This document shows, piece by piece, positions 1 to 64,000 of a DNA stretch of 64,000 nt (the stretch's first letter is position 1; the number at the start of each line of letters is the position of its first letter). The DNA lies in NCBI GenBank assembly GCA_022841915.1, contig JALHQN010000001.1, positions 62,001 through 126,000 on the forward strand, in the 5' to 3' direction. The stretch is from Burkholderiales bacterium. Lineage in GTDB: Bacteria; Pseudomonadota; Gammaproteobacteria; Burkholderiales; WYBJ01. The position numbers and the translations under genes were made by a program. Below the pieces are notes generated by a model. That model saw only the letters and a program-made list of their open reading frames with translations, did not search any database and was not told the DNA's origin.

Positions 1-2
1 TG

Positions 3-230
3 CATCGGGCGCTGATCCCGCGCAACTTCGAACCGGGCTTCAAGGTCGCGCTGATGAACAAAGACCTCGATACCTTCACGGCGATCGCCAAGGAACTGCA
101 CGTGCCGATCAGTTTCGCCAATGCCGCGCAACGCTATCAGCAGGCCGCCCTGGCCGCCGGGCTGGGCGAGAAGGACACGAGCGTGATCTTTACCGTGATC
201 GAGCAGCTGGCCGGGGTGGCGAAAAAGTAG
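3..230 (+). CDS. C-terminal fragment of a 3-hydroxyisobutyrate dehydrogenase-family oxidoreductase (partial)
   Basis: Only the last 75 residues lie in the window; the gene begins upstream. The fragment has the all-helical C-terminal domain typical of NAD(P)-dependent beta-hydroxyacid dehydrogenases (3-hydroxyisobutyrate dehydrogenase, tartronate semialdehyde reductase). Its signature is FKVALMNKDLD, where the second Lys and the Asp belong to the family's helical substrate-binding region, followed by a PISFANAAQRYQQA segment and GLGEKDTSVIF near the end. The Rossmann domain and the substrate motif are not visible, so the exact substrate cannot be assigned. The frame is open to the window edge and stops at TAG 228-230. 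Confidence 0.8.
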   Translation, partial: HRALIPRNFEPGFKVALMNKDLDTFTAIAKELHVPISFANAAQRYQQAALAAGLGEKDTSVIFTVIEQLAGVAKK

Positions 231-396
231 TCCGCCCACAATGCGGGCAAGCCCCGGAGTCGAGATCGCCAATGCGCGGGTCGAGCCCGGGGCATCGTTG
301 CAATACGACGCGACCACCGGGCCGAGCTGATCGCACACGTCTCGACCAAAGACAGGTTTCTGCGCGACGACTACAGCACCGCGGTCGAAAAACGCC

Positions 397-741
397 TCAC
401 TCCGATTCGGCTTCCGGATACACCTGCCAGAACGCACGCCGGCTGCGCTGCGCATATCCGCCCACGGCCTCGTCGTAGAGTTTCCACAGCTCCTGGCGCA
501 TCGGATGCTCGGCGCTCATGAGCGCGTTGAGTTCCTCTTCGCTGGCCACGTCGTACTCGTACACCACGAGATATCTCGGTTCGGCGCCGTCGCTGGCGCG
601 GTAGCGGCGCACGCGCGTGATCTGCGGGAACCGCTTCAGCACGTCGGGCAGATGCTCGTCGTGGTACCAACGATTGAACTCGTCCTCGTGGGCCGGATCG
701 ACCGTGGCCATGTTGAGCATCAGCCCGCGCGCCTGCGACAT
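397..741 (-). CDS. Small dimeric alpha/beta-barrel protein (EthD/DUF4286-like)
   Basis: The 114-residue protein has the look of a stand-alone ferredoxin-like dimeric alpha/beta barrel. An early strand is followed by EFNRWYHDEHLPDVLKRFP, the W-Y-x-x-E-H-L-P signature shared by EthD-like and DUF4286 proteins, and then by strands carrying RVRRYRA and YLVVYEYD. Proteins of this fold often act as small oxygenases, isomerases or dehydratases on hydrophobic substrates, but no activity can be assigned here. The ATG at 741 lies 13 nt after the stop of the gamma-glutamyltransferase-like gene on the same strand, so the two are probably co-transcribed. The C-terminus is acidic (PEAESE). Confidence 0.7.
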   Translation of the reverse strand: MSQARGLMLNMATVDPAHEDEFNRWYHDEHLPDVLKRFPQITRVRRYRASDGAEPRYLVVYEYDVASEEELNALMSAEHPMRQELWKLYDEAVGGYAQRSRRAFWQVYPEAESE

Positions 742-754
742 CCGCTTGCCCGGA

Positions 755-2419
755 TCAGAACCCGAGTGCGATCCCGCCGGGACGCGAATCGCTCCCGGCC
801 CGAAGGACGCCGTTCTTGCGATCGAACTGGATCAGCTGGATCGCGCCGCCACCGGCCCAGGGCGCGAGCGGCTCTATCGTGTGGCCCATGTCGGCCAGCG
901 CCTGGCGCACCGACTCGGGGATGCGCTGATCGATCTTCAGCACCGGCTCGCGCCCGAGGTTCGCGGGATCGGTTCCGGGGAAGCTGTACCAGCGCGGCGC
1001 ATCGGCGGCCTCCTGCAGCGGCATGCCGTGATCGATGATCGCGGTGAGGGTTTGCGGATTCCACTGCGCCTGCTGATCGCCGCCGGGCGTGCCGCCGATC
1101 AACCAGGGCTCGCCCTCGCGGAACACCATGTAGGCGTTCAGCGTATGCATGGTGCGACGCCCGGGCGCGATCACGTTGGGATGCGCGGGATCGAGGCTGA
1201 AGCCGCGCCCGGCCCGGTTGTTCAAGGTCACACCGGTATCGCCCGCCACCACGCAGGAACCGAACGAGTTGGACAGACTGTGGATGAAGGACAAGGCGTT
1301 GCCCTGACCGTCGGCGACGGCGAAATAACTCGTGTCGCCGTTGTGCTCGGGCAGCACCGTGGCGGCGGGCCAGCGTGCCTGACGCGGATCGATTTCCTTG
1401 CGACGCATCTCGCCATGCGCTTTCGAAATGAAGCGCTCCAGCGGCCAGTCGACATACGCCGGATCGCCCGCGTAGCGGTTGCGGTCGGCGAACGCGAGCT
1501 TCTTGGCTTCCGCCAGCAGGTGTATGCGCTCGGCGCTGAAGGCGCCGAGGCTGCTCAGATCGAAGCCTTCCAGGATGTTCAACTGTTCCAGCACCAGGAA
1601 GCCTTGCGAGGGCGGTGCCGTTTCGCACACGGTATAGCCGCGATAATCGGTGGCGATCGGCGCCGAGACGACCGGCTGCTGACACGCGAAGTCGTCGGCG
1701 GTGAACAAGCCCCCTTCGCTTTTCAGGAACGCCAGCATGCGCTCGGCGATCTCGCCGCGATAAAAGGTCTCCGCGCCTTCCTTGGCGACGGCGCGCAGCG
1801 TGCGCGCCAGATCGGGCGCGGCCCACCGCTCGCCAGCGACGGGTGCCCGCCCTCCGGGCAGAAACTGCGCCTTGGAGTATGCGAACTTCGACAACAAGTC
1901 GGCGCGCTCGGCGTAGCGGTGACTGATGTACTCGGTGATGGCCACACCGTCCGCGGCGAGACTGATCGCCGGTTGCCACAATTCTTCCCAGGGCAGGGTC
2001 CCGTAGCGCTTCCACAACGCCTCGTAGACACCCAACGCGCCGGGAACCGACACCGCGTGCACGCCCTCGAGCGGCATCTTCTTGTAGCCCTGGGCGGCGT
2101 AGTACGCTTGGGTCGCCCCAGCCGCAGCGACGCCGCTGCCGTTGAACGCCAGTGTCTCGCGCTTGGCGGCACTATGCGCGATGACGAACGCGTCGCCGCC
2201 CAAGCCGCACTTCATGGGCAACACCACGCCCTCGGCGGCAGCCACGGCGATCGCGGCATCGAAGGCATTGCCGCCCCGCTGCATGATCGCCAGACCGATC
2301 GCGGCGGCCACCGGGTGCGCGGATGCCACCATCCCACGCATGCCGAAAGCCTCTGGCCGCTGACGGCCACGCGCCGCCTCAGCGGCAGTCAAACTCCACG
2401 AACCGTCGTCCACTTTCAT
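755..2419 (-). CDS. Gamma-glutamyltransferase family protein (Ntn-hydrolase)
   Basis: The 554-residue protein covers a full-length GGT-type Ntn-hydrolase precursor. The large-subunit part has GGNAFDAAIAVA (about residues 49-60) and a CGLGGDAFVI segment. The self-cleavage nucleophile is probably Thr363 in HNGDTSYFAVAD, which would start the small subunit, and GGTPGGDQQAQWNPQ is the substrate/oxyanion segment. The family hydrolyses or transfers gamma-glutamyl groups, but many such orphan paralogues act on other amides such as cephalosporins or oxamate-like compounds. No signal peptide is visible, so it may be cytoplasmic. The ATG at 2419 has a GGAGG about 12 nt upstream. It is followed at 13 nt by a small alpha/beta-barrel gene. 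A second family member lies at 34742-36322. Confidence 0.88.
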   Translation of the reverse strand: MKVDDGSWSLTAAEAARGRQRPEAFGMRGMVASAHPVAAAIGLAIMQRGGNAFDAAIAVAAAEGVVLPMKCGLGGDAFVIAHSAAKRETLAFNGSGVAAAGATQAYYAAQGYKKMPLEGVHAVSVPGALGVYEALWKRYGTLPWEELWQPAISLAADGVAITEYISHRYAERADLLSKFAYSKAQFLPGGRAPVAGERWAAPDLARTLRAVAKEGAETFYRGEIAERMLAFLKSEGGLFTADDFACQQPVVSAPIATDYRGYTVCETAPPSQGFLVLEQLNILEGFDLSSLGAFSAERIHLLAEAKKLAFADRNRYAGDPAYVDWPLERFISKAHGEMRRKEIDPRQARWPAATVLPEHNGDTSYFAVADGQGNALSFIHSLSNSFGSCVVAGDTGVTLNNRAGRGFSLDPAHPNVIAPGRRTMHTLNAYMVFREGEPWLIGGTPGGDQQAQWNPQTLTAIIDHGMPLQEAADAPRWYSFPGTDPANLGREPVLKIDQRIPESVRQALADMGHTIEPLAPWAGGGAIQLIQFDRKNGVLRAGSDSRPGGIALGF

Positions 2420-2795
2420 GCCTAGGCGCCTCCGAGGGATAGTGCATGGAAGCTAACACAGGGGTTTTACGCATCGCAACGCCGCATTCGAAATCGCCTG
2501 GCGGGGATCCCAACCCGTTCGGATGCGAGCGGCGCTGGACCGCGAATTCGGCTAGGCGGCATTCAGACCTCGGCGCCGCCCGCCGAACCGAGCGGGCGCA
2601 GGGCGACTTCGACGGCATCGAGCGGATGCAGCCGAGCTTGGTCCCCTATGCGCGGGGAATCGACTCGTAGCCGTGCTCGTGCGCGCAACGGGCGAGCCTC
2701 TGGACCATCGCGGGTCAGACGGACATCCGGCCCCCTCCTTTCATGCTGAGCACACGATCGCCGCCGCGAACTGCGCAGAAAGCCCCGAAGGCGGG
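2420..2795. other. Intergenic region without a recognisable gene
   Basis: This 376-nt stretch lies between the GGT-like gene and the PhnD-like gene, both on the minus strand. Open frames here have no recognisable protein features. It should contain the promoter of the GGT operon, but I could not pick out a convincing -35/-10 pair or hairpin. Confidence 0.5.
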
Positions 2796-3587
2796 CTACA
2801 GTCGTACGTGCCGGGCGGCTTGCGCCATGGATCGAATTGGGTCGTAGTGATCGTCTTCGACCGCGACGAATCGATCGATGCGGCAGGCATCCAGCACCGC
2901 GCGACCCGTTTCGTCCTCGTGGATGGCGAGCAGGAAGCGTTGCAACCGCGACACCAGGATCGGATCGAGCTCGCCACGCGCGATCCAGGGCGGCATGGGA
3001 CTGGGGCCCAGCGAGCCTATCGACGTCAGCACATCGGCCAGTTCAGGCGAGCGGTCCAGTTCCAGTTCGAACACCGTGCTGTCGATGGCCGCCACATCCG
3101 CCTTACCGGCGGCGATCCAGGCCAGCGAATCGAGGTGGGCGCCCGAAGGCTGCGCGGACGAAAAATAGCCGGCATGCGCGCCGAGCGTGGCCAGATGGTG
3201 CCGCATCACGTTGTAGCCCGAGTGCGAGCGTGGCTCGTTGTAGACGAATCGCAGGCCCCGCAGATCGTCGAAGGACGCATGACCGCTGTCGCGACGCACG
3301 ACGATATCCGAGTAATAGACCGGCTGCCCGGCGTAGCGCTCGCCGCGCGTGACCGGAGCCGCCAGGAGGGTGACGGCATCGGGTTCGTCTTGCCAGTTCC
3401 AGATGTAGGGCAGGCCGCAAATCCAAAGGACATCGATCTCCCCGCGGTTGAATTGCTCCTCCCGCTCCTGCCAGGGAATGTTGCCGACGAACGTCGTAGG
3501 CACCCCGAGAGATGCGGCGGCAAGCCGCGCAATTTCTCGACAAGTGGCTTCCATGTTGGGGGACATGCAGGAACTGACGCGTAGCAT
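2796..3587 (-). CDS. PhnD-like phosphate/phosphonate-type ABC substrate-binding protein, no signal peptide
   Basis: The 263-residue protein resembles PhnD-type periplasmic binding proteins. It has an early MSPNMEATCR segment, EEQFNRGEIDVLWICGLPY (the domain-1 region that scores ligand-site residues), a SFDDLRGLRFVYNEP stretch and a domain-2 segment ending in DSTVFEL. The ATG at 3587 was chosen because homology-like sequence begins immediately; an upstream extension to 3716 is low-complexity. Unusually, no Sec signal or lipobox is visible at this start. No permease or ATPase gene lies nearby, so it is an orphan. Ligand unknown; phosphonate, phosphite or an organic anion are possibilities only. 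Confidence 0.75.
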   Translation of the reverse strand: MLRVSSCMSPNMEATCREIARLAAASLGVPTTFVGNIPWQEREEQFNRGEIDVLWICGLPYIWNWQDEPDAVTLLAAPVTRGERYAGQPVYYSDIVVRRDSGHASFDDLRGLRFVYNEPRSHSGYNVMRHHLATLGAHAGYFSSAQPSGAHLDSLAWIAAGKADVAAIDSTVFELELDRSPELADVLTSIGSLGPSPMPPWIARGELDPILVSRLQRFLLAIHEDETGRAVLDACRIDRFVAVEDDHYDPIRSMAQAARHVRL

Positions 3588-4265
3588 AGGACGGAGCAAA
3601 CGGATCGAGGGAGGAAGCAATGTGCCACAAGCCGCGCGCGCACGCCACATCGGCGTGACGGGCGCAGGCGCGCACCGGTGCCGCATCCGCACGCTCGACA
3701 GCAATGCTATCGGCATAATCCGAGGGCCAAGTCAAAAGAACGACACGATCGCATCCAGAAGCACTTAGGCATCTTGTCAGCATGCTGTGCGGCGTTCCTC
3801 GGGATTCGACCCGGCGCATCGTCGACCTGCGACGGCGCGCGAACGCCACTGTCGTGGAGTGATCGCATGTGACCCGTCGGGAACTATCGGGGGCACGCGG
3901 ACTCTGTCTAAATGGATTGCGAACGCAACGTGGGTTGTAGCATCCACGCCCCGCCGGCAGCCGCACGGAGCCACGTTGGTGCAAGGCCGCCATGCCTGCA
4001 ACACGGCATCCCGCCGGTCCGACGCCGCTGGGGAAAATAGCCGGGGAAGCGCGTACGCAGCGATCCGCAGTCACTCAGCCGAGCCTCGCGAGGTTGAACC
4101 ATCGAGGTGCAGCATTGCTTCGGGTGACCCGGCCGCATGAGTAAACACGACGCAGCGTTGGCCCTCCATCGAGGGGCTCCGGCTGGTCGCCCCCAATTTC
4201 GCTGTTTCGCTGTTTCGTTGTCGCCGTCCCCCGGGGACAGGCCAGTTTCGCCTCTTGGAGATACC
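3588..4265. other. Long intergenic region (678 nt)
   Basis: Divergent intergenic space between the PhnD-like gene (minus) and rnk (plus). I found no protein-like frame, tRNA or repeat. The only element I can point to is a weak minus-strand promoter candidate near 3706-3735. The region just before rnk has a GGAG at 4256-4259 that serves as its ribosome binding site. Confidence 0.5.
3706..3735 (-). promoter_or_regulatory. Weak sigma-70-like promoter candidate for the PhnD-like gene
   Basis: On the minus strand a TTGACT (3735-3730) is followed after 18 nt by GATAGC (3711-3706). The -35 is good (5/6), the -10 poor (3/6). It lies about 120 nt upstream of the PhnD-like start. Tentative. Confidence 0.25.
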
Positions 4266-4679
4266 ATGAAATCGCAATCGCCCCTGCATGTGACCCGACC
4301 CGATGCCATCAAACTCTCGGCGCTGATCGAACATCTGTCTGTGACCCGAGGCGAGCAGGCCGATCTGCTGCAGGAAGTGCTCGACTATGCGGACATCGTC
4401 CCTTCCACCAGCATCACCGCGGAGGTCGTCACCTTGAATTCGCGCGTGGTCATCGAAGATGCCCTCACGGGCAAAGCGACTGAAATTACGCTGGTGCTGC
4501 CCGATCAATTCGATCCTGCCGCGGGTCGCATCTCCGTCGTCTCGCCCATGGGCCGCGCCCTGCTCGGGCGCCGCGTTGGCGATGTGGTGGCGGTTCAAGT
4601 TCCGCAAGGCGAATCGCGTGAGGTACGCCTGAAGGAGATCCCATACCAGCCCGAGGCCCACGGCATCCACGACGAGTAG
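4266..4679 (+). CDS. rnk: Nucleoside diphosphate kinase regulator (Rnk, GreA/GreB C-domain family)
   Basis: The 137-residue protein matches the usual length of Rnk. An N-terminal short helical region (DAIKLSALIEHL, near residues 12-23) replaces the long GreA coiled coil. It is followed by the GreA/GreB FKBP-like C-terminal domain with ITLVLPDQFDP, ISVVSPMGRALLGRRVGDVV and VQVPQGESREV, the GreA-type signature. Rnk binds RNA polymerase near the secondary channel and was named for its effect on nucleoside diphosphate kinase levels. The ATG at 4266 is preceded by GGAG six bases upstream; a longer frame from 4137 is rejected because its first 43 residues look non-coding. It appears monocistronic. 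Confidence 0.88.
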   Translation: MKSQSPLHVTRPDAIKLSALIEHLSVTRGEQADLLQEVLDYADIVPSTSITAEVVTLNSRVVIEDALTGKATEITLVLPDQFDPAAGRISVVSPMGRALLGRRVGDVVAVQVPQGESREVRLKEIPYQPEAHGIHDE

Positions 4680-4871
4680 TCGTCCAGGACGGGAGCGTCG
4701 ACGTTCGTCGGCAACCCTGTCTATCCCGCCTGCTGCAGTCTGCCTTCGCCCTGCTCCGAGCAGCGCACTGCCCTCCCCGCCACCTCTCGGGTCCTTGGTT
4801 TATCATCGTCAGCCCGGACGCCGGTATCGAAGCCGCGCCGGGCACGACAACCCGACCTCTCGCGAGACATC

Positions 4872-5720
4872 ATGCCGATCACCATCGTCGATTCGCAAGT
4901 ACACATTTGGGGCGAGGACACACCACAACGCCCGTGGCCCAAGCAGGACGCCGAAAACCTCGCGCAGCGCGCGCGAGCGTTCCAATTGCCCGATCTCGAG
5001 GCGGAGATGCGCATCGCGGGCGTCGATCGCGCCGTCATCGTGCCGCCGACCTGGGACGGATTGCGCAACGACCTCGCCTGTGAGGCCGCGCAGCGCTATC
5101 CCCACAAGTTCGCCGTCATGGGGAGGCTCGCAGTCGAGGCGCCCGGCGCGCGCGAGCGCTTCGCGACGTGGAAACAGCAGCCGGGCATGCTGGGCATCAG
5201 GCTCGGCTTCCATACCACGGTGCTCAAAGCCATGTTCAACGAGGGCAAGGCGGACTGGATTTTCGCCGATGCCGAGAAGGCTGGCATACCGATCATGCTG
5301 CTGCTGCCAGGCGATATCGCTGCCTTCGAGCACATTGCGCAACGGCATCCTAACCTGACGATCGTCGTCGATCACATGGCCGTTCCACGTCACGGCAAGG
5401 GCGACGGCGCCTTCACGCATATCGACGGGCTCTGCGGACTTGCACGGTTCCCGAACATCAGCGTCAAGCTCACGTCGGTGCCTTCGTACGCCGTCGATCC
5501 TTACCCCCACCGCGGACTGCACCCTTACCTGCGGCGCCTCTACGACAGCTTCGGTCCAAAGCGCTTGCACTGGGGCTCGGACCTCACGCGCATGCCCTGC
5601 AGCTATGGCCTGTGCGTGCGGCTGTTCACCGAGGAACTGCGCTGGCTCAACGGCGACGATCTGGAGTGGATCATGGGTCGCGCGATCTGCGAACGGCTGG
5701 GCTGGCCGCTCGACGCCTGA
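4872..5720 (+). CDS. Amidohydrolase-2 family TIM-barrel hydrolase
   Basis: The 282-residue protein is a compact amidohydrolase-2 (COG3618-like) enzyme. Strand 1 reads IVDSQVHIWG, so the usual first H-x-H metal pair is replaced by Q-V-H. Later come DRAVIVPPTWDG, VVDHMAVP (His at the end of a barrel strand) and LHWGSDLTRMP with the catalytic Asp near the end. Members hydrolyse lactones, decarboxylate aromatic acids or act on 2-pyrone dicarboxylate; the substrate here is unknown. The ATG at 4872 gives the expected direct start into strand 1. It stands alone between rnk and a convergent phospholipase D-like gene. Confidence 0.85.
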   Translation: MPITIVDSQVHIWGEDTPQRPWPKQDAENLAQRARAFQLPDLEAEMRIAGVDRAVIVPPTWDGLRNDLACEAAQRYPHKFAVMGRLAVEAPGARERFATWKQQPGMLGIRLGFHTTVLKAMFNEGKADWIFADAEKAGIPIMLLLPGDIAAFEHIAQRHPNLTIVVDHMAVPRHGKGDGAFTHIDGLCGLARFPNISVKLTSVPSYAVDPYPHRGLHPYLRRLYDSFGPKRLHWGSDLTRMPCSYGLCVRLFTEELRWLNGDDLEWIMGRAICERLGWPLDA

Positions 5721-5739
5721 GGCGCGAAACGTCGGCCTC

Positions 5740-5769
5740 GCTCGGCAAGCTCACAGCTGTGAGCCGAGC
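5740..5769. terminator. Inverted repeat between convergent genes
   Basis: GCTCGG (5740-5745) pairs with CCGAGC (5764-5769), enclosing a 14-nt perfect palindrome CTCACAGCTGTGAG (5750-5763). It lies between the amidohydrolase stop and, overlapping, the stop of the convergent PLD gene. A factor-assisted or bidirectional terminator is likely, although no T-run follows. Confidence 0.4.
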
Positions 5770-7025
5770 AGGCCGGCGGCATGCTCCCAGAGCTTTTCCG
5801 TCCAGGGACGTTGCTCCCATTGCTCCAGTGTGATGCGTCGCGCATGCTTCAGGTCGTCCTCGAAGATTTCGACCTGACGGCGCGCGAACTCAGCGTCGAG
5901 TATGTTGAGATTCGCTTCGTCGTTGACCGCAAACGATCGGTTGTCGAAATTGGTCGAGCCCACGGACGTCCAAAGTTCGTCCACCACCATCACTTTGCAG
6001 TGGAACATCGTCGGCTGGTACTCGTAGATTTCGGCGCCCGCGCGCAGTAGCGCCCCCCAAGTCGATCGTGATGCTCGTCGCACGATCTCGGTATCGATCA
6101 GCGGGCCAGGCAGAATGATCTGCAGCTTCACCCCGCGTTTCAGGGCAGCCACCAGCATATCGACCGCCACGTCGTCCGGCACGAAATAGGAGGCCGACAA
6201 ACGAATGCTGTGCGCAGCGGCTGCGATGGACAGCAGATACATCGTCTGCACGGTTTCGGAACCGCCGCCGGGAGAACTGGTGAATACCTGCGCGTGATGC
6301 TCGCCCACCGGCTCGATCGGCGGAAAGTAAGGCTCGCCGTGCAGGACATTACCGGTCACCTCGACCCAGTTGTCCAGGAACGCCGACTGCATCTGCGCCA
6401 CCACCGGGCCTTCGATGCGAAAGTGCGTATCGCGCCAGTGCTCGGGATCCTGCGCGCGCCCCGTCCACGGATCGGCAATGCCCACCCCACCCGTGAAGCC
6501 GACGCGACCATCCACCACCAGAAGCTTGCGGTGCGTACGGTTGTTCAGGCGCCCGAAGTTGTACCAGTGCGGCTCGTTGTAGCGCTCGATCTGAACGCCC
6601 GCCGCCACCATCGCTCCCAGCAAGCTCTCCTCGATCTTGCTGCTACCGACCCAATCGAGCAGAACATGGACTTTGACGCCGGCGCGTGCCCGCTCGGAGA
6701 GCGCTTCGGAGAACGTCTTGCCTATGTCGCCGGACCAATAGATGTAGGTTTCGAATGTGATCGTCTTGCGCGCCTGCCTGATGGCGGAGAGCATGGCAGG
6801 AAAGATCTCTTCACCATTGAGCAATACCTGCGCACGATTGCCCGCCACGAGCGCTGGCCCGAGCATGACCCCCATGGTCCGGGCGAACTGCGCATCGGCA
6901 ACCGCATAGATCGACTCGATCTTGCGGTCGACCTGCTTGTCGCCCAGCGTGAGATTCATCGCCAGAATCACGGCAAAGGCAGTGACGACGGAGGTCGTCA
7001 GGATGATTTTCGTCTTTCTGCTCAC
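5751..7025 (-). CDS. Phospholipase D-like / cardiolipin synthase family protein
   Basis: The 424-residue protein has an N-terminal membrane segment (IILTTSVVTAFAVILAMNL) and two PLD HKD motifs: HRKLLVVDGRVGFTGG and HCKVMVVDELWTSVGSTN. Each provides the H-x-K-x4-D of the paired active site. This architecture matches bacterial cardiolipin synthases (ClsB/ClsC-like), which condense phosphatidyl groups at the inner membrane. I prefer the GTG at 7025, which gives MSRKTKI followed by the membrane helix; a TTG at 7061 would add 12 residues without a better ribosome site. Downstream it is convergent with the amidohydrolase. Cardiolipin synthase is the likeliest function, but other PLD-type transesterases are not excluded. 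Confidence 0.85.
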   Translation of the reverse strand: MSRKTKIILTTSVVTAFAVILAMNLTLGDKQVDRKIESIYAVADAQFARTMGVMLGPALVAGNRAQVLLNGEEIFPAMLSAIRQARKTITFETYIYWSGDIGKTFSEALSERARAGVKVHVLLDWVGSSKIEESLLGAMVAAGVQIERYNEPHWYNFGRLNNRTHRKLLVVDGRVGFTGGVGIADPWTGRAQDPEHWRDTHFRIEGPVVAQMQSAFLDNWVEVTGNVLHGEPYFPPIEPVGEHHAQVFTSSPGGGSETVQTMYLLSIAAAAHSIRLSASYFVPDDVAVDMLVAALKRGVKLQIILPGPLIDTEIVRRASRSTWGALLRAGAEIYEYQPTMFHCKVMVVDELWTSVGSTNFDNRSFAVNDEANLNILDAEFARRQVEIFEDDLKHARRITLEQWEQRPWTEKLWEHAAGLLGSQL

Positions 7026-7067
7026 ATCTGCGCTCGACCGCAATATCGATGCCCTGCACAAACGCGA

Positions 7068-7087
7068 AGGCCGCCCGGAGGCGGCCT
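7068..7087 (-). terminator. GC-rich hairpin after the PEP-CTERM gene
   Basis: AGGCCGCC (7068-7075) pairs perfectly with GGCGGCCT (7080-7087) around a CGGA loop. It sits 25 nt after the stop of the minus-strand PEP-CTERM gene and just ahead of the PLD gene. Only a short T-rich stretch follows on the minus strand, so termination may be partial. Confidence 0.5.
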
Positions 7088-7112
7088 CGTGCCAGGCACA
7101 CCGTGCTGCCGG

Positions 7113-7826
7113 TCAGCCAGCGCGGCGGCGGCGAGCGACGAAGGCGACGAAGGCGAGCCCTAGCGCCATCAGCGCGTACGTCTTGGGCTCGGGCACGGCC
7201 ATGACCTGAACGGAAGCCTGGAAGGCTTCCTCTGCGAGGCCGCGGTTGAACACGAGCCAAAACGGATCGGAGGAATCGTAGGACGGCGAAGCGAGTTGCA
7301 TGGCGATACGATAGGCGCCGACCGGAGCCGCAATGCCCAGCGGAGAGGTCTGGAGCGTGAAGACGATGTGCTGGTGGATTTGGCCGGTGGAACCGGCGTC
7401 GCTGATGAACCCGTCGAAGGCCGAACTGGTGGTGAACCCGGTGCCGGTGTAGGTGGCCGTTTCGTCCAGGCTGTCACGCACGACCAAGACTGCTCTGTCC
7501 GGTGCACCCCAAGCACTGCCGTTCCAGAATGACAGCGTGCCGACCGGCGCGAAGGAGAGCATGTCCGCCAGCGCGAACGCACCCGGCTCGGAGGCGAAGC
7601 CAGGGTCGGTCGTGCGCCAACGCGGACCAGCGAGCAACGTGTCGAGGGAGCCCTCGAAGATGCCATAACCAGTACCGTACTCGGTACGCGGCGCGCCCTC
7701 CACGACCAATCGGCCGCCCGCTACGCCCACTTCGATGTCGCCCTCGTGCACGGACTGCGCCGAAACAGCAACGCTTGCGAGCGCCAAGATGGCCCCGCCG
7801 ATAGCATTCCACCAGAACTTGGTCAT
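7113..7826 (-). CDS. PEP-CTERM sorting-domain protein
   Basis: The 237-residue exported protein has an N-terminal signal peptide (WWNAIGGAILALASVAVSAQ) and a textbook PEP-CTERM tail. The tail is VPEP, then a hydrophobic helix (TYALMALGLAFVAFVA), then RRRRAG at the very end. Such tails are processed by an exosortase (EpsH/XrtA type), and the proteins are usually tied to exopolysaccharide or biofilm production. The middle is beta-rich without catalytic motifs. The ATG at 7826 has AGGAGA upstream and starts the signal peptide directly; a longer frame to 7997 is rejected. No exosortase gene is in this window. A hairpin at 7068-7087 probably ends its transcript. Confidence 0.9.
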   Translation of the reverse strand: MTKFWWNAIGGAILALASVAVSAQSVHEGDIEVGVAGGRLVVEGAPRTEYGTGYGIFEGSLDTLLAGPRWRTTDPGFASEPGAFALADMLSFAPVGTLSFWNGSAWGAPDRAVLVVRDSLDETATYTGTGFTTSSAFDGFISDAGSTGQIHQHIVFTLQTSPLGIAAPVGAYRIAMQLASPSYDSSDPFWLVFNRGLAEEAFQASVQVMAVPEPKTYALMALGLAFVAFVARRRRAG

Positions 7827-8051
7827 CTTTCTCGTCTCCTGAAGACGAACACGCTGCGAAAGGCGCCTTGAGATCACGACTGGCACACGCTGAATGCCTG
7901 CAGCCGCCACCGAGTTGCATCTTAGGTCATGATTCTCGCGAGCGTCAACTCGCGCCGACCGGCCCGGAGCGCGCGGGCAACGAACGGTCGACTCCAAAGG
8001 CCCGAGACGACGAGCCTTCCTGCCTCGGTCAAGCCCGCGCGGGCATTGCGA

Positions 8052-8843
8052 TCACCACTTGTTGCGCAACTCGCGCAGCTTGACGAATACCGTACGCGGA
8101 TCGGGCTGATCGGGCAGATCGGGAAACGCCTCGCGCAGACGCGCGATCACGCTCGGGCTCGTCAACCGAAAGAACGTGTTGACCTCGGTTTCGACCTTCA
8201 GGGTGGACACGAACGCATGGCTCGGATCCTGACCCGCCAGGCGCTCGAGCATTTGTGACGCGTTCCGATTGTCGGGCTCGCGGTCGAGCGTGAAGCGAAG
8301 ATTGTTCTCGATGTAGTCGTGCCCCGGATAGATCAGCGTGTGCGCCGGGAGATTGGCCAGTTGCTGCGCGAAGGTGTTGTAGAGTTCGTTCGGGTGGCCG
8401 CCGTTGTGGCAATTGCCGGCGCCGGCGTTGAACAGGGTGTCGCCGCAGAAAAGCGCCGGCTGCTCGGTATGCGAGAGCAGGCAGATGTGGCACATCGTGT
8501 GTCCCGGGGTATCCAGCGCCTCCAGCTCGACCGTCCGGCCGACCTTGATCACGTCCCCGGCTCCCAGCCCCCGCGACATGCCTTCGATCTTGTCCTTGGC
8601 ATTCTTGTGCGCCAGGATCTGCGCGCCGGTCTTGCGCACGACCGCCTCGTTGCCGCCGGTGTGATCGCGATGCTCGTGCGTGTTGAGCACCTGGGTGATG
8701 GTCCAGCCCTCCTCGGCCGCAGCGCCAAGGCACTTCTCGTGATCCAGCGGATCGATCGCGAGCGCCTCACCCGTTTCAGGGCAGGCGACGAGGTAGTTGA
8801 AGTTGCGGTAGTTGTTTCCGGTCCAAATCTGCTTGACGATCAT
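8052..8843 (-). CDS. Glyoxalase II-like metallo-beta-lactamase-fold hydrolase
   Basis: The 263-residue protein has the full MBL metal-site set of hydroxyacylglutathione hydrolases. NTHEHRDHTGG gives His56, His58, Asp60 and His61, DTPGHTMCH gives the third-ligand His, CGDTLF gives the bridging Asp and YPGHDY gives the last His. The C-terminal helical domain differs from canonical GloB in containing an insert around ENNLRFTLDREPDNRNAS. The likely reaction is hydrolysis of S-lactoylglutathione or a related thioester, detoxifying methylglyoxal in the cytoplasm. The ATG at 8843 starts cleanly with MIVKQIWTGNN. The gene is transcribed alone and diverges from an FMN-dependent hydroxyacid dehydrogenase. 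Confidence 0.87.
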   Translation of the reverse strand: MIVKQIWTGNNYRNFNYLVACPETGEALAIDPLDHEKCLGAAAEEGWTITQVLNTHEHRDHTGGNEAVVRKTGAQILAHKNAKDKIEGMSRGLGAGDVIKVGRTVELEALDTPGHTMCHICLLSHTEQPALFCGDTLFNAGAGNCHNGGHPNELYNTFAQQLANLPAHTLIYPGHDYIENNLRFTLDREPDNRNASQMLERLAGQDPSHAFVSTLKVETEVNTFFRLTSPSVIARLREAFPDLPDQPDPRTVFVKLRELRNKW

Positions 8844-9071
8844 GGGTCGCTCCGCTGGGTTTCAATCCCGATCAATGATAGACCTTGCGGGCTTGGATGT
8901 GAGCTTGCAGCACGATGCATCGCCACCGGGGATCCAGGGCGCAATACGATCCCTGCCCCGCCCTGCGCGAGCGGCGCCGACCGGCACGGTTGCGCAATCC
9001 ACGTACAGCGTGCACGATTGCCCTTCGCAGCCAGTTCCGTCACACAAACAATCAGTCGGAGGAGCATCCCC

Positions 9072-10364
9072 ATGTCGATCGTCGGTCAGGACGTCAACAA
9101 TCCCGGCGCCGTCGCAGCGCCGGAAGTCGAGCGTTTCTCGAAACCCCAGATAAATGCCACCCTGCCGCGGGTGCTGCGCAAAGTGCTCGCGCTGCAGGAC
9201 CTGGAAGAACCGGCGCGACGTTATCTGCCTCGGCCCATATTCGGCTACGTCTCGGGGGGCGCGGAGACGAACGCGGCCTTGCGCGGGAACCGCAGCGCCT
9301 TCGACGACCTGGTGTTCATGCCCAACGCGCTGGTGGATGTCTCCAAGCGCAGCATCAAGACGACGCTCTTCGGCCGCACATACAACGCGCCCTTCGGCTT
9401 CTCGCCCATGGGCGGCACCTCGATGGTGGCCTACCAGGGCGACGTGGTGCTCGCGCGTACTGCCGCCGAGGAAAACATTCCCATGATCATGAGCGGGGCC
9501 TCGCTCACCAAGCTCGAGGATGTCCGCGCGGCCGGCCGCACCGCCTGGTTCCAGGCCTATCTGCCCGGCGAGACCGACCGCATCCAGTTGCTCGTGGATC
9601 GTGTCGAGCGCGCCGGCTACGACACACTGGTGCTCACCATCGATACACCGGTCAACGCGAACCGGGAGAACAATGTGCGCAGCGGGTTCTACAAGCCTCT
9701 GCGCCCCACACCGCAACTTGCCTTCGATTGCCTGACGCACCCGCGCTGGTTCTTCGGCATGCTCGTCCGCACCATCATGAACCACGGCATGCCGCACTTC
9801 GAGAACATGGGCGAGCGGGTGCCGCTGATCTCCAGCAAATCCGAGCGCGACCGCGGCAATCGCGACGAACTCAACTGGGCGCACGTCGAGTTGATGCGCC
9901 GGATCTGGAAGGGCAAGCTGGTCATCAAGGGGGTGCTGAACAAACAGGTCGCGCGCAAAGCGCGCGAGAGCGGTGTCGACGGCATCATCGTCTCCAACCA
10001 TGGCGGCCGGCAACTCGACTATTCCGTCGCCCCGCTGCGCGTGCTGCCTGGCATCGCCGCCGAAGCCAAGGGCATCACCGTGATGATGGACGGCGGAATA
10101 CGCCGCGGCACCGACGTCCTGAAGGCCCTCGCCCTGGGCGCGCAGTTCGTGTTCGTGGGACGCCCCATCCTGTACGCGACCGCCATCGGCGGTGCGGTCG
10201 GACTGCGGCACGTGGTCAAGCTGCTGCGCGAAGAAGTCGGCCGGGACATGGCGCTGCTCGGCATCAACCGCATCGACGAGATGACCAAGGATCTCCTCCT
10301 GCCGGCCCACGGATTCAACGGGCTGTCGTTCGCCGACATCAATCAGGCGCCCTCGCCGGATTGA
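9072..10364 (+). CDS. FMN-dependent alpha-hydroxy-acid dehydrogenase (LldD family)
   Basis: The 430-residue protein is an FMN TIM-barrel enzyme of the glycolate oxidase/L-lactate dehydrogenase family. It carries the catalytic SNHGGRQLDY motif (His310 and Arg313 bind the carboxylate and abstract the proton) and MMDGGIRRGTDVLKALALGA, which holds the FMN phosphate. FGRTYNAPFGFSPMGG and QAYLPGETDR form the earlier FMN-contact strands. These enzymes oxidise 2-hydroxy acids such as L-lactate or mandelate to 2-oxo acids and pass electrons to the quinone pool or oxygen. At 430 residues it is longer than LldD (about 396). The ATG at 9072 has GGAGG about 10 nt upstream. Substrate not assignable. Confidence 0.9.
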   Translation: MSIVGQDVNNPGAVAAPEVERFSKPQINATLPRVLRKVLALQDLEEPARRYLPRPIFGYVSGGAETNAALRGNRSAFDDLVFMPNALVDVSKRSIKTTLFGRTYNAPFGFSPMGGTSMVAYQGDVVLARTAAEENIPMIMSGASLTKLEDVRAAGRTAWFQAYLPGETDRIQLLVDRVERAGYDTLVLTIDTPVNANRENNVRSGFYKPLRPTPQLAFDCLTHPRWFFGMLVRTIMNHGMPHFENMGERVPLISSKSERDRGNRDELNWAHVELMRRIWKGKLVIKGVLNKQVARKARESGVDGIIVSNHGGRQLDYSVAPLRVLPGIAAEAKGITVMMDGGIRRGTDVLKALALGAQFVFVGRPILYATAIGGAVGLRHVVKLLREEVGRDMALLGINRIDEMTKDLLLPAHGFNGLSFADINQAPSPD

Positions 10365-10386
10365 TGTCGCCTCGAGGCCCGAGGCA

Positions 10387-10418
10387 CGCCGCAGCGACTC
10401 ATCGTCTGCGCTGCGGCG
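10387..10418. terminator. Stem-loop between convergent genes
   Basis: CGCCGCAGCG (10387-10396) pairs perfectly with CGCTGCGGCG (10409-10418) around a 12-nt loop. It lies between the stops of the FMN dehydrogenase and the CoA-binding protein. There is no T-run, so it is a candidate for a weak or Rho-assisted bidirectional terminator. Confidence 0.5.
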
Positions 10419-10431
10419 CGTCGCCCCGGGT

Positions 10432-10872
10432 CTAGCGCACCAGCGCTCGATGGTCGACCATGATGCAGCGGTCCTGAACGACCTGTATCCCCGCCTCGGC
10501 CAGCACCTGCGCCACCTCGTCGTGGCGGATCCCGAGCTGAAACCAGACTGCCCGCGGCCGCTTCGCCAGAATGTCGTCGACATGCTGCGGGATATCCACC
10601 GGCCGACGGAATACGTTGACCAGATCCACTTCGCCAGGGATATCGACCAGTTTCCGATAGACCCTACGCCCGAGGATCTCGGTCGCTTCCGGAAAATACA
10701 CCGGCACGGGGATGATCTCGTATCCCGCCTTCTGCAGATACTCGGGCACGTAGTACGCCGCTTGCGCGGACTGCGCCTCGGCCTTGATGCCCAGCACGGC
10801 GACGGTGCGTGTGATCGCAAGCATGCCGCGAATGTCCTCGGTGGACCGTACGAGATTGGGATGTGCACTCAT
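10432..10872 (-). CDS. CoA-binding domain protein (YccU family)
   Basis: The 146-residue protein is a single Rossmann-like CoA-binding domain. TRTVAVLGIKAEAQSA forms the first strand and loop, YVPEYLQKAGYEIIPVPVY the second, DLVNVFRRP the third, and AVWFQLGIRHDE with IQVVQDRCIMVDH the last. YccU-type proteins bind CoA or related nucleotides; no catalytic role has been settled. The ATG at 10872 fits the family start (S-x-x-x-x-L-V-x-x-x-x-D-I); the longer frame to 11019 is an artefact. It lies 85 nt downstream of the M48 protease stop on the same strand and may be the last gene of that operon. Confidence 0.85.
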   Translation of the reverse strand: MSAHPNLVRSTEDIRGMLAITRTVAVLGIKAEAQSAQAAYYVPEYLQKAGYEIIPVPVYFPEATEILGRRVYRKLVDIPGEVDLVNVFRRPVDIPQHVDDILAKRPRAVWFQLGIRHDEVAQVLAEAGIQVVQDRCIMVDHRALVR

Positions 10873-10957
10873 CGCGGTTGCCTTTGCGGAAAGTCGCCGA
10901 TGGGCTAGCGGGGCCGCAACCGGCGTGCCTGCGCCCGCCCACCACGAGGGGAGTCTG

Positions 10958-11854
10958 TCACTTCGCCGCGGCGCTTTCGTCCGTTTTCTGCTTGAGCGCG
11001 GCATCACGCGCCGCGGCAATCGCGCCCGACAAAGGCCGCCGGGGACCGTCGACAGCCTTGCCTCGCTCGACCGCCCATTGCCGCACGGCCTGCACGCGAT
11101 TCGCCGTCAACGGATGCGTGTTCAGAAACTCGACCTGCGGCATCGACGCCCCTGCCTGATCGGACTGCACGCGCTTGAACACATCGAACAGATCGATCGC
11201 GCCACCGACGTGTCCGTACTCGGCCGCCAGCACTCGCAGCGCTTCCTCGTCGGCCTGGCGCTCCTGCTCCCGATTGAACGACAGCAAGGTGAGCATGCCT
11301 GCCTGGCTGAGCACGCCACCGGCCGCGCTGCGGCCCAGATCCGCCGACACGAGCGACAGCACGACGCCCACGGCGACTCCCCGCCCCAGGGCGGCTGCAG
11401 GATGTCGATACTTCAGGTGCGCGATCTCGTGCGCCATCACCATGGCCAGCGCATCCTCGCTGTCCACCTTGGCCAGCAAACCGCGAAAGAACACGGTGTG
11501 GCCGCCGAGCGTCGCGAAGGCGTTCACCATGCCGCCCTCGTGATAGCCCGCCTTCACCTTCATCCCGGGCGGCAACGCCATATGTGCTGCCAGCCGATCG
11601 GCCAGCGCCTGCAGCTGCGCCTGCACGGCGCGCCCTTCCTCGGTCTTCGGCTCGATCGTGAGGCGATCGCCAACCAGTTTCGTTTCGTACTCGAACGGTA
11701 TGCGAGGCGCAATCCATTGCGCTCCGTAAGAGATCGCCACGACGATCGTCGCCACCACCGCCAACGCCCCGCCTACGAGCCAGGCAAACTCCTTGAGCGG
11801 ATGCTCCCGGGAAGCATTGATGCCTTCTGCAGGCAGGCGGTTTTCGAGCTTCAC
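10958..11854 (-). CDS. M48-family membrane-anchored metalloprotease
   Basis: The 298-residue protein has one N-terminal transmembrane helix (AWLVGGALAVVATIVVAISYG, about residues 24-44), then a zinc protease domain with AHEIAHLKYRH (His142, Glu143, His146) and NREQERQADEEAL, which supplies the third zinc ligand Glu. This is the M48/Oma1-like fold, whose members degrade or process membrane and periplasmic proteins. The catalytic domain probably faces the periplasm. The start is a GTG at 11854, only 10 nt after the stop of the upstream YbjQ-like gene, so the two are co-translated. C-terminus is Lys/Glu rich. M48 genes beside YbjQ-type genes suggest an envelope-stress role, which is inference. 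Confidence 0.87.
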   Translation of the reverse strand: MKLENRLPAEGINASREHPLKEFAWLVGGALAVVATIVVAISYGAQWIAPRIPFEYETKLVGDRLTIEPKTEEGRAVQAQLQALADRLAAHMALPPGMKVKAGYHEGGMVNAFATLGGHTVFFRGLLAKVDSEDALAMVMAHEIAHLKYRHPAAALGRGVAVGVVLSLVSADLGRSAAGGVLSQAGMLTLLSFNREQERQADEEALRVLAAEYGHVGGAIDLFDVFKRVQSDQAGASMPQVEFLNTHPLTANRVQAVRQWAVERGKAVDGPRRPLSGAIAAARDAALKQKTDESAAAK

Positions 11855-11864
11855 CGGGCGGGCG

Positions 11865-12377
11865 CTATCCGCGGCTCAGGGACGCGGACACGCTACCGGG
11901 CGGAACACTGCCAGCGGCGCGCTCGGGCATCGCTCGCGGCACCAGCGCGGTGCCATAGGCGAAGATCTCCATCGCGGGCGCCCAGCCGCTGCTGATCGTC
12001 GTCGTCTCGAAGCGCACGCAAACCACGAGACTCGAGCCGCGACGACGAGCGTCTTCCTTGAGCCGGAGTATCGCCTCTCGCCGCGCCCGTTCCATCAGCG
12101 TCTCATAGGCGCGAAAATTCCCGCCTATGAGGTTGCGCAGCCCGGCGACGAAGGTCTTGAAATAATCTGCACTGATCACCACCGTGCCCGAGACGAGATA
12201 GGCATCCTGCGCGGCGACCGCATTGGGCGCGAAGCGCATCGGAAAGGCCATGATGTCGCGATAACGACGTTCACGCACGCGAATCGATGCGTAGTGCCGC
12301 CGCTCGATGACTTGGCCGACGAAATAGCCCGTGGCCAGCAGGCCGAGGAATATGAGAAGTTCGATGAACGCGCCCAT
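11865..12377 (-). CDS. YbjQ-like domain protein with N-terminal membrane helix
   Basis: The 170-residue protein starts with a hydrophobic helix (FIELLIFLGLLATGYFVGQVI) and continues with a divergent YbjQ/UPF0145 domain. FKTFVAGLRNLIGGNFRAYE and AREAILRLKEDA-type helices are followed by the strand SLVVCVRFETTTISSG and the EIFAYGTALV ending. These match the second, soluble YbjQ gene immediately upstream, so this looks like a membrane-tethered paralogue. YbjQ domains form pentamers and were called heavy-metal-binding domains from structure; their role is not established. ATG at 12377; 11 nt separate it from the upstream gene and 10 nt from the M48 protease downstream. Confidence 0.8.
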   Translation of the reverse strand: MGAFIELLIFLGLLATGYFVGQVIERRHYASIRVRERRYRDIMAFPMRFAPNAVAAQDAYLVSGTVVISADYFKTFVAGLRNLIGGNFRAYETLMERARREAILRLKEDARRRGSSLVVCVRFETTTISSGWAPAMEIFAYGTALVPRAMPERAAGSVPPGSVSASLSRG

Positions 12378-12388
12378 CGCTCAGGCCG

Positions 12389-12712
12389 CTAACCGAGGTC
12401 TTCGAGGCGCACGGCGCTGCCGTAGGCCAGGATCTCCGCCGCGCCCGCCGAGATCGAGGTCGTCGCGAAACGCACGTTGAGGATGGCGTTGGCCCCGATG
12501 GATCGGGCTTCGGCCGTCATGCGCTTGATCGCTTCCTCCCGTGCCTCCTGCATCAGCTCGGTATAGCCCTTGAGTTCGCCGCCGACGATATTCTTCAGAC
12601 TCGCGAAGATGTCCTTGCCGACGTGCTTGGCACGCACGGTGCTGCCTTGCACCATGCCCAGGTGCGAAGCAACCCGCTTGCCGGGAATGATTTCCAGATT
12701 GCTGATGATCAT
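12389..12712 (-). CDS. YbjQ family protein (UPF0145)
   Basis: The 107-residue protein is a complete stand-alone YbjQ/UPF0145 domain. It has IISNLEIIPGKRV at the start, FASLKNIVGGELKGYTELM with the family's conserved Gly-Gly-Glu, GANAILNVRFATTSI and the terminal AEILAYGSAVRL. This fold assembles into a pentameric ring; function is unknown. The ATG at 12712 is chosen over a GTG at 12745 because it begins exactly at the family start. It is the first gene of a three-gene operon followed by a membrane-anchored paralogue and an M48 protease. Confidence 0.88.
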   Translation of the reverse strand: MIISNLEIIPGKRVASHLGMVQGSTVRAKHVGKDIFASLKNIVGGELKGYTELMQEAREEAIKRMTAEARSIGANAILNVRFATTSISAGAAEILAYGSAVRLEDLG

Positions 12713-12921
12713 GCGTAAGGTCCATGTGGCGGGCACCGCCGACACGGGCCCTGCCGGTGATTACGGCACGACAACGGAATGCTTTCGCACTGCGAGCGGA
12801 CGAACATTCCATGCGGAAAGTGCACGGAGGGACGGTATGGCGGGGAAGCGGGAGCCCATGGCCGATGCCGCGCAGCGTCGGCGCTCGGCCCTGCTCTCCC
12901 CGCGAATGTGGACTTCGGAAG

Positions 12922-13998
12922 CTATCGGGCGGCGGCTTTCTTGCGGTTCGCTTCCACCCAGCCATCGACGTGCACCACGGTTTCGTCCAGTACCTCGTTG
13001 CGCAAACCCTTTTGCCGGGCAATCGACTGTACGAGGCGATCGACGCGCTCGATATAGGGGGCGCCGTTGGCAAGTGCGCGCGCGGCAGACGACGGCGTCA
13101 CCAGCGACAGTGCGGCATTGGCATACTTCTCGAAAGGCACCAGATCGCGCTCGGCCGCGCCCAGGGACACGCACAAGGCCTTCACCCAGTCGTACACCGA
13201 ACGCGTAGCTTCCAGATCGGTGTGCACCGCATCCTTGATGGGGCGCATGCCATCCTTCTGCACGCAGCGGTAGTTGCCGGCGATCAGCATGCTCCACTTG
13301 GCCAGGGGCACGAAGATCGAATCGTGCACCTTCAGCTTCACCGGCAGCTCAATGGCTCCCTTGGGCGTTGCGAAGCGGGCTGCGTCGATATCCGACTCGA
13401 GCTGACGCAGGATGCCGGTGTGGGCTTCCGAATCGAAGCGCGCGGCCTTGAAGTTGGTCGCAAGGCGCACCTGCAGGACGTTCACCGGATCTTCCGGCGG
13501 ACGGAAGGCCTGCGGATCGGGACTGCACAGGGTCATGCAGGCCGGATCGAAGCTGTCCCAGACGCTGGCATCGGTGAAGCAGTCGCGCAGCCCGGCGATA
13601 TCCAGCCCCGGAATGCGCGCAAGATAAGGCAGCGGCGGCATGTTCATGATCGACATGCACGGCTTCTTGGAGCGTGCGACCTTGTCCAGCAATTCCCTCA
13701 CGCCGGCGGAGCGGTACTGCGGCTCCTGCATGGCCAAGGCGACCAGATCGTAGTCCGCGGGATCGATCGTATCGGGGCCCTCGGCGGTCAGCGATCCGGG
13801 CAAGGTGCGCGAGTTGACTTCGACCAAGCCCTCCTGCCCCCTGACGGGCATGCGCACGATAGCCCCTTCCTTGTTGATCAGTTCCACTTCGGCAGGCAGG
13901 CAGACGAGCTTGGCGGTATGGCCGGCCATCAGCAGCTTCGTTGCGAGCAGCGAACCATAGGACGCACCCATGATCAGTATCTTGTATTTGGCGGCCAT
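12922..13998 (-). CDS. Ketopantoate reductase-like NAD(P)-binding protein
   Basis: The 358-residue protein begins with a Rossmann nucleotide-binding motif, KILIMGASYGSLLATKLLMAGH, in a slightly degenerate GxGxxG form. It continues with LALAMQEPQ-type and SIMNMPPLPYL segments seen in ApbA/PanE-like and related opine or octopine dehydrogenase-like proteins. A helical C-terminal half with KVHDSIFVPLAKWSMLIAGNYRC is compatible with the family's dimerisation/substrate domain. Canonical 2-dehydropantoate reductase is about 300 residues, so this is a longer, divergent relative; substrate unknown. It heads toward the same strand as the downstream YbjQ operon but 209 nt separate them. It may form part of a 2-oxoacid pathway with the upstream DapA-like gene. 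Confidence 0.65.
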   Translation of the reverse strand: MAAKYKILIMGASYGSLLATKLLMAGHTAKLVCLPAEVELINKEGAIVRMPVRGQEGLVEVNSRTLPGSLTAEGPDTIDPADYDLVALAMQEPQYRSAGVRELLDKVARSKKPCMSIMNMPPLPYLARIPGLDIAGLRDCFTDASVWDSFDPACMTLCSPDPQAFRPPEDPVNVLQVRLATNFKAARFDSEAHTGILRQLESDIDAARFATPKGAIELPVKLKVHDSIFVPLAKWSMLIAGNYRCVQKDGMRPIKDAVHTDLEATRSVYDWVKALCVSLGAAERDLVPFEKYANAALSLVTPSSAARALANGAPYIERVDRLVQSIARQKGLRNEVLDETVVHVDGWVEANRKKAAAR

Positions 13999-14182
13999 CG
14001 TCGGTACTCCTTCTGTCGAATCATCGTTGCTCGATGCGAGCCGGCCAGTGGCACAAGCCAGGTGATCGCATTGCGGAAGACAGGGATGCTAGTGAATGAT
14101 CGGCACGAGGGCAATGACCTCATGCGCGCGGCACCATGGTAGTGCGCAGGGCGCATTCGCGCTCGAGCGCTGCGTCATGCTT

Positions 14183-15115
14183 CTACCCAAGCCTCGCCCG
14201 AGCATCCACTCGCGCCAGGCGGGCAAGCAGATAGTCCACTTCCGCGCGGCCGGCCGCACTGAGCACACTCGCCGGCTTGCGCTGCGCATCGGATGCCAGC
14301 ACACCGCGCCGGCAGAGAATGTACTTGCGCACGGCGAGCCCCACGCCGGGCTGCTGCTCGTAGCGCATCAGCGGCAGATGCGCATCGAACAAGTCGTGCG
14401 CCCGGTCGCGCTCCCCGGCGGCGGACAGGCGCACCAGTTCGGCGAGCATGTCCGGAAAGGCGTAACCCGTCATCGCGCCGTTGGCGCCCCGCTCCAGTTC
14501 GAAATCGACGAAGATGCCGCCGTTGCCGGTCAGAATCGATACCGCCCGCATGCGCCCCGACTGCTCGAGGGCGCGCATCGCGGAAATCTTCTCGAGTCCG
14601 GGCCAGTCTTCGAGCTTGAGCATCACGCAAGAGGGATTCTCCGTCACGATGCGGCAGATCACCTGAGGCGTCATCACGACGCTGAAGCCCAGGGGATAGT
14701 CCTGCAGCGCGAACGGCACATCGTCGCCAATCGCCTCACGTGCCTGAGCAAAATAGGCGACGATCTGATCGTCCGTGCGCAGCGTGTTCGGCGGCGCGAT
14801 CATGACGCCGGCGGCGCCCGCCTCCATCGCGCCCCGGGCCAGCGCCCGCATGGGCGCGAAACCGGGTGAAGTCACGCCGACCACGACCGGAACCTTGCCC
14901 GCCCGCCGCACCATCTGGCGAACCAGGGCGAGCGATTCCTCCGCATCGAGCTTGGGCGCCTCGCCCATCACGCCCAGCGCTGTCAGGCCGGTCGCGCCGG
15001 ATTCGATATAGAAGTCGGTGAGGCGGTCGATGGACGCCGTGTCGATGCGACCATCGGAATGAAACGGCGTCGCCGCAATCACGTAAACACCTGCGGCCTG
15101 CGCGTTGAACGCCAT
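14183..15115 (-). CDS. Dihydrodipicolinate synthase-family aldolase/lyase
   Basis: The 310-residue protein is a DapA/NAL-superfamily TIM-barrel enzyme. GVYVIAATPFHSDGRID opens the barrel, GLTALGVMGEAPKL replaces the usual GTTGE loop, LQDYPLG carries the catalytic Tyr and VMLKLEDWPG the Schiff-base Lys. In this loop the Thr-Thr pair of true DapA is absent, so it is unlikely to make dihydrodipicolinate. Members cleave or condense pyruvate or other 2-oxo acids. A genuine dapA is present at 42019-42897. The ATG at 15115 has GAGGTGA upstream; the extension to 15187 is rejected. It lies downstream of two MFS genes on the same strand, suggesting uptake and breakdown of an organic acid. Confidence 0.85.
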   Translation of the reverse strand: MAFNAQAAGVYVIAATPFHSDGRIDTASIDRLTDFYIESGATGLTALGVMGEAPKLDAEESLALVRQMVRRAGKVPVVVGVTSPGFAPMRALARGAMEAGAAGVMIAPPNTLRTDDQIVAYFAQAREAIGDDVPFALQDYPLGFSVVMTPQVICRIVTENPSCVMLKLEDWPGLEKISAMRALEQSGRMRAVSILTGNGGIFVDFELERGANGAMTGYAFPDMLAELVRLSAAGERDRAHDLFDAHLPLMRYEQQPGVGLAVRKYILCRRGVLASDAQRKPASVLSAAGRAEVDYLLARLARVDARARLG

Positions 15116-15226
15116 GCTCGTCACCTCGGAAAACGTAGGGAATGGAAACCAGAGACGATTTTCTGCCATTTTCGACCGAAAGGGCACTGTCCGCGCGACG
15201 AACTCGCCACTGCCGGCAAGCGAGGA

Positions 15227-16489
15227 TCAGCGCCGATTGGCCGGCGCATCGACGTCCCACAACTGCGAGCGCCAGCGCATTGCGATGGCAGCCGTCAGGC
15301 CCAGACCCAGGACACAGTACAGACTCGCCATCGCTCGAAAGCCGAGCAACTCGATCAACGGGCCCGCCAGCAGCAAGCCCAGGGGCAAGCCGTAGATCGC
15401 GAACATGCGGATGCCGAGCACCCGCCCGCGATAGCGCTCCTCGGAATGTCGCAACAGGATGGCGGACATCGGCACCAGACTGAAGCTCTGCGCGATGCCG
15501 GCGAACACCAGCGACGCGATGCCCGCGAGCAGCGACTGCTGCTGGGCGAACACGATGAGCATCAGATACCAAGCCACCGCGAAACCGATCATCCAGCGTC
15601 CCGCCGGGATCGCCCGCCCGAACCGCATGAGCACGATCGAACCGCTCAGCGCGCCCACGGCGAAGCCGGCCGCCAGGTAGCCGAGCCCGGTCTGATCGCT
15701 GAAATAGACATCCTTGGCGATGTAGGGCAACAAGCCCAGCGTCATGGGATAGGCGGTGAAATTCACCAGGAACGCGAGGCACATGGTCGCCAGGAGCAGC
15801 GGCGCGCGGCGCACGTAGCCGAAGGCGTCCAGAAGATCGCGCAACGGCGACGCACGCGCGATCGGACGACCACCCGCCTGATCCGCAGCCTGGGCGCCTG
15901 CCACGCGCACGCAGAGCGTGAGCAACACGGCAACGACGTAAGCGGTGCTGACCACCGTGTACGCCGGGCCCATGCCGAGCGCGGCGATCAATCCCGCCCC
16001 GCTGAGCGCGCCGAAGATGCGGGCCGACTCCACCGTCGTTCGTTCGATGCTCGAAGCCGGCATCAGGTGCTCGGGCGGCATGGTCTGACCGACAAGCGCA
16101 TAGCGCATGATGAGGTCCGACGGCCGCACCAGGCTCATGCCCGCCGAGATGATGAATACCAGCAGCGGGCTCAACAGCTCGCTGTAGGCGAGCACCATGA
16201 GGGCGATGGCCTGCACGGCATAGAAGGCGCGCATCGCGCACAGCACATTTCGATGACCGACCCGGTCGCCGAGCACACCGAACATGGGAGCGATCAACGT
16301 ACCCAGCCATTGCAGCGACGCGAAGGCGGTCAGCAGCACCACGGACTTGGTCTCGATCAGGATGTACCAGCCGAGAATCAGCATCTCCATCTCGAACGCC
16401 CAGGAGGTGGCGAGATTGGCCGGCCACAGAAACCGGAAGGCGCGCACGCGGAAGGGGGCGAAGGCGAAGCTGGGCAGCGGCACGCTCAT
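15227..16489 (-). CDS. MFS transporter (first of a tandem pair)
   Basis: The 420-residue protein has about 12 hydrophobic segments and the MFS motif A-like loop GVLGDRVGHRNVL between helices 2 and 3. The opening AFRFLWPANLATSWAFEMEMLILGWYI is almost repeated in the neighbouring MFS gene. The C-terminal half holds ERYRGRVLGIRMFAIYGLPLGLLLAG. This arrangement resembles the MFS_3/enterobactin-exporter-like group. The ATG at 16489 has GGGAG upstream; the frame to 16534 is rejected. It is 78 nt downstream of its paralogue and precedes the DapA-like gene. Substrate unknown; an organic acid is a guess from context. Confidence 0.85.
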   Translation of the reverse strand: MSVPLPSFAFAPFRVRAFRFLWPANLATSWAFEMEMLILGWYILIETKSVVLLTAFASLQWLGTLIAPMFGVLGDRVGHRNVLCAMRAFYAVQAIALMVLAYSELLSPLLVFIISAGMSLVRPSDLIMRYALVGQTMPPEHLMPASSIERTTVESARIFGALSGAGLIAALGMGPAYTVVSTAYVVAVLLTLCVRVAGAQAADQAGGRPIARASPLRDLLDAFGYVRRAPLLLATMCLAFLVNFTAYPMTLGLLPYIAKDVYFSDQTGLGYLAAGFAVGALSGSIVLMRFGRAIPAGRWMIGFAVAWYLMLIVFAQQQSLLAGIASLVFAGIAQSFSLVPMSAILLRHSEERYRGRVLGIRMFAIYGLPLGLLLAGPLIELLGFRAMASLYCVLGLGLTAAIAMRWRSQLWDVDAPANRR

Positions 16490-16567
16490 CGACGACTCCC
16501 GCGGCACAGGCCGGATGGCGGCGCGGACACGCATGCGCCCGCCTTCATCATTGCCATCCAGCCATGA

Positions 16568-17824
16568 TCAGCGCGCATTGGACAACGCCTCCCGCCGCCA
16601 CAGGTGAGCACGCCAACGCAGCGCGATCAGCGCGGTGCAAGTCAATCCGATGACGCAGTAGAGCGTCGCGGTGTTCGGGTAGCCGATGAGCGAAATCAGC
16701 TGCCCCGCAGCCAGCAGACCGATCGGCAGGCTGTAGATGGCCAGCATGCGGATGCCCATGACACGCCCGCGAAACTCGGCGCCCGTGCTGCGCAGGATCA
16801 TGCTCGACATGGAGACCATCGCGATGCTTTGTACGCAGCCCGTGAAGACCAGGACCATGCAGGCCGAGGCATGCGTGGGCATGCGGGCGAACACGATGAT
16901 GCCCAGGTACCAGATCGCGCAGAAAATGATCATGGTGCGGGCCGGGCGCAGCTTCGCACCTAGTCGTGTCATCAGCAAGGATCCACCCAAGGCGCCCGCG
17001 GCGAAGCTCGCCACCAGGTAGCCCAAGCCGGTCTGGTCGGTTCCGTGGATCTCGCGCGCGACATAAGGCATCAGGCCCATCAGCAGCGGAAAGGCCGTCA
17101 TGTTGACAAGACAGGCGAGCATCATGGCCGCGAGCAGATGCCCGCGCGACCACACATAGGCCAACCCGTCCTTGACGTCGCGCCACGGCGTGGTGGCCGA
17201 CAAGTCGGCCGCAGTCTTCTTCGCAGCCGCTCCGATCTGCAGCGTGAGGATCAGGCTGGCCGCGTAAAGACTGGCGATCACGGCATATGCCGGCCCCATC
17301 CCCAGACTCGCCACCAATCCCGCGCCGGCGAGCGCGCCCACGACACGCGCCGAGTCCATGGTGGTGCGCGCCACGCCCAGGGCGCCGGTCAGGCGATCCT
17401 GCGGCATGATGGCTCCGATCAGCGCATAGCGCATGACCTGATCGGAAGGCCGAACGATGCCCATGAGCGCGGCAACGACGAACACATGCACCGGGGACAA
17501 CACATCGGTGAAGGCGAAGATCATGAGCGACGAAGCGAGCACGGTGTACGCCGCACGCATGCAGCAGAGCATGCGTTTGTGGCCGATGCGATCGCCGAGG
17601 ACGCCGAACATGGGCGCGACCAGCGTACCGATGTACTGCAGCGAGGCGAACAAAGTGAGCATCAGGACCGACTCGGTCTGGACCAGCACGTACCAGCCCA
17701 GAATGAGCGTCTCCATCTCGAACGCCCACGAGGTCGCCAGATCGGCCGGCCATTGAAATCGATAGTCGCGGATGCGAAAAGGCGCGAGCGTCGAGACCTT
17801 CGAGCCGCTGCTCAATGCACGCAC
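16568..17824 (-). CDS. MFS transporter (second of a tandem pair)
   Basis: The 418-residue protein is a close paralogue of the MFS gene at 15227-16489, with the same opening (LATSWAFEMETLILGWYVL), the same motif A (GVLGDRIGHKRML) and the same late segment (FRGRVMGIRMLAIYSLPIGLLAAG). Twelve membrane helices are expected. The frame begins at GTG 17824 directly after an in-frame stop, with a purine-rich GGGGAGGAGG about 16 nt upstream; a TTG at 17815 is an alternative start. The pair probably arose by tandem duplication and may form homologous transporters with different substrates or a heteromeric pair. Confidence 0.85.
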   Translation of the reverse strand: MRALSSGSKVSTLAPFRIRDYRFQWPADLATSWAFEMETLILGWYVLVQTESVLMLTLFASLQYIGTLVAPMFGVLGDRIGHKRMLCCMRAAYTVLASSLMIFAFTDVLSPVHVFVVAALMGIVRPSDQVMRYALIGAIMPQDRLTGALGVARTTMDSARVVGALAGAGLVASLGMGPAYAVIASLYAASLILTLQIGAAAKKTAADLSATTPWRDVKDGLAYVWSRGHLLAAMMLACLVNMTAFPLLMGLMPYVAREIHGTDQTGLGYLVASFAAGALGGSLLMTRLGAKLRPARTMIIFCAIWYLGIIVFARMPTHASACMVLVFTGCVQSIAMVSMSSMILRSTGAEFRGRVMGIRMLAIYSLPIGLLAAGQLISLIGYPNTATLYCVIGLTCTALIALRWRAHLWRREALSNAR

Positions 17825-17943
17825 CTACGATGCAAAAGATCCTCCTCCCCTGAGAGATTCCCGTGTGCGGGACGACGCTTGGCCGTCAACCGCCCCGGAC
17901 CGCAGATTATCGAGCGGCGAGCGCTGCGCGGCCGCTCCGGCCG

Positions 17944-18675
17944 TCAGGCCTTCGCCGCGACCGTCAGGCCCTGCACTTTGTTTTTCTCGATCAAACGCGC
18001 GACCAGCCCGGACGCCTTCACGTCCTCGATGAAATCACGCAAATACGCGAAGGCTACGGGACGCCCCTTGGGCGTGCCCGAGGCCTGCTGCACCGAGGTG
18101 AAATTGCCCTCGAGGATGCGTGAGCCCGGCAGGCGGGCTTGGTCGGTGATCAGACGGGGACGCAGGCTCGCCAGCGCCTCCAGCTTGTCGTCGAGGAAGC
18201 GCTTGAACACAGCGTCGGCGCCGCGCTCGCGCACCAATTGCGCATGCTTCAACGTGCGCGTCAGATAGAGGTCGTAGGCGCTGCGCTCCGAGATGGCGAT
18301 CCGGATACCGTCGCGATCCACGTCCTCGATCTTCTGGATCGTCGAGCCGGCCGGCACGAGATACGTCGATTCGATTTCGACATAGGCGGCGGTGAAGTCG
18401 ATCTCCTGCGCCCGTTGCGGCTCGGCGCCGAGGAACCCGACATCCCAGACGCCGCTCTTGGCCGCATCGGCGAGCTTGCCCGGATTCTCGTACTCGACGA
18501 ACTGCACCGGTACGCCGAGACGGCTCGCAAGCTCGCGTCCCAGATCGAAGACGATGCCGGCGCTTTCGCCGCTGGGCTCCCGGCGGGTCAGCAGGAAGTT
18601 GCCCATGTTCACGCCGACGCGCAATGTGCCGGTCGGGACGAACTCGGATCGAACAGCGGTGGAAGGCAGGGACAC
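17944..18675 (-). CDS. Family-3 solute-binding protein without obvious signal peptide
   Basis: The 243-residue protein has the layout of amino-acid-type (SBP_bac_3) binding proteins. GTLRVGVNMGNFLL forms the first strand, GIVFDLGRELASRLGVPVQFVEY the second, WDVGFLGAEPQRAQEIDFTAAY the domain-1 ligand loop and LEALASLRPRL the hinge region. The start is a GTG at 18675 with GAGGTGA just upstream. No signal peptide is visible, which is unusual; it may be cytoplasmic or use an undetected start. No permease or ATPase genes adjoin it; the next genes downstream are two MFS transporters. Ligand unknown. Confidence 0.8.
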   Translation of the reverse strand: MSLPSTAVRSEFVPTGTLRVGVNMGNFLLTRREPSGESAGIVFDLGRELASRLGVPVQFVEYENPGKLADAAKSGVWDVGFLGAEPQRAQEIDFTAAYVEIESTYLVPAGSTIQKIEDVDRDGIRIAISERSAYDLYLTRTLKHAQLVRERGADAVFKRFLDDKLEALASLRPRLITDQARLPGSRILEGNFTSVQQASGTPKGRPVAFAYLRDFIEDVKASGLVARLIEKNKVQGLTVAAKA

Positions 18676-18840
18676 GTTTCACCTCGGATGCATGGATGGT
18701 CGGGGCGGATACCGGAGGATTATTGACGGTTACCCCGTCACTGACAATCGATTCGACATGCGTGCCATCGCTTCGACCCGGCGCCGCGTTGTACTCTCTG
18801 CGTCTGGCCGGACGATCACATCGAACTCGAGGAGGCACGC

Positions 18841-19668
18841 ATGGCGGAACGGGAACTGCTCGGCAAAGTGGCCATCGTCACCGGGGCGACCCGGCGACGG
18901 GGACTCGGACGCGCCATGGCGCTGTGTCTGGCGCGCGCAGGGGCGGACGTCGTAGTGACCGGCAGCGGCCGGCGCACTGGCGCGGACCTGCCCGCCGACG
19001 AACGCGAAAGCGGATGGCAGGGCGCCGAGAGCATCGCCGAGGAAGTTCGCCAGCTGGGCGTGCGGGGCGTCGCGATGACTGCCGATGTCACGTCGAGCGC
19101 TGCAGTGCAAGGCATGGTCGCCCGAACGATCGAGGAACTGGGGCGCATCGACATACTGATCAACAACGCGACGTTCCCTCGCGGCGACGACCGCGTGCCG
19201 GTCACCGAACTCGACGACGACTTGTGGCGGCGCATCGTGGACATCAATCTGAACGGAACGATGCTTTGCTGCAAGTACGTCGCCCGCGAGATGGTGCGTC
19301 AGGGACAGGGCGGCAGCATCGTGAGCATATCGTCCGGCGCGGCGCTCAAGGCCGTCGCCGCCTTCTCCGCCTATGCCGCATCGAAGGCCGCCGTCCATGC
19401 GCTGAGTTCTTCCCTGGCCGACGAACTGGGGCCGCACGGCGTCACGGTCAACGTCGTGGCGCCCGGGTTCCTGGACACCGCCCGCATCGACATGCTGCGC
19501 CGCAGCGGCCAATGGGAGAAGCGGGTGTCGAGCATTCCGTTGGGGCGGGCCGGCACGCCCGAAGAGGTCGCCGAGACCGTCCGCTTCCTGTGTGGCCCTC
19601 ATGCGCGCTGGATCAGCGGCGAAGTGCTGCTGATGAACGGCGGCGAGGTTCGACGAGCAGCTCGGTAA
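18841..19668 (+). CDS. Short-chain dehydrogenase/reductase (SDR)
   Basis: The 275-residue protein is a classical SDR. TGATRRRGLGRAM (from residue 14) is the nucleotide-binding TGxxxGxG loop, INNATFP matches NNAG, SISSG carries the catalytic Ser and YAASKAAVH supplies Tyr178 and Lys182. PGFLDTARID follows the usual P-G-x-x-x-T. It should oxidise or reduce an alcohol/ketone with NAD(P)H in the cytoplasm; the 3-oxoacyl reductase-like group is the nearest resemblance, but substrate is not assignable. The ATG at 18841 has a GAGGAGG upstream. It diverges from the SBP gene across 165 nt. Confidence 0.9.
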   Translation: MAERELLGKVAIVTGATRRRGLGRAMALCLARAGADVVVTGSGRRTGADLPADERESGWQGAESIAEEVRQLGVRGVAMTADVTSSAAVQGMVARTIEELGRIDILINNATFPRGDDRVPVTELDDDLWRRIVDINLNGTMLCCKYVAREMVRQGQGGSIVSISSGAALKAVAAFSAYAASKAAVHALSSSLADELGPHGVTVNVVAPGFLDTARIDMLRRSGQWEKRVSSIPLGRAGTPEEVAETVRFLCGPHARWISGEVLLMNGGEVRRAAR

Positions 19669-19758
19669 GTCAGCCAGCCCCAACCCCCGCACCATTCGGA
19701 TGCGTAGCGCGCCGAAAGAGGGCTTAACAGCGCACTTTTTGATCCAAAACAGCCCCAA

Positions 19759-19775
19759 TGCACCACCTTAGTGCG
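19759..19775 (+). promoter_or_regulatory. NtrC-like operator upstream of gdhA
   Basis: TGCACC-N5-AGTGCG lies 42 nt before the gdhA start. It matches 10 of 12 positions of the NtrC consensus TGCACC-N5-GGTGCA. No clear sigma-54 -24/-12 pair is visible, so it could be a repressor or activator site. Single site, so moderate to low confidence. Confidence 0.35.
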
Positions 19776-19816
19776 AAAATCCCTCCTTTTTCACCTGAAC
19801 CCGGGGTACGAGCACG

Positions 19817-21160
19817 ATGCGAGTCAAGACAGCAGAAGGCTTTTTGGAGGAGGTCCACCAGCGCAATCCTGGCCAGCCGGAGTTCTTGCAGGCCGTCACC
19901 GAGGTGCTGCGCAGCGTATGGCCGTTCATCGAGAAACATCCGCGCTACGCGGAGCACGGCCTGCTCGAGCGCCTGGTCGAACCGGAACGCATCGTCATGT
20001 TTCGTGTGTCGTGGATCGATGATCATGGCGAGGTGCGGGTGAATCGCGGCTATCGCATCCAGCACAGCATGGCGATCGGCCCCTACAAGGGCGGTCTGCG
20101 CTTCCACCCCTCGGTGAACCTCTCCATTCTCAAGTTCCTTGCGTTCGAACAAACGTTCAAGAATGCGCTGACCACGCTGCCGATGGGGGGCGCCAAGGGC
20201 GGCTCGGACTTCGATCCCAAAGGCAAGAGTCCGCGGGAAGTGATGCGCTTTTGCCAGTCCTTTGTGACCGAACTCTTCCGGCACGTGGGCTCGGACACCG
20301 ACGTGCCGGCCGGCGACATCGGTGTCGGCGGCCGCGAAGTGGGCTATATGACCGGCATGGTGAAGAAGCTGACCAACCGTGCCGACTGCGTGTTCACCGG
20401 CAAAGGTCTCGCTTTCGGCGGCTCTCTGATTCGTCCCGAGGCGACGGGCTACGGCACCGTCTACTTCGCCGAAGAGATGCTCAAGACGCAGAAGAAGTCC
20501 CTGCAGGGGATGCGAATCAGCGTCTCCGGCTCCGGCAACGTCGCCCAGTACGCAGTGGAAAAAGCCATGGCGCTGGGCGCCCAAGTGATCACGGTCTCCG
20601 ACTCGAGCGGCACCGTGGTGGACGAAGCCGGATTCACGCCGGAGAAGTTGGCGGTGCTGATGGAGATCAAGAACCACCTCTATGGACGAGTCGATGCCTA
20701 TGCGAAACAGGTGGGCGCGCAGTTCCTGCCAGGCCAGTCGCCCTGGCACATACCCGTCGATGTCGCCCTCCCCTGCGCGACTCAGAACGAAATCCACGCG
20801 CCCGATGCCGCGAAGCTCATCGCCAATGGCGTGGTCTGCGTGGCCGAAGGCGCGAACATGCCCGCCACGATCGAAGCGGCCGAAGCCTTCGAGCAGGCCG
20901 GCGTGCTGTTCGCACCAGGCAAGGCGAGCAATGCCGGCGGGGTGGCGACTTCAGGCCTGGAGATGAGCCAGAACGCGATGCGCCTGTCATGGGCGCGAGC
21001 CGAGGTGGATGGGCGCCTGCTGCAGATCATGCAGGGCATCCATGAAGCCTGCGTGCACTACGGCCGACGCCCCGACGGCGGCATCAGCTATGTCGACGGC
21101 GCCAACGTGGCCGGATTCGTGCGTGTCGCGGATGCCATGATCGAACAAGGCGTGGTTTAG
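19817..21160 (+). CDS. gdhA: NADP-specific glutamate dehydrogenase
   Basis: The 447-residue protein equals the length of E. coli GdhA. It has RGYRIQHSMAIGPYKGGLRFHPSVN, with the Lys that binds the 2-oxoglutarate carboxylate, then MGGAKGGSDFDPKGKS carrying the catalytic Lys, then DIGVGGREVGYM and the nucleotide-binding SGSGNVAQYA. The C-terminal APGKASNAGGVATSGLEMSQN is typical of the hexameric NADP type. It aminates 2-oxoglutarate with ammonium and NADPH, the low-affinity route of ammonium assimilation. ATG 19817. A possible NtrC site lies at 19759-19775. It stands alone and ends 129 nt before a convergent cupin gene. Confidence 0.96.
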   Translation: MRVKTAEGFLEEVHQRNPGQPEFLQAVTEVLRSVWPFIEKHPRYAEHGLLERLVEPERIVMFRVSWIDDHGEVRVNRGYRIQHSMAIGPYKGGLRFHPSVNLSILKFLAFEQTFKNALTTLPMGGAKGGSDFDPKGKSPREVMRFCQSFVTELFRHVGSDTDVPAGDIGVGGREVGYMTGMVKKLTNRADCVFTGKGLAFGGSLIRPEATGYGTVYFAEEMLKTQKKSLQGMRISVSGSGNVAQYAVEKAMALGAQVITVSDSSGTVVDEAGFTPEKLAVLMEIKNHLYGRVDAYAKQVGAQFLPGQSPWHIPVDVALPCATQNEIHAPDAAKLIANGVVCVAEGANMPATIEAAEAFEQAGVLFAPGKASNAGGVATSGLEMSQNAMRLSWARAEVDGRLLQIMQGIHEACVHYGRRPDGGISYVDGANVAGFVRVADAMIEQGVV

Positions 21161-21289
21161 CATCACCAAGCCTGCATCGAGGGTCGGGCGCAGCGGCCTC
21201 GCTCGTCGCCCGCCTTGCGCTATCGCAGACTATGCCAACCGGAGGCGATCATGCTAGGCTGGCCGGTCTGTTCGGCATGCTGAGAGCAT

Positions 21290-21847
21290 TCAATCCCCCG
21301 GCGCAGCGCTCGCCTTCGACGCCATCTGCGCGAAGGTCTCGTAGACCGTCCAATCCAGAGGATGCTCCTCTAGAGTCTGCGGATTCCACATGCGGCGCGG
21401 CAATTCGAGTATGTCGCCGCCGTAGACATGCAGCCCGATCGCCGGCTCATCGCCCAGGCACTCGGCCACATGCGCGGTGTCGGCCAGCATCGGCAGGATC
21501 GAGCCGCGCTCGAGCGTGATCTCGCCCGCCTTGCGCAGACCGCCGGCTTCGCGACGATAGAGCGTGTTCTTCTCGCGCCCCGACAACAGCAGGATCATGG
21601 CCCAGGTGCCGTGATCGTGCGGCGGCGTGCGCCGGCCGTTGGGAAAGCGCACCTTGAGCAAGGTCAGATTGGGCGAACGATAGAAAACCTGCCGCGCATT
21701 GCCGCCGACGCCCGACACATAGGCAAGCGATCGCTCGATCGCATCGATGTCGCCGCGCAAGCCTTCGACGACGTCGCGCACCGAGCGCATGGGATCCGCA
21801 CCCTGCGCTGCAGTCGCGCAGCGCGCCACCAAGTCATGAACCTGCAT
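21290..21847 (-). CDS. Cysteine-dioxygenase-like cupin protein
   Basis: The 185-residue protein has a cupin metal motif TPPHDHGTWAMILLLSGREKN, with the H-D-H pair, and a later PMLADTAHVAECLG with the second-motif His. The general pattern is the COG5553/cysteine dioxygenase-type double-stranded beta-helix. CDO-like proteins oxidise thiols such as cysteine or 3-mercaptopropionate with Fe(II) and O2. The catalytic Tyr and the Cys-Tyr crosslink pattern of true CDO cannot be confirmed by eye. ATG 21847. It is followed on the same strand, with no overlap, by nothing within 120 nt, and is preceded by cbpM. Confidence 0.75.
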   Translation of the reverse strand: MQVHDLVARCATAAQGADPMRSVRDVVEGLRGDIDAIERSLAYVSGVGGNARQVFYRSPNLTLLKVRFPNGRRTPPHDHGTWAMILLLSGREKNTLYRREAGGLRKAGEITLERGSILPMLADTAHVAECLGDEPAIGLHVYGGDILELPRRMWNPQTLEEHPLDWTVYETFAQMASKASAAPGD

Positions 21848-21896
21848 CTGTCAGCTCCTCCGCTGTCGTGGGTGTCCCGGCCAGTGTAGCGCGTTC

Positions 21897-22205
21897 TCAG
21901 CCACGACCGGTACGGCGAAGTTGGGCCCGCAACCCGTCGATCTCATCGAGCAGGTCGGCCACCAGGGCGGCCAGTTCGGGGACGGCGTCGAAGTCTCGCT
22001 CCACCGCACGGATGCGCCGTGCTCGCGCGAGTTCCCGCGTGCTGAAGCGCCACTCGGCCGCCGAGCCACCCACGCAGTCGAGCGTGCCTTCCTCGACGTG
22101 ACGCACCACCCACTCGGCGCTGACCGAGCAGGCGTACGAGATGTCTTCCAGGGTGAAACCCGCGTCTTCGATCACGATGCCGGTGAGTATGTGTCGCTCG
22201 ATCAT
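21897..22205 (-). CDS. cbpM: Chaperone modulator CbpM
   Basis: The 102-residue protein starts with a MerR-like helical DNA-binding-style fold (FTLEDISYACSVSAEWVVRHVEEGTLDC) followed by FSTRELARARRIRAVERDFD and a helical tail with LVADLLDEIDGLRAQL. This is the CbpM pattern. CbpM binds the J-domain of CbpA and blocks its interaction with DnaK. The ATG at 22205 is 3 nt after the cbpA stop on the same strand, so translation is coupled. The pair probably forms one heat-shock transcript from the promoter at 23237-23264. Confidence 0.88.
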   Translation of the reverse strand: MIERHILTGIVIEDAGFTLEDISYACSVSAEWVVRHVEEGTLDCVGGSAAEWRFSTRELARARRIRAVERDFDAVPELAALVADLLDEIDGLRAQLRRTGRG

Positions 22206-22208
22206 GGA

Positions 22209-23165
22209 TCAGCCCTTCATGCCGGCGCGCGGATCGAACGCCATCTCGCGCGCCATCGATTCGTAAAGCTCTCGCGCCTTGGGCGTCGCCGCCGGCGGCA
22301 CCACGATCTGAACCTCCAACAGCAGATCGCCGGGTGGCTGAGAGGGAATGCCTTTGCCCCGCACCCGCAGTTGCCTTCCGCTCTGCGCCCCTTCCGGGAT
22401 GCGCACTTTCAGGCCCGAGCCATCGGGCAGCACCAGTTCGACCACTGCGCCCAAAGCCGCCTCCCACGGGGCGACCGGCAGCGTCAGGTGCAAGTCCTGT
22501 CCGTCTGCACGGTAGCGCGGATGCGCCTTGAAGTGAACTTCGAGGAGCAAGTCGCCCGCCTTGCCCGAACCCAACCCGGGCGCGCCTTGACCGGCCAGGC
22601 GCAGCATCTGACCTTCACGCAGGCCCTTGGGAATCTGCACGTTCAGTGTCCGCTCTTCGAAGCGCAGCCGCCCCTGGTCATCGATGCGAGGCACACGCAG
22701 GGCGATCTGCCGCGTCGCGCCGCGAAACACGTCCTCGAGATCGACCAGCACCTTGGCATGATGATCTTCGCCGCGCGCGTGAAAATCATCCGCATGCGGC
22801 TGGCCGCGCGACCCGGCACGTCCCATGCGCCCGAACAGTTCGGCGAAGAAATCGCTGAACTCTCCTGCGTGCGGCCCGCGCTCGCCTGCGCCGGAGAATT
22901 CGAAGCCGGCATCCCAATCGGGCGGGGGACGGAAATCCTGCCCCGGCTGGTAGCCTTGGCCGACCGCATCGTACGCTGCGCGCTTCTCCGGATCGGAGAG
23001 CACGGTATAGGCTTCGTTGACCTCCTTCATGTGGGCTTCGGCATCCGCCTCCTTGCTCACATCGGGATGGTAGCGGCGGGCGAGCTTGCGAAAGGCCTTC
23101 TTGATTTCCTCGGCCGTCGCAGTCTTCGGCACGCCCAAGGTCGCGTAATAGTCCTTGAAATCCAA
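22209..23165 (-). CDS. cbpA: DnaJ-like co-chaperone CbpA
   Basis: The 318-residue protein has an N-terminal J-domain (residues 4-70) with the HPD tripeptide at 33-35, a Gly/Phe-rich linker ([20 protein letters not shown]) and two C-terminal substrate-binding beta-sandwiches, including [17 protein letters not shown] and [17 protein letters not shown]. It lacks the DnaJ zinc finger, which distinguishes CbpA. It recruits DnaK to substrates and binds curved DNA in E. coli. The start is a TTG (23163-23165) directly before the conserved D-F-K-D-Y-Y, with GGAGAGG upstream. It diverges from three hsp20 genes, and a sigma-32-like promoter lies about 65 nt upstream of the start. Confidence 0.92.
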
Positions 23166-23236
23166 TCGCCTCTCCTATCGCCTCGATGCCGAGCAGCCGG
23201 GGGCGCAAGCGCCCGACGCGACGCTCGACTGCGTAT

Positions 23237-23264
23237 ACATGGAGACGAGCAGTCGTAAATCAAG
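23237..23264 (-). promoter_or_regulatory. Sigma-32 (RpoH)-like heat-shock promoter for cbpA-cbpM
   Basis: On the minus strand CTTGATT (23264-23258) is followed after 13 nt by CTCCATGT (23244-23237). The consensus is CTTGAAA-N13-CCCCATNT; the -35 matches 5 of 7 and the -10 matches 7 of 8. The predicted start of transcription is near 23230, leaving a 65-nt leader before the cbpA TTG. Confidence 0.6.
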
Positions 23265-23266
23265 GG

Positions 23267-23295
23267 ATTGAAACGCGCTGCGATCGTCCAAATCT
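23267..23295 (+). promoter_or_regulatory. Sigma-32-like heat-shock promoter for the hsp20 operon
   Basis: On the plus strand ATTGAAA (23267-23273) is followed after 14 nt by CCAAATCT (23288-23295), matching CTTGAAA and CCCCATNT at 6 of 7 and about 6 of 8 positions. Its -35 is only two bases from the -35 of the opposite cbpA promoter. Predicted transcript start is near 23302, about 88 nt before the first hsp20 ATG. Confidence 0.6.
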
Positions 23296-23389
23296 TGGTT
23301 GCAACACTGAACGGATCGGGGCAGCACGCCGCCGGCCGATAGCGATCGTACGAGTTGTATCGTTTCTTGTATCGAGAGGAGCCACGCAC

Positions 23390-23827
23390 ATGTTTGGATC
23401 ATTGTTTCCGCGCGACGTACTCGCCGAACTCGACCGTCTGCAGCGCGAGGTGCAGACGTCATTCGATCTGTCACCCAGCATCCGGGGATTGGGTCGCGGC
23501 GGATTTCCTGCCGTGAACGTCGGTGGCACGCCGCAATCCGTCGAGGTCTATGCGTTCGCGCCCGGCCTCGATCCAGCCACGCTGGATGTCAATCTCGACC
23601 GAGGCGTGCTGAGCATCGCCGGCGAGCGCAAGCGCGACTTGCCGGTGCCAGACGAAAAGACCGCCATCCACATCCACGAGCGTTTCGACGGGCGCTTTCG
23701 TCGCGTGATCACGCTGCCCGAGGATGCCGATCCGGACAGCGTCGCAGCCCAGTATCGCAACGGCCTGCTGCGTATCACCGTGAAGCGGCGTCAGGCAGCC
23801 CAACCGCGTCGCATTGAAATCCAGTAA
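23390..23827 (+). CDS. Small heat-shock protein Hsp20 (first of three)
   Basis: The 145-residue protein is a single alpha-crystallin-domain chaperone. A short N-terminal helix (RDVLAELDRLQREV) precedes strands such as SVEVYAFAPGLDPATLDVNL and GVLSIAGERK, FRRVITLPEDADPD, and the A-x-x-x-N-G-L-L signature YRNGLLRITV. The C-terminus ends with the I-x-I anchor IEI that bridges neighbours in oligomers. It holds unfolding proteins for DnaK/ClpB. The ATG at 23390 has GAGAGGAG upstream. It is the first gene of a three-gene plus-strand cluster, 16 nt ahead of the next, behind the sigma-32-like promoter. Confidence 0.93.
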   Translation: MFGSLFPRDVLAELDRLQREVQTSFDLSPSIRGLGRGGFPAVNVGGTPQSVEVYAFAPGLDPATLDVNLDRGVLSIAGERKRDLPVPDEKTAIHIHERFDGRFRRVITLPEDADPDSVAAQYRNGLLRITVKRRQAAQPRRIEIQ

Positions 23828-23843
23828 CCGAGGAGTGCACGAC

Positions 23844-24224
23844 ATGAGCGAAGCACGAAACATTGCCCAATCGAAGGACGCCCGCGCCAGCCAAGCCGCA
23901 CTGATGCCGCCGGTGGACGTGGTCGAGGACAGCACCGGCATCACCCTGTTCGCGGACATGCCGGGCGTATCAAAAGAGAAGCTCGACTTGCACATCGAAG
24001 GCGACACCCTGTGCATCGAAGGTGAAGTCTCGCTGGACATCCCCGAGGGCATGGAGCCGAGCTATGCCGAGGTGAATCTCTCGCGCTACCGGAGAGTCTT
24101 CACGCTCAGCAAGGAACTCGATCCGGCCAAGGTGAGCGCGGAGTTGTCCAATGGGGTGCTGAAGTTGCGTATCCCCAAGGCCGAGCACGCGCAACCCCGA
24201 CGCATCGAGGTGCGCGCCGGCTGA
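23844..24224 (+). CDS. Small heat-shock protein Hsp20 (second of three)
   Basis: The 126-residue protein is an Hsp20 with a short flexible N-terminus (SEARNIAQSKDARASQA) and a full alpha-crystallin domain. It includes PVDVVEDSTGITLFADMPGV, DLHIEGDTLCIEGE, RYRRVFTLSKELDPAKV and SNGVLKLRIPK (the N-G-V-L signature). The anchor is IEV near the C-terminus. Its sequence differs clearly from the first copy, so it is an older paralogue rather than a recent duplicate. ATG 23844, preceded by GAGGAG; 16 nt follow the first gene's stop. Class-A-like pairs of sHSPs often co-assemble, which is a plausible reason for clustering. Confidence 0.92.
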   Translation: MSEARNIAQSKDARASQAALMPPVDVVEDSTGITLFADMPGVSKEKLDLHIEGDTLCIEGEVSLDIPEGMEPSYAEVNLSRYRRVFTLSKELDPAKVSAELSNGVLKLRIPKAEHAQPRRIEVRAG

Positions 24225-24243
24225 GGATGCCTCGACCTTAACC

Positions 24244-24271
24244 GCCCGCGCCCGCCACGGCGAGCGCGGGC
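24244..24271 (+). other. Hairpin between the second and third hsp20 genes
   Basis: GCCCGCGC (24244-24251) pairs perfectly with GCGCGGGC (24264-24271) around a 12-nt loop. It lies in the 70-nt spacer between hsp20 genes and could be a transcript-processing or attenuation element. No T-run follows. Confidence 0.35.
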
Positions 24272-24294
24272 ACGCTTGCGATCGGAGACCGGCC

Positions 24295-24801
24295 ATGAGA
24301 TTCGAGAACATCAAACAAGGATTCAACTCGCTGTGGGACTCGATGGCGGAAGGCTGGCAGCGCCTGCGCCAATCGGCGGCAGGCGCGCTCATTCGCTTCA
24401 TGCCCGGCGAGCAATCCAACCTGCCCAGCAAGTCGGAAGTCGACGACGACTTCTATCTGCCCTCGCAAGGCTGGGCATTGCTGGGGGGCGACGTGTTCGA
24501 AGACGATGCCCGCCTGGTGGTCCGGGTCGAGATCCCCGGCATGCGCAAGGACGAATTCAGGATCGAAGTCATCGACGATGCGCTCGTCGTCAGCGGCGAA
24601 AAGCACTTCGAACGCGAAGCGAGCGAGGGACGTTATCGCGTCCTGCAGTGCGCGTACGGCAGCTTCCGGAGAATCATCCCCCTGCCCACCCAGGTGCTGG
24701 CCGATCAAGCCAATGCGCGCTATGCCGAAGGCGTATTGCGTATCGAGTTGCCCAAGGCCTCTCCAGGCCGACCGAAAAGCCACACCATCAACGTCAACTG
24801 A
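24295..24801 (+). CDS. Small heat-shock protein Hsp20 (third of three, with N-terminal extension)
   Basis: The 168-residue protein has an unusual N-terminal region of about 55 residues (FNSLWDSMAEGWQRLRQSA and LIRFMPGEQSN) before the alpha-crystallin domain. The domain carries DDARLVVRVEIPGMRKDEF, DALVVSGEKHFERE, FRRIIPLPTQVLADQANARY and EGVLRIELPKA. The tail ends with an I-x-V type anchor (INV). The extension resembles IbpA/Lo18-like long N-termini. ATG 24295. It is 70 nt after the second hsp20 stop with a hairpin in the gap, and its stop is 66 nt from a convergent MBL hydrolase. Confidence 0.9.
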   Translation: MRFENIKQGFNSLWDSMAEGWQRLRQSAAGALIRFMPGEQSNLPSKSEVDDDFYLPSQGWALLGGDVFEDDARLVVRVEIPGMRKDEFRIEVIDDALVVSGEKHFEREASEGRYRVLQCAYGSFRRIIPLPTQVLADQANARYAEGVLRIELPKASPGRPKSHTINVN

Positions 24802-24867
24802 ACCCGCTCTCGCACCGGCCGAATCGGCGTGCGCGCCCGCCATGCAACGCGTGCGCGCGCCGAAGGC

Positions 24868-25824
24868 TCAATCCGCAACCAGCTCGTAGCGCGTCCCGGC
24901 GGAGTTGTAGATGACCTTGCTCGGCAAACGCTCGCTGAGTGCCTCGATCGTCTCCAGGCCGGTGCAATGCATCGGCACGACGATCTTCGGATCGATGGCG
25001 GCGATGTCTTCGACCGTCTTGCGGATGCGCTCCTCGGGTGCGCCGCTCAGATGGAAGCCGCCGATGATGGCATGGACCTCTTCGACGCCGGTCACTTCCC
25101 GCGCATGCATGACCGTGTTCACCACGCCGGCATGGCCGCAGGCCGTCATGACGACGAGCCCCTTGCCCTTGAGGTGGTACACCAAGGCCTGCTCGCCGCT
25201 CAGATCATCCTGCATGTCGACGCCATCGCGTTCGACGCGCGCGCCGGGCGCGGAAGTCTCATAGCTGGTTCGACGGGCGATCTCGCCGCTGATGAGCACT
25301 TGATCGGCCAGCAAACGCGGCTCGCTGACTCGAACCAAACCCACGTCCAGCGCGGCGATCGCCTCCTCGTCCAGACGCCCCATGTCGCGCCGCCCCTCCT
25401 TGCCGGCAACGCTCCACCGCGCGAGGAACGCGTCTTCGCCGGCGTACAGATGCGCATCCTCGGGCAGGCTGTGCCGCTTTTCGCGCAGGAACGCGAGCAG
25501 CCCGCCGTAGTGATCCCAATGGCCATGGCTCAGAACCAGCGTGCGAATCGCCGCCAGATCGATGCGGTAGTCGTCGAGCAGCAGCCCGAGGTTATGCAGG
25601 TAGACCAGCGGCGTGGCGCCGAAGTCGAACAGCAGCGGAAAGGTTTCGCCGCCGGCCTGGGACTCGATGCATTCGGCGAGACCGTGCTCCGCGCACAGGC
25701 AGCGCTCGTAACTCTTCGCTTGGCGAGGGCGGCGCTTCGCCGGCCCCTGGTCGCGCAGCAGGTTGTCGACGAAGTTGTCGACGATGCTCGTGACGCGGAT
25801 GCGATCGACTTCGGGCAGATGCAT
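24868..25824 (-). CDS. MBL-fold metallohydrolase (COG1237-like)
   Basis: The 318-residue protein is an MBL-fold enzyme with LSHGHWDHYGGL (H-x-H-x-D-H), ACGHAGVVNTV and VPMHCTGLE as further metal ligands. The long N-terminal region and the C-terminal domain resemble the 7,8-dihydropterin-6-methyl-ribofuranosylaminobenzene phosphate synthase-like group. Its true reaction is unknown. ATG 25824. It lies 10 nt after the stop of the GcvT-like pseudogene on the same strand, so the two were once co-transcribed; it now depends on read-through from that region or its own promoter inside it. Confidence 0.82.
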   Translation of the reverse strand: MHLPEVDRIRVTSIVDNFVDNLLRDQGPAKRRPRQAKSYERCLCAEHGLAECIESQAGGETFPLLFDFGATPLVYLHNLGLLLDDYRIDLAAIRTLVLSHGHWDHYGGLLAFLREKRHSLPEDAHLYAGEDAFLARWSVAGKEGRRDMGRLDEEAIAALDVGLVRVSEPRLLADQVLISGEIARRTSYETSAPGARVERDGVDMQDDLSGEQALVYHLKGKGLVVMTACGHAGVVNTVMHAREVTGVEEVHAIIGGFHLSGAPEERIRKTVEDIAAIDPKIVVPMHCTGLETIEALSERLPSKVIYNSAGTRYELVAD

Positions 25825-25834
25825 TTTTTCTCCT

Positions 25835-27067
25835 CTAGGCCTGCTGCTGCAGATTGGATGAGAACAGGGTCGCGGCTATGGATGCGCCGCGCCCGTCGCG
25901 CACTTCGAGCGCCAGCGCACCGCACGTATCGTAGCGCAGGTTCGATCGGAGCAACGCCAAGCCGATCGTCCGGGTGGGTGCCGCATCGCCCTCCATGGGA
26001 CTGGAAGGCAGCGGCGCACTGGTCCCCGAAGTCACGCATCCCCACCCGCTCGCCACCGACGAACACTTCGTAGCCCGCGCGCAGCGGGCGCCCGCCTCGT
26101 GGTCCGGCGATCGGCCGAATCCAATGCGGCAGGCGCTGCGCCGCGCCTTGGAGCGTGCCGCTCATGATGGCGTCGTACTCGGCGCGCTGCGCATCCAGTG
26201 CCTTCTTCCCTTCGTAGTTTCCGCAATCGGGCGTGCGCACACGGTACTTTGCCACGACATTGGCAAGCACCGGAATTTCCCGTCCCGTCCGGTCGATCCC
26301 GAGTTCGTGTCCGTAAAAGGGCAAGCCGGCTTCCAGTCGAAGCGAATCGCGGGCACCGAGCCCGGCCGGCACGGCGTCTGAAGCCAACAACGCGTCCCGA
26401 AAGAGTCCCCGCGTTCTCGGCTGGAACGATGAGTTCGTAACCGGCGCGTTCTCCCGTGTAGCCCGTGCTTGCGATCCACAACTCATGACCGAGAAACACG
26501 ATCCGCTCGATGCGGTGACGGCCCGCCTGCAGCGCGCTCCCGTCACCCGCTGCAGCAGATCGGCCGAGAGTGGCCCCTGCAACACGAGCGTCGACGTGGT
26601 ATGCGTCACGTCCTCCACCCGAACGGTATCGTCGGGCGGCTCGGCAGCGAGCGCTTGCCACGCCCGATCCCGGTGGGCGCATTGACGACGAGCAGGGACC
26701 GATCGCCTTCGAGGCGATAGAGGAATGCGTCGTCGACTGCTCCGCCGCTGTCGTTGGCGAGAAAGGTGTAATGCGCTCGACCCGCAGCCAGAGTTCGGGG
26801 GTCGTTCGTGAGGCGGCGCGACAACCAGGCCGCAACACTCGTGCCCGTGAGAAGAAAACGACCCATGTGTCCGATGTCGAGCACGCCCGCTTGCGTGCCG
26901 GTTGCAATGTGCTCGCGCATGACGCCGGTCGCGTAGTGCAGAGACAGGTTCCACCCGCCGAACCGCACTATGCGCGCCTTCTGCCTCACGTGTCGTTCGA
27001 ACAAAGGCGTCGGCAGCAACGCCGCGCCGGGGGAGTGCTCCATGTCTTGAGCGCTCGCATGCTTCAT
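25835..27067 (-). pseudogene. GcvT/aminomethyltransferase-family gene, interrupted by four frame changes
   Basis: Homology-like sequence of a glycine-cleavage T protein runs along the whole stretch, but it changes frame four times (about 26680, 26540, 26405 and 26040). In order, the first frame holds VLDIGHMGRFLLTG and YRLEGDRSLLVVNA. The second holds HRDRAWQALAAE and LVLQGPLSADLLQ. The third holds FLGHELWIASTGYTGERAGYE. Back in the second frame come LPFYGHELGIDR and GYEVFVGGERVG. In the first frame again come VTSGTSAPLPSSP and TIGLALLRSN. Together they cover about 410 residues. The sites fall in C/G runs of 3-4, so indels in the raw data cannot be excluded, but neighbouring genes are intact. 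Start ATG 27067; the stop is at 25835. Confidence 0.75.
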
Positions 27068-27221
27068 CGCGCACCATGCGCGACGCGCAGCGAGCGAGAT
27101 CGCATCGAACGCGCGGTTTACACATTCGTACGAAAGCCGGTAAAGTTCGATCCTTCGTGCGCGCCGTTCACGACATTCTGCACATGCGCGCGCCTCTCCC
27201 ACCTTGGCAGGCACCGCGCTG

Positions 27222-28406
27222 ATGAAGCGACTCGATGGTTTTCGTCTCGTGCTCGGCTGGCTGATGGCCGGCGTGCTCGTATTGTCGGGCTGTGATCAGG
27301 CAGATTCGCAGCCAGGCGCCATGCCGCCCCCGGAAGTCTCCGTGGTCGAGGTCAAGCTGCAGACGCTGCCGGTCAGCTACGAGTACGTCGGTCAGACCCA
27401 GGGTTCGCGCGATGTCGAAGTCCGGGCGCGCGTGACCGGCATTCTGCTGAAGCGCAATTTTCGCGAGGGCGCGCTCGTCTCTCGCGGGCAGTCGCTCTTT
27501 ACCATCGACCCGGCGCCGTTCCAGATCGCGCTGCAGCGGGCGCAAGCCGAAGTCGCGGCGGCCGATGCCCGCCTGGATCAGGCCCGTCGCAATGCGGCGC
27601 GCCTGCGGCCGCTGGTCGAAGCCAAGGCGGCGAGCCAGAAGGATTACGACGACGCCGTTGCCGCCGAACGCATCGCCGATGCGGACGTTCGCTTGGCGAA
27701 GGCGAAACTCGCCGAAGCCAACCTGAATCTGCAATACACACGCGTTGAGGCGCCGCTCAACGGCATCACGAGCCGCGCCGCTCGCAGCGAAGGCGCCTTG
27801 ATCTCCGGGCCCGACGTCCTGCTTGCCACGATCACGCAGACCGATCCGATTTGGGTGACGTTCGGCATTCCCGAGCGCGAGCACCTGGTGATACGCAAGG
27901 CCGTGGCAGGCGGGCAACTGCAGCTACCCAAGAACGGTTTCGAAGTCACGGTCCGCTTGTCGGACGGCTCTGAGTTCGAGCGCAAGGGACGCCTGGACTT
28001 CACCGACGTGCGCGTGAATCCCGCAACCGGCACCACCGAGACGCGAGCCGAGTTGCCCAACCCGCGCGGACAGTTGAAGCCAGGGCAATTCGTCCGCGTT
28101 CATCTGAGCGGGGCGATCTTGCCCGATGCCCTACTGATTCCGCAGAAGGCCGTGCTCGAAGGACCGCAGGGCAAGTTCGTCTACGTCGTGAACGCAGACA
28201 GCAAAGCCGAGCCCCGCCCGGTGCAGGTCGGCGAGTGGCGCGGCGAGGACTGGATCATCCAATCGGGACTCAAGCCGGGCGAGAAGGTCATCGTGTCCGG
28301 ACTGCTCAAGCTCGGGCCGGGCGCCCCGGTGAAGATTGCCGCGGCGGTGCCCCCCGACGCCGCGGCCAAACCGCCCGCGGGCCTGCCGCCGGCTCAGAAG
28401 AAGTAG
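27222..28406 (+). CDS. RND efflux periplasmic adaptor (AcrA/MexE-like lipoprotein)
   Basis: The 394-residue protein starts at ATG 27222 (a TTG at 27204 is also in frame) with a signal peptide and lipobox VLSGC, Cys24. It has the barrel-sandwich and hairpin layout of membrane-fusion proteins. GSRDVEVRARVTGILLKRNFREGALVSRGQ is the first lipoyl half, the long helical hairpin includes ALQRAQAEVAAADARLDQ and FTRVEAP-like text, and the beta-barrel has DFTDVRVNPATGTTETRAELPN. It links the inner-membrane pump to the outer-membrane channel. It is the first gene of a three-gene operon; the pump gene starts 6 nt later. Confidence 0.92.
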   Translation: MKRLDGFRLVLGWLMAGVLVLSGCDQADSQPGAMPPPEVSVVEVKLQTLPVSYEYVGQTQGSRDVEVRARVTGILLKRNFREGALVSRGQSLFTIDPAPFQIALQRAQAEVAAADARLDQARRNAARLRPLVEAKAASQKDYDDAVAAERIADADVRLAKAKLAEANLNLQYTRVEAPLNGITSRAARSEGALISGPDVLLATITQTDPIWVTFGIPEREHLVIRKAVAGGQLQLPKNGFEVTVRLSDGSEFERKGRLDFTDVRVNPATGTTETRAELPNPRGQLKPGQFVRVHLSGAILPDALLIPQKAVLEGPQGKFVYVVNADSKAEPRPVQVGEWRGEDWIIQSGLKPGEKVIVSGLLKLGPGAPVKIAAAVPPDAAAKPPAGLPPAQKK

Positions 28407-28412
28407 CCCACG

Positions 28413-31400
28413 ATGCTTTCGCGCTTCTTCATCGACCGCCCGGTCTTCGCCGCGGTCTTGTCGATCTTCATCGTGCTGGCCGGACTGGCCGCCATCCGCG
28501 TGCTGCCGATCGCGCAGTACCCCGAGATCGCACCCCCGGTCGTCACCGTCATCGCCACCTACCCCGGCGCCTCGGCCGAGGTCCTGGAGCAAACGGTGGC
28601 CGCACCGCTGGAGAACCAGATCAACGGCGTCGAGCGCATGCTCTACATGAGTTCCAGCTCGGCGGCCAACGGCGTGGTGCAGATCCAGGTGACCTTCGAA
28701 ATCGGCACGGACGTCGACCAAGCCGCCGTCGCGGTCAACAATCGCGTGAAGCAGGCCGAACCGCGCCTGCCCCTCGAAGTGCGCCGACTCGGCGTGACGG
28801 TCGAAAAAGGATCGTCTTCCTTCCTGCAGGTGCTCGCCTTCTACTCGCCGGATGGCCGCTTCGACGATCTGCACACCAGCAACTACGTGACCCTCAACGT
28901 GCTGGACGTGCTCAAGCGCATCCCGGGCACGACCAACGTGCAGATCTTCGGCGCCAAGGACTACGCGATGCGGATCTGGGTGCGTCCCGATCGCCTCGCG
29001 CAGCTGAAACTCACCAACATCGACCTCATTCGCGCCCTCAACGAGCAAAATGCCCAGTTCGCCGCCGGCAAGATAGGCGCGAGCCCCACCAGCGGCCCGC
29101 AGGAACTGGTTTACACCGTCACCACCAAAGGACGGCTGAGCGAACCGCACGAGTTCGAGGACATCATCATCCGGGCCAATCCGGACGGCTCGACCCTCAA
29201 GTTGAAAGACGTGGCCCGGGTGGAACTCGCCTCCAAGGACTACGAGTTCATGGGCCGCATCAACGGCAAGGCGGCGACGCTGATCGGTGTGTTCCTGCTC
29301 CCCGGCGCCAACGCGCTCGAAGTCGCCGAGAACGTCACCACGGCGATGGAGCAGTTGTCGGCACGCTTCCCGGCCGGCCTCGCGTATTCGATTCCGTACG
29401 ACACGACACGCTTCGTGAAGGTCTCGATCCGCGAAGTGCTGATCACGCTCGGCGAGGCCATGATCCTCGTCTTCCTGGTGGTCTATCTCTTCCTGCAGAA
29501 CTGGCGGGCGACGCTGATCCCGATGGCCGCCGTGCCGGTCTCCCTGATCGGCACCTTCGCCGGCCTGCATCTGCTCGGCTTTTCGATCAATACCCTGACG
29601 CTGTTCGGCATGGTGCTGTCGATAGGCATCGTCGTCGACGACGCGATCGTCGTGCTCGAGAACGTCGAGCGCATCATGCGCGAAGAGAAGCTCTCGGTGC
29701 GCGAGGCCGCCATCAAGGCGATGCACGAAGTCACCAGCCCCATCATCGCCATCGTCCTGGCGCTCTGTGCGGTGTTCGTGCCGATCGCTTTTCTCGGCGG
29801 CCTGACCGGAGAGCTCTACCAGCAGTTCGCGGTTTCCATATCGATTGCCGTGGTGTTGTCGGGCGTGGTGGCGCTGACCCTCACCCCAACGCTGTGCGTC
29901 GTATTCCTCAAGCACGGCAGCGGCGAACCGAACCGGTTCTTCCGTGCCTTCAATCGTGGGTTCACGCGTGTAACCGATCGGTATGCCAACGGCGTCGCCT
30001 GGATGATCCGCCGCGGCACCATCGGCTTGCTGTTGTTTGCCGGCATGGTCGCGATCACGGCCTGGTTGTGGCGCGTCACGCCCGGCAGTCTGGTCCCGGA
30101 CGAAGATCAAGGCTTCTACATCTCCGCGGTCATCCTGCCCGACGGCGCCACGCTCGAGCGCACCGACAAGGTGGTGTCGGAAGTGCTGCAGATCATCAAG
30201 TCCAACCCGGCCAACGAAGACGTGGTGGCCTTCACCGGCTTCGACTTCATCGGCGGCGGCTTCCGCAACAATGCCGCCACGATTTTCGTCACGCAGAAGC
30301 ACTGGGACGAACGCACGACGACCACGCAACAACTCGTCGGCGAGCTCTTCATGAAGACCACGCACATCAAGGACGCCCTGGTACTCGCGTTCAATCCGCC
30401 TCCCATCTTCGGCCTCGGCACCGCGGGCGGGTTCGAGTTCTACATCCAGAATCGCGGCGAAGGCGGGCCGGCGCGGCTAGCCGAGGTCATGGGCCAGTTC
30501 CTGGCCAAAGCCAATGCCGACCCCATGCTGGGCGGCGTGCAGACGCTCTGGCGCGCCACCGTGCCTCAGCTCTACATCGACGTGGATCGCACGGCCGCGA
30601 AGGCACGCGGGGTGCCGCTGGACGACCTCTACACTACCCTCGCCGCCACGCTCAGCAGCTACTACGTCAACGACTTCAATCGTTTCGGGCGCACCTGGCA
30701 GGTATTGATGTCGGCCGAGCCTGCCTATCGCATGCGACCGGATGCGATCAACGACGTCTATCTGCGCTCCGAGCGCGGCGAGATGGTGCCGTTGAGCGCG
30801 CTGGCAACCATCCGCTTCACAGCGGGCCCGGATGCGCTCGACCGGTTCAACAACCTGCCCGCGGTCAAGCTGCTGGGCCAGGGCGCGCCGGGGGTCAGTT
30901 CGGGGCAGGCGATCGAAGCCGTAGAGCGCATCGCCAACGAAGTGCTGCCGCCGGAATTCAGCTACGACTGGAGCGGATCGTCGTTCCAGGAGAAGCGCTC
31001 CAGCGGCACCTCGACCCTCGCGCTCGGATTGGGCGCCTTCATGGTGTTTCTCATCCTCGCGGCCCAGTACGAGCGTTGGTCGTTGCCGCTGTCGGTGCTG
31101 CTCGCAATGCCGTTCGGCACCTTCGGCGCCCTGGCTGCGGTCTGGCTGCGCGATCTGACGAACGACGTGTACTTCCAGATCGGCCTCGTGACCTTGCTCG
31201 GACTGGCGGCGAAGAATGCCATCTTGATCGTCGAATACGCGGTACTCAAGCGCGAGGAAGGCATGTCGGCCTCGGCGGCGGCCATCGAGGCCGCGAGGCT
31301 GCGTTTCCGGCCCATCCTCATGACCTCGCTCGCGTTCATCCTCGGCGTGCTGCCGCTGGCGATCAGCACGGGCGCCGGCGCCGGGGCCCGTCATTCGGTC

Positions 31401-31598
31401 GGCACCGGAGTCATGGGCGGGATGATGGCAGCCACCTTCCTGGCGATTTTCTTCGTGCCTTTGTTCTTCCGCATCCTGACCGAGCGCCGGCTGGCGGAAA
31501 AGCGCTCGACGGCCGAACTCAAGGCCGAGATCGCGCATGTGCGCGAACTTGCCCTGAAACCCACCGAGCATCCGCATGTCACGCCGCACAGCCATTAA
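28413..31598 (+). CDS. RND multidrug efflux inner-membrane pump (AcrB/MexF-like)
   Basis: The 1061-residue protein is a complete HAE1-family RND transporter. MLSRFFIDRPVFAAVLSI opens the first membrane helix. GIVVDDAIVVLENVER holds the proton-relay aspartates Asp409 and Asp410. The periplasmic pore domains include YPGASAEVLEQTVAAPLENQ, and TNDVYFQIGLVTLLGLAAKNAIL and LRFRPILMTSLAFILGVLPL mark the later helices. It uses the proton gradient to expel hydrophobic or amphipathic drugs; specificity cannot be told by eye. It overlaps its outer-membrane partner by 23 nt. No regulator gene adjoins the operon. Confidence 0.95.
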   Translation: MLSRFFIDRPVFAAVLSIFIVLAGLAAIRVLPIAQYPEIAPPVVTVIATYPGASAEVLEQTVAAPLENQINGVERMLYMSSSSAANGVVQIQVTFEIGTDVDQAAVAVNNRVKQAEPRLPLEVRRLGVTVEKGSSSFLQVLAFYSPDGRFDDLHTSNYVTLNVLDVLKRIPGTTNVQIFGAKDYAMRIWVRPDRLAQLKLTNIDLIRALNEQNAQFAAGKIGASPTSGPQELVYTVTTKGRLSEPHEFEDIIIRANPDGSTLKLKDVARVELASKDYEFMGRINGKAATLIGVFLLPGANALEVAENVTTAMEQLSARFPAGLAYSIPYDTTRFVKVSIREVLITLGEAMILVFLVVYLFLQNWRATLIPMAAVPVSLIGTFAGLHLLGFSINTLTLFGMVLSIGIVVDDAIVVLENVERIMREEKLSVREAAIKAMHEVTSPIIAIVLALCAVFVPIAFLGGLTGELYQQFAVSISIAVVLSGVVALTLTPTLCVVFLKHGSGEPNRFFRAFNRGFTRVTDRYANGVAWMIRRGTIGLLLFAGMVAITAWLWRVTPGSLVPDEDQGFYISAVILPDGATLERTDKVVSEVLQIIKSNPANEDVVAFTGFDFIGGGFRNNAATIFVTQKHWDERTTTTQQLVGELFMKTTHIKDALVLAFNPPPIFGLGTAGGFEFYIQNRGEGGPARLAEVMGQFLAKANADPMLGGVQTLWRATVPQLYIDVDRTAAKARGVPLDDLYTTLAATLSSYYVNDFNRFGRTWQVLMSAEPAYRMRPDAINDVYLRSERGEMVPLSALATIRFTAGPDALDRFNNLPAVKLLGQGAPGVSSGQAIEAVERIANEVLPPEFSYDWSGSSFQEKRSSGTSTLALGLGAFMVFLILAAQYERWSLPLSVLLAMPFGTFGALAAVWLRDLTNDVYFQIGLVTLLGLAAKNAILIVEYAVLKREEGMSASAAAIEAARLRFRPILMTSLAFILGVLPLAISTGAGAGARHSVGTGVMGGMMAATFLAIFFVPLFFRILTERRLAEKRSTAELKAEIAHVRELALKPTEHPHVTPHSH

Positions 31599-33006
31599 CG
31601 CACGCAAGCTCGCCGCTGCGATGTGCGGCGCTGTCGCAGTATCGGGCTGCGCGCCGATGACGAGTGCGCCGGTGCGTCCCGCGCAAGATTTGCCTGCGCA
31701 ATGGGATGGCGCACCCAGCCAAGGCCGAGCGATCGCGGTGGCCCGGTGGTGGACCATGCTGCAGGATCCGGCGCTCGATCGCCTGGTCGCAGAGGCGCTC
31801 GCGAACAATGTCGACGTTGCTGCGGCAGTGGCCCGAGTCGATGCGGCAAGAGCTCTGCTGGCGCAATCGGAGGCGGCGCGCAAGCCGGTGGTGGATGCCA
31901 CCGCGCAAGCCGACCGGAGCAAGAGTTCGGAACGTACCGACACACCGATGCCGGCGGGCACGCCCCTGCATCGCGAGAACATCCGAGCGACGATCAACGC
32001 CTCCTACGAGATCGATCTGTGGGATCGGCTGCGCAATGCCAGCGCCGCAGCCCGCTCGCAATTGCTGGCCGCGGAGGCCGCGGGCAATACCGTGCGCATC
32101 GCAGTCACCGCGCAAGTCGCCCGTTCCTACTTCGCCTTGCGCGCCCTCGATGCGCAGATCGACATCAGCCGCCGTGGCATCGCCTCGCGGGAGCAATCGC
32201 TGCAACTCCAGGGCAAGCGCGTGGAAGCCGGTGTACTGGCGGCGCTCGATTTGCGGCAGATCGAAGCCGAATTGGCCGCTGTGCGCAGTCAGCTTGCTCC
32301 GCTCGAAGGCGCTCGAGCCCGCGAGGAAGCGGCGCTCGCCGTGCTGCTCGGTCGCTCGCCGCGCGAAATCATGGGCGCGGTCGTGCCGGCAGCGGCCGAT
32401 GCGCCATTGGCTCAGCCCGTCCCCGTCGTGCCTGCGGGCCTGCCCTCGGATCTGCTGCTGCGTCGGCCCGACATCGTCGAGGCGGAGCGACAGCTCGAAG
32501 CCGCCAATGCACGTGTGGCCATCGCGCGCGTGGCGCACTTTCCCAGCATTGCGCTCACGGGTTACCTCGGTCTCGAAAGCGCCGCGCTGGGCCGGCTGTT
32601 CTCCGGCCCCGCAGCCATCTGGCAAGTCGCGGGCATGCTCGCTCAGCCGATCTACGCCGGCGGTCGCCTGCAGGCACAGATCGACGCCGCAACCGCGCGC
32701 GAGCGCCAGGCGCTGGCTCAATACCAGCGCGCCATTCAGTCTGCATTTCGTGATGTGCGCAGCGCATTGGCCACCCAGGCTCAAGCGCGCTCGGCCTACG
32801 ATGCCGAACAGGCCAGGGTGACGGCGCTGCAGGACAGCGTGCGCCTTGCCCGCCTGCGCTACGAAGGCGGTTTGTCGAGCCAACTGGAATTGCTCGATGC
32901 CGAACGCGGCCTGCTTGCGGCGCAGATCAATCAGGTCGAAGCCGTGCGTACCCAGTACAGCGCCATCGCCGATCTGATGCAAGCCCTCGGCGGCGGCTGG
33001 GAATGA
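31576..33006 (+). CDS. RND outer-membrane lipoprotein channel (NodT/OprM family)
   Basis: The 476-residue protein is the third part of the tripartite pump. It has a lipoprotein signal with GAVAVSGC (Cys25), then WWTMLQDPALDRLVAEALANN. Two long helical repeats follow, with SYEIDLWDRLRNASAAARSQ and LLRRPDIVEAERQLEAANARVAIA, and NRAYE-type strands are replaced here by SIALTGYLGL and PIYAGG. It forms a trimeric channel crossing the outer membrane. The ATG at 31576 lies inside the end of the pump gene, giving translational coupling. It ends 3 nt before the stop of a convergent peptide-binding protein gene. Confidence 0.93.
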   Translation: MSRRTAINARKLAAAMCGAVAVSGCAPMTSAPVRPAQDLPAQWDGAPSQGRAIAVARWWTMLQDPALDRLVAEALANNVDVAAAVARVDAARALLAQSEAARKPVVDATAQADRSKSSERTDTPMPAGTPLHRENIRATINASYEIDLWDRLRNASAAARSQLLAAEAAGNTVRIAVTAQVARSYFALRALDAQIDISRRGIASREQSLQLQGKRVEAGVLAALDLRQIEAELAAVRSQLAPLEGARAREEAALAVLLGRSPREIMGAVVPAAADAPLAQPVPVVPAGLPSDLLLRRPDIVEAERQLEAANARVAIARVAHFPSIALTGYLGLESAALGRLFSGPAAIWQVAGMLAQPIYAGGRLQAQIDAATARERQALAQYQRAIQSAFRDVRSALATQAQARSAYDAEQARVTALQDSVRLARLRYEGGLSSQLELLDAERGLLAAQINQVEAVRTQYSAIADLMQALGGGWE

Positions 33007-33009
33007 ACC

Positions 33010-34617
33010 TTATCTGAACTGGTGGGCCAGAGTGTACTCGTCGGTACGCCCGCCGTACTTCAAGCCTGCGCGCATCGCCCACGTCCCATACTGGTGATGC
33101 AGCACGATGACGGCATGATCCTTCATCGCCAACCCCATCGCTTCGCGAGCCAGCGATTCGCGCGTCCGCTGATCGACGGTGGCGAGACTGCGCTCGACCA
33201 GCCGATCGATCTGGGGGTTGGAATAGCGGCCCCAGTTCCAGGTGCCCAGACCCTTTTCCGGCGAAGGTGTCGCCACCAGCGCACGCAAGGCGAGATCACC
33301 TGCGGACGAACCCCAGCCCAGCAAGGCGACCCCGAACTCCCCGTTGCGCGCCTTGGTGAAATACGTCGCTGCGGGCATCGTCTCGACCCGTGCGGGCGCG
33401 ATGCCGATGCGTGTCCACATCTGGGCCACCGCCTGCGCGATCTGCTCGTCGTTCACGTAGCGATTGTTGGGCGCCGCCAGCGTCAGCCTGAACCCTTCGG
33501 GATAGCCTGCCTCGGCGAGCAACTTGCGAGCGGCTTGCGGATCGTGGGGCGGCACCTTGAGCGTCGGGTCGTGGGCGAACACGGGCGGCGATACCAGATT
33601 GGAGGCCGGCAGGGCCATGGACTCCATCACCCGCTCGACCAGCGCCTTGCGATCGATGGCCAGTGAGAGCGCCGCCCTCACCTTCGGGTCGCGGAACGGA
33701 TTGCGCGCCAGGGGCTTGCCGTTGCGATCGGTCACGCCGGGCGGCGTCTCGCTGGACTGATCCAGATGCAGAAAGATCGTGCGCCAGGACACCTTGCGCT
33801 GGACATGCACCCGCTTGTCGCGCTCGAGGCGACCCGCGTCGCTGGTCGGCACGTTCTCGATGGCATCGACATCGTTCGCCAGCAAGGCGGCCAGCCGGGA
33901 GGCATCCTGCGCCAGAATGCGCAGCGTGACGCGCTCCCAGCGAGGCTTGTCGCCCCAATACGCGTCGTTGCGAACCAGTTCGACGCGATCGCCGCGCGCG
34001 AAGGACTGGAGCTTGAACGGCCCCGTGCCTATCGCGGCACGCCCCGCATTGAAGTCATCGGTTCCCGCGGCTCCGATGCTGCGCGACACGATGAACACGG
34101 AACTGAGGTCTCGGGACAACACCGCATGCGGCGTCCGGGTCTTGAATCGGATCGTATGGGAATCGACGATCTCGGTGGCGGCTATCGCACGCGTGAAGCT
34201 GCCGAACTGCCCGCCTTTCTGCGCGAGATCGGCCGCGCGACGAATCGAGAACTCGACGTCGCGCGCATCGAATGCGGACCCATCGTGAAAGCGCACGCCT
34301 TTTCGCAGCGTGAATTCCCAGGTCGTGTCGTCGACCGCGCGCCAGGAGGTCGCGAGCCCCGGCACCAGATTGGTATCGGCGTCGACATTGGCCAGCGCAT
34401 CGAACACATGCCAGCCGACCGCGTTGTTCGGTGCGATGTTGGCGAAATGAGGATCGATCGACGTCACGTCGGCACCCATGCCGATGCGCAGATGATTTTC
34501 GGCGGCCAAGCTCGTCGGTGCGGTGGCGCCCAAGAACAATGCCATGACGGCCAGCAGCACCGTCATGAAAGTGCGCAGACGCGCGCGGTTGTGCTTGTAT
34601 TCGATCGACACGCTCAC
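33010..34617 (-). CDS. ABC peptide/nickel-type substrate-binding protein (SBP family 5)
   Basis: The 535-residue protein is a family-5 periplasmic binding protein with an N-terminal signal peptide (LLAVMALFLGATAPTSLAA). Its SIDPHFANIAPNNAVGWHVFD, TTWEFTLRKGVRFHDGSAFDARDVEFS and RAALSLAIDRKALVERV segments are diagnostic of DppA/OppA/NikA-like proteins. The usual partner permeases and ATPases are absent nearby, so it is an orphan. Start is GTG 34617 with AGGGAG upstream; an ATG at 34566 is possible but would shorten the N-terminus. It diverges from the second GGT-like gene, so it may import peptides that the hydrolase releases, which is inference. Confidence 0.88.
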   Translation of the reverse strand: MSVSIEYKHNRARLRTFMTVLLAVMALFLGATAPTSLAAENHLRIGMGADVTSIDPHFANIAPNNAVGWHVFDALANVDADTNLVPGLATSWRAVDDTTWEFTLRKGVRFHDGSAFDARDVEFSIRRAADLAQKGGQFGSFTRAIAATEIVDSHTIRFKTRTPHAVLSRDLSSVFIVSRSIGAAGTDDFNAGRAAIGTGPFKLQSFARGDRVELVRNDAYWGDKPRWERVTLRILAQDASRLAALLANDVDAIENVPTSDAGRLERDKRVHVQRKVSWRTIFLHLDQSSETPPGVTDRNGKPLARNPFRDPKVRAALSLAIDRKALVERVMESMALPASNLVSPPVFAHDPTLKVPPHDPQAARKLLAEAGYPEGFRLTLAAPNNRYVNDEQIAQAVAQMWTRIGIAPARVETMPAATYFTKARNGEFGVALLGWGSSAGDLALRALVATPSPEKGLGTWNWGRYSNPQIDRLVERSLATVDQRTRESLAREAMGLAMKDHAVIVLHHQYGTWAMRAGLKYGGRTDEYTLAHQFR

Positions 34618-34741
34618 GAATCGTGCTCCCTGCTCGATGAGGACTTCAAGTCTAGCATCACGTGCACAGATTCGAAGGCGGCACCCCGGCCTGCCGGTGT
34701 ATCATCGACGGACATTCCCGTACTACCCGCAGGTGACTCCG

Positions 34742-36322
34742 ATGCTCAAGTGGCAATTCCCCTACACCTCCCAGCGCATGCCCGTGATGGCTTCGAACAT
34801 GGTTGCGACGTCGCAGCCGCTCGCGGCGCAAGCCGGATTGCGCATGCTGCTCAAGGGCGGCAACGCGGTCGATGCCGCCCTGGCGGCCGCAATCACGCTG
34901 CCCGTGGTCGAACCGACCAGCAACGGCATCGGCAGCGATGCGTTCGCGCTCATCTGGAAGGACGGCAAGCTGCACGGACTGAACGCCTCGGGCCGCTCGC
35001 CCGCCGCTTGGAATCCACAGCGCTTCGCCGGCAAGGATGCCATCCCGAACCGCGGATGGGACTCGGTCACCGTGCCGGGCTGCGTCTCCGCATGGCGCGC
35101 CCTGTCCGAGAAATTCGGCAAGCTGCCCTTCGCCGACCTCTTCGAACCGGCGCTCAAGTACGCGAGCGACGGCTACCTGGTGAGTCCGACCATCGCACGG
35201 TTGTGGGCCAAGCAGGCCCCTGAACTGCAAGATCAGCCCGGTTTCCGGGAAGCCTTCATGCCGCGCGGGCGGGCACCTTCCGCAGGCGAACTGTTCCGCC
35301 ATCCCGAACAGGCGCGCACGCTGCGCCTCATCGCCGAAACCCGGGGGGATGCCTTCTATCGGGGCGAACTCGCCGAAGCCATGGTCGCGCACTGCCGAGC
35401 TAACGGCGGCGCAATGACGCTGGAAGACCTCGCCGCCCACCAGGCCGATTGGGTCGAGCCGATCAACATCGACTATCGCGGCTACCAGGTGCACGAGATT
35501 CCACCGAGCGGCCAGGGAATCGCCTGCCTGATGACGCTCGGCATCCTCGAAAATTTCGACATGGGAAGTCTCGATCCGGAGTCCCCGGAAAGCCTTCACC
35601 TGCAGGTCGAGGCGATGAAATTGGCATTCGCCGACGCCCATCAGCACATCGCCGATCCGAACAGCATGAAGGTCAGCGTCGCGCAGTTGCTGGACAAGAG
35701 CTACCTGAAGGAACGCGCCAAGCTCATCGATCGGACCAAGTCATCGGTCCCGAAATTCGGCACACCGCGCGGCGGCACGGTCTATCTGACCGCTGCCGAT
35801 GCGGATGGAATGATGGTGTCGTACATCCAATCGAATTTTGCAGGCTTCGGTTCGGGCGTGGTGGTGCCCGGGACGGGCATCAGCCTGCAGAATCGCGGCA
35901 TCGGCTTCACGCTCGCCGAAGGCCACGTCAACCAGGTCGGGCCGCGCAAGCGCCCGTTCCACACCATCATCCCTGCGTTCATGACGCGCGGCAGCGAGCC
36001 GGTGATGGGATTCGGCGTGATGGGCGGCTTCATGCAGGCCCAAGGACACACGCAGATGGCGCTGCGCTACGTCGATCATCAGCAGAATCCGCAGGCCATG
36101 ATCGACGCGCCCCGCTGGCGGGTCGAGAACGGCCCGGTCGTCAATATCGAAGAGTCCATGCCTGCTGCGGCGGTGGATGCGTTGCGCGGACTCGGTCACA
36201 ACGTCGTCGTGGCTGACCGTTTCAACACCGATTTCGGCCGCGCCCAAATCATTCTGAAGACCGAAGGCGGGTACATCGGCGGCTCCGAATGGCGCACCGA
36301 TGGCCAGGCAGTGGGCTTCTAG
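34742..36322 (+). CDS. Gamma-glutamyltransferase family protein (second copy)
   Basis: The 526-residue protein is an Ntn-hydrolase of the GGT family with the GGNAVDAALAAAIT segment, HEIPPSGQGIACL, and a probable self-cleavage nucleophile Thr346 in RGGTVYLTAADADG. GVMGGFMQAQGHTQMA is the C-terminal subunit's substrate segment. It is clearly diverged from the first GGT-like gene in the window (GGTPGG there, GGFMQA here). ATG 34742; no signal peptide is visible. Its neighbours are a divergent peptide-binding protein upstream and an intergenic repeat just downstream. Substrate unknown. Confidence 0.88.
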   Translation: MLKWQFPYTSQRMPVMASNMVATSQPLAAQAGLRMLLKGGNAVDAALAAAITLPVVEPTSNGIGSDAFALIWKDGKLHGLNASGRSPAAWNPQRFAGKDAIPNRGWDSVTVPGCVSAWRALSEKFGKLPFADLFEPALKYASDGYLVSPTIARLWAKQAPELQDQPGFREAFMPRGRAPSAGELFRHPEQARTLRLIAETRGDAFYRGELAEAMVAHCRANGGAMTLEDLAAHQADWVEPINIDYRGYQVHEIPPSGQGIACLMTLGILENFDMGSLDPESPESLHLQVEAMKLAFADAHQHIADPNSMKVSVAQLLDKSYLKERAKLIDRTKSSVPKFGTPRGGTVYLTAADADGMMVSYIQSNFAGFGSGVVVPGTGISLQNRGIGFTLAEGHVNQVGPRKRPFHTIIPAFMTRGSEPVMGFGVMGGFMQAQGHTQMALRYVDHQQNPQAMIDAPRWRVENGPVVNIEESMPAAAVDALRGLGHNVVVADRFNTDFGRAQIILKTEGGYIGGSEWRTDGQAVGF

Positions 36323-36326
36323 CGGG

Positions 36327-36391
36327 CTGAGCCAACAATTCGCTGAACAAAAAGCGCCGAGAATCGACGCCATGCCTGGTCGGGAATCCTT
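36327..36391 (+). repeat. Degenerate dispersed intergenic repeat, copy A
   Basis: This stretch immediately after the GGT stop has two parts. The left 22 nt (36327-36348) matches 20 of 22 bases at 55852-55873. The right part (36342-36391) aligns with 61518-61566, with 30 of 36 identical from the shared GCCGA onward, and the differences are mostly transitions. No coding role is seen. The rest of this 322-nt gap (36392-36644) holds nothing I recognise. Confidence 0.5.
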
Positions 36392-36644
36392 GCAAGCCGT
36401 CCGATAGGGCTGAGGTTTCCTTCGCATCCGACGCCGGCTTCTAAGCTTTCGTGCCTTCGACGCCGTCCGGCCATTCGTCAACGAATCTCCGACTCAGGGC
36501 ACCAGCCAAGCCTCGTTGCCCTTGGCGCCTATCCGCGACAACGCCTCGTCGAGCAGCGTGAAGCCGGGCTAGCCCGGCTTCGTTCGCGGCAGCAGCACGC
36601 AGTCTCGCGACGACACCACTCCGCCGCACCAGCGGTGCGCATGC

Positions 36645-37124
36645 TCAGTGGTGATGACCGCCTGGGCCGTGCACGTGGCCGTGCTGCATTTCCTCGCGGG
36701 TCGCCCGGCGCACGGAGAGAACCGTGCAATTGAAGTTCAGCGCCTTACCGGCATAGGGATGATTGCCGTCCACTTCGACGGCATCGTCACCGATCGCGGT
36801 GATCGTGAAAATGCGGGTATGCCCGGAGTCTGCGCCCGTGCCTTCGAAACGCATGCCGACCTCGAGATCGCTCGGAAACGCGGAACGCGGCTCCGAGCGC
36901 TTGAGCTCGGCATCGTATTCGCCGAACGCATCGTCGGCCTCCAGCCGAACGGCCAGCTCGGCACCCTCTTCGAGCCCGTTCAATTTCTCTTCGACAGCGT
37001 CGAACATGCCGGAATAGCCGCCATGCAAATACTCCATCGGCTCGTCGCTTTTTTCCAGCACGGTGCCGTCCAAGTCACTGAGTTCGAACGACAGCCCAAC
37101 CACGGTGTTTTTTTCGATCTTCAC
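36645..37124 (-). CDS. slyD: FKBP-type peptidyl-prolyl isomerase SlyD
   Basis: The 159-residue protein is a SlyD-type FKBP. VVGLSFELSDLDGTVLEKSD starts the FKBP half, then EKLNGLEEGAELAVRLEADDAFGEYD and the insert-in-flap domain, then VDGNHPYAGKALNFNCTVLSVR. A short metal-binding tail ends HGHVHGPGGHHH. SlyD isomerises prolyl bonds and supplies nickel to hydrogenase maturation in enteric bacteria; the tail here is much shorter than in E. coli. The start is a GTG at 37124. The GTG lies 7 nt after the stop of the downstream-shared peroxiredoxin on the same strand, so slyD is second in a bcp-slyD operon. Confidence 0.92.
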   Translation of the reverse strand: MKIEKNTVVGLSFELSDLDGTVLEKSDEPMEYLHGGYSGMFDAVEEKLNGLEEGAELAVRLEADDAFGEYDAELKRSEPRSAFPSDLEVGMRFEGTGADSGHTRIFTITAIGDDAVEVDGNHPYAGKALNFNCTVLSVRRATREEMQHGHVHGPGGHHH

Positions 37125-37131
37125 TGAAATC

Positions 37132-37602
37132 TCACTTATTCAATCGTCGCACGAGTTCTAGAACATCGTCGGCGTGCCCTACCGCCTTGATACCATACAG
37201 CGCATGTCGCAGCGTGCCCTGCCGGTCGATGACGAAGGTGGAACGCATCACTCCGGATCGGCGCACGCCTTCGACTTCCCGCTGCTGCAGCACGAAGTAC
37301 TTCTCGCACACTTCCGAGTCCGCATCCGAAAGCAGCCGTACGCTCAATCCATGCTTGTCGCGAAACGCGCCGTGCGCCAAACAGTCGTCGCGGCTCACGC
37401 CGAGCACGACGGTGTCCAGCGCAGCGAACTCGTTCTCCCGATCGGAGAAGTCGATCGCCTCACGGGTGCATCCTGGCGTATCGTCCTTGGGGTAGAAGTA
37501 CAGAACGACGTGGTACCGATTGCGGAATTCCGCCAGACTGACCATCTCCATATCGGCATCCGGAAGAGTGAAATCCGGTGCTGACTGTCCTGCCTGAAGC
37601 AT
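37132..37602 (-). CDS. Bcp-family thiol peroxidase (1-Cys type)
   Basis: The 156-residue protein is a BCP/PrxQ peroxiredoxin. LQAGQSAPDFTLPDADM opens it, FYPKDDTPGCTREAIDF carries the peroxidatic Cys45, and SEVCEKYFVLQQREVEGV and RSTFVIDRQG follow. The usual resolving Cys five residues on (Cys50) is Ile here, so it is the 1-Cys type or uses one of the later cysteines. It reduces hydroperoxides using thioredoxin-type donors. ATG 37602; a longer frame to 37839 is non-coding. Its stop is 7 nt before slyD on the same strand, and it diverges from roxA. Confidence 0.88.
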   Translation of the reverse strand: MLQAGQSAPDFTLPDADMEMVSLAEFRNRYHVVLYFYPKDDTPGCTREAIDFSDRENEFAALDTVVLGVSRDDCLAHGAFRDKHGLSVRLLSDADSEVCEKYFVLQQREVEGVRRSGVMRSTFVIDRQGTLRHALYGIKAVGHADDVLELVRRLNK

Positions 37603-37718
37603 GCGGAACCCCTTTGTTGGCTTCACGCGTGGAGCGCACAAGTATAAACGCTTTTCCGCGCGGTCCAACCAGCGTCCCTCGGGGAAGGAAAGTCGAAATC
37701 GACTGCCGCGAGGCTCGC

Positions 37719-37724
37719 TATAAT
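37719..37724 (+). promoter_or_regulatory. -10 element (TATAAT) adjoining the roxA start
   Basis: A perfect TATAAT ends 8 nt before the roxA ATG. With a usual 6-7-nt step the transcript would start at about the ATG itself, giving a leaderless or nearly leaderless mRNA. The -35 region is poor. Confidence 0.5.
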
Positions 37725-37732
37725 GCCCCGCA

Positions 37733-38851
37733 ATGAGCTCTCCCGTCCCAGCAGCGCTGCATCCTGCTTCGTTCCTGCGCCGATACTGGCAGAGAAAACC
37801 ACTCCTGCTGCGCGGCGCGCTGCCCGATATCGTGGACATGTTCAGCGCCAGCGAACTGCGCCGCCTCGCCGTCCGCGACGACGTCGAATCGCGCCTCGTG
37901 ACCTACGCGAAGGGCAAGTGGGATCTCGCTCACGGCCCCTTGAAGCAGAGCCAACTCAAAAAGCCACCGACGAGACTCTGGTCGCTACTGGTGCAAGGCG
38001 TCGACACGCACCTCGTCAAAGCGCGCGAGTTGCTCGACCAGTTCAATTTCATTCCCTACGCACGGCTCGATGACGTCATGTTGAGCCTCGCACCTCCCGG
38101 CGGGAGCGTGGGCCCGCACTTCGATTCCTACGATGTGTTCCTGTTGCAGATCCATGGCAAGCGCCGCTGGCGGATCGGCATGCAGTCCGATTTGGCGCTC
38201 CAGGACGCCCCGCTGCGCATTTTGCGCAACTTCCAGCCGCAGCGCGAATTCGAAGTCGAGCCTGGCGATTTGCTTTATCTGCCACCGCAGTACGCCCACG
38301 AAGGCATTGCCACGACCGAGTGCATCACCTGCTCCATCGGCTTCCGGGCTCCGAGCCGCCAGGAACTGGCCCATGCATTTCTCGAATGGTTGCCTGACAT
38401 GCTGCATCTCGAAGGACGCTATTCGGATCCAGGATTGGCGCCGACGCAAGAGCCAGCCGCCATCGCGACGCCCATGATCGAGCAGGCGGAGCGGATGCTC
38501 GCCGGCATTCGCTGGAAACGCGAATTGATCGAGGACTTCCTCGGGCAGTACCTCACCGAACCCAAGGCGCACGTATGGTTCGATCCACCCGAGCCGACGC
38601 TATGCCTCGATCAATTCATGAAGCAGGCTCGCGCCAACGGGCTGCGCCTGAGTCTGAAGTCCCGCATGCTCTATCGCGGCGAGCGAGCCTTCATCAACGG
38701 CGACGCCGTCGAGGTGCCCGAGTCGGCGCGCAGGGCAATGCGCGACCTGGCCAATCAGCGCGTCCTCAAGCAATGGCGCACACGCTCGACATGGGCGGCC
38801 CGCACGTTCCACGCATGGTATTGCGCCGGCTATGTCGAACTCTGCGGATGA
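37733..38851 (+). CDS. roxA: Ribosomal oxygenase RoxA/YcfD-like JmjC-domain protein
   Basis: The 372-residue protein has a JmjC oxygenase core with the iron-binding triad His129-x-Asp131 and His189 (SVGPHFDSYDVFLLQIHGKRRW and LPPQYAHEGIA), followed by a dimerisation helix bundle and the C-terminal winged-helix domain. This matches YcfD/RoxA, a 2-oxoglutarate, Fe(II)-dependent hydroxylase that modifies an arginine of ribosomal protein bL16 (L16). ATG 37733 sits just after a TATAAT. Its stop overlaps by 20 nt the next gene (38832), and it diverges from bcp-slyD. Confidence 0.92.
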   Translation: MSSPVPAALHPASFLRRYWQRKPLLLRGALPDIVDMFSASELRRLAVRDDVESRLVTYAKGKWDLAHGPLKQSQLKKPPTRLWSLLVQGVDTHLVKARELLDQFNFIPYARLDDVMLSLAPPGGSVGPHFDSYDVFLLQIHGKRRWRIGMQSDLALQDAPLRILRNFQPQREFEVEPGDLLYLPPQYAHEGIATTECITCSIGFRAPSRQELAHAFLEWLPDMLHLEGRYSDPGLAPTQEPAAIATPMIEQAERMLAGIRWKRELIEDFLGQYLTEPKAHVWFDPPEPTLCLDQFMKQARANGLRLSLKSRMLYRGERAFINGDAVEVPESARRAMRDLANQRVLKQWRTRSTWAARTFHAWYCAGYVELCG

Positions 38852-39356
38852 CCCGCAGCGCCCCGACATCGGGGACGCACTGCGGACCGAACACGTCCTC
38901 TCCGGCGTCGGCGACTACGAGGCCGCTGTCGATCGGCTGTTGGGAATGGCGCTGGGTCGCGTACGCATATTCGATCGCAAGCTCTCGCTCGCCTACAACC
39001 GAACCGAGCGCATCGATGCGATGCGCGCCTTCCTGCTTGCCAATCGCTCCAATCGGATCTCGATCGTGCTGCATGACTGCGGGCGCATTCGCGTCGACTG
39101 CCCTCGACTGGTGTCGCTCCAGCAGCGGTTTTCTTATGCCTTGAGCATTCATCGCACGCTTGCGCCCGCCCACGGGATCTACGACCCGTTTTGCGTCGCA
39201 GACGGCAGTCACTATGCGAGGCGGTTTCATTTCGACACAATGCGAGGGACCCTGGCACTCAACGATGCCGATGGCACCGCGCAGCTGGTGCGGCGTTTCG
39301 AGGAAATCTGGGAGGTCTCACAGCCCGGTATCACGGCTACAACACTCGGACTTTAA
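38832..39356 (+). CDS. Conserved hypothetical protein (DUF7931-like)
   Basis: The 174-residue protein has no characterised function. It resembles a small conserved family found next to roxA-like genes or acetyltransferase genes; the features I see are VGDYEAAVDRLLGMALGRVRIFDRKLSLAYN, the central RISIVLHDCGRIRVDCPRL and a GIYDPFCVADGSHYARRFHFD stretch. The pattern is that of a PLD-like or helix-strand domain, but no HKD is visible. ATG 38832 lies 20 nt inside the roxA end, so translation is coupled. Confidence 0.7.
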   Translation: MSNSADDPQRPDIGDALRTEHVLSGVGDYEAAVDRLLGMALGRVRIFDRKLSLAYNRTERIDAMRAFLLANRSNRISIVLHDCGRIRVDCPRLVSLQQRFSYALSIHRTLAPAHGIYDPFCVADGSHYARRFHFDTMRGTLALNDADGTAQLVRRFEEIWEVSQPGITATTLGL

Positions 39357-39381
39357 TTCGCTCGATTCCCCATCGGCGCAC

Positions 39382-39410
39382 TTGCCCGCGACATTATGGT
39401 GCGTGATAAA
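39382..39410 (+). promoter_or_regulatory. Sigma-70-like promoter for the repeat lipoprotein gene
   Basis: TTGCCC (39382-39387) is followed after 17 nt by GATAAA (39405-39410), matching 4 of 6 in both boxes. Predicted transcript start is near 39417, giving about a 98-nt leader before the ATG at 39515. Confidence 0.45.
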
Positions 39411-39514
39411 CTGTACGGATCGGTCGTCTCGTTAGTTTCTCGTTATTTGTTGGTTAACTGCACGCACGACCGTACTACGTTACCCCGTCAACGCCAAGCA
39501 CAAAGGAAGAATCG

Positions 39515-39841
39515 ATGAACCGCTCTCTGATCGCCGCCGCCCTCCTGGCGCTTTTCGTCGCCGGCTGCGGCGATAAGCCTGCCGACAAGCCCGCTGCCGA
39601 ACCCGCACCGGCACCCGCTGCCGAACCCGCACCGGCACCCGCTGCCGAACCCGCTCCGGCGCCTGCCGCCGAACCCGCTCCGGCCGCTCCCGCGCCTGAT
39701 GCCAAGCCTGCCGACGCCGCAGCACCTGCCGGCGCACCGACCGACGCCAAGCCTGCTGACGCCGCCGCTGCTGCCGTCGACCAGGCCAAAGACGCGGTCA
39801 ACAAGGCCACGGAAGCCGCCAAGGACGTGATGAAGAAGTAA
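39515..39841 (+). CDS. Small Ala/Pro-rich lipoprotein with internal repeats
   Basis: The 108-residue protein has a lipoprotein signal (LLALFVAGC, Cys18) and then a low-complexity body of AAEPAPAP units made by 24-nt tandem repeats, followed by an Ala/Lys-rich helical tail (AAAVDQAKDAVNKATEAAKDVMKK). No catalytic motif is present. The repeat length can vary, so the gene is a candidate for strain variation. It is preceded by a promoter at 39382-39410 and followed by a strong intrinsic terminator. Similar Pro/Ala spacers in other lipoproteins span the periplasm; that role is inference. Confidence 0.8.
   Translation: MNRSLIAAALLALFVAGCGDKPADKPAAEPAPAPAAEPAPAPAAEPAPAPAAEPAPAAPAPDAKPADAAAPAGAPTDAKPADAAAAAVDQAKDAVNKATEAAKDVMKK
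39591..39686 (+). repeat. 24-nt tandem repeat inside the lipoprotein gene
   Basis: The unit CCGCTGCCGAACCCGCACCG (first 20 of 24 nt, completed by GCAC) is present as two exact copies (39591-39614, 39615-39638) followed by two imperfect copies to about 39686. Each encodes an eight-residue AAEPAPAP-like unit, in frame. Confidence 0.85.
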
Positions 39842-39858
39842 TTCGGCACTTTACCGAC

Positions 39859-39888
39859 AAAAAAGCCGGCATTCATGCCGGCTTTTTT
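39859..39888. terminator. Bidirectional intrinsic terminator
   Basis: AAAAAA (39859-39864), stem GCCGGCA (39865-39871), loop TTCA, stem TGCCGGC (39876-39882), then TTTTTT (39883-39888). This can terminate both the lipoprotein gene and the convergent MBL hydrolase gene. Confidence 0.95.
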
Positions 39889-39931
39889 GTTGCCCGACCT
39901 CAACCGGGCTGCCGAGTAGCGCGCCCGCCAA

Positions 39932-40696
39932 TCAATCCAGCACAATCCAGTCGACCCCAGCGTCCTGTGTCGCGACGAGGATATCCTCGGACTGGCTCCC
40001 CAAGACGCTCGCCAAGGCAGCGCGAGCCAGTTCCGGCGTATTGTTCGTATCCGACAGATGTGCCGCCACGACATGCCTCAGTTTGCTGCGATCGAGGGAT
40101 GCGAGCAGATCGGCGGAGTCTTCATTGCGCATATGCCCGAGTCGCGAGCCGATCCGGGATTTCAAGGATGGCGGATACGGGCCTTCGCGAAGCAATCGAG
40201 CGTCATGGTTGCACTCGAGCATCAAGGCAGAACACCCCGAAAGCATGGTACGGATGTGGGGCGTGGCGGTGCCTACGTCGGTCAGAATGCCCAATCGGTT
40301 GCGACCATCGTCGAACACCATCTGCGCCGGTTCACGAGCATCGTGAGGCACGGGGAAGGGTTCGATCTGGACGCCCCGCAGCTCGAACGGCCGATGCGGA
40401 TCGAAGCAATGCACGCGAACCTTTCCGAACTTCGGTGCCACGGCCGCGAACGTGCCTGCAGTCATGTGAACGGGGATGTTCGATCGGGCTGCGAATCTCG
40501 CAACCCCGCCGACGTGATCGTCGTGCTCGTGAGTGACGACGATCGCGTCGATGTCAGTGGCGGCGAGGCCCAGCCGCTGCAGGCGTGCGACCGTTTCGGC
40601 ATAGGGGAAGCCACAATCGACCATGACACGCGTGCCTGCCGCCTCTACCACGAGCGCATTGCCGCGGCTGCCGCTGCCCAGGGAGGCGAATCGCAT
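39932..40696 (-). CDS. MBL-fold hydrolase (YycJ/VicX-like)
   Basis: The 254-residue protein is an MBL-fold enzyme of the YycJ-like group. MRFASLGSGSRGNALVVEA opens the fold, VTHEHDDHVGG supplies the H-x-H-x-D-H, and the second half has FPVPHDAREP, LECNHDARLL and VVAAHLSDTNNTPE, where the last His sits. The family includes exonuclease-like and unknown activities; it is common beside dapA-bamC. ATG 40696; 127 nt from the bamC stop, so probably the third gene of dapA-bamC-MBL. The strong terminator at 39859-39888 ends this transcript. Confidence 0.88.
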   Translation of the reverse strand: MRFASLGSGSRGNALVVEAAGTRVMVDCGFPYAETVARLQRLGLAATDIDAIVVTHEHDDHVGGVARFAARSNIPVHMTAGTFAAVAPKFGKVRVHCFDPHRPFELRGVQIEPFPVPHDAREPAQMVFDDGRNRLGILTDVGTATPHIRTMLSGCSALMLECNHDARLLREGPYPPSLKSRIGSRLGHMRNEDSADLLASLDRSKLRHVVAAHLSDTNNTPELARAALASVLGSQSEDILVATQDAGVDWIVLD

Positions 40697-40823
40697 GCCG
40701 CTCAGTGGGTCTTGAACACGAACGAGGGCGCTGCCGCGCTCGCCTGCGCTGCTACAGCAGGCGATTCCAGAGGATGTCGGCCCGATCCCGCCGAGAGACG
40801 GACCGCCGGCCCTCTCGATGCGG

Positions 40824-41975
40824 TCATTTCAGCTGGTCGTGGAGCAGCGACAGAATCCGGTTGGCGGTTTCCGAGCGCTCGGGCTGGCCGCTATTGTTGA
40901 GCACGCTGACCCGGGACGTGGCATCGTTACCGCCATCCGTCACGGCGATCCTGAATTGGGCATTGCGCTCCTTGGGATCCGGGGTGCTGCGCCAGAAGGC
41001 CAGCTTGGAGAGCATTCCCGTCGGCTCCTTGCTGCGGGCATCGACATTGGGATCGACGTAGCGCACGAAGTAAAGGCCCTTGGAGCGATCCCTGTCCTCG
41101 ACCGTGAACCCGACCCTGTCGAGCGCCAGCCCGACCCGTCGCCATGCGCGGTCGAACTGGTCATCGACCGCCAGGAGACCCACACCGTCTTGACCGCGCG
41201 TAAGTCGCGCTCGAGGGGCCGCGGCGGCCTGCTGCAATTGCGCTTTGGCACGCGCCTCCTGCACGCCGAACCGGACCATCAGGCGACGCAGCATTTCCGC
41301 TTCGAGATCCGGATCCGCCGGGCGCGGCTGCCACACGGTGCGCTTGCTGTCCCCGGTCGAATCCTCGAAAACTTCGATCATGCCGCGATGGCTGATATAG
41401 ATCTCGGTCGTCGTGCCGCCGCTGCCTCGTTCGAGCCTCGTGCGGTACTTGTCCCGCTCGGAAGTGGACGACATGCTGCCGAGCAGTTTCGCAAAACCGT
41501 CTCTAATGAACCCGTCCCGGAACTGCGCGCGATTCTCGGCCCAGTCCGTCTCCATCACGCCCGCCTCCGGAATCTCCACGTTGACGAGGAAACCCACCTC
41601 CTGCCAGAACGCCTTGACCGTGGGCCAAAGCTGCTCGGGCGCACCTTTGACGACAAGCCAGCGCTGCGTGCCGGCGCGCTCGATCCGGGCATCGCTGACG
41701 TTGGGCAGAACCTCGGGGTTCGAGGTGGTCGGCTTGCTTGCCCGATCCTTCGTGTACGCCGAAAACGTGGCCGTCCCCGACGGGGTGACGTCAGGAACCA
41801 AGAAACGATCGTCGGTCGTGGGACGCGCCAGATCCGGCGGGATCTCCAGCGGAGGGAGACGACTGACGCTGGCACTCTTGTAGTCGACCTTGTTCGACTC
41901 CATCAAGTCGCTGACGGTGGAACAGCCTGTCGTCAGCAAGGCGGCGATAGCTATCGAAGCAACGGTCGATTTCAT
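40824..41975 (-). CDS. bamC: Outer-membrane assembly lipoprotein BamC
   Basis: The 383-residue protein has a lipoprotein signal with ALLTTGC (Cys17), the unstructured BamD-binding N-terminal region (YKSASVSRLPPLEIPPDL), and two helix-grip domains. These include RWLVVKGAPEQLWPTVKAFW, then QDGVGLLAVDDQFDRAWRRVGLALDRVGF and GLYFVRYVDPN. BamC is a lipoprotein of the BAM complex that inserts outer-membrane barrels. The ATG at 41975 starts the signal directly; the frame to 42065 adds an unlikely extension. It follows dapA by 43 nt, the classical proteobacterial order. Confidence 0.92.
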   Translation of the reverse strand: MKSTVASIAIAALLTTGCSTVSDLMESNKVDYKSASVSRLPPLEIPPDLARPTTDDRFLVPDVTPSGTATFSAYTKDRASKPTTSNPEVLPNVSDARIERAGTQRWLVVKGAPEQLWPTVKAFWQEVGFLVNVEIPEAGVMETDWAENRAQFRDGFIRDGFAKLLGSMSSTSERDKYRTRLERGSGGTTTEIYISHRGMIEVFEDSTGDSKRTVWQPRPADPDLEAEMLRRLMVRFGVQEARAKAQLQQAAAAPRARLTRGQDGVGLLAVDDQFDRAWRRVGLALDRVGFTVEDRDRSKGLYFVRYVDPNVDARSKEPTGMLSKLAFWRSTPDPKERNAQFRIAVTDGGNDATSRVSVLNNSGQPERSETANRILSLLHDQLK

Positions 41976-42018
41976 GGGCACAGGAAAAGGGGGAAAAGAA
42001 GCAAGTTCAGACGCGGGT

Positions 42019-42897
42019 TCAAGCAGCGAGTTCCGCGTGCCGCATGGCTTCCCGCAGAACTTCATGATAGCCCTGGGAAAGTCCCGTGAGGGGAAGGCGA
42101 ATGCCGCCCTCGACCAGACCCAACTGCTGCGCGACCCATTTGACCGGGACCGGATTGGGCTCCACGAACAGCGCCTTGTGCAGCGGCACGAGCTTGTTGT
42201 TCAATTCACGGGCGCGTCGAAGATCTCCGGCGAGGGCCGCCTCGCACATCTGATGCATCAACTTGGGAGCCACGTTGGCAGTGACCGAGATGACGCCATG
42301 GCCGCCTACGAGCATCAGCGCAAGCGCCGTACCATCGTCACCGCTGTAGACGGCAAAGTCCGAGCGCACGCGTCGAATGACGTCGATGCCGCGCTCGATA
42401 TTGGCCGTCGCGTCCTTGACGCCCACGATGTTCGGAATCTCTGCCAAGCGCAGCAGGGTGTCATTGGACAGATCGGCGACGGTTCGGCCCGGAACGTTGT
42501 AGACGATCTGCGGCAAATCGACGGCCTCGGCAATCGCCTTGAAATGCAGATACAGGCCTTCCTGGGTCGGTCTGTTGTAGTAGGGCACCACAGAGAGGCT
42601 CATGTCCGCACCGGCCTCTTTGGCGTAGGCGGACAGCTCGATCGCCTCGCGCGTGGAATTTGCGCCGGTGCCCGCAATGACCGGCTTTCGCCCGGCGACA
42701 TGATCGACCGCGGTGCGGATGAGCAACCGATGCTCATCCCAGTCGACCGTCGGCGACTCGCCCGTCGTGCCGACCACGACGATGCCATCGGTGCCTTCAC
42801 GCAGGTGGAAATCGATGAGGCGCCGGAACCTGTCCAAGTCCAGGCTGCCATCTTCGTGCATGGGAGTAACGATTGCGACCAGGCTGCCGGTAAGCAT
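42019..42897 (-). CDS. dapA: 4-hydroxy-tetrahydrodipicolinate synthase
   Basis: The 292-residue protein is a canonical Dap[14 protein letters not shown] carries Thr44-Thr45 of the proton relay, [11 protein letters not shown] supplies Tyr133 and [12 protein letters not shown] the Schiff-base Lys161. It condenses pyruvate with aspartate semialdehyde in lysine and diaminopimelate synthesis in the cytoplasm. Length is the usual 290-300. ATG 42897. The following genes on the same strand are bamC and an MBL hydrolase, the typical betaproteobacterial neighbourhood. A DapA-like paralogue lacking this Thr pair is at 14183-15115. Confidence 0.96.
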
Positions 42898-43006
42898 AGA
42901 GCCCTCGTCTAGAAAGAGGCCCTATTCTAACGCAAGGTTCCAATGGACGGGATGCCATTGCGGAGCTTGCGAAGGCCATCCTGGCGAGTTGCCACGGTGT
43001 AACTCG

Positions 43007-43537
43007 CTAGACCGACTGCGGACGCTCGGCACAGATCCTCTGCACCATCGCCGGCTTCGGCTCGTCCACCCGCAGATCCTCGTAGGCGATCACGTGCAAG
43101 CGCCCTCGAACGACCTCCAGAAGTTCGCCGGGCCGCAGGAGAAAATCCGGGTTGGCAGGACGCCCGAACCGCTCGTTGCCCGCGGCGAACGTCTCGTAGA
43201 GCAGTACGCCGCTCGGTGCGATGGCATCGACCAACGCGGGCAGCAAGGGTCGATGCAGGTAATTCGCGACCACGATGCCATCGAAGGTCTGCCCGGGACA
43301 AGGCCACGGGCCATCCTCTAGATCCGCCTGCAGCGCCTCGATGCCTGGAATGTCGCGCAGATGCCTCAGAGCCTCGGCATCCCGGTCCACGGCAAGCACC
43401 CGATAGCCGCGCTGCGCAAGCATGATCGCGTGCCGTCCCGAGCCGCACGCGAGATCCAGCACCTGACCGCCGGTCCGGATGCGGTCACACCAGCGCATGA
43501 TCCACGCTGAAGGCTGAACGAAAGGATGATGTGCCAT
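43007..43537 (-). CDS. Class I SAM-dependent methyltransferase
   Basis: The 176-residue protein has a Rossmann methyltransferase core. VLDLACGSGRHAIMLAQRGYRVLAVDRD is motif I with the acidic loop, LQADLEDGPWPC motif II and FDGIVVANYLHRPLL motif IV. The tellurite-resistance TehB-like or UbiE-like grouping fits the length, but the substrate is unknown. ATG 43537; the longer frame to 43618 is rejected. It is a lone gene, 109 nt upstream of dapA on the same strand, and diverges from mltB. Confidence 0.82.
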   Translation of the reverse strand: MAHHPFVQPSAWIMRWCDRIRTGGQVLDLACGSGRHAIMLAQRGYRVLAVDRDAEALRHLRDIPGIEALQADLEDGPWPCPGQTFDGIVVANYLHRPLLPALVDAIAPSGVLLYETFAAGNERFGRPANPDFLLRPGELLEVVRGRLHVIAYEDLRVDEPKPAMVQRICAERPQSV

Positions 43538-43640
43538 GATCGGTGCCTCGGACAACGACGGTGATTGCAGCGGCGGTGCGCCTGGAGCGCGCGAGGCCAT
43601 TGCCCGGTCCAGGCGCACGGCGCTCGCAAAGCGCAGTCAG

Positions 43641-43646
43641 TATAAT
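43641..43646 (+). promoter_or_regulatory. -10 element (TATAAT) upstream of mltB
   Basis: A perfect TATAAT lies 53 nt before the mltB ATG at 43700. The predicted transcript start is near 43653. No good -35 is seen 17 nt upstream. Confidence 0.45.
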
Positions 43647-43699
43647 CGCGCTGCTCTCGACGCAGCCCCTCCCGATCACCCTCTTTGCGCATACATTCG

Positions 43700-44944
43700 A
43701 TGCCCACACTCTGCCGTCTTTTCCGCGCCGCCCGGGCAACCGGCCTGCTCGTCTGCCTGCTGCCGCTGAACCAAGCACTCCACGCTGCCGCGACACCCGG
43801 CCCGGACGAATTCAACAATTGCCTCGCCCAGATTCGGGTGCAGGCGGCCAAAGCCGGGGTCTCTGCCCCCGTCGTCGAAGCTTCGCTCGAGGGCATCGAA
43901 CCCGACACCACCGTCCTGGACGCCATGGCCCATCAACCAGAGTTTCGCACCCCGATCTGGGACTATCTCGCGGGACTCGTCGACGAGCAGCGCGTGACGG
44001 ACGGACGCAGCCGGCTGCAGGAATGGGCAGCGGTGCTGACAGCCGCCGAGGAGAAATTCGGCGTGGACCGCCATACGATCGTCGCCGTCTGGGGTGTCGA
44101 ATCGGACTTCGGTCGTTTACTGGGCACGCGGCCTCTGGTCCGCTCGCTGGCGACGGTGTCGTGCGCCGGATCGCGGCAGCGGTTTTTTCGCGGCGAGCTG
44201 ATAGCCACGCTGAAGATCATCGAGAGCGGCGATTTCTCCCCTTCTGCTCTGGTCGGCTCCTGGGCGGGTGCATTCGGCCAGACGCAGTTCATGCCCTCGA
44301 CCTTCCTGCGCATCGCTGTCGACTTCGACGGCGACGGGCGCCGCGATATCGTCGGTTCGGTGCCCGATGCGCTTGGATCGACGGCGCACTACCTCAAGCG
44401 GGCGGGCTGGGTGAAGGACGCGCCGTGGGGGTATGAAGTCAAGCTGCCCCCGGGCTACAACGGTCCCTCGGGACGTCGTCATAAGCAAAGCCTCGCCCAA
44501 TGGTCGGCCCTGGGAATTCAGCGCATCGACGGGCGCCCCCTCGATGGCCCTGCCTCTGCAGGGCTGTTGCTGCCCGCAGGCGGCGGTGGTCCTGCATTCA
44601 TCGTCTTTCGCAACTTCGATGCGATCTATGCATACAACGCGGCGGAGTCGTATGCACTCGCAATCGCGCATCTCGCAGACCGACTACGCGGCGGCAGAGG
44701 CTTCGTGACAGCATGGCCGACCGATGACCGAGGCCTGTCCCGCATCGAACGCAAGGAAGTGCAGGAACGCTTGCTCGAACGAGGTTACGACATCGGTACT
44801 GCGGACGGCATGATCGGCCCGAAGACACGCGCGGCCATCAGAGAATTCATGGGCACGCGCGGAATCGCGACCGAGGGCCGGGCGGGCGGCCGCTTGCTCG
44901 ATGCGCTGCGCTCGACCAATCGCCCGGCGGGAACCCCGCGCTAG
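43700..44944 (+). CDS. mltB: Lytic murein transglycosylase B-type
   Basis: The 414-residue protein has an N-terminal signal peptide (ATGLLVCLLPLNQALHAA), an SLT-like glycosidase domain with the catalytic Glu134 in VAVWGVESDFGR, then FGQTQFMPSTFLRIAVDFDGDGRRDI and a peptidoglycan-binding domain at the end (ERKEVQERLLERGYDIGTADGMIGPKTRAAIREFM). It cleaves the MurNAc-GlcNAc bond to give 1,6-anhydro ends. No lipobox is visible, unlike E. coli MltB, so it may be soluble in the periplasm. ATG 43700. A hairpin terminator follows the stop. Confidence 0.9.
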   Translation: MPTLCRLFRAARATGLLVCLLPLNQALHAAATPGPDEFNNCLAQIRVQAAKAGVSAPVVEASLEGIEPDTTVLDAMAHQPEFRTPIWDYLAGLVDEQRVTDGRSRLQEWAAVLTAAEEKFGVDRHTIVAVWGVESDFGRLLGTRPLVRSLATVSCAGSRQRFFRGELIATLKIIESGDFSPSALVGSWAGAFGQTQFMPSTFLRIAVDFDGDGRRDIVGSVPDALGSTAHYLKRAGWVKDAPWGYEVKLPPGYNGPSGRRHKQSLAQWSALGIQRIDGRPLDGPASAGLLLPAGGGGPAFIVFRNFDAIYAYNAAESYALAIAHLADRLRGGRGFVTAWPTDDRGLSRIERKEVQERLLERGYDIGTADGMIGPKTRAAIREFMGTRGIATEGRAGGRLLDALRSTNRPAGTPR

Positions 44945-44989
44945 CACCCTGAAGCCGAGCCCGATCCGCTTCGAAACGCCACAGAAGAA

Positions 44990-45012
44990 GGGCACGCGCT
45001 GCAGGCGTGCCC
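44990..45012 (+). terminator. Hairpin after mltB
   Basis: GGGCACGC (44990-44997) pairs with GCGTGCCC (45005-45012) around a 7-nt loop. It lies between mltB and the convergent homospermidine synthase; no T-run follows. Confidence 0.5.
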
Positions 45013-45112
45013 GCTATTCGATCGGTCCAGCGCGAACACCGAAAGCTTGCCCACTAGGCGCGACGTGCCGCGCCTCGACGCCCGCATGAACGCGGCGCGC
45101 CCCGCGGTTCGT

Positions 45113-46537
45113 CTACACGACGCGAAAATTCTTGAACTGCCACGGATCGGACGCATCGACGTCCTCGGGAAAAATCATTCCCCGATCCTGCAGCGGCGTC
45201 CAATCGGTGTAGACGCCGACCAAGCTGCCCAGATACGGCTTGGCCACTTCGAGCACACGGGCAAAATCCATGTCGTCGGGATCGACCACGCCCGCTCGAG
45301 GATTTTCGCAGGCCCAAACTACCGCACCGAGCACGCCCGCTGCCACCTGCAAGGTGGTCGCGTTGTTGTATGGCGCCAGTTCGCGAGCCTCCCCGATGCT
45401 GAGCTGCGAACCGTACCAGTAGCCGCCGCGCTTGTGCCCCATCAACAACACGCCCAATTCGTCGATCCCGTCCTGGATGTCGTTCATCAACACCCGCTGG
45501 CGCGGCTGGATGCGATAGTTCCGGCCGCACAACTCATGCAGCGATAGGACAGCGGCATCGCACGGATGGTAGGCATAGTGCACCGTCGGCCGGAAGCAGA
45601 TGCGCTCGCCCTCTCGCACGGTGTAGTAGTCCGCAATCGATATCGATTCGCCATGCGTGATCAAGAAGCCGTGATAACTTCCGCTGAGCGGCGTCCAGCT
45701 GCGAACGCGCACCGACACGCCCGGCCGATTCAGGAAAATGGCGCACTGCGGCCCGAAGTCATAGCGTACCCCGTCCGGGGGAAAATGCCGCTCGTGGGAT
45801 CCCCAGCCGAGTTCGCTCGGCTGACAGCCTTCGCCGACGAAGCCATCCACCGACCACGTGTTGACGAACTCGTTCGGTCGCTTCTGGGAAAGCGCGTGCT
45901 GTGTGTCGCGTTCGGCGATGTGGACTACCTTCATGCCGATGCGCTCGGCAAGCTGCGCCCACTGCTCACGCGACTCGGGCGCCGGCGACGGCGCCTCCAG
46001 CCCCATGTCGCAAGCCATGTTGACCAGCGCTTGCTTGACGAAGTGAGATACCAGCCCCGGATTGGCGCCGTGCGTGAGAACCACTGTCGTGCTCTTGCCG
46101 AACTTGGCGTTCAGCTCGAGCGCCTTTACCCGAAGCGCATAATTCGTGCGTTCAGCGGCCGACACGCTCTGATCGGTATATCCACCCACCCAGGGCTCGA
46201 TGCATGTATCCAGGTACATCACGCCATGTTCGAGGCAATACTCGATCAATGCCGTGCTGGACACATCGACGGAAAGGTTGAGTATGAAATCGCCTGGCTC
46301 GATCACTTCGTCGAGCACATCGCGCCAGTTCAGGCGAGTAAGCGGTTGGATGCGATAAGGAACGCCGTAGGCCGCTGCTTGAGCGGCGCCGCGATCATCC
46401 GCGGTGATGATCAGTACGCCGTCTTTCCGGATCTCGAGGTGGCGCAGCAGCAAGGGCAAAGCGCCTTGGCCGACCGATCCGAAACCGATGAACACCAATT
46501 TCCCCGGTAGCCGGGCGTGCTTCTTGTACTCGACCAT
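45113..46537 (-). CDS. Homospermidine synthase
   Basis: The 474-residue protein has the bacterial homospermidine synthase signature. KLVFIGFGSVGQGALPLLLRH is the NAD-binding GxGxxG loop. ITADDRG, DFILNLSVDVSSTALIEYC, YLDTCIEPW and VVLTHGANPGLVSHFVKQAL are the conserved catalytic half. The end includes GVVDPDDMDFARVLEVAKPYL. It makes sym-homospermidine from putrescine with NAD, giving the polyamine that many alpha- and some betaproteobacteria use. ATG 46537; a GGAGG lies about 12 nt upstream. Convergent with mltB. I give no symbol because naming varies (hss). Confidence 0.92.
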   Translation of the reverse strand: MVEYKKHARLPGKLVFIGFGSVGQGALPLLLRHLEIRKDGVLIITADDRGAAQAAAYGVPYRIQPLTRLNWRDVLDEVIEPGDFILNLSVDVSSTALIEYCLEHGVMYLDTCIEPWVGGYTDQSVSAAERTNYALRVKALELNAKFGKSTTVVLTHGANPGLVSHFVKQALVNMACDMGLEAPSPAPESREQWAQLAERIGMKVVHIAERDTQHALSQKRPNEFVNTWSVDGFVGEGCQPSELGWGSHERHFPPDGVRYDFGPQCAIFLNRPGVSVRVRSWTPLSGSYHGFLITHGESISIADYYTVREGERICFRPTVHYAYHPCDAAVLSLHELCGRNYRIQPRQRVLMNDIQDGIDELGVLLMGHKRGGYWYGSQLSIGEARELAPYNNATTLQVAAGVLGAVVWACENPRAGVVDPDDMDFARVLEVAKPYLGSLVGVYTDWTPLQDRGMIFPEDVDASDPWQFKNFRVV

Positions 46538-47135
46538 TTCTCGATAGAGCCTCCGTAGTTAAGCGTGCCAGAGCAGGCGCGGGAGTGAGGGGGACGGGAA
46601 GAGCCCGGAGTTTAGCAACATCGGCTGTCCGTCGCAAAAATTGGGGCGATCGTCGTGGCTTCCCGGTGATTGCAGGTGCAGTTGCGCACGCGAACTGGCC
46701 CTGTTTGCTCTGGACGGAAGCACTTAATTCAAGCAAGCGTCCCCGGTTTTTGCCGTACGGCGCTCGCCGAGCTGATCAGCACCCCAGCCAAAGACCGGCT
46801 TGGTCGCCGCGATGCGCAGCCCCGGGGCCTGCGATTGAGCTCGCTCACGCCGAACAGATCGGCGGCGCGAATGTTCATGCGAACAACATGGCGAGAAACG
46901 CCGATCGTTGGATGCGCAATCTCGCAAACGGGAACAGCAGTCCGCCCGCCCGACGAAGCACGGCTGGCGACACTTCTCCCCGCCTTGGCCGTCAATCGCT
47001 TCTCCTGCGCTCCGAACTATCGTAACTTCCCAACGATGCCCGAAACAGGGGCTGCAGAATCTCGATGCGCGTTCCAGGCAGCGTGCGTCATTCGCGCGCG
47101 AATCCCAAGCCACACACTGAAAGAGGAAATCGACG
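46538..47135. other. Intergenic region (598 nt) with no recognised gene
   Basis: This gap between the divergent homospermidine synthase and GFA-family genes shows no convincing protein frame, hairpin or repeat by eye. It should hold promoters for both. Confidence 0.45.
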
Positions 47136-47522
47136 ATGAAGCGCTACGAAGGCGGCTGCCACTGCGGCAAGGTACGGTTTGCAATCGAAGGCGATATCGT
47201 CGCTGCTTCCCAGTGCAACTGCTCCATCTGCACCAAGAAAGGCGTGATCAACACGCGCGTGGCGCCCGAACGGCTGAAGATGCTCCAGGGCAGTGAAGAA
47301 CTTGCGCTCTATCAATTCGGCACGCTCACGGCCAAGCACTGGTACTGCAGACACTGCGGCATTCACGTTTTCGCCAATCCACGCCGAGCCCCGACGCAGT
47401 TCGCCGTGAACTTGCGCGCCTTGGACGACTTTCATCGCATCCTCCCGCAGCTGGTCGTGAAGCAGTTCGACGGGCAGCACTGGGAACAAGCGGTCGCGGC
47501 CGAAAGCGCGGGTCGTCCGTGA
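47136..47522 (+). CDS. GFA family zinc-binding protein (CENP-V/GFA domain)
   Basis: The 128-residue protein has the zinc-binding pattern of glutathione-dependent formaldehyde-activating (GFA)-type proteins. GGCHCGKVRFAIEG gives Cys8 and Cys10, QCNCSICTKKG gives Cys27, Cys29 and Cys32, and WYCRHCGIHVF supplies the last pair. The family is defined by fold; most members are not shown to activate formaldehyde, so the function is open. ATG 47136, with AAGAGGAAA before it. It stands alone, 45 nt from the stop of the convergent CapA-like gene. Confidence 0.88.
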   Translation: MKRYEGGCHCGKVRFAIEGDIVAASQCNCSICTKKGVINTRVAPERLKMLQGSEELALYQFGTLTAKHWYCRHCGIHVFANPRRAPTQFAVNLRALDDFHRILPQLVVKQFDGQHWEQAVAAESAGRP

Positions 47523-47567
47523 CGCGAACGAGGCCATCCGCGAACATGCGGAGGGCCCCGAAAGCGG

Positions 47568-48608
47568 CTATTTCTGCCAAATCACCAGTTCTTCGCCCTC
47601 GGGCGTGAGCTTGGTGCCGAAAGGATCGCAGAATCCCTGCAACCGCTCGAGCGCTTCCTTCTCCTCGGCGGGATTGGAGAAGAACGTCTCGTTGATGTCG
47701 TTGTGCCGAACTGTGCGGAAGGCGACTCGCTGCAGCTGCTTGCCATCGTAAGTCAGGCGCACCGCCTCACCGATCCAGTCGCCGTGCTTGCGCCCGCCAT
47801 GCCCGGTATGGAACGCGAAGTTGCCCAGCCCGTAGAAGACCGGCTTGCCCTTGTACATTTCCATCGGCAGCGAATAGTGCGGGCCATGACCGATCACGAC
47901 ATCCGCGCCTTCGTCGATGGCCGCATGGGCAATCTCGATCTGGTATTGCAGCACTTCTTCGAACAGCCCCCAGTGGTGGGACGCGACCAGGATGTCGCAC
48001 TGCGCGCGCAGGCTGGCGAGGTCTTCCTTGTAGCGTTTGAGGTGCATCGGATCGGCCCATGTGACGACCAGCGGCGGCACGCCGGGACGATTGGCCGGCG
48101 GCAACTCGGGGCGCACCTTGTAGAGCAGCGGTTGATAAGCGGTGTGCCCCTGCAGCACGGCGATGCCGGGCGAATGATCGCCGGCTTCATGCCCCGTCGG
48201 CCAGTAGACCGAGCTGCGCTGGATGAAGCCGTAGCGGACACCCTTGCGCTCGACGATCACCGGCGCATACGCACTCTTGCGATCCAGGCCTGCTCCGGTG
48301 TTCGGAATACCCAGGGCCTTCAGTGTCGCGCAGGAGGAAGTGATGGCCTCCGCGCCGTAGTTGACGTTGTTCGCGTTACCCACCGCGTCGAGACCGAGCA
48401 GCTTGAGCGCCTCGCCGATCTTGGGCGGCGCAAAAAATCCTTCGTCGCGCAGTTCGTGCGTGTTGCTGCGGTCGTACAAGCAGCACTCGAGATTGGCGAA
48501 CCGGCAGTCGGCGGTCGCCAGAGACTCCCGGACACGGCGAAACGGCACCGAGGGATCGGTGACGTTCATGAGATTGATATCGCCCAACAGGGCGAGCGTA
48601 TGTTTCAC
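47568..48608 (-). CDS. CapA family protein (metallophosphatase-like, poly-gamma-glutamate type)
   Basis: The 346-residue protein is a CapA/PgsA-type calcineurin-fold protein. LALLGDINLMNV opens the metal site, then FANLECCLYDR, GNANNVNYGAEA, VVTWADPMHLKRYKE, VASHHWG and VVIGHGPHYSLPMEMYKGKPVFYGLGNFAF, all conserved positions of this family. Members with this fold were first linked to poly-gamma-glutamate capsule, but most are of unknown role. No signal peptide is visible. The GTG at 48608 has GGAGG 9 nt upstream and begins at the family start, better than the GTG at 48641. Confidence 0.88.
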   Translation of the reverse strand: MKHTLALLGDINLMNVTDPSVPFRRVRESLATADCRFANLECCLYDRSNTHELRDEGFFAPPKIGEALKLLGLDAVGNANNVNYGAEAITSSCATLKALGIPNTGAGLDRKSAYAPVIVERKGVRYGFIQRSSVYWPTGHEAGDHSPGIAVLQGHTAYQPLLYKVRPELPPANRPGVPPLVVTWADPMHLKRYKEDLASLRAQCDILVASHHWGLFEEVLQYQIEIAHAAIDEGADVVIGHGPHYSLPMEMYKGKPVFYGLGNFAFHTGHGGRKHGDWIGEAVRLTYDGKQLQRVAFRTVRHNDINETFFSNPAEEKEALERLQGFCDPFGTKLTPEGEELVIWQK

Positions 48609-48926
48609 GAGTGGAATCCTCCGGTTAAATGCACGCGGCACGGGCTGCCGATCATGCAGCAGATCGGCCCCTGGCGCCAGCCCGGGCTAGCGGCACCGCG
48701 CCTCTGTAAGACTCACACTCGCCGGAGCCCCCGTCCGGCGCTCCAGGCGGGGAGGCTGCGCAGGCCACGCGACCAGCGCCAGCCCACATCGAGCGCGCAC
48801 TCGGCTCAGGCGCGGTGCGTGCGCCGCGAGCCGCTCAGATACACGGGGCGCGTCCCTGCTGGTTGCGCAATCGGCGCGACGACACCTGACGGACGTAGAA
48901 TCGCCCTAGCCATCCAGGAGCGTGCC
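48609..48926. other. Intergenic region (318 nt) between divergent genes
   Basis: Located between the CapA-like gene (minus) and the alpha/beta-hydrolase gene at the head of the UGSC cluster (plus). No protein frame or clear promoter could be recognised; the sequence is GC-rich. A GGAG-containing ribosome site precedes the hydrolase ATG. Confidence 0.4.
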
Positions 48927-49733
48927 ATGCCGAGCTTGCGTGTCGATCGCGATCTGCTACTGCATTATGTCGTCGATGACTACACGGATCCGTGGAGGCA
49001 ACCGCAGACCGTCGTCTTGCTCCATGGCTTGGGCGAAAGCGGCGCGGTCTGGCACGCTTGGGTGCCTCATCTTGCGCGCGACTATCGCGTCGTTCGTCCT
49101 GATCTGCGCGGATTCGGCGATTCGACGCCGATGCCGGCCGGCTATGCCTGGAGCGTGGAAACGCTGGTGAGGGACTGCCTTGTCCTGCTCGACGCGCTGG
49201 CTGTCACACGCGTCCATCTCGTCGGCGCCAAGCTCGCAGGCACGATTGCACGGGCATTCGCCGCTCGACATCCGGAGCGCATGCACACGCTCACCGTTGT
49301 CGGCTCCCCTCCGCCGCTGTGGGCAGGCCGGGCCGAGAAACTGCCCGCACTAGTGGCCGAGCTGCGGCAACTCGGGATACGGGAGTGGGCCCGCAAGAGC
49401 ATGGCAAGCCGCCTGGGAACGAAATTTTCCGCCGAAGGGCTGAAGTGGTGGGTCGACCTCATGGCGCGCACCGACCTCGAAAGCCAAATCGGCTTCATGC
49501 AGCACATCGAGTGCACCGACATCCGCGCCGATCTGCCGCGCATCCAATGTCCGACATTGGCGATTACCGCCAGCGGCAGCGGCGTGGCTTCCGTCGACGA
49601 GACACGCGCATGGCAATCGCAGATCTCCGGCTCCGAACTGAAGGTCATCGACAGCGACTCGTACCATGTCGCAGCCAGCGACGCGGACGCCTGCGCCAGT
49701 GCGACCTTGGCCTTCATGCGGCGCCACGCATGA
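48927..49733 (+). CDS. Alpha/beta-hydrolase-fold protein with Lys in place of the nucleophile
   Basis: The 268-residue protein has the alpha/beta-hydrolase layout. VVLLHGLGESGAVWHAW is the oxyanion loop, RVVRPDLRGFGDS the strand-4 region, and SYHVAASDAD carries the C-terminal His. The nucleophile elbow, normally G-x-S-x-G, reads VGAKLAGTIA, so Lys102 stands where Ser should be. The protein may be non-hydrolytic, or a variant enzyme. ATG 48927. It is followed after 82 nt by the conserved partner (49816) and then the selenoprotein gene, all on the plus strand. Its function is unknown. Confidence 0.8.
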   Translation: MPSLRVDRDLLLHYVVDDYTDPWRQPQTVVLLHGLGESGAVWHAWVPHLARDYRVVRPDLRGFGDSTPMPAGYAWSVETLVRDCLVLLDALAVTRVHLVGAKLAGTIARAFAARHPERMHTLTVVGSPPPLWAGRAEKLPALVAELRQLGIREWARKSMASRLGTKFSAEGLKWWVDLMARTDLESQIGFMQHIECTDIRADLPRIQCPTLAITASGSGVASVDETRAWQSQISGSELKVIDSDSYHVAASDADACASATLAFMRRHA

Positions 49734-49815
49734 CGCGCCGCAACTTTTCTACGCCTGCCATTCGGCGCATACTGCCATACGTTTTCGCAGCCCACATGCA
49801 CAGCCGAGGATAAGA

Positions 49816-50850
49816 ATGGAGCTTGCTTCTCGCCGACACATGGCGCCGGACATTTCCGGTGCGATCGAACTTTGCTACACCAATGGCTGGACCGACGGGC
49901 TGCCCGTCGTGCCCCCGACAGCCGACCGTGTCGAAGCCATGCTCAAGGCCGGGGGCCTCGAGCCGAAAGAGCAGCTGGCCTATATCGAGAACCGACAGGT
50001 CACGGTCACCGCCGAGAAGGTCGCCGTCAACGCGGTCATGGCGGGCTGCAAACCCGAATACATGCCGGTCATCGCCGCCACGGTGCAGGCGCTCGCCGAT
50101 CCCCTCTACGGATATCACGGCCCGGCGACCAGCACCTCCGGCTCCGCGGTCTTCATGGTGGTCAACGGTCCCATCGCGCGCGAACTCGACATCAATTGCG
50201 GCCACAACCTGTTTGCCCCGGGATGGCGCGCCAATGCGACGATGGGTCGAGCCATCCGCCTGGTGATGCGCAACGTGATCGGCAGCATCCCGGGCGAACT
50301 CGACCAAAGCTGTCTGGGTCACGGCGGCAAGTACTCGTTCTGCATCGCAGAGAACGAAGCGCAGAGCCCCTGGCCCGCGTTTCACACCACACGCGGCTTC
50401 AAGGCCGAGCAGAACGTGGTCACCATCTTCGCCGCCCTCGCACCGCACCAGTTTTCCAATCGCTTGAGCGCGGACCCGGAAGGCGTGCTCGACACCGCCT
50501 GCGCACACATGAAGATCTCGGCGGGCGCAGGTCGCCAGCAACAGCACGTGATCGTCTTCGGCGGCGAACACTCGGTCATCTTCGAGCGCGCCGGCTGGTC
50601 GCGCGAGCAGGTACAGCAGTACTGCTTCGAGCACTCGCAGTCCACGGTGGCGGAGCTCAAGCGTGCCCATGTGATTCCGGGAGACCTCGAGCCCGCAGAC
50701 GAGCACACGATGTTTCCGCTGGTACAGACGCCGACGGACTTCCTGGTCATTTCCGCCGGCGGACAAGCCGGGGTGCAGTCGGCATTCATTCCCGGCTGGG
50801 GCAGCAAGAACGGGTCACAAAGCGTGAGCAGGGAGATTCGCCGCCCCTGA
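49816..50850 (+). CDS. Conserved protein of unknown function, partner of the UGSC selenoprotein
   Basis: The 344-residue protein starts at ATG 49816 with GAGGA upstream; the longer frame to 49666 is rejected. It opens with CYTNGWTDGLPVVPPTADRV, a signature I associate from memory with genes beside UGSC selenoproteins, and then has TAEKVAVNAVMAGCKPEYMPV, TSTSGSAVFMVVNGPIAREL, GSIPGELDQSCLGHGGKYSF and VISAGGQAGVQSAFIP. Cys occur at 20, 78, 128, 166, 176, 229 and 270; none forms an obvious CxxC. No signal peptide or membrane segment is seen. The next gene follows after 40 nt, so the pair is probably co-transcribed and works together, perhaps in a redox reaction, which is inference. Confidence 0.72.
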   Translation: MELASRRHMAPDISGAIELCYTNGWTDGLPVVPPTADRVEAMLKAGGLEPKEQLAYIENRQVTVTAEKVAVNAVMAGCKPEYMPVIAATVQALADPLYGYHGPATSTSGSAVFMVVNGPIARELDINCGHNLFAPGWRANATMGRAIRLVMRNVIGSIPGELDQSCLGHGGKYSFCIAENEAQSPWPAFHTTRGFKAEQNVVTIFAALAPHQFSNRLSADPEGVLDTACAHMKISAGAGRQQQHVIVFGGEHSVIFERAGWSREQVQQYCFEHSQSTVAELKRAHVIPGDLEPADEHTMFPLVQTPTDFLVISAGGQAGVQSAFIPGWGSKNGSQSVSREIRRP

Positions 50851-50890
50851 GGCTGCGGATCGAGTCGACATCAACACGAAAGGAGTCGAT

Positions 50891-51427
50891 ATGGCAGTGC
50901 AGATATTGGATCCAACGACGGAGGTTTCCGGCCGGCGCATCAATTACGCCGCCCGACCGGAGTCGTTCGCCGGCCTGCGCATCGGCCTGGTGGACAACAC
51001 CAAGCACAACGCCGATCAGGTGCTGCTGCGCCTGGCAGCCATTCTGGAGAACGAGCACGGCGCCAAGACGCACATCATCCGTCGCAAGAAGAGCGCCGGG
51101 GCGGCGCCTCATGCCGAGATCATCGAAGAGTACAAGGGCGCCTGCGATATCATCATCGCCGGCGTCGGCGATTGAGGGTCATGCAGCTCGGGCAGTGTGC
51201 TCGACAGTATCGTATTCGAACAGCAAGGCATTCCCTCCGCGTCCATCATCACCGACGTGTTCCAGGCCACCGGCCGGGCCATGGCCCGCAGCTGGGGGTT
51301 GCCGAATTTCCGTTTCGTGATGATGCCTCATCCGATCGCCAACCTGAACGAGGAACAGCTCGATCAGCGCGCACGTGAGATCGCTCCCAAGGTGATCGAG
51401 CTGTTGCGGGAAGGTCAAGCCGACTGA
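50891..51427 (+). CDS. UGSC-family selenoprotein (UGA 51173-51175 read as selenocysteine)
   Basis: The gene is one 178-residue protein if the in-frame UGA at codon 95 is read as selenocysteine. It then gives ...DIIIAGVGD-Sec-GSCSSGSVLD, a Sec-x-x-Cys redox motif (Sec95, Cys98), the UGSC signature of a family known from computational selenoproteome surveys. Both sides of the UGA share frame and homology-like content: RIGLVDNTKHNADQVLLRLA before, and SASIITDVFQATGRAMARSWG and FVMMPHPIANL after. A SECIS-like hairpin follows the UGA at the right distance (51188-51204). ATG 50891 has AAGGAG upstream. It follows its partner gene by 40 nt. A split call at 51175 and a GTG at 51197 is an artefact. Function unknown; a redox enzyme is likely. 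Confidence 0.88.
51188..51204 (+). promoter_or_regulatory. Bacterial SECIS-like stem-loop
   Basis: TCGGGCA (51188-51194) pairs with TGCTCGA (51198-51204), with one G-U pair, around the loop GTG (51195-51197). The loop starts 20 nt after the UGA and its first base is G, both fitting the known bacterial SECIS pattern of loop distance about 16-37 nt. It lies inside the coding region, as expected for bacteria. Confidence 0.75.
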
Positions 51428-51451
51428 TCCCTCGTTCGGCGGCAAAGCGAC

Positions 51452-51485
51452 AACGAACACGCCCGCGCATGCGGGCGTGTTCGTT
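51452..51485. terminator. 15-bp perfect stem terminator
   Basis: AACGAACACGCCCGC (51452-51466) pairs exactly with 51471-51485 around a GCAT loop. It lies between the UGSC gene and the convergent mlaC gene and probably ends both transcripts, although only short T stretches flank it. Confidence 0.8.
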
Positions 51486-51526
51486 TCGAGCCCCGGGCGA
51501 TGGTCCGAGCCTGATGGCGCAACGGA

Positions 51527-52117
51527 TCAGGAGGCCTGTTTGCTGCTTCGCTGTTCCAGCACCTTGATCAGCCCATCCACGCCGGAGCGCGCGAGTTCTG
51601 CCGTGAACGTGCCGCGATAAGTCTGCACCAGACTGATGCCCTCGACGATCACGTCGTAGACCTTCCAGGTATCCGCCTGCCGGGCGACCCGATAATCGAC
51701 GGCCACCGACTCCTTGCCTGCCCGATGGGCGATCGTCTTCACCACGACCTCCGGGCCAGTGCCTTGTGGCGGCTTGACGTCGATCTTCTCGGCCGGCGTC
51801 ACACCGTTGTTCAACGCAGCCGAGTAGGTGTCGATCAGCAAGCGTCGAAAGCCTGTAGTCAGCGCCTCCCGCTGCGATGGACTGGCCGTCTGCCAGGCTC
51901 GACCCACCGCCAAGCGCGTCATCCTCTCGAAATCGAAGTGCGGCAGCACCTTCTGTTCGGCCAGTTTCCGTAACAGCGCCGGATCCTTGTGCTCTCGCAT
52001 CACCGCCAGCACTTCGGCCACGGTGGACCGCACCATCGCATCCGGGGACGGTTGCGCCCATGCCCAGGTGCTGGCCACCAACGCCACACCGCACAGCAGA
52101 CGTGACCCTGTCTTCAT
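51527..52117 (-). CDS. mlaC: MlaC-like periplasmic phospholipid transport protein (orphan)
   Basis: The 196-residue protein has a signal peptide (LLCGVALVASTWAWAQ) and the MlaC/Ttg2D fold: VLPHFDFERMTRLAVGRAWQ, FRRLLIDTYSAALNNG, ESVAVDYRVARQADTWKVYDVIVEGISLVQTYRGTF. MlaC carries phospholipid between the outer-membrane MlaA and the inner-membrane MlaFEDB complex. No mlaA, B, D, E or F is in this window, so this is an orphan or a second copy. ATG 52117; a frame to 52258 is rejected. It diverges from an Fe-S flavoprotein across 196 nt. Confidence 0.88.
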   Translation of the reverse strand: MKTGSRLLCGVALVASTWAWAQPSPDAMVRSTVAEVLAVMREHKDPALLRKLAEQKVLPHFDFERMTRLAVGRAWQTASPSQREALTTGFRRLLIDTYSAALNNGVTPAEKIDVKPPQGTGPEVVVKTIAHRAGKESVAVDYRVARQADTWKVYDVIVEGISLVQTYRGTFTAELARSGVDGLIKVLEQRSSKQAS

Positions 52118-52313
52118 CCTCGACACTCCGTGCAAAAAGATCAGTGGAGCGAGCCGCAAATTGCATGCCTCGCCAAGGCACGCCGGAGCACCTATAGTTC
52201 GATCTGGGCACCGCCCGAGCCGCTTTATCTGCCCGGCGCCACCGCCTCCATCGACCACCCGTCATGCCGGCACTCGAACCGGAGATTGCCGGAGCCCAGA
52301 GGATAGCCACACC

Positions 52314-54302
52314 ATGAGCGCAGCCCTCCTCGCCTATCCCCACTTGTTGTCTCCCTTCGCGCTGGCAGGAAGACGGCTTCGCAACCGCGTGGTGCACGCC
52401 TCGATGACGACACGCCTGGGCGCGAATACGCGCGTTACCGATCGGCAGATCCAGTACTACGCAAACCGGGCGCGCGGCGGCACGGCGCTCATCGTCACCG
52501 AGCCACTGAGCATGGCGCGCCACCAGGAGATCCCCTTCAAGATCCGCGCCTGGAACGACGAGAACTGCGACGATCTCAGACGTTGGGCCGATGCGGTCGA
52601 ATCCCAGGACTGCCGCCTGCTCGCGCAGATCCAGGATCCTGGCCGGGGACGTCATACGCCGGGCCGTTTGTCCGACCCGATCGGTGCCTCGGCACAGCCG
52701 GACGATCTGAGCTGGACGGTCCCGCGCGCCCTCGATGCCGGCGAGATCGAGCGCATGACCGCCGAGTTTGCGCAGGCGGCTGCACGCGTCAAGCGCTGCG
52801 GCTTCAGCGGCGTGGAAATCTCCTGCGGCCACGGGCATCTGTTTCATCAGTTCCTGTCGCCGTGGTCCAACTTGCGGGACGACGGCTACGGCGGCGATCT
52901 GCGCGGGCGCACCCGCTTCGTCGCGGAAATCATCGACGCCGTGCGAGCCGAGTGCGGCACCGATTTCATCGTCGGTCTCAAGCTGCCCGGCGACGATGGC
53001 GTGGCCGGCAGCATCGATGCCGAACAGGCCGCAGCGATCGCCTGCGAACTCGCTCGGGGCCGCAGCGTCGACTATCTGTGCTTCGCCCAAGGCAGCCATG
53101 CCCGGTCACTGGAGATGCATGTACCCGACGGCCATGCGCCGCGCGCCACCTACATGCCGCTGTTGAAAACCTTGCGAGCTTCGTTGCCCGCGATCCCCGT
53201 CATCGCCCTGGGACGCATCACCGACCCGGCCGAAGCCGAGGGCATACTCGCCCGGGGCGAGGCCGAGCTGATCGGGCTGGGCCGTCCCCTGGTGACGGAT
53301 CCGGGCTGGGTCAACAAGGCAGCCGCCGATCGCGCGCACGACATCCGCTATTGCGTGTCGTGCAACGCCTGCTGGGGGCTGAACGTCACCGGACAACCGA
53401 TCGCCTGCGACAACAATCCCCGGGTCGCGGCACCGGACGAACTGGACTATCGGCCCAAGCGCGCCTCGGCGCAGCGGCGCGTCACGGTCGTGGGCGCAGG
53501 CGTCGCCGGGCTCGAAGCGGCTTGGATTGCCGCCGAACGCGGCCATCGCGTCACCGTGTTCAGTCGCTCAGGCGAGGTCGGCGGAAAAGTCCGATTGCGA
53601 GCCTCTCTGCCCGGGGGAGAGGCGCTGAGCAGCATCTACGATTACCAACATGCCGCAGCGCTGCGCGCCGGGGTACGCTTCGAGTTCGGTGTCGATGCGG
53701 GGCTCGCCGATATCCTGGACACCCGTGCGGACGCCGTCATCCTCGCCACAGGCTCGACCATGATCCCGCCCCGCTGGCTGCCCGCCGAAGCGCACGCCGA
53801 AGGCTGGGTATGCGACGTGCGCGCCGCGATGACCGCACTGAAGCCTGTACGTGAGAAGCAGCCCGGGATCGCCGCGATCTTCGATATGGACCACACCGAG
53901 GGCACCTATGCGTGTGCCGAGCGCTTGCGTGAACTGTTCGATGAGGCATGGATCATCACGCCGCGGCACACGATCGCCGATGAAACCGCGCTCGTCACCC
54001 GACAGGGGATATTGCGCCGCCTGAGCCGCGCCGGGATCCGGATCGCCTGCTTGTCGGAGCCGCGCTGGAGCGAGCGCATGGAAAGCGGCGCACTGGAGAT
54101 CGAGCATGTCTACACCGGCGAGCGCTCGCTGCTCGAGCCGCTCTCCTTCCTCGCCTATTCGACGCCCCGTCTGTCCGACCAGAAACTGCTCGGACCGCTG
54201 CGCGAGGCCGAGCTGGAGGTGCATCTGGTAGGCGACTGCCTGAGCGCACGCAACATCATGGCGGCGACGGCGGAAGGGCATAGTGCAGGCCACGCCGTAT
54301 GA
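52314..54302 (+). CDS. 2,4-dienoyl-CoA reductase-like FMN/Fe-S/FAD oxidoreductase
   Basis: The 662-residue protein joins an OYE-like TIM barrel to a nucleotide-binding half. The barrel has LRNRVVHASMTTRLGAN, DRQIQYYANRARGGTALI, HLFHQFLSPWSNLRDDGYGGDLRGRTRF and LIGLGRPLVTDPGW. A 4Fe-4S site follows: YCVSCNACW with three Cys and a fourth in PIACDNNPR. The FAD/NAD half starts VVGAGVAGLEAAWIAAERG. This is the layout of 2,4-dienoyl-CoA reductase, trimethylamine and histamine dehydrogenases. The residues needed for CoA binding cannot be confirmed, so the substrate is open. ATG 52314; an extension to 51828 is spurious. Confidence 0.88.
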   Translation: MSAALLAYPHLLSPFALAGRRLRNRVVHASMTTRLGANTRVTDRQIQYYANRARGGTALIVTEPLSMARHQEIPFKIRAWNDENCDDLRRWADAVESQDCRLLAQIQDPGRGRHTPGRLSDPIGASAQPDDLSWTVPRALDAGEIERMTAEFAQAAARVKRCGFSGVEISCGHGHLFHQFLSPWSNLRDDGYGGDLRGRTRFVAEIIDAVRAECGTDFIVGLKLPGDDGVAGSIDAEQAAAIACELARGRSVDYLCFAQGSHARSLEMHVPDGHAPRATYMPLLKTLRASLPAIPVIALGRITDPAEAEGILARGEAELIGLGRPLVTDPGWVNKAAADRAHDIRYCVSCNACWGLNVTGQPIACDNNPRVAAPDELDYRPKRASAQRRVTVVGAGVAGLEAAWIAAERGHRVTVFSRSGEVGGKVRLRASLPGGEALSSIYDYQHAAALRAGVRFEFGVDAGLADILDTRADAVILATGSTMIPPRWLPAEAHAEGWVCDVRAAMTALKPVREKQPGIAAIFDMDHTEGTYACAERLRELFDEAWIITPRHTIADETALVTRQGILRRLSRAGIRIACLSEPRWSERMESGALEIEHVYTGERSLLEPLSFLAYSTPRLSDQKLLGPLREAELEVHLVGDCLSARNIMAATAEGHSAGHAV

Positions 54303-54483
54303 GTGCGGGCAACCGACGAACCACCCTTGCACCCAAGACGTCCCACGCGCAGCTGTTTGCAGGACATACAATTCATTGCGTGCGCAACTGGAGCGGCTGG
54401 CCAAGGCGACATCGAAGCGATGCGTCCGTTGGCGGCCAGGCCGGCCGCAACGAATCCATTAACCCACGAACGGGCGGATACCC

Positions 54484-55158
54484 ATGGCACACGGCTTGAA
54501 ACTGATGGTTTTCGATATGGCGGGCACGACGGTCGAGGATGGCGGTCAAGTACCAGCGGCCTTCAACGCGGCGCTGGCAGAGTGCGACATCCGGATTTCA
54601 GACGAGCAGTTGGCGGGCATCCGCGGCGCTTCCAAGCGCGAAGCCATTGCCGAACTCGTCGCCAAGTACGGCAGCCCGGCATGGCAAGGCCGATCCGAGG
54701 CCGTCTATGCCGCCTTCGTGCGGCACATGGAACGCGAGTTCAACGCAGGCGTGAAGGCATTGCCGGGCGCCGAAGAGACGTTCCGCTATCTGCGCTCCCA
54801 GGGCGTGAAGATCGCATTGACCACCGGCTTCGACCGGGACATCGCCAGCTTGCTGCTCGACGCGCTCGGTTGGAAAAGCATCGCCGACTGCTTCGCCTGC
54901 GGCGACGATGTGCCGCGCGGTCGACCGGCGCCCTATCTCGTCTTCCGCTCTATGGAGGCGACCGGCGTCGATAGCGTGCACGATGTCGGCACGCTCGGCG
55001 ACACGGTGCTCGATCTGCAGGCTGGCTTCAACGCCGGCGTGCGCTTGAACATGGGGACGCTCTCGGGCGCCCACGGCCGGAGCAAGATGCAAACCCAACC
55101 GCATACCCACCTGCTGGCGAGCGTCGCCGATCTGCCGACCCTGCTGCAATCGCTCTGA
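54484..55158 (+). CDS. Phosphonatase-like HAD hydrolase
   Basis: The 224-residue protein is a HAD-superfamily enzyme of the PhnX-like group. LMVFDMAGTTVEDGG carries the nucleophile Asp11 and Ala13, GASKREAIAELVAKYG matches the cap region, and IALTTGFDRDIASLLLDALGW and DVGTLGDTVLDLQAGFNAG provide motifs II and IV. Phosphonoacetaldehyde hydrolase needs a cap Lys for its imine, and this gene's GASKREA segment has a Lys that could play the role, but it cannot be confirmed. ATG 54484. It is 84 nt upstream of thrH on the same strand. Confidence 0.82.
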   Translation: MAHGLKLMVFDMAGTTVEDGGQVPAAFNAALAECDIRISDEQLAGIRGASKREAIAELVAKYGSPAWQGRSEAVYAAFVRHMEREFNAGVKALPGAEETFRYLRSQGVKIALTTGFDRDIASLLLDALGWKSIADCFACGDDVPRGRPAPYLVFRSMEATGVDSVHDVGTLGDTVLDLQAGFNAGVRLNMGTLSGAHGRSKMQTQPHTHLLASVADLPTLLQSL

Positions 55159-55241
55159 GAAAGACGAAGCAGAAGTCTGATAGTAGAATGCGCGCTTTTG
55201 CTCCGCGCCCTGCGGAACAAGAGCTTTGAGCGGAGCCCAGC

Positions 55242-55847
55242 GTGCATATCCTTTGTCTCGACCTCGAAGGTGTCCTGATCCCGGAAGTCTGGATCGAGTT
55301 CTCCAAGCGCACCGCCATCCCGGAGCTCTCGCGCACCACCCGGGACGAGCCCGATTACGACAAGCTGATGCGGGCTCGTCTGGAAATCCTGCGCCGCCAC
55401 AACCTCGGCCTGCCCGACATCCAGAAGGTCATCGACGGCATGGGCCCGCTGCCTGGCGCGCACGACTTTCTCGCCAAGATGCGCAGCCGCTTTCAGGTGA
55501 TCATCCTGTCCGACACCTTCAGCCAGTTCGCCCACCCCTTGATGCGCCAGCTCGGCTGGCCGACCCTGTTCTGTCACGAACTGGTCGTAGGCGCCGACGG
55601 CATGGTCGAGAACTATCGGCTGCGGATGAAGGATCACAAGCGCGAGGCGGTGCGCGCATTCAAGGCACTCAACTTCAAGACCATCGCTGCCGGCGACTCC
55701 TACAACGACGTCGCGATGCTGGGCGAGGCGCACGCGGGCATCTTCATCCATCCGCCCGCGAACGTCATCGCCGAGTTTCCGCAGTTCCCGGTCACCCGCA
55801 GCTACGACGAGCTGGAAGCCGAGATCATGAAGGCAGCGGCCGACTAG
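55242..55847 (+). CDS. thrH: Bifunctional phosphoserine phosphatase/homoserine phosphotransferase ThrH
   Basis: The 201-residue protein is a ThrH-type HAD enzyme. MHILCLDLEGVLIPEVWIEF holds the Asp-x-Glu motif I that marks ThrH, VIILSDTFSQFAHPLMRQ motif II, and TIAAGDSYNDVAMLGEAHAG motifs III-IV. It dephosphorylates phosphoserine and can transfer the phosphate to homoserine, which links serine and threonine synthesis. Length equals Pseudomonas ThrH (about 205). Start is GTG 55242; a TAGAAT -10-like box lies at 55184-55189. The stop is followed by a short dispersed repeat and then a convergent transporter gene. Confidence 0.93.
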   Translation: MHILCLDLEGVLIPEVWIEFSKRTAIPELSRTTRDEPDYDKLMRARLEILRRHNLGLPDIQKVIDGMGPLPGAHDFLAKMRSRFQVIILSDTFSQFAHPLMRQLGWPTLFCHELVVGADGMVENYRLRMKDHKREAVRAFKALNFKTIAAGDSYNDVAMLGEAHAGIFIHPPANVIAEFPQFPVTRSYDELEAEIMKAAAD

Positions 55848-55851
55848 TTTC

Positions 55852-55873
55852 CTGAGTCAACATTTCGCTGAAC
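55852..55873 (+). repeat. Short dispersed repeat, copy B
   Basis: This 22-nt stretch between thrH and the convergent transporter gene matches 20 of 22 bases of 36327-36348, in the same orientation and also just after a gene stop. No hairpin or coding role is seen. Confidence 0.5.
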
Positions 55874-55879
55874 GAGCCG

Positions 55880-57493
55880 CTATGCGCTGCCCAGGCGCAG
55901 CATCTTCGTGATCGCAATCGCGATCATGGGCGCGGCGAATCCGATCACCGTCACCACGACCAGCAAGATGCCCAGTTCGCCGTAATCCGCGGGCACGGTG
56001 ACGCTGCCGGTCGCATCCTTCACTTCCCGCGTGATGGTGAAGATGCCGTTGAGGTATTTCGTTCCCAACTGCGACGCCGACAGCGCCAGGTTGGTGAACG
56101 ATGCCATCACCGCGAAATAGGTCGCCTTGAGCGCGTTGGGCGCCGAATGCGCGATCCAGGCCAGCATGGGAATCATCGCGATCTGTCCCAGCGGCGATTC
56201 CAGCGCCGTGTTGACGATCGCGATGAAGCGCGCGTCCACCACCCCGCCGGTCATTGCCGCCGTCCAATGATGCAAGTCGTAGTAGAGCCCCAGCATGGGC
56301 AGCGACAGCAGCGTCCCGCAGATCGTCAACGTACCCACGACATAGGCGATCGAACGCTCCGCCATGAAGCGGCGGAAGATGAACATGCCGAAGAGCGTCA
56401 ACGCAGTACCGATGAAGCCCAGTATCGCGAAGAACTGCTGATCGAATTTCAGATCGTCGATCATCCACCAGCTCATGCCCTCGCCCGGGGAAGGGACCGC
56501 CCGAAAGACGAAGATGATGACGGCCGTTCCGACCAGCGTTCGGCGCGCCTGCGGATCGAGCACCCGCGTAATGCGCGCGATCAGGAAGATCACGATGGCC
56601 ATGGACCCGGCAAACACGATCTCCGCCGCATAAGCGTTCCTGGAAAAGCCCACGCCGAGCGAGAACGCGACGAACACCAAGCTGCCGCCGAGGATCCACC
56701 AGTTGGCCTGCGTCCGCTCGTCGCCCGGCGTGACGAGATCGATGGCGTCCGCACTCATTCCCAACCGCGCGAGCCGCCGCTGCTCCCGGCGCACGAGCAC
56801 GCCCTGGAACACGACGCCGAACACCGACACCAAGGGGATGACGAGCGCCATCGCGTAGATGCGCGCATACGTCGCCGCCTTCACCTCCTGCGGCATCGAC
56901 TGCACGTCGCTGAACATCACGACGTTGACGACCGCCACCATCAGGCTGCCGCCTATGATGGCCACCCGCCCGAGCGTCTGCATCGTGGTGTTCATGAGCT
57001 TGCGCTCGGCGTCCGCCACCGGCTGCCCGTGCGCATCGATGCGCGGGACTGCCTCGACCGTCATCGCATCGGCGACCACGTCCTGCAGCACGTAGCCCAC
57101 CGGGGCGAGCAGTACCGCCAGCACATACCAGCTCGACACGGGCATGATGGCTTGCATCGCCTCGCCGTGCGCGATCAGGCCGTACATGATGCACAGGCTC
57201 GCCGCGATCAGCGAGGCGCCCAGATAGACCAGCACGGACTTGTAGCGCCAGAGCAGATCGACCAGATGGCCGAGCGGCATCTTCAGTGCCCAGGGAATGC
57301 CGGCCCAGAAACCCAATGCAGCCAGAAACTCGGCCGAGAGCCCCAGATACTCCTTGACGAAGAAGGTGCCGACGATGCCGGTCAGGCCCGAGACGCCGGC
57401 GGCGACGTAAACCATCAGCGGCGGCAGGTACGAGAGGCGCATTTCGCGCCCCAGGCTCAGGATGTTGCGATCGATCCAGCCGGCGATGGACAT
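55880..57493 (-). CDS. BT1-family (folate-biopterin-type) membrane transporter
   Basis: The 537-residue protein has about 12 or more hydrophobic segments and the BT1-like segment GYVLQDVVADAMTVEAVP, with the conserved D-x-x-x-D-A-M-x-V-E. MPLGHLVDLLWRYKSVLVYLGASLIAASL gives MFS-like motif A neighbourhood. Such transporters move folates or pteridines in eukaryotes and cyanobacteria; in bacteria the substrate is often not tested. ATG 57493. It diverges from an aldo/keto reductase across 75 nt. Confidence 0.82.
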   Translation of the reverse strand: MSIAGWIDRNILSLGREMRLSYLPPLMVYVAAGVSGLTGIVGTFFVKEYLGLSAEFLAALGFWAGIPWALKMPLGHLVDLLWRYKSVLVYLGASLIAASLCIMYGLIAHGEAMQAIMPVSSWYVLAVLLAPVGYVLQDVVADAMTVEAVPRIDAHGQPVADAERKLMNTTMQTLGRVAIIGGSLMVAVVNVVMFSDVQSMPQEVKAATYARIYAMALVIPLVSVFGVVFQGVLVRREQRRLARLGMSADAIDLVTPGDERTQANWWILGGSLVFVAFSLGVGFSRNAYAAEIVFAGSMAIVIFLIARITRVLDPQARRTLVGTAVIIFVFRAVPSPGEGMSWWMIDDLKFDQQFFAILGFIGTALTLFGMFIFRRFMAERSIAYVVGTLTICGTLLSLPMLGLYYDLHHWTAAMTGGVVDARFIAIVNTALESPLGQIAMIPMLAWIAHSAPNALKATYFAVMASFTNLALSASQLGTKYLNGIFTITREVKDATGSVTVPADYGELGILLVVVTVIGFAAPMIAIAITKMLRLGSA

Positions 57494-57568
57494 GAGGAAC
57501 CTGCAGTAGGGAGGGCGCGCCGCGCGACCACGCCGCGACAGCGGCGAGCGAGTGTATCATCGGCAGGG

Positions 57569-58492
57569 GTGGACACCGCTCGCATCAATCGTCGCCGGGC
57601 CCTCGGGCTGTTCGCCGGGACGCTCGCTCTTCCGCTCATGGATGCCATGGCCGCATCTCAGACACTCATCGACACGCGCATCGCCCCCGCCGCCGGCCAG
57701 ACACTGCCGGTGATCGGGCTGGGCACGTATCAGACGTTCGATGTCGGCACGGCCGCCGCGGAGCGTGCGGAACTCTCGGAGGTCTTGCGCGCCTTGGCCG
57801 GGCAAGCGGGGGCCGTGGTGGACTCGTCCCCCATGTACGGACGCGCCGAGGGCGTGGTCGGCGACCTGGCGCACGAACTGCGACTGCATCGTTCGCTCTT
57901 CATGGCCACCAAGGTATGGATTCGCGGCGAAGCGGCAGGCGTCGCGCAGATGGAGGATTCCTTGCGCTTGCTGCGAACCGAACGCATCGACCTCATGCAG
58001 GTGCACAACCTCGTCGACTGGCGCACCCACCTCAAGACCCTCAAGCAATGGAAGGCCGACGGGCGCGTGCGCCACATCGGCGTCACGCATTACCATTCAG
58101 GCGCCTACGAAGAACTGATGAGCGTCATGCGCACCGGCGAGTTCAGCTTCGTGCAGTTCAACTATTCGATGGCCGAACGCGAAGCCGAGGCGCGGCTGCT
58201 CCCGTTGTGCGCGGAGCTGGGCATGGGCGTGATCATCAACCGCCCTTTCTCGCAGGGCGATCTGTTCCCGCGCGTCCAGGGCAAGCCGCTGCCTGCGTGG
58301 GCGAGCGAGTTCGATTGCAGCAGCTGGGCGCAGTTCTTCCTCAAATGGATACTCGGCCATCCGGCGGTCACCTGCGTGATCCCCGGAACCCGGCGACTGC
58401 GTCACCTGCAGGACAATCTCGCAGCCGGCCGCGGGCGGCTGCCGGATAGCGCGCAGCGAGCGAGGATGCTCGCCCATCTGAAGTCGCTGTGA
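57569..58492 (+). CDS. Tat-exported aldo/keto reductase
   Basis: The 307-residue protein has a twin-arginine signal (INRRRALGLFAGTLALPLMDAMA), then an aldo/keto reductase barrel with VDSSPMYGRAEGVVGD (Asp and Tyr), MATKVW (Lys), LMQVHNL (His) and the late CVIPGTRRLRHLQDNL. It should reduce or oxidise an aldehyde or ketone with NADPH, probably in the periplasm as the signal suggests, where NADPH is scarce; this tension is unresolved. Start is GTG 57569, 5 residues before the NRRR motif. The stop TGA overlaps the GTG of the next gene (GTGA), giving translational coupling. Confidence 0.85.
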   Translation: MDTARINRRRALGLFAGTLALPLMDAMAASQTLIDTRIAPAAGQTLPVIGLGTYQTFDVGTAAAERAELSEVLRALAGQAGAVVDSSPMYGRAEGVVGDLAHELRLHRSLFMATKVWIRGEAAGVAQMEDSLRLLRTERIDLMQVHNLVDWRTHLKTLKQWKADGRVRHIGVTHYHSGAYEELMSVMRTGEFSFVQFNYSMAEREAEARLLPLCAELGMGVIINRPFSQGDLFPRVQGKPLPAWASEFDCSSWAQFFLKWILGHPAVTCVIPGTRRLRHLQDNLAAGRGRLPDSAQRARMLAHLKSL

Positions 58493-59412
58493 ACCGCGCC
58501 CCCATGCCTGCCACGCTTCGAGGCCTGATTCTGCTCCTGGTGCTTCTGGGGCTGGGCGGTTGCAGCACCGTCAAGATCGCCTACAACCAAGCCGACCATG
58601 TCGCCGCCTGGGCAGCCGACGACTACTTCGATCTCAGCAGCGAGCAGCGGCAGCTGTTCAAGGTCCACTTCGATCGCTTCCATGCCTGGCACCGGACCAC
58701 ACAGTTGCCCGACTACGCGACGCTGCTGGAATCCGCCCAGCAGCGGGTGCGTGCCGGCGTCACCCCGACCGACGCCGAATGGCTCGCCCAAGCCGTACAG
58801 GCCCGCTTTCAGACGATGGTGCGGCACGCCTACAAGGATACGGCACACCTGCTGTCGCAATTGCGAGACGAGCAACTGCACGCCGCTCGCAAGGAGTTCG
58901 ATGAACGCAATCGCAAGTATGCAAAGGAAATCGGCGTGGGCGCATCGCCCGACGAGCAGCGACGACTGCGCGCCCGCCGGCATGTCGAGCGCATCGAACA
59001 ATGGACAGGCCCGCTGGATTCCGCCCAGGAAGCGAAGTTGCGCGAACTGAGCCGGTCGCTGCCCCTCCTCACCGAGCAGCGCTTTCAGGAGCGCGTACGC
59101 CGCCAAAACGAATTTCTTGCGCTGTTGCAGCAGCGCAAGAACACCGAGGTCTTCGCGCCTCGTCTGCGAGACTGGCTGCTGGCTTGGGACCGCAACCGCC
59201 CGGCGACCTATCAGACCGAGCACGCTCAGTTCATGGCGGCCAACATGCGCATGTACGTCACGATGCTCAATCTGCTCACCCCCGAGCAGCGCCAGCATAT
59301 GCAGTCCGTCATGCAGCGATATCAGGACAACTTCCGCGAACTCGCCGCACAGGTGCCCGCCCGGCAGACGGCCGGGCAAGCGCAGTGTCCTGAGTCCGAG
59401 AGTCGCTGCTGA
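58489..59412 (+). CDS. DUF6279-family lipoprotein
   Basis: The 307-residue protein has a lipoprotein signal (LILLLVLLGLGGC) and a helical body with YNQADHVAAWAADDYFDLSSEQRQ, DEQLHAARKEFDERNRKYAKEIG, ERQRR-type helices and FQERVRRQNEFLALLQQRK. I recognise the DUF6279 pattern, function unknown. The chosen start is GTG 58489, which overlaps the aldo/keto reductase stop by four bases; ATG 58504 is a close alternative and starts the signal directly. The C-terminus has a Cys pair (CPESESRC). Confidence 0.75.
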   Translation: MNRAPMPATLRGLILLLVLLGLGGCSTVKIAYNQADHVAAWAADDYFDLSSEQRQLFKVHFDRFHAWHRTTQLPDYATLLESAQQRVRAGVTPTDAEWLAQAVQARFQTMVRHAYKDTAHLLSQLRDEQLHAARKEFDERNRKYAKEIGVGASPDEQRRLRARRHVERIEQWTGPLDSAQEAKLRELSRSLPLLTEQRFQERVRRQNEFLALLQQRKNTEVFAPRLRDWLLAWDRNRPATYQTEHAQFMAANMRMYVTMLNLLTPEQRQHMQSVMQRYQDNFRELAAQVPARQTAGQAQCPESESRC

Positions 59413-59456
59413 CAGCGTGCGCCTTCCGCCACGAGTCGCAAGCGCGCGGGCGCGCA

Positions 59457-59462
59457 TATAAT
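59457..59462 (+). promoter_or_regulatory. -10 element (TATAAT) overlapping an upstream ATG of the aminotransferase
   Basis: A perfect TATAAT overlaps the first in-frame ATG at 59461. If used, the transcript would begin near 59469, which supports translation from the second ATG at 59488. Confidence 0.4.
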
Positions 59463-59487
59463 GAGTGCACTTTCCCGGGACTCGCAC

Positions 59488-60645
59488 ATGCTCACTTATC
59501 CAGGCCGGATCCAATCCAAGTTGCCCAACGTCGGCACCACCATCTTCACGGTGATGTCCCGCCTCGCCCTCGAACACAATGCGATCAATCTCTCGCAGGG
59601 CTTTCCCGACTTCGACTGCGCCAAGGACTTGCGGGACCAGCTGACCAAAGCGGTCAATTCCGGATTCAACCAGTATCCGCCGATGGCCGGCATCCCGATC
59701 CTGCGCGAGCGAATCGCGGAGAAAATGGCGCGCCTGTACAGCGTGGACTACGACCCCGAACACGAAATCACCGTCGTCCCGGGTGCGACCTACGGCATCT
59801 TCACCGCGGTGGCGAGCTTCATCCGTCCAGGCGACGAAGTCATCATGTTCGAGCCCACCTACGACTGCTACCAGCCCGCGGTGGAAACCGCCGGCGGCAC
59901 CTCGGTGTTCGTGCCGCTGGAGGCGCCCGACTACCATGTCGACTGGAGCAAGGTGCAGGCCGCCATCACGCCGCGCACCCGCATGATCATGCTCAACACC
60001 CCGCACAACCCGACCGCCACCGTGCTCTCCGCGGAGGACATGCGCGTGCTGGAGGGCCTGCTGCGCGGCACTGACATCGTCGTGGTGAGCGACGAGGTCT
60101 ACGAGCACATCGTGTTCGACGGCCACGCGCATCAGAGTGCGACGCGTTTTCCCGGCCTGGCCGAGCGCACCCTGTTCGTGTCTTCCTTCGGCAAGACCTA
60201 CAGCGTCACCGGTTGGAAGATGGGCTATGTCTGCGCGCCGAAAGAACTGACCACCGAATTCCGCAAGGTGCACCAGTTCAACGCCTTCGTCTCGAACGCG
60301 CCGGTGCAGTACGCGTTCGCCGAGTACATGAAAAACCCGGCGCCCTATCTGGAACTCGCGGCCTTCTACCAGGCGAAGCGCGATCTGTTCCGGGAAGGCA
60401 TCGCGGCATCGCGCTTCCGGCTGATGCCCAGTCGCGGCACGTTCTTCCAGTGCGTCGGCTACGAGGCCATCACCGACGAGCGCGACACGGATCTTGCCGT
60501 CCGCCTTACCAAGGAGCGGGGCGTGGCCTCGATTCCGGTCTCGGTCTTCTATCATCAGCCGCGCTACGACAAGGTGCTGCGCTTCTGCTTCGCCAAGAGC
60601 GACGACACCCTGAAACGCGGCGCAGAGATCTTGTGCAAGATCTGA
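59488..60645 (+). CDS. Methionine/kynurenine-type PLP aminotransferase (YbdL-like)
   Basis: The 385-residue protein is a class I/II fold-type I aminotransferase close to YbdL (386 residues). INLSQGFPDFD opens it, then VVPGATYGIFTAVASFI, FEPTYDCYQPAVE, MLNTPHNPTATVLS and VVSDEVYEHIVFDG. The PLP Lys is in SSFGKTYSVTGWKMGY. It transaminates methionine, His or Phe with 2-oxo acids. The start at 59488 is preferred because the ATG at 59461 sits inside the -10 box. A 13-nt overlap with the next gene suggests an operon. Confidence 0.88.
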   Translation: MLTYPGRIQSKLPNVGTTIFTVMSRLALEHNAINLSQGFPDFDCAKDLRDQLTKAVNSGFNQYPPMAGIPILRERIAEKMARLYSVDYDPEHEITVVPGATYGIFTAVASFIRPGDEVIMFEPTYDCYQPAVETAGGTSVFVPLEAPDYHVDWSKVQAAITPRTRMIMLNTPHNPTATVLSAEDMRVLEGLLRGTDIVVVSDEVYEHIVFDGHAHQSATRFPGLAERTLFVSSFGKTYSVTGWKMGYVCAPKELTTEFRKVHQFNAFVSNAPVQYAFAEYMKNPAPYLELAAFYQAKRDLFREGIAASRFRLMPSRGTFFQCVGYEAITDERDTDLAVRLTKERGVASIPVSVFYHQPRYDKVLRFCFAKSDDTLKRGAEILCKI

Positions 60646-61415
60646 CCCCCCGGGCCTGGCGGGATTTCCTGCTGGGCCTGGCTGATCGCGCCGATGCGAT
60701 CGCCCGACGCTGGTTTCGGTGCGACGATCTCGACGTGGCGACGAAGGCGGATCGCTCGCCCGTCACTGCCGCCGACTTGGAAATCGAACGCGAGCTGCGC
60801 GCGATGGCCTGCGCGGCCCATCCTGCGCTCAGCCTGGTCGGCGAAGAATATGGGTCGAGCGCGGGCGGGCACATCAAGCTCATCCTGGATCCCATCGACG
60901 GCACGGCGAACTTCGCCCGCGGCATTCCCATCTTCGCGAGCCTGCTGGCGATCGAGGTCCAAGACGAGCTGGTCGCCGGTGTGGTCAGCGCTCCAGCCCT
61001 CGGCACACGCTGGCATGCGGCTCGCGGCTGCGGCGCGTTCCGCAACGACCGGCCCATCCGTGTCTCGCGTGTCGCGTCGATCCAGGAGAGTCAGGTGTTC
61101 CACGGCGGCATGGCAGGAGCCGAGCGTACCGGTGAATTGCCCGGCCTGATGACCCTGCTGCGCGCCAGCAAGCGACAGCGCGGCTTCGGAGATTTCTACC
61201 AGCACATGCTCGTCGCCGAAGGGGCTGGCGAAGTTTCCATCGACACGGGCCTGGCCCCTTGGGACATCGCCGCGCTGGTCGTGGTGGTCGAGGAAGCCGG
61301 CGGGCGCGCAACCACGCTCGAAGGCACGCAGGACATCCATGGTCGCAGCCTGCTTTGCACCAATGGCCTGCTGCACGAATCCGCGCGCACGATGCTGCTG
61401 GGCGCGGCGCAATGA
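60633..61415 (+). CDS. Inositol monophosphatase-family phosphatase (HisN-like)
   Basis: The 260-residue protein belongs to the Mg-dependent inositol monophosphatase family. SLVGEEYGSS supplies the metal Glu, LILDPIDGTANFARGIPIF gives D-P-I-D-G-T, and TGLAPWDIAALVVVVEEAGG the W-D motif. The size and DKSPVTAAD-type start (TKADRSPVTAADLEIERELR) suggest HisN, the histidinol-phosphatase, but 3'-phosphoadenosine or inositol phosphates cannot be excluded. The GTG at 60633 lies inside the aminotransferase end (13 nt overlap), giving coupling. Cytoplasmic. Confidence 0.8.
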   Translation: MQDLTPRAWRDFLLGLADRADAIARRWFRCDDLDVATKADRSPVTAADLEIERELRAMACAAHPALSLVGEEYGSSAGGHIKLILDPIDGTANFARGIPIFASLLAIEVQDELVAGVVSAPALGTRWHAARGCGAFRNDRPIRVSRVASIQESQVFHGGMAGAERTGELPGLMTLLRASKRQRGFGDFYQHMLVAEGAGEVSIDTGLAPWDIAALVVVVEEAGGRATTLEGTQDIHGRSLLCTNGLLHESARTMLLGAAQ

Positions 61416-61714
61416 AGCGGCTGGCGTCGCGGCCGAGCCGGCCTATAATCATGCTTCATACTGGGGCCCACAGCGGTGATCGATCATCCTGCGCGCTAGG
61501 CGCTCGGTTCGTACTTTGCTGCACGAAAGATGCCGAAAATCGACGTCATGCTTGGTCGCAATCTTTCGCCCGAAATTCAGTCTGGCCGCGGCTGGTTTCG
61601 CCCCGCGCGACGACTGCGGGGTTGCTGCCACTCGCTTAGCCGGCGCCCGGCGCACGGCAAATCAGCGACGAACCCCGGGCCGGTCGAACTCGACATTCGC
61701 CTGAGCCGACTGGA
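61416..61714 (+). promoter_or_regulatory. Intergenic region with -10 element and a dispersed repeat
   Basis: Of these 299 nt, TATAAT is at 61444-61449 with only a weak -35 (CTGGCG) 17 nt upstream. The stretch 61518-61566 aligns with 36342-36391 (30 of 36 identical in the core). No gene is visible. The region leads to the DUF2726 gene. Confidence 0.4.
61518..61566 (+). repeat. Degenerate dispersed intergenic repeat, copy C
   Basis: The core GCCGAAAATCGACGTCATGC (61532-61551) and the flanks align with the 3' half of copy A at 36342-36391 in the same orientation. Differences are mostly C/T and A/G transitions, as expected for old, once-identical copies. Confidence 0.5.
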
Positions 61715-62326
61715 ATGAAGACGACGCCGTTCGTGTGGACCGTGCTGCTGGTCATGATCCTGGTCGCCTTGATTGCCTATGCAATCGTCAAGGTCCGGCG
61801 CGCCCGAGAAGAGCACAGAGCACGCTCCGACGAGCGCGCTGCTGCAATGCTGCTCGCCATGCACCAGGAGAGCGCGAAACCGCGCCCCGCCGCACCCGTC
61901 CAGCCCCAATCCACCGCGCCGGCGCGTCCGATCCCGTCACGCCACCCCGCCGGCCTGAAGCGCAGACCACGACTGCTCGACGATAGGCAGCGATTGCTGT
62001 ATCTCGTGCTGCGCGCGGCGCTGACTGATCATGTGATCATGACGAACATACGCGTGGCCGACTTGGTCGACACCACCGCAGCGAGCACGAACGCCAACCA
62101 GGAGACGCGCTTGCAACGCTTGCTCCACGAGCGCATCGACTGCGTCGTCTGCAACGGCGAACTGGTGCCGATCGCTGCCGTGATGGTGTACGACCAAGCC
62201 GTGGCGACCCCGCTGGACGAGCGCATCAAGGTGGATGCCCTGCGCGAACTGGGCGTGAAGTTCTTGCGTTTCCGGGCCGACAACTTGCCCAAGCCGGCAG
62301 AGATGCGCGGCCACATCCTGAGCTGA
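61715..62326 (+). CDS. DUF2726 protein with N-terminal membrane anchor
   Basis: The 203-residue protein has one N-terminal membrane helix (FVWTVLLVMILVALIAYAIV), a Pro/Ala-rich linker and a C-terminal DUF2726 domain with LLDDRQRLLYLVLRAALTDH, TRLQRLLHERIDCVVCNGELVPIAAVMVYD and LRELGVKFLRFRADNLPKPAEM. DUF2726 resembles a nuclease-like or DNA-binding domain and is often near topoisomerase-like genes, but its role is not established. ATG 61715. It precedes an aldolase by 34 nt. Confidence 0.78.
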   Translation: MKTTPFVWTVLLVMILVALIAYAIVKVRRAREEHRARSDERAAAMLLAMHQESAKPRPAAPVQPQSTAPARPIPSRHPAGLKRRPRLLDDRQRLLYLVLRAALTDHVIMTNIRVADLVDTTAASTNANQETRLQRLLHERIDCVVCNGELVPIAAVMVYDQAVATPLDERIKVDALRELGVKFLRFRADNLPKPAEMRGHILS

Positions 62327-62360
62327 ATTCCAGAACCCCGCTTGACGAGGAGTACCGACC

Positions 62361-63098
62361 TTGGCCGATACCGACCTGATCGAAATGCGCCGCGACCTCG
62401 CGTGCGCCCTGCGCTGGGCAGCGCGCTACGGCTTGCACGAGGGCGTGTGCAATCATTTCAGCGTGCGTCTACCCGGCGTCGAGGAGCGATTTCTCATCAA
62501 CCCCCAGGGACTGCACTGGTCGGAACTCACTGCAGGCGACCTGCTCGTCGTGGCATCGGACGGCCGCGTGCTGGAAGGCCGGCATACGGTGGAGCCGACT
62601 GCGTTCTTCATCCATTCGAGCATCCATCGCGCCTTGCCCGAGGCCTTTTGCGTGATGCATACCCACATGCCGTATGCGACCTCGCTCACCGTGGCTCAGG
62701 ACGCGCACCTGGAATGGATCAGCCAGAACGCCTTGCGCTTCTACGGGCGCGTGGCCTACGAGGACGCCTATAACGGCCTCGCCCTCGATGCGGAGGAAGG
62801 CACTCGACTCGGCCACAAGCTTCGAGGCGCCGATGTGCTGTTCTTGGCGAATCACGGCGTCATCGTACGCGGCGCATCGATCGCGGCAGCCTTCGACGAT
62901 CTCTACTATCTCGAGCGTGCTTGCGCGCTGCAATTCAATGCCTTGGCCATGGGCAAGCAACTGCGCGTCGTGCCTGACGAGATCTGCAAGCGCACCGCGC
63001 AGCAGATGTCCGGCGAGTCGCAACAAGCGGCACTGCACCTGGCCGCGCTCAGGCGGATCCTCGATCGGGAGGCGCCCGAGTGGGCGGACTGTGCCTAA
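62361..63098 (+). CDS. Class II aldolase/adducin family protein
   Basis: The 245-residue protein is a class II aldolase-family enzyme. GVCNHFSVRLPG and LINPQGLHWSELTAGDLLVV open the fold, VMHTHMPYATSLTV supplies the H-x-H zinc pair, and LLFLANHGVIV-like FLANHGVIVRG the third His. Members are L-fuculose-phosphate aldolases, ribulose-phosphate epimerases and others; this one also resembles the aldolase-like proteins of aromatic or C5 metabolism. The start is TTG 62361 with GAGGAG 9 nt upstream. No substrate can be given. Confidence 0.84.
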   Translation: MADTDLIEMRRDLACALRWAARYGLHEGVCNHFSVRLPGVEERFLINPQGLHWSELTAGDLLVVASDGRVLEGRHTVEPTAFFIHSSIHRALPEAFCVMHTHMPYATSLTVAQDAHLEWISQNALRFYGRVAYEDAYNGLALDAEEGTRLGHKLRGADVLFLANHGVIVRGASIAAAFDDLYYLERACALQFNALAMGKQLRVVPDEICKRTAQQMSGESQQAALHLAALRRILDREAPEWADCA

Positions 63099-63215
63099 CA
63101 ACGCGCGTCAGCGATGCCGTGCAATCAAGCTGCGTGGCATCGCGGCCGCACCAGGGCGCCGAGGCGCGTGGCGCCTGCGCAGCACGTTGCTGACTCGGGT
63201 TCCCGCAGCGCGGCC

Positions 63216-64000
63216 CTAGAAGTCGATGCGTCCGATGAGGCTCAGCGACTCGTTCTTGAACCGGTCGCGCCCCGCGGTGTTGAGGTATTCGAGGTTCATC
63301 GTGAAGCGACGCCCGCCGTAAAAACGCAGGCCCACGATCCATTCGATCTCGTCGCGATCGTCCGGCTGCACCGCGCCCACCGCCGTAGGCAAACCGCCAC
63401 CGCTGCGACCCTCGTTGCGTGACGTGTCCCGACGATAGATCGCCGCGCCATGCAGTTGCCAGTTCCTGTTGATGCCATAGCTGCCATCCACGCCCAGAAA
63501 CGCCTGCCCCAAGGACACGGTGCGATCTGCGACGATGCGCGCGCTGGGTCCTCCGGTCTCCCTGTACCCATCCTGCTCCTCGCGTGCATGCAGGTAACCG
63601 ACGCGGCCCCCGAAGCCCCAGGGGCCGATTTGCCGGGAGGCGTTCATCACCAGCGACCAGAGCGTACGATCGCTGTCGTAACTTCCCCGAACGATCAGAG
63701 GAATCCCGACCGGCGAGGTCGGGTCCAGCCGCGCCTGCGTGGTTTCACCCCAGCCCCGACCGAGCGTCATGTCGACGCTGACGGCATCGCTCACGAGGTA
63801 GCTCGCATAGGCGGTCAGGGTCGTCGCCTCGCCGTCCTGCCCGCCTGCGTTATAGAACGTGCGCGTATCGACGCGCTCCTCCGCCAGTGCCGCCCCCAAG
63901 AGCAGACGCGACGCGATCAGCCTGTCGACCCCGAGGCTGACCATATCGATCTCCGCTTTGTAGGGGGCCACCGGCACGGTGCCTTCGAAACGTGCCCGCG
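63216..64000 (-). CDS. Outer-membrane beta-barrel domain protein (C-terminal part, cut by window edge)
   Basis: The frame is open to the window edge at 64000 and stops at 63216, giving about 261 residues. It is a repeated beta-strand pattern with alternating hydrophobic and polar residues: YKAEIDMVSLGVDRLIASRLLLGAAL, TLTAYASYLVSDAVSVDMTLGRGWG, LWSLVMNASRQIGPWGFGGRVGYL and RRFTMNLEYLNTAGRDRF. The terminal Phe (IGRIDF) is the usual BAM recognition signal. It resembles an autotransporter barrel or a porin-type C-terminal domain. The N-terminal part and any passenger lie outside. Confidence 0.75.
   Translation of the reverse strand, partial: RARFEGTVPVAPYKAEIDMVSLGVDRLIASRLLLGAALAEERVDTRTFYNAGGQDGEATTLTAYASYLVSDAVSVDMTLGRGWGETTQARLDPTSPVGIPLIVRGSYDSDRTLWSLVMNASRQIGPWGFGGRVGYLHAREEQDGYRETGGPSARIVADRTVSLGQAFLGVDGSYGINRNWQLHGAAIYRRDTSRNEGRSGGGLPTAVGAVQPDDRDEIEWIVGLRFYGGRRFTMNLEYLNTAGRDRFKNESLSLIGRIDF

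Follow-up and report, generated by a model that had tools for sequence, protein, structure and literature searches.

A UGSC-family selenoprotein gene and its conserved partner gene: a candidate two-part selenoenzyme related to GrdB and PrdB

A UGSC-family gene read through an in-frame UGA

The stretch of DNA analyzed here (the window) comprises 64,000 nucleotides and corresponds to C1:62001-126000, that is, to positions 62001-126000 of contig C1 in a Burkholderiales genome of 6.2 Mb. The features relevant to this study all lie on its plus strand:

49816..50850, plus strand: partner gene, 344 aa, ending 40 nt before the start of the UGSC gene; 20 copies in the genome
50880..50885, plus strand: Shine-Dalgarno AAGGAG of the UGSC gene, read from the sequence
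50891..51427, plus strand: predicted UGSC-family selenoprotein gene, framed with TGA as selenocysteine (Sec); NF041046 and PF24696; AlphaFold2 pLDDT 91.3
51173..51175, plus strand: UGA as predicted Sec codon, U95 of D-U-G-S-C; TGA in 19 of 19 matches in the genome, TGC or TGT in Cys homologues
51188..51204, plus strand: bacterial SECIS-type hairpin, 7 bp with a GTG loop, from position and fold; conserved family-wide

The UGSC gene runs from an ATG at 50891 to a terminator TGA at 51425-51427 and encodes 178 amino acids with Sec at position 95; the protein reads GVGD-U-GSCSS around this residue, and the D-U-G-S-C motif occupies residues 94-98. An earlier note on this DNA had joined two plus-strand frames through the in-frame TGA to obtain D-Sec-G-S-C, and its coordinates, frame and motif proved exact. 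Its assignment of the product to the UGSC family was borne out by two profiles above their cut-offs, namely the NCBIfam equivalog NF041046 (150.2 bits, cut-off 125) and Pfam PF24696 (198.3 bits, cut-off 25; residues 4-173). The note had also proposed looking for homology across the UGA, Cys homologues included; both matches run through the UGA, and TGC or TGT aligns there in the Cys homologues. As the note had stated, standard gene calling truncates this gene, a clear case of an intact gene cut in two. The family is known from NF041046 and PF24696 and as the 'UGSC-containing protein' in the parts consulted of Zhang and Gladyshev (2007/2008), and the predicted selenoprotein is a new member of this family already in print. 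Genome-wide recoding of UGA was considered and ruled out: both the UGSC gene and the partner gene end in TGA, and recoding is therefore context-dependent.

A hairpin conserved over the family

The hairpin that the note had described, with a 7-bp stem starting 13 nt and a loop starting 20 nt after the UGA, is present as claimed, its arms lying at 51188-51194 and 51198-51204 around the GTG loop at 51195-51197. For the window gene alone this hairpin is not above chance (fold z -0.46), 13% of 500 synonymous-codon shuffles folding equally well, and no Rfam profile matched within the window at the gathering threshold. Over the family, the SECIS-type hairpin is far above chance. In 97 distinct UGA-containing segments, drawn from the same genome, its order and 80 other loci, a mean of 6.89 of 8 stem pairs was kept against 4.67 +/- 0.15 (maximum 5.15) in 200 synonymous-codon shuffles, and the fold energy was -10.4 against -5.35 +/- 0.29 kcal/mol in 60 shuffles. 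Nine of the 97 Sec genes kept fewer than six pairs; these were two U-G-S-S forms and seven forms fused to the partner, six of the latter being from this genome, where they account for 6 of the 19 UGSC copies, and in these nine genes the SECIS is only putative. The loop reads GTN in 89 of the 97 Sec genes and GCN in 7 of 8 Cys genes; the eight Cys homologues kept 2, 3, 3, 3, 5, 5, 6 and 7 stem pairs, and their hairpins are thus mostly weaker than those of the Sec genes.

The genome carries the machinery for Sec insertion

The note had assumed that the genome can insert Sec, and the search for the machinery agreed, with tRNA-Sec, selA, selB and selD all found. The tRNA-Sec lies at C1:637593 (75 bits; reported by ARAGORN as tRNA-SeC with anticodon tca), and profile searches placed selB (434 bits) and selA (574 bits) on the same contig as the window, the order being selA, selB, a TrxB-like gene and tRNA-Sec within about 5 kb. 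The selD gene was found on contig 28 (424 bits). The TrxB-like gene between selB and tRNA-Sec (L009 3480-4382; C1:636621-637496) carries a CADC motif. SelD is a predicted selenoprotein itself, with an in-frame TGA in a GGGUGCK motif (L017 1531-1533, C28). Another predicted selenoprotein is encoded by a PrdB-like gene (L077 1396-2616; C3, match 349683-350045) with an in-frame TGA in SPV-U-PNC; its match to TIGR04483 (E 1.3e-23) is under the equivalog cut-off. The genome thus holds at least 21 predicted selenoproteins, i.e., 19 UGSC proteins, SelD and the PrdB-like protein. The biggest bacterial selenoproteomes named in the part consulted of a 2026 review comprise 57 and 63 genes (PMC13188914), so the total here is no record, and it is the 19 copies of one family that stand out.

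These 19 UGSC matches were returned by a PF24696 search of the genome; each has one in-frame TGA, and all 19 TGA, that of the window gene included, occupy a single codon column of the alignment. Three genus mates (G005, G055 and G100) also carry many UGSC matches; with 21 candidates scored, their counts are 17, 21 and 21, all lower bounds. Among 150 genomes of the order, 17 contained a UGSC match, 16 of them above the cut-off. The order-wide matches number at least 142, a lower bound with 21 candidates scored in some genomes; 135 of these contain exactly one TGA, 7 contain none and 0 contain TAA or TAG, the placement of the TGA on the motif codon being confirmed by alignment for 35 matches. 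The note had named homologues with a stop at this site as evidence against its reading; none with a stop other than TGA was among these matches. In a tree of 108 UGSC sequences, built without the window's own sequence and with 18 'Cys' rows that are 17 Cys forms and one Met form (L212), 18 of the genome's copies need six label changes on the best tree, two of them forced by well-supported branches, and the copies are therefore unlike one recent tandem burst. Insertion of Sec at the UGA at 51173-51175 is predicted from these sequence comparisons and is, in our judgment, almost certain.

The UGSC gene is paired with a conserved partner gene

For the partner gene, an ATG behind GAGG was picked by eye as the start. 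Profiles from Pfam and NCBIfam gave no family name for its product, no close relative was found on viral contigs, and sequence searches against solved structures yielded no convincing match for UGSC or the partner. The partner family (about 350 aa) has 20 copies in this genome. A UGSC gene lies on the same strand within 1.5 kb of 18 of these partner genes, the window pair included, and none lies within 1.5 kb of the other two. Moreover, 8 of the 19 UGSC genes of the genome are fused, with the partner as the C-terminal half of the same frame. Apart from weak matches in L101 and L125, the other neighbors of the window pair are kept only in L099, the nearest relative, on a contig that breaks off directly behind the partner.

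A scan of genome contigs with the partner alignment found at least 585 loci, of which the best 80 were kept. The best 80 of these at least 585 loci come from Burkholderiales, Rokubacteria, Dehalococcoidia/SAR202, Acidobacteria, Nitrospinae, Poribacteria, Mycobacterium, Natrialba and others, and in them 77 of 87 partner genes have a UGSC domain within 1.5 kb on the same strand (61 pairs with the partner first and 16 with UGSC first; median gap 103 nt). The 10 unpaired partner genes comprise four at contig ends, five from Poribacteria and one from Rokubacteria. Loci with a partner and no UGSC in the fetched stretch are the Poribacteria loci L127, L128, L141, L146 and L150 together with L167; selB was present in all five of the genomes checked, which are those of these loci other than L146. 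On a plasmid stretch from Haladaptatus (L215) a partner was likewise present and no UGSC was found. The six unpaired partner genes away from contig ends and the two unpaired copies in this genome suggest that the partner may also act without UGSC.

The signatures of the partner family are DGLP..PPT, NAVMAGC.PEY, VNGP and ANATIGRA.RL. A pyruvoyl-type partner as in PrdA is conceivable; the conserved partner Cys, being Ala or Gly in a few clades, is not invariant. From the pairing and the fusions, UGSC and partner very probably form one functional unit.

Sec, Cys and other forms of the motif

Near the best 80 of the at least 585 partner loci, 77 UGSC domains were found, 70 with TGA and 7 with TGC at the motif, by a scan that breaks frames at TAA and TAG, so that either codon at the motif would escape it. 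In addition, 16 of 24 plasmid records were opened. The UGSC site in these 16 plasmid stretches reads TGC or TGT in 10 (Arthrobacter, Roseovarius, two Variovorax, Embleya and five haloarchaea), TGA in three (Acidovorax T1 and two Paracoccus) and ATG in two (Sporomusa and Vibrio), and one stretch has no UGSC. On plasmid pFER4 of Paracoccus ferrooxidans (L208), selA, selB, a TGA-containing UGSC gene and the partner are grouped in a segment of about 15 kb, and the UGSC gene is annotated there as two hypothetical proteins.

The selB gene scored above cut-off in 34 of 37 Sec-locus genomes versus 3 of 7 Cys-locus genomes (Fisher p 0.007), a comparison that used 50 of the 80 loci (49 genomes) and took Sec or Cys status from the fetched locus only. 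The three Sec-locus genomes that missed selB comprise one with selB in pieces and two assemblies of less than 2 Mb. Two further forms depart from the motif. In L149 and L152 it reads U-G-S-S, the second Cys being replaced by Ser, and the hairpin scores are weak. Fused UGSC-partner proteins with D-M-G-T-S are encoded on plasmids of Sporomusa termitida (L211 8281-10005) and Vibrio europaeus (L212 6368-8053), in each case with aconitase X and DUF126 genes close by; Met here takes the place of Sec and Ser that of Cys, so that this branch has apparently given up Sec/Cys chemistry.

Thioredoxin genes and catabolic genes around the pairs

Several pairs lie beside genes of the thioredoxin system. In Arthrobacter sp. 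ERGS1:01 the genes form a run trxB-trxA-partner-UGSC at L203 7656-10830, in Roseovarius THAF8 the order is partner-UGSC-trxB, and in Variovorax SRS16 it is trxB-tctC-SDR-partner-UGSC, trxB being the third gene upstream. A TrxB-like gene abuts a fused copy in the genome studied here (L091), another starts 33 nt after UGSC in a Dehalococcoidia locus (L156), another adjoins a Haloterrigena copy (L218), and others lie farther off in L138, L213 and L216. All nine TrxB-like proteins compared, i.e., eight near pairs (without that of L216) and the one after selB, contain CxxC. TrxB-like genes were counted in 1 of 19 UGSC regions of this genome, 2 of the 80 loci, 6 of the 16 plasmid stretches and 0 of 20 control regions of this genome. 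Over the fetched stretches they accompany 6 of 17 Cys loci versus 3 of 84 Sec loci (p 0.0006), a comparison made post hoc, after the Arthrobacter operon had been seen, and with a Cys set that consists mostly of plasmid stretches. Four TrxB-like genes of the genome exceed 220 bits, and only one of them also exceeds the family cut-off; the four include the gene that abuts a fused pair and the one flanked by selB and tRNA-Sec.

The surroundings of the pairs are catabolic in character. TctC receptors account for 19 of 104 UGSC neighbors versus 8 of 117 control genes (p 0.008), where the neighbor set covers 18 regions of this genome without those of the window and L096, the controls are all from the same genome, the genes are those of a simple home-made gene finder, and the Pfam tally was made without 2 of 106 neighbor and 3 of 120 control proteins, all of them long. 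UGSC neighbors in this genome also include enoyl-CoA hydratases, TauD dioxygenases and 2-hydroxyacid dehydrogenases, and several haloarchaeal copies lie among CoA transferases, an amidase and TctC or TRAP receptors. Among the genes recognized around the window pair there was no trxB or tctC. The genome as a whole has at least 150 TctC-family solute receptors, an extreme expansion; 150 of 386 candidates were scored and all of them match.

Fold and kinship to GrdB and PrdB

The AlphaFold2 model of the window UGSC protein (mean pLDDT 91.3) has five strands alternating with five helices, and the model of a natural UGSC-partner fusion reached a mean pLDDT of 91.2 and a pTM of 0.92. For UGSC, Foldseek and VIA returned generic alpha/beta proteins among the matches listed, the best VIA match being 8s7v_H (Z 10.2, 129 residues, 3.3 A) and the next having a Z of 9.2; no thioredoxin was among the 50 fold matches listed per search. 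The fold search with the fused model also returned generic matches, filled by the UGSC half, so that the partner domain was barely covered.

Profile comparison pointed to a more specific relationship. UGSC compared with a first small set of GrdB-like proteins gave an HHalign probability of 76%, and the UGSC profile compared with 27 GrdB/PrdB-family proteins gave 92% (E 6e-7, calculated for a single comparison), with Sec aligned on Sec. After the aligned Sec the two families share an E..GIP-type block, and with the full-length set an HP(I/L) block too. By subset, the eight full-length proteins gave 89% and the 19 short PrdB-like proteins 46%; 30 column-shuffled controls, made from the 19 short sequences and not from all 27, gave at most 1.1%. 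GrdB-family genes were present in 32 of the 37 selB-bearing genomes searched, and all 27 that were extracted have an in-frame UGA at the motif. This search covered 37 of 42 selB-bearing genomes, leaving out three with Cys loci as well as G462 and G463, and 27 of 30 new GrdB loci were used, L241, L243 and L244 being dropped as their matches end before the motif. Pfam PF07355 gave no match to the window UGSC protein even at E 10, its sole Pfam match being UGSC; the relationship is therefore one of kinship to GrdB/PrdB and not of membership. On the profile evidence, UGSC is probably a distant relative of GrdB/PrdB.

A proposed mechanism and its alternatives

In glycine reductase and D-proline reductase, the substrate is attacked by the selenol of GrdB or PrdB, after which thioredoxin regenerates the enzyme. 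By analogy with these reductases, we consider it fairly likely that a SelB/SECIS-directed selenoprotein and its partner form a two-part, thioredoxin-dependent, GrdB/PrdB-related selenoenzyme for small catabolic substrates. SelB and the SECIS would direct Sec to UGA 51173, and the resulting UGSC protein would work with the product of the upstream gene as one two-part enzyme with a joint active site, in which the partner domain may bind or present a small catabolic substrate. Through its selenolate, Sec95 would attack this substrate, and a bond would be cleaved reductively; Cys98 would then resolve the intermediate, leaving a selenenylsulfide between Sec95 and Cys98 that thioredoxin and its reductase would reset while supplying the electrons. 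The many paralogs would serve different substrates. For the step of thioredoxin-dependent reductive catalysis by UGSC and partner, taken on its own, we lean only slightly in its favor. The substrates, we infer, would be small organic acids or compounds like them, and a class of reaction is now indicated for the UGSC family.

Among the alternatives, the pair might be a non-redox enzyme (a lyase, isomerase or hydratase) in which Sec or Cys serves as nucleophile or metal ligand. The Met-G-T-S forms beside aconitase X genes, the U-G-S-S forms of L149 and L152, which lack the second thiol, and neighbors such as enoyl-CoA hydratases and CoA transferases would suit such an enzyme; on the other hand, Cys98 is near-invariant (at least 90% over 65 sequences), thioredoxin reductase genes recur beside the pairs, and the homology is to the reductases GrdB and PrdB, so that we regard a non-redox enzyme as unlikely. 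It is quite improbable, in our view, that UGSC serves as a general thiol oxidoreductase or antioxidant protein of the thioredoxin-like kind. In the confident model five strands alternate with five helices, an order that seems unlike that of the thioredoxin fold; likewise, 19 copies tied to one partner domain amid varied catabolic neighbors are unlike housekeeping thiol exchange. The Sec-x-x-Cys motif and the linkage to trxB and trxA speak for a thiol oxidoreductase, as do one sentence in the part consulted of the 2026 review, which groups UGSC with proteins of Trx-like fold (PMC13188914), and the thioredoxin-like fold suggested for UGSC in the consulted part of a 2008 paper (PMC2398784). Finally, that the UGA is a true stop in a pseudogene or between two short genes, as the gene's own TGA terminator and the insignificant hairpin of the window gene alone might suggest, is rejected as next to impossible, given TGA at one codon in 19 of 19 copies in the genome, one TGA in 135 of at least 142 order matches with 0 TAA/TAG, Cys homologues that read on through the site, and a complete Sec machinery.

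A two-part selenoenzyme remains our preferred reading, and its widest form is put forward tentatively. It is possible that the pairs represent an unrecognized class of two-part selenoenzymes that are of GrdB/PrdB ancestry, depend on thioredoxin and spread horizontally. Within single genomes this class would have diversified into numerous catabolic reductases, each specific for its substrate, in Betaproteobacteria, Rokubacteria and SAR202-type Chloroflexi, with a Cys form in haloarchaea and some actinobacteria, and much of it would be hidden by gene callers that stop at UGA. If true, selenium-dependent catabolic enzymes would form a large and easily mis-annotated set in many environmental bacteria. 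Together, the pairing and fusions, the kinship to GrdB/PrdB and the thioredoxin neighbors offer a testable hypothesis for a family to which the consulted parts of reviews assign no function. Cultured bacteria with natural Cys forms, one of which belongs to a trxB-trxA-partner-UGSC run, provide ready experimental systems.

Comparison with known systems

The window gene resembles the known members of the UGSC family in its D-U-G-S-C motif, in the hairpin after the UGA and in having Cys homologues. It differs in the scale on which it is multiplied: the part consulted of a 2016 survey lists 33 UGSC selenoproteins in 26 organisms (PMC5029168, Table 3), whereas this genome alone has 19 copies. The consulted portion of the GOS survey (PMC2398784, Figure S1A) noted in 2008 a domain fused to UGSC as 'Unknown_1', and that fusion likewise joins UGSC to a second conserved domain. 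Unknown_1 may or may not be the same as the partner, which matches neither profile library; the fused Unknown_1 is the only such domain mentioned in the prior UGSC literature as far as consulted. The partner pairing was not found described in the consulted parts of PMC2398784, PMC13188914, PMC9312934, PMC7539508 and PMC5029168 or through literature searches. The wider system appears to be a much-multiplied two-part module related to GrdB/PrdB, present also on plasmids, which we did not find described in the literature searched, as far as those sources were consulted.

Compared with GrdB and PrdB, the window UGSC protein differs in having no direct match to PF07355, and the partner is unlike GrdB-like proteins, its comparison with the small GrdB-like set giving an HHalign value of 0.4%. 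As in GrdB/PrdB (PF07355, TIGR04483), the predicted Sec of UGSC stands at the same place and is followed by the E..GIP and HP blocks, and, again as in GrdB/PrdB, a thioredoxin system lies beside some UGSC pairs.
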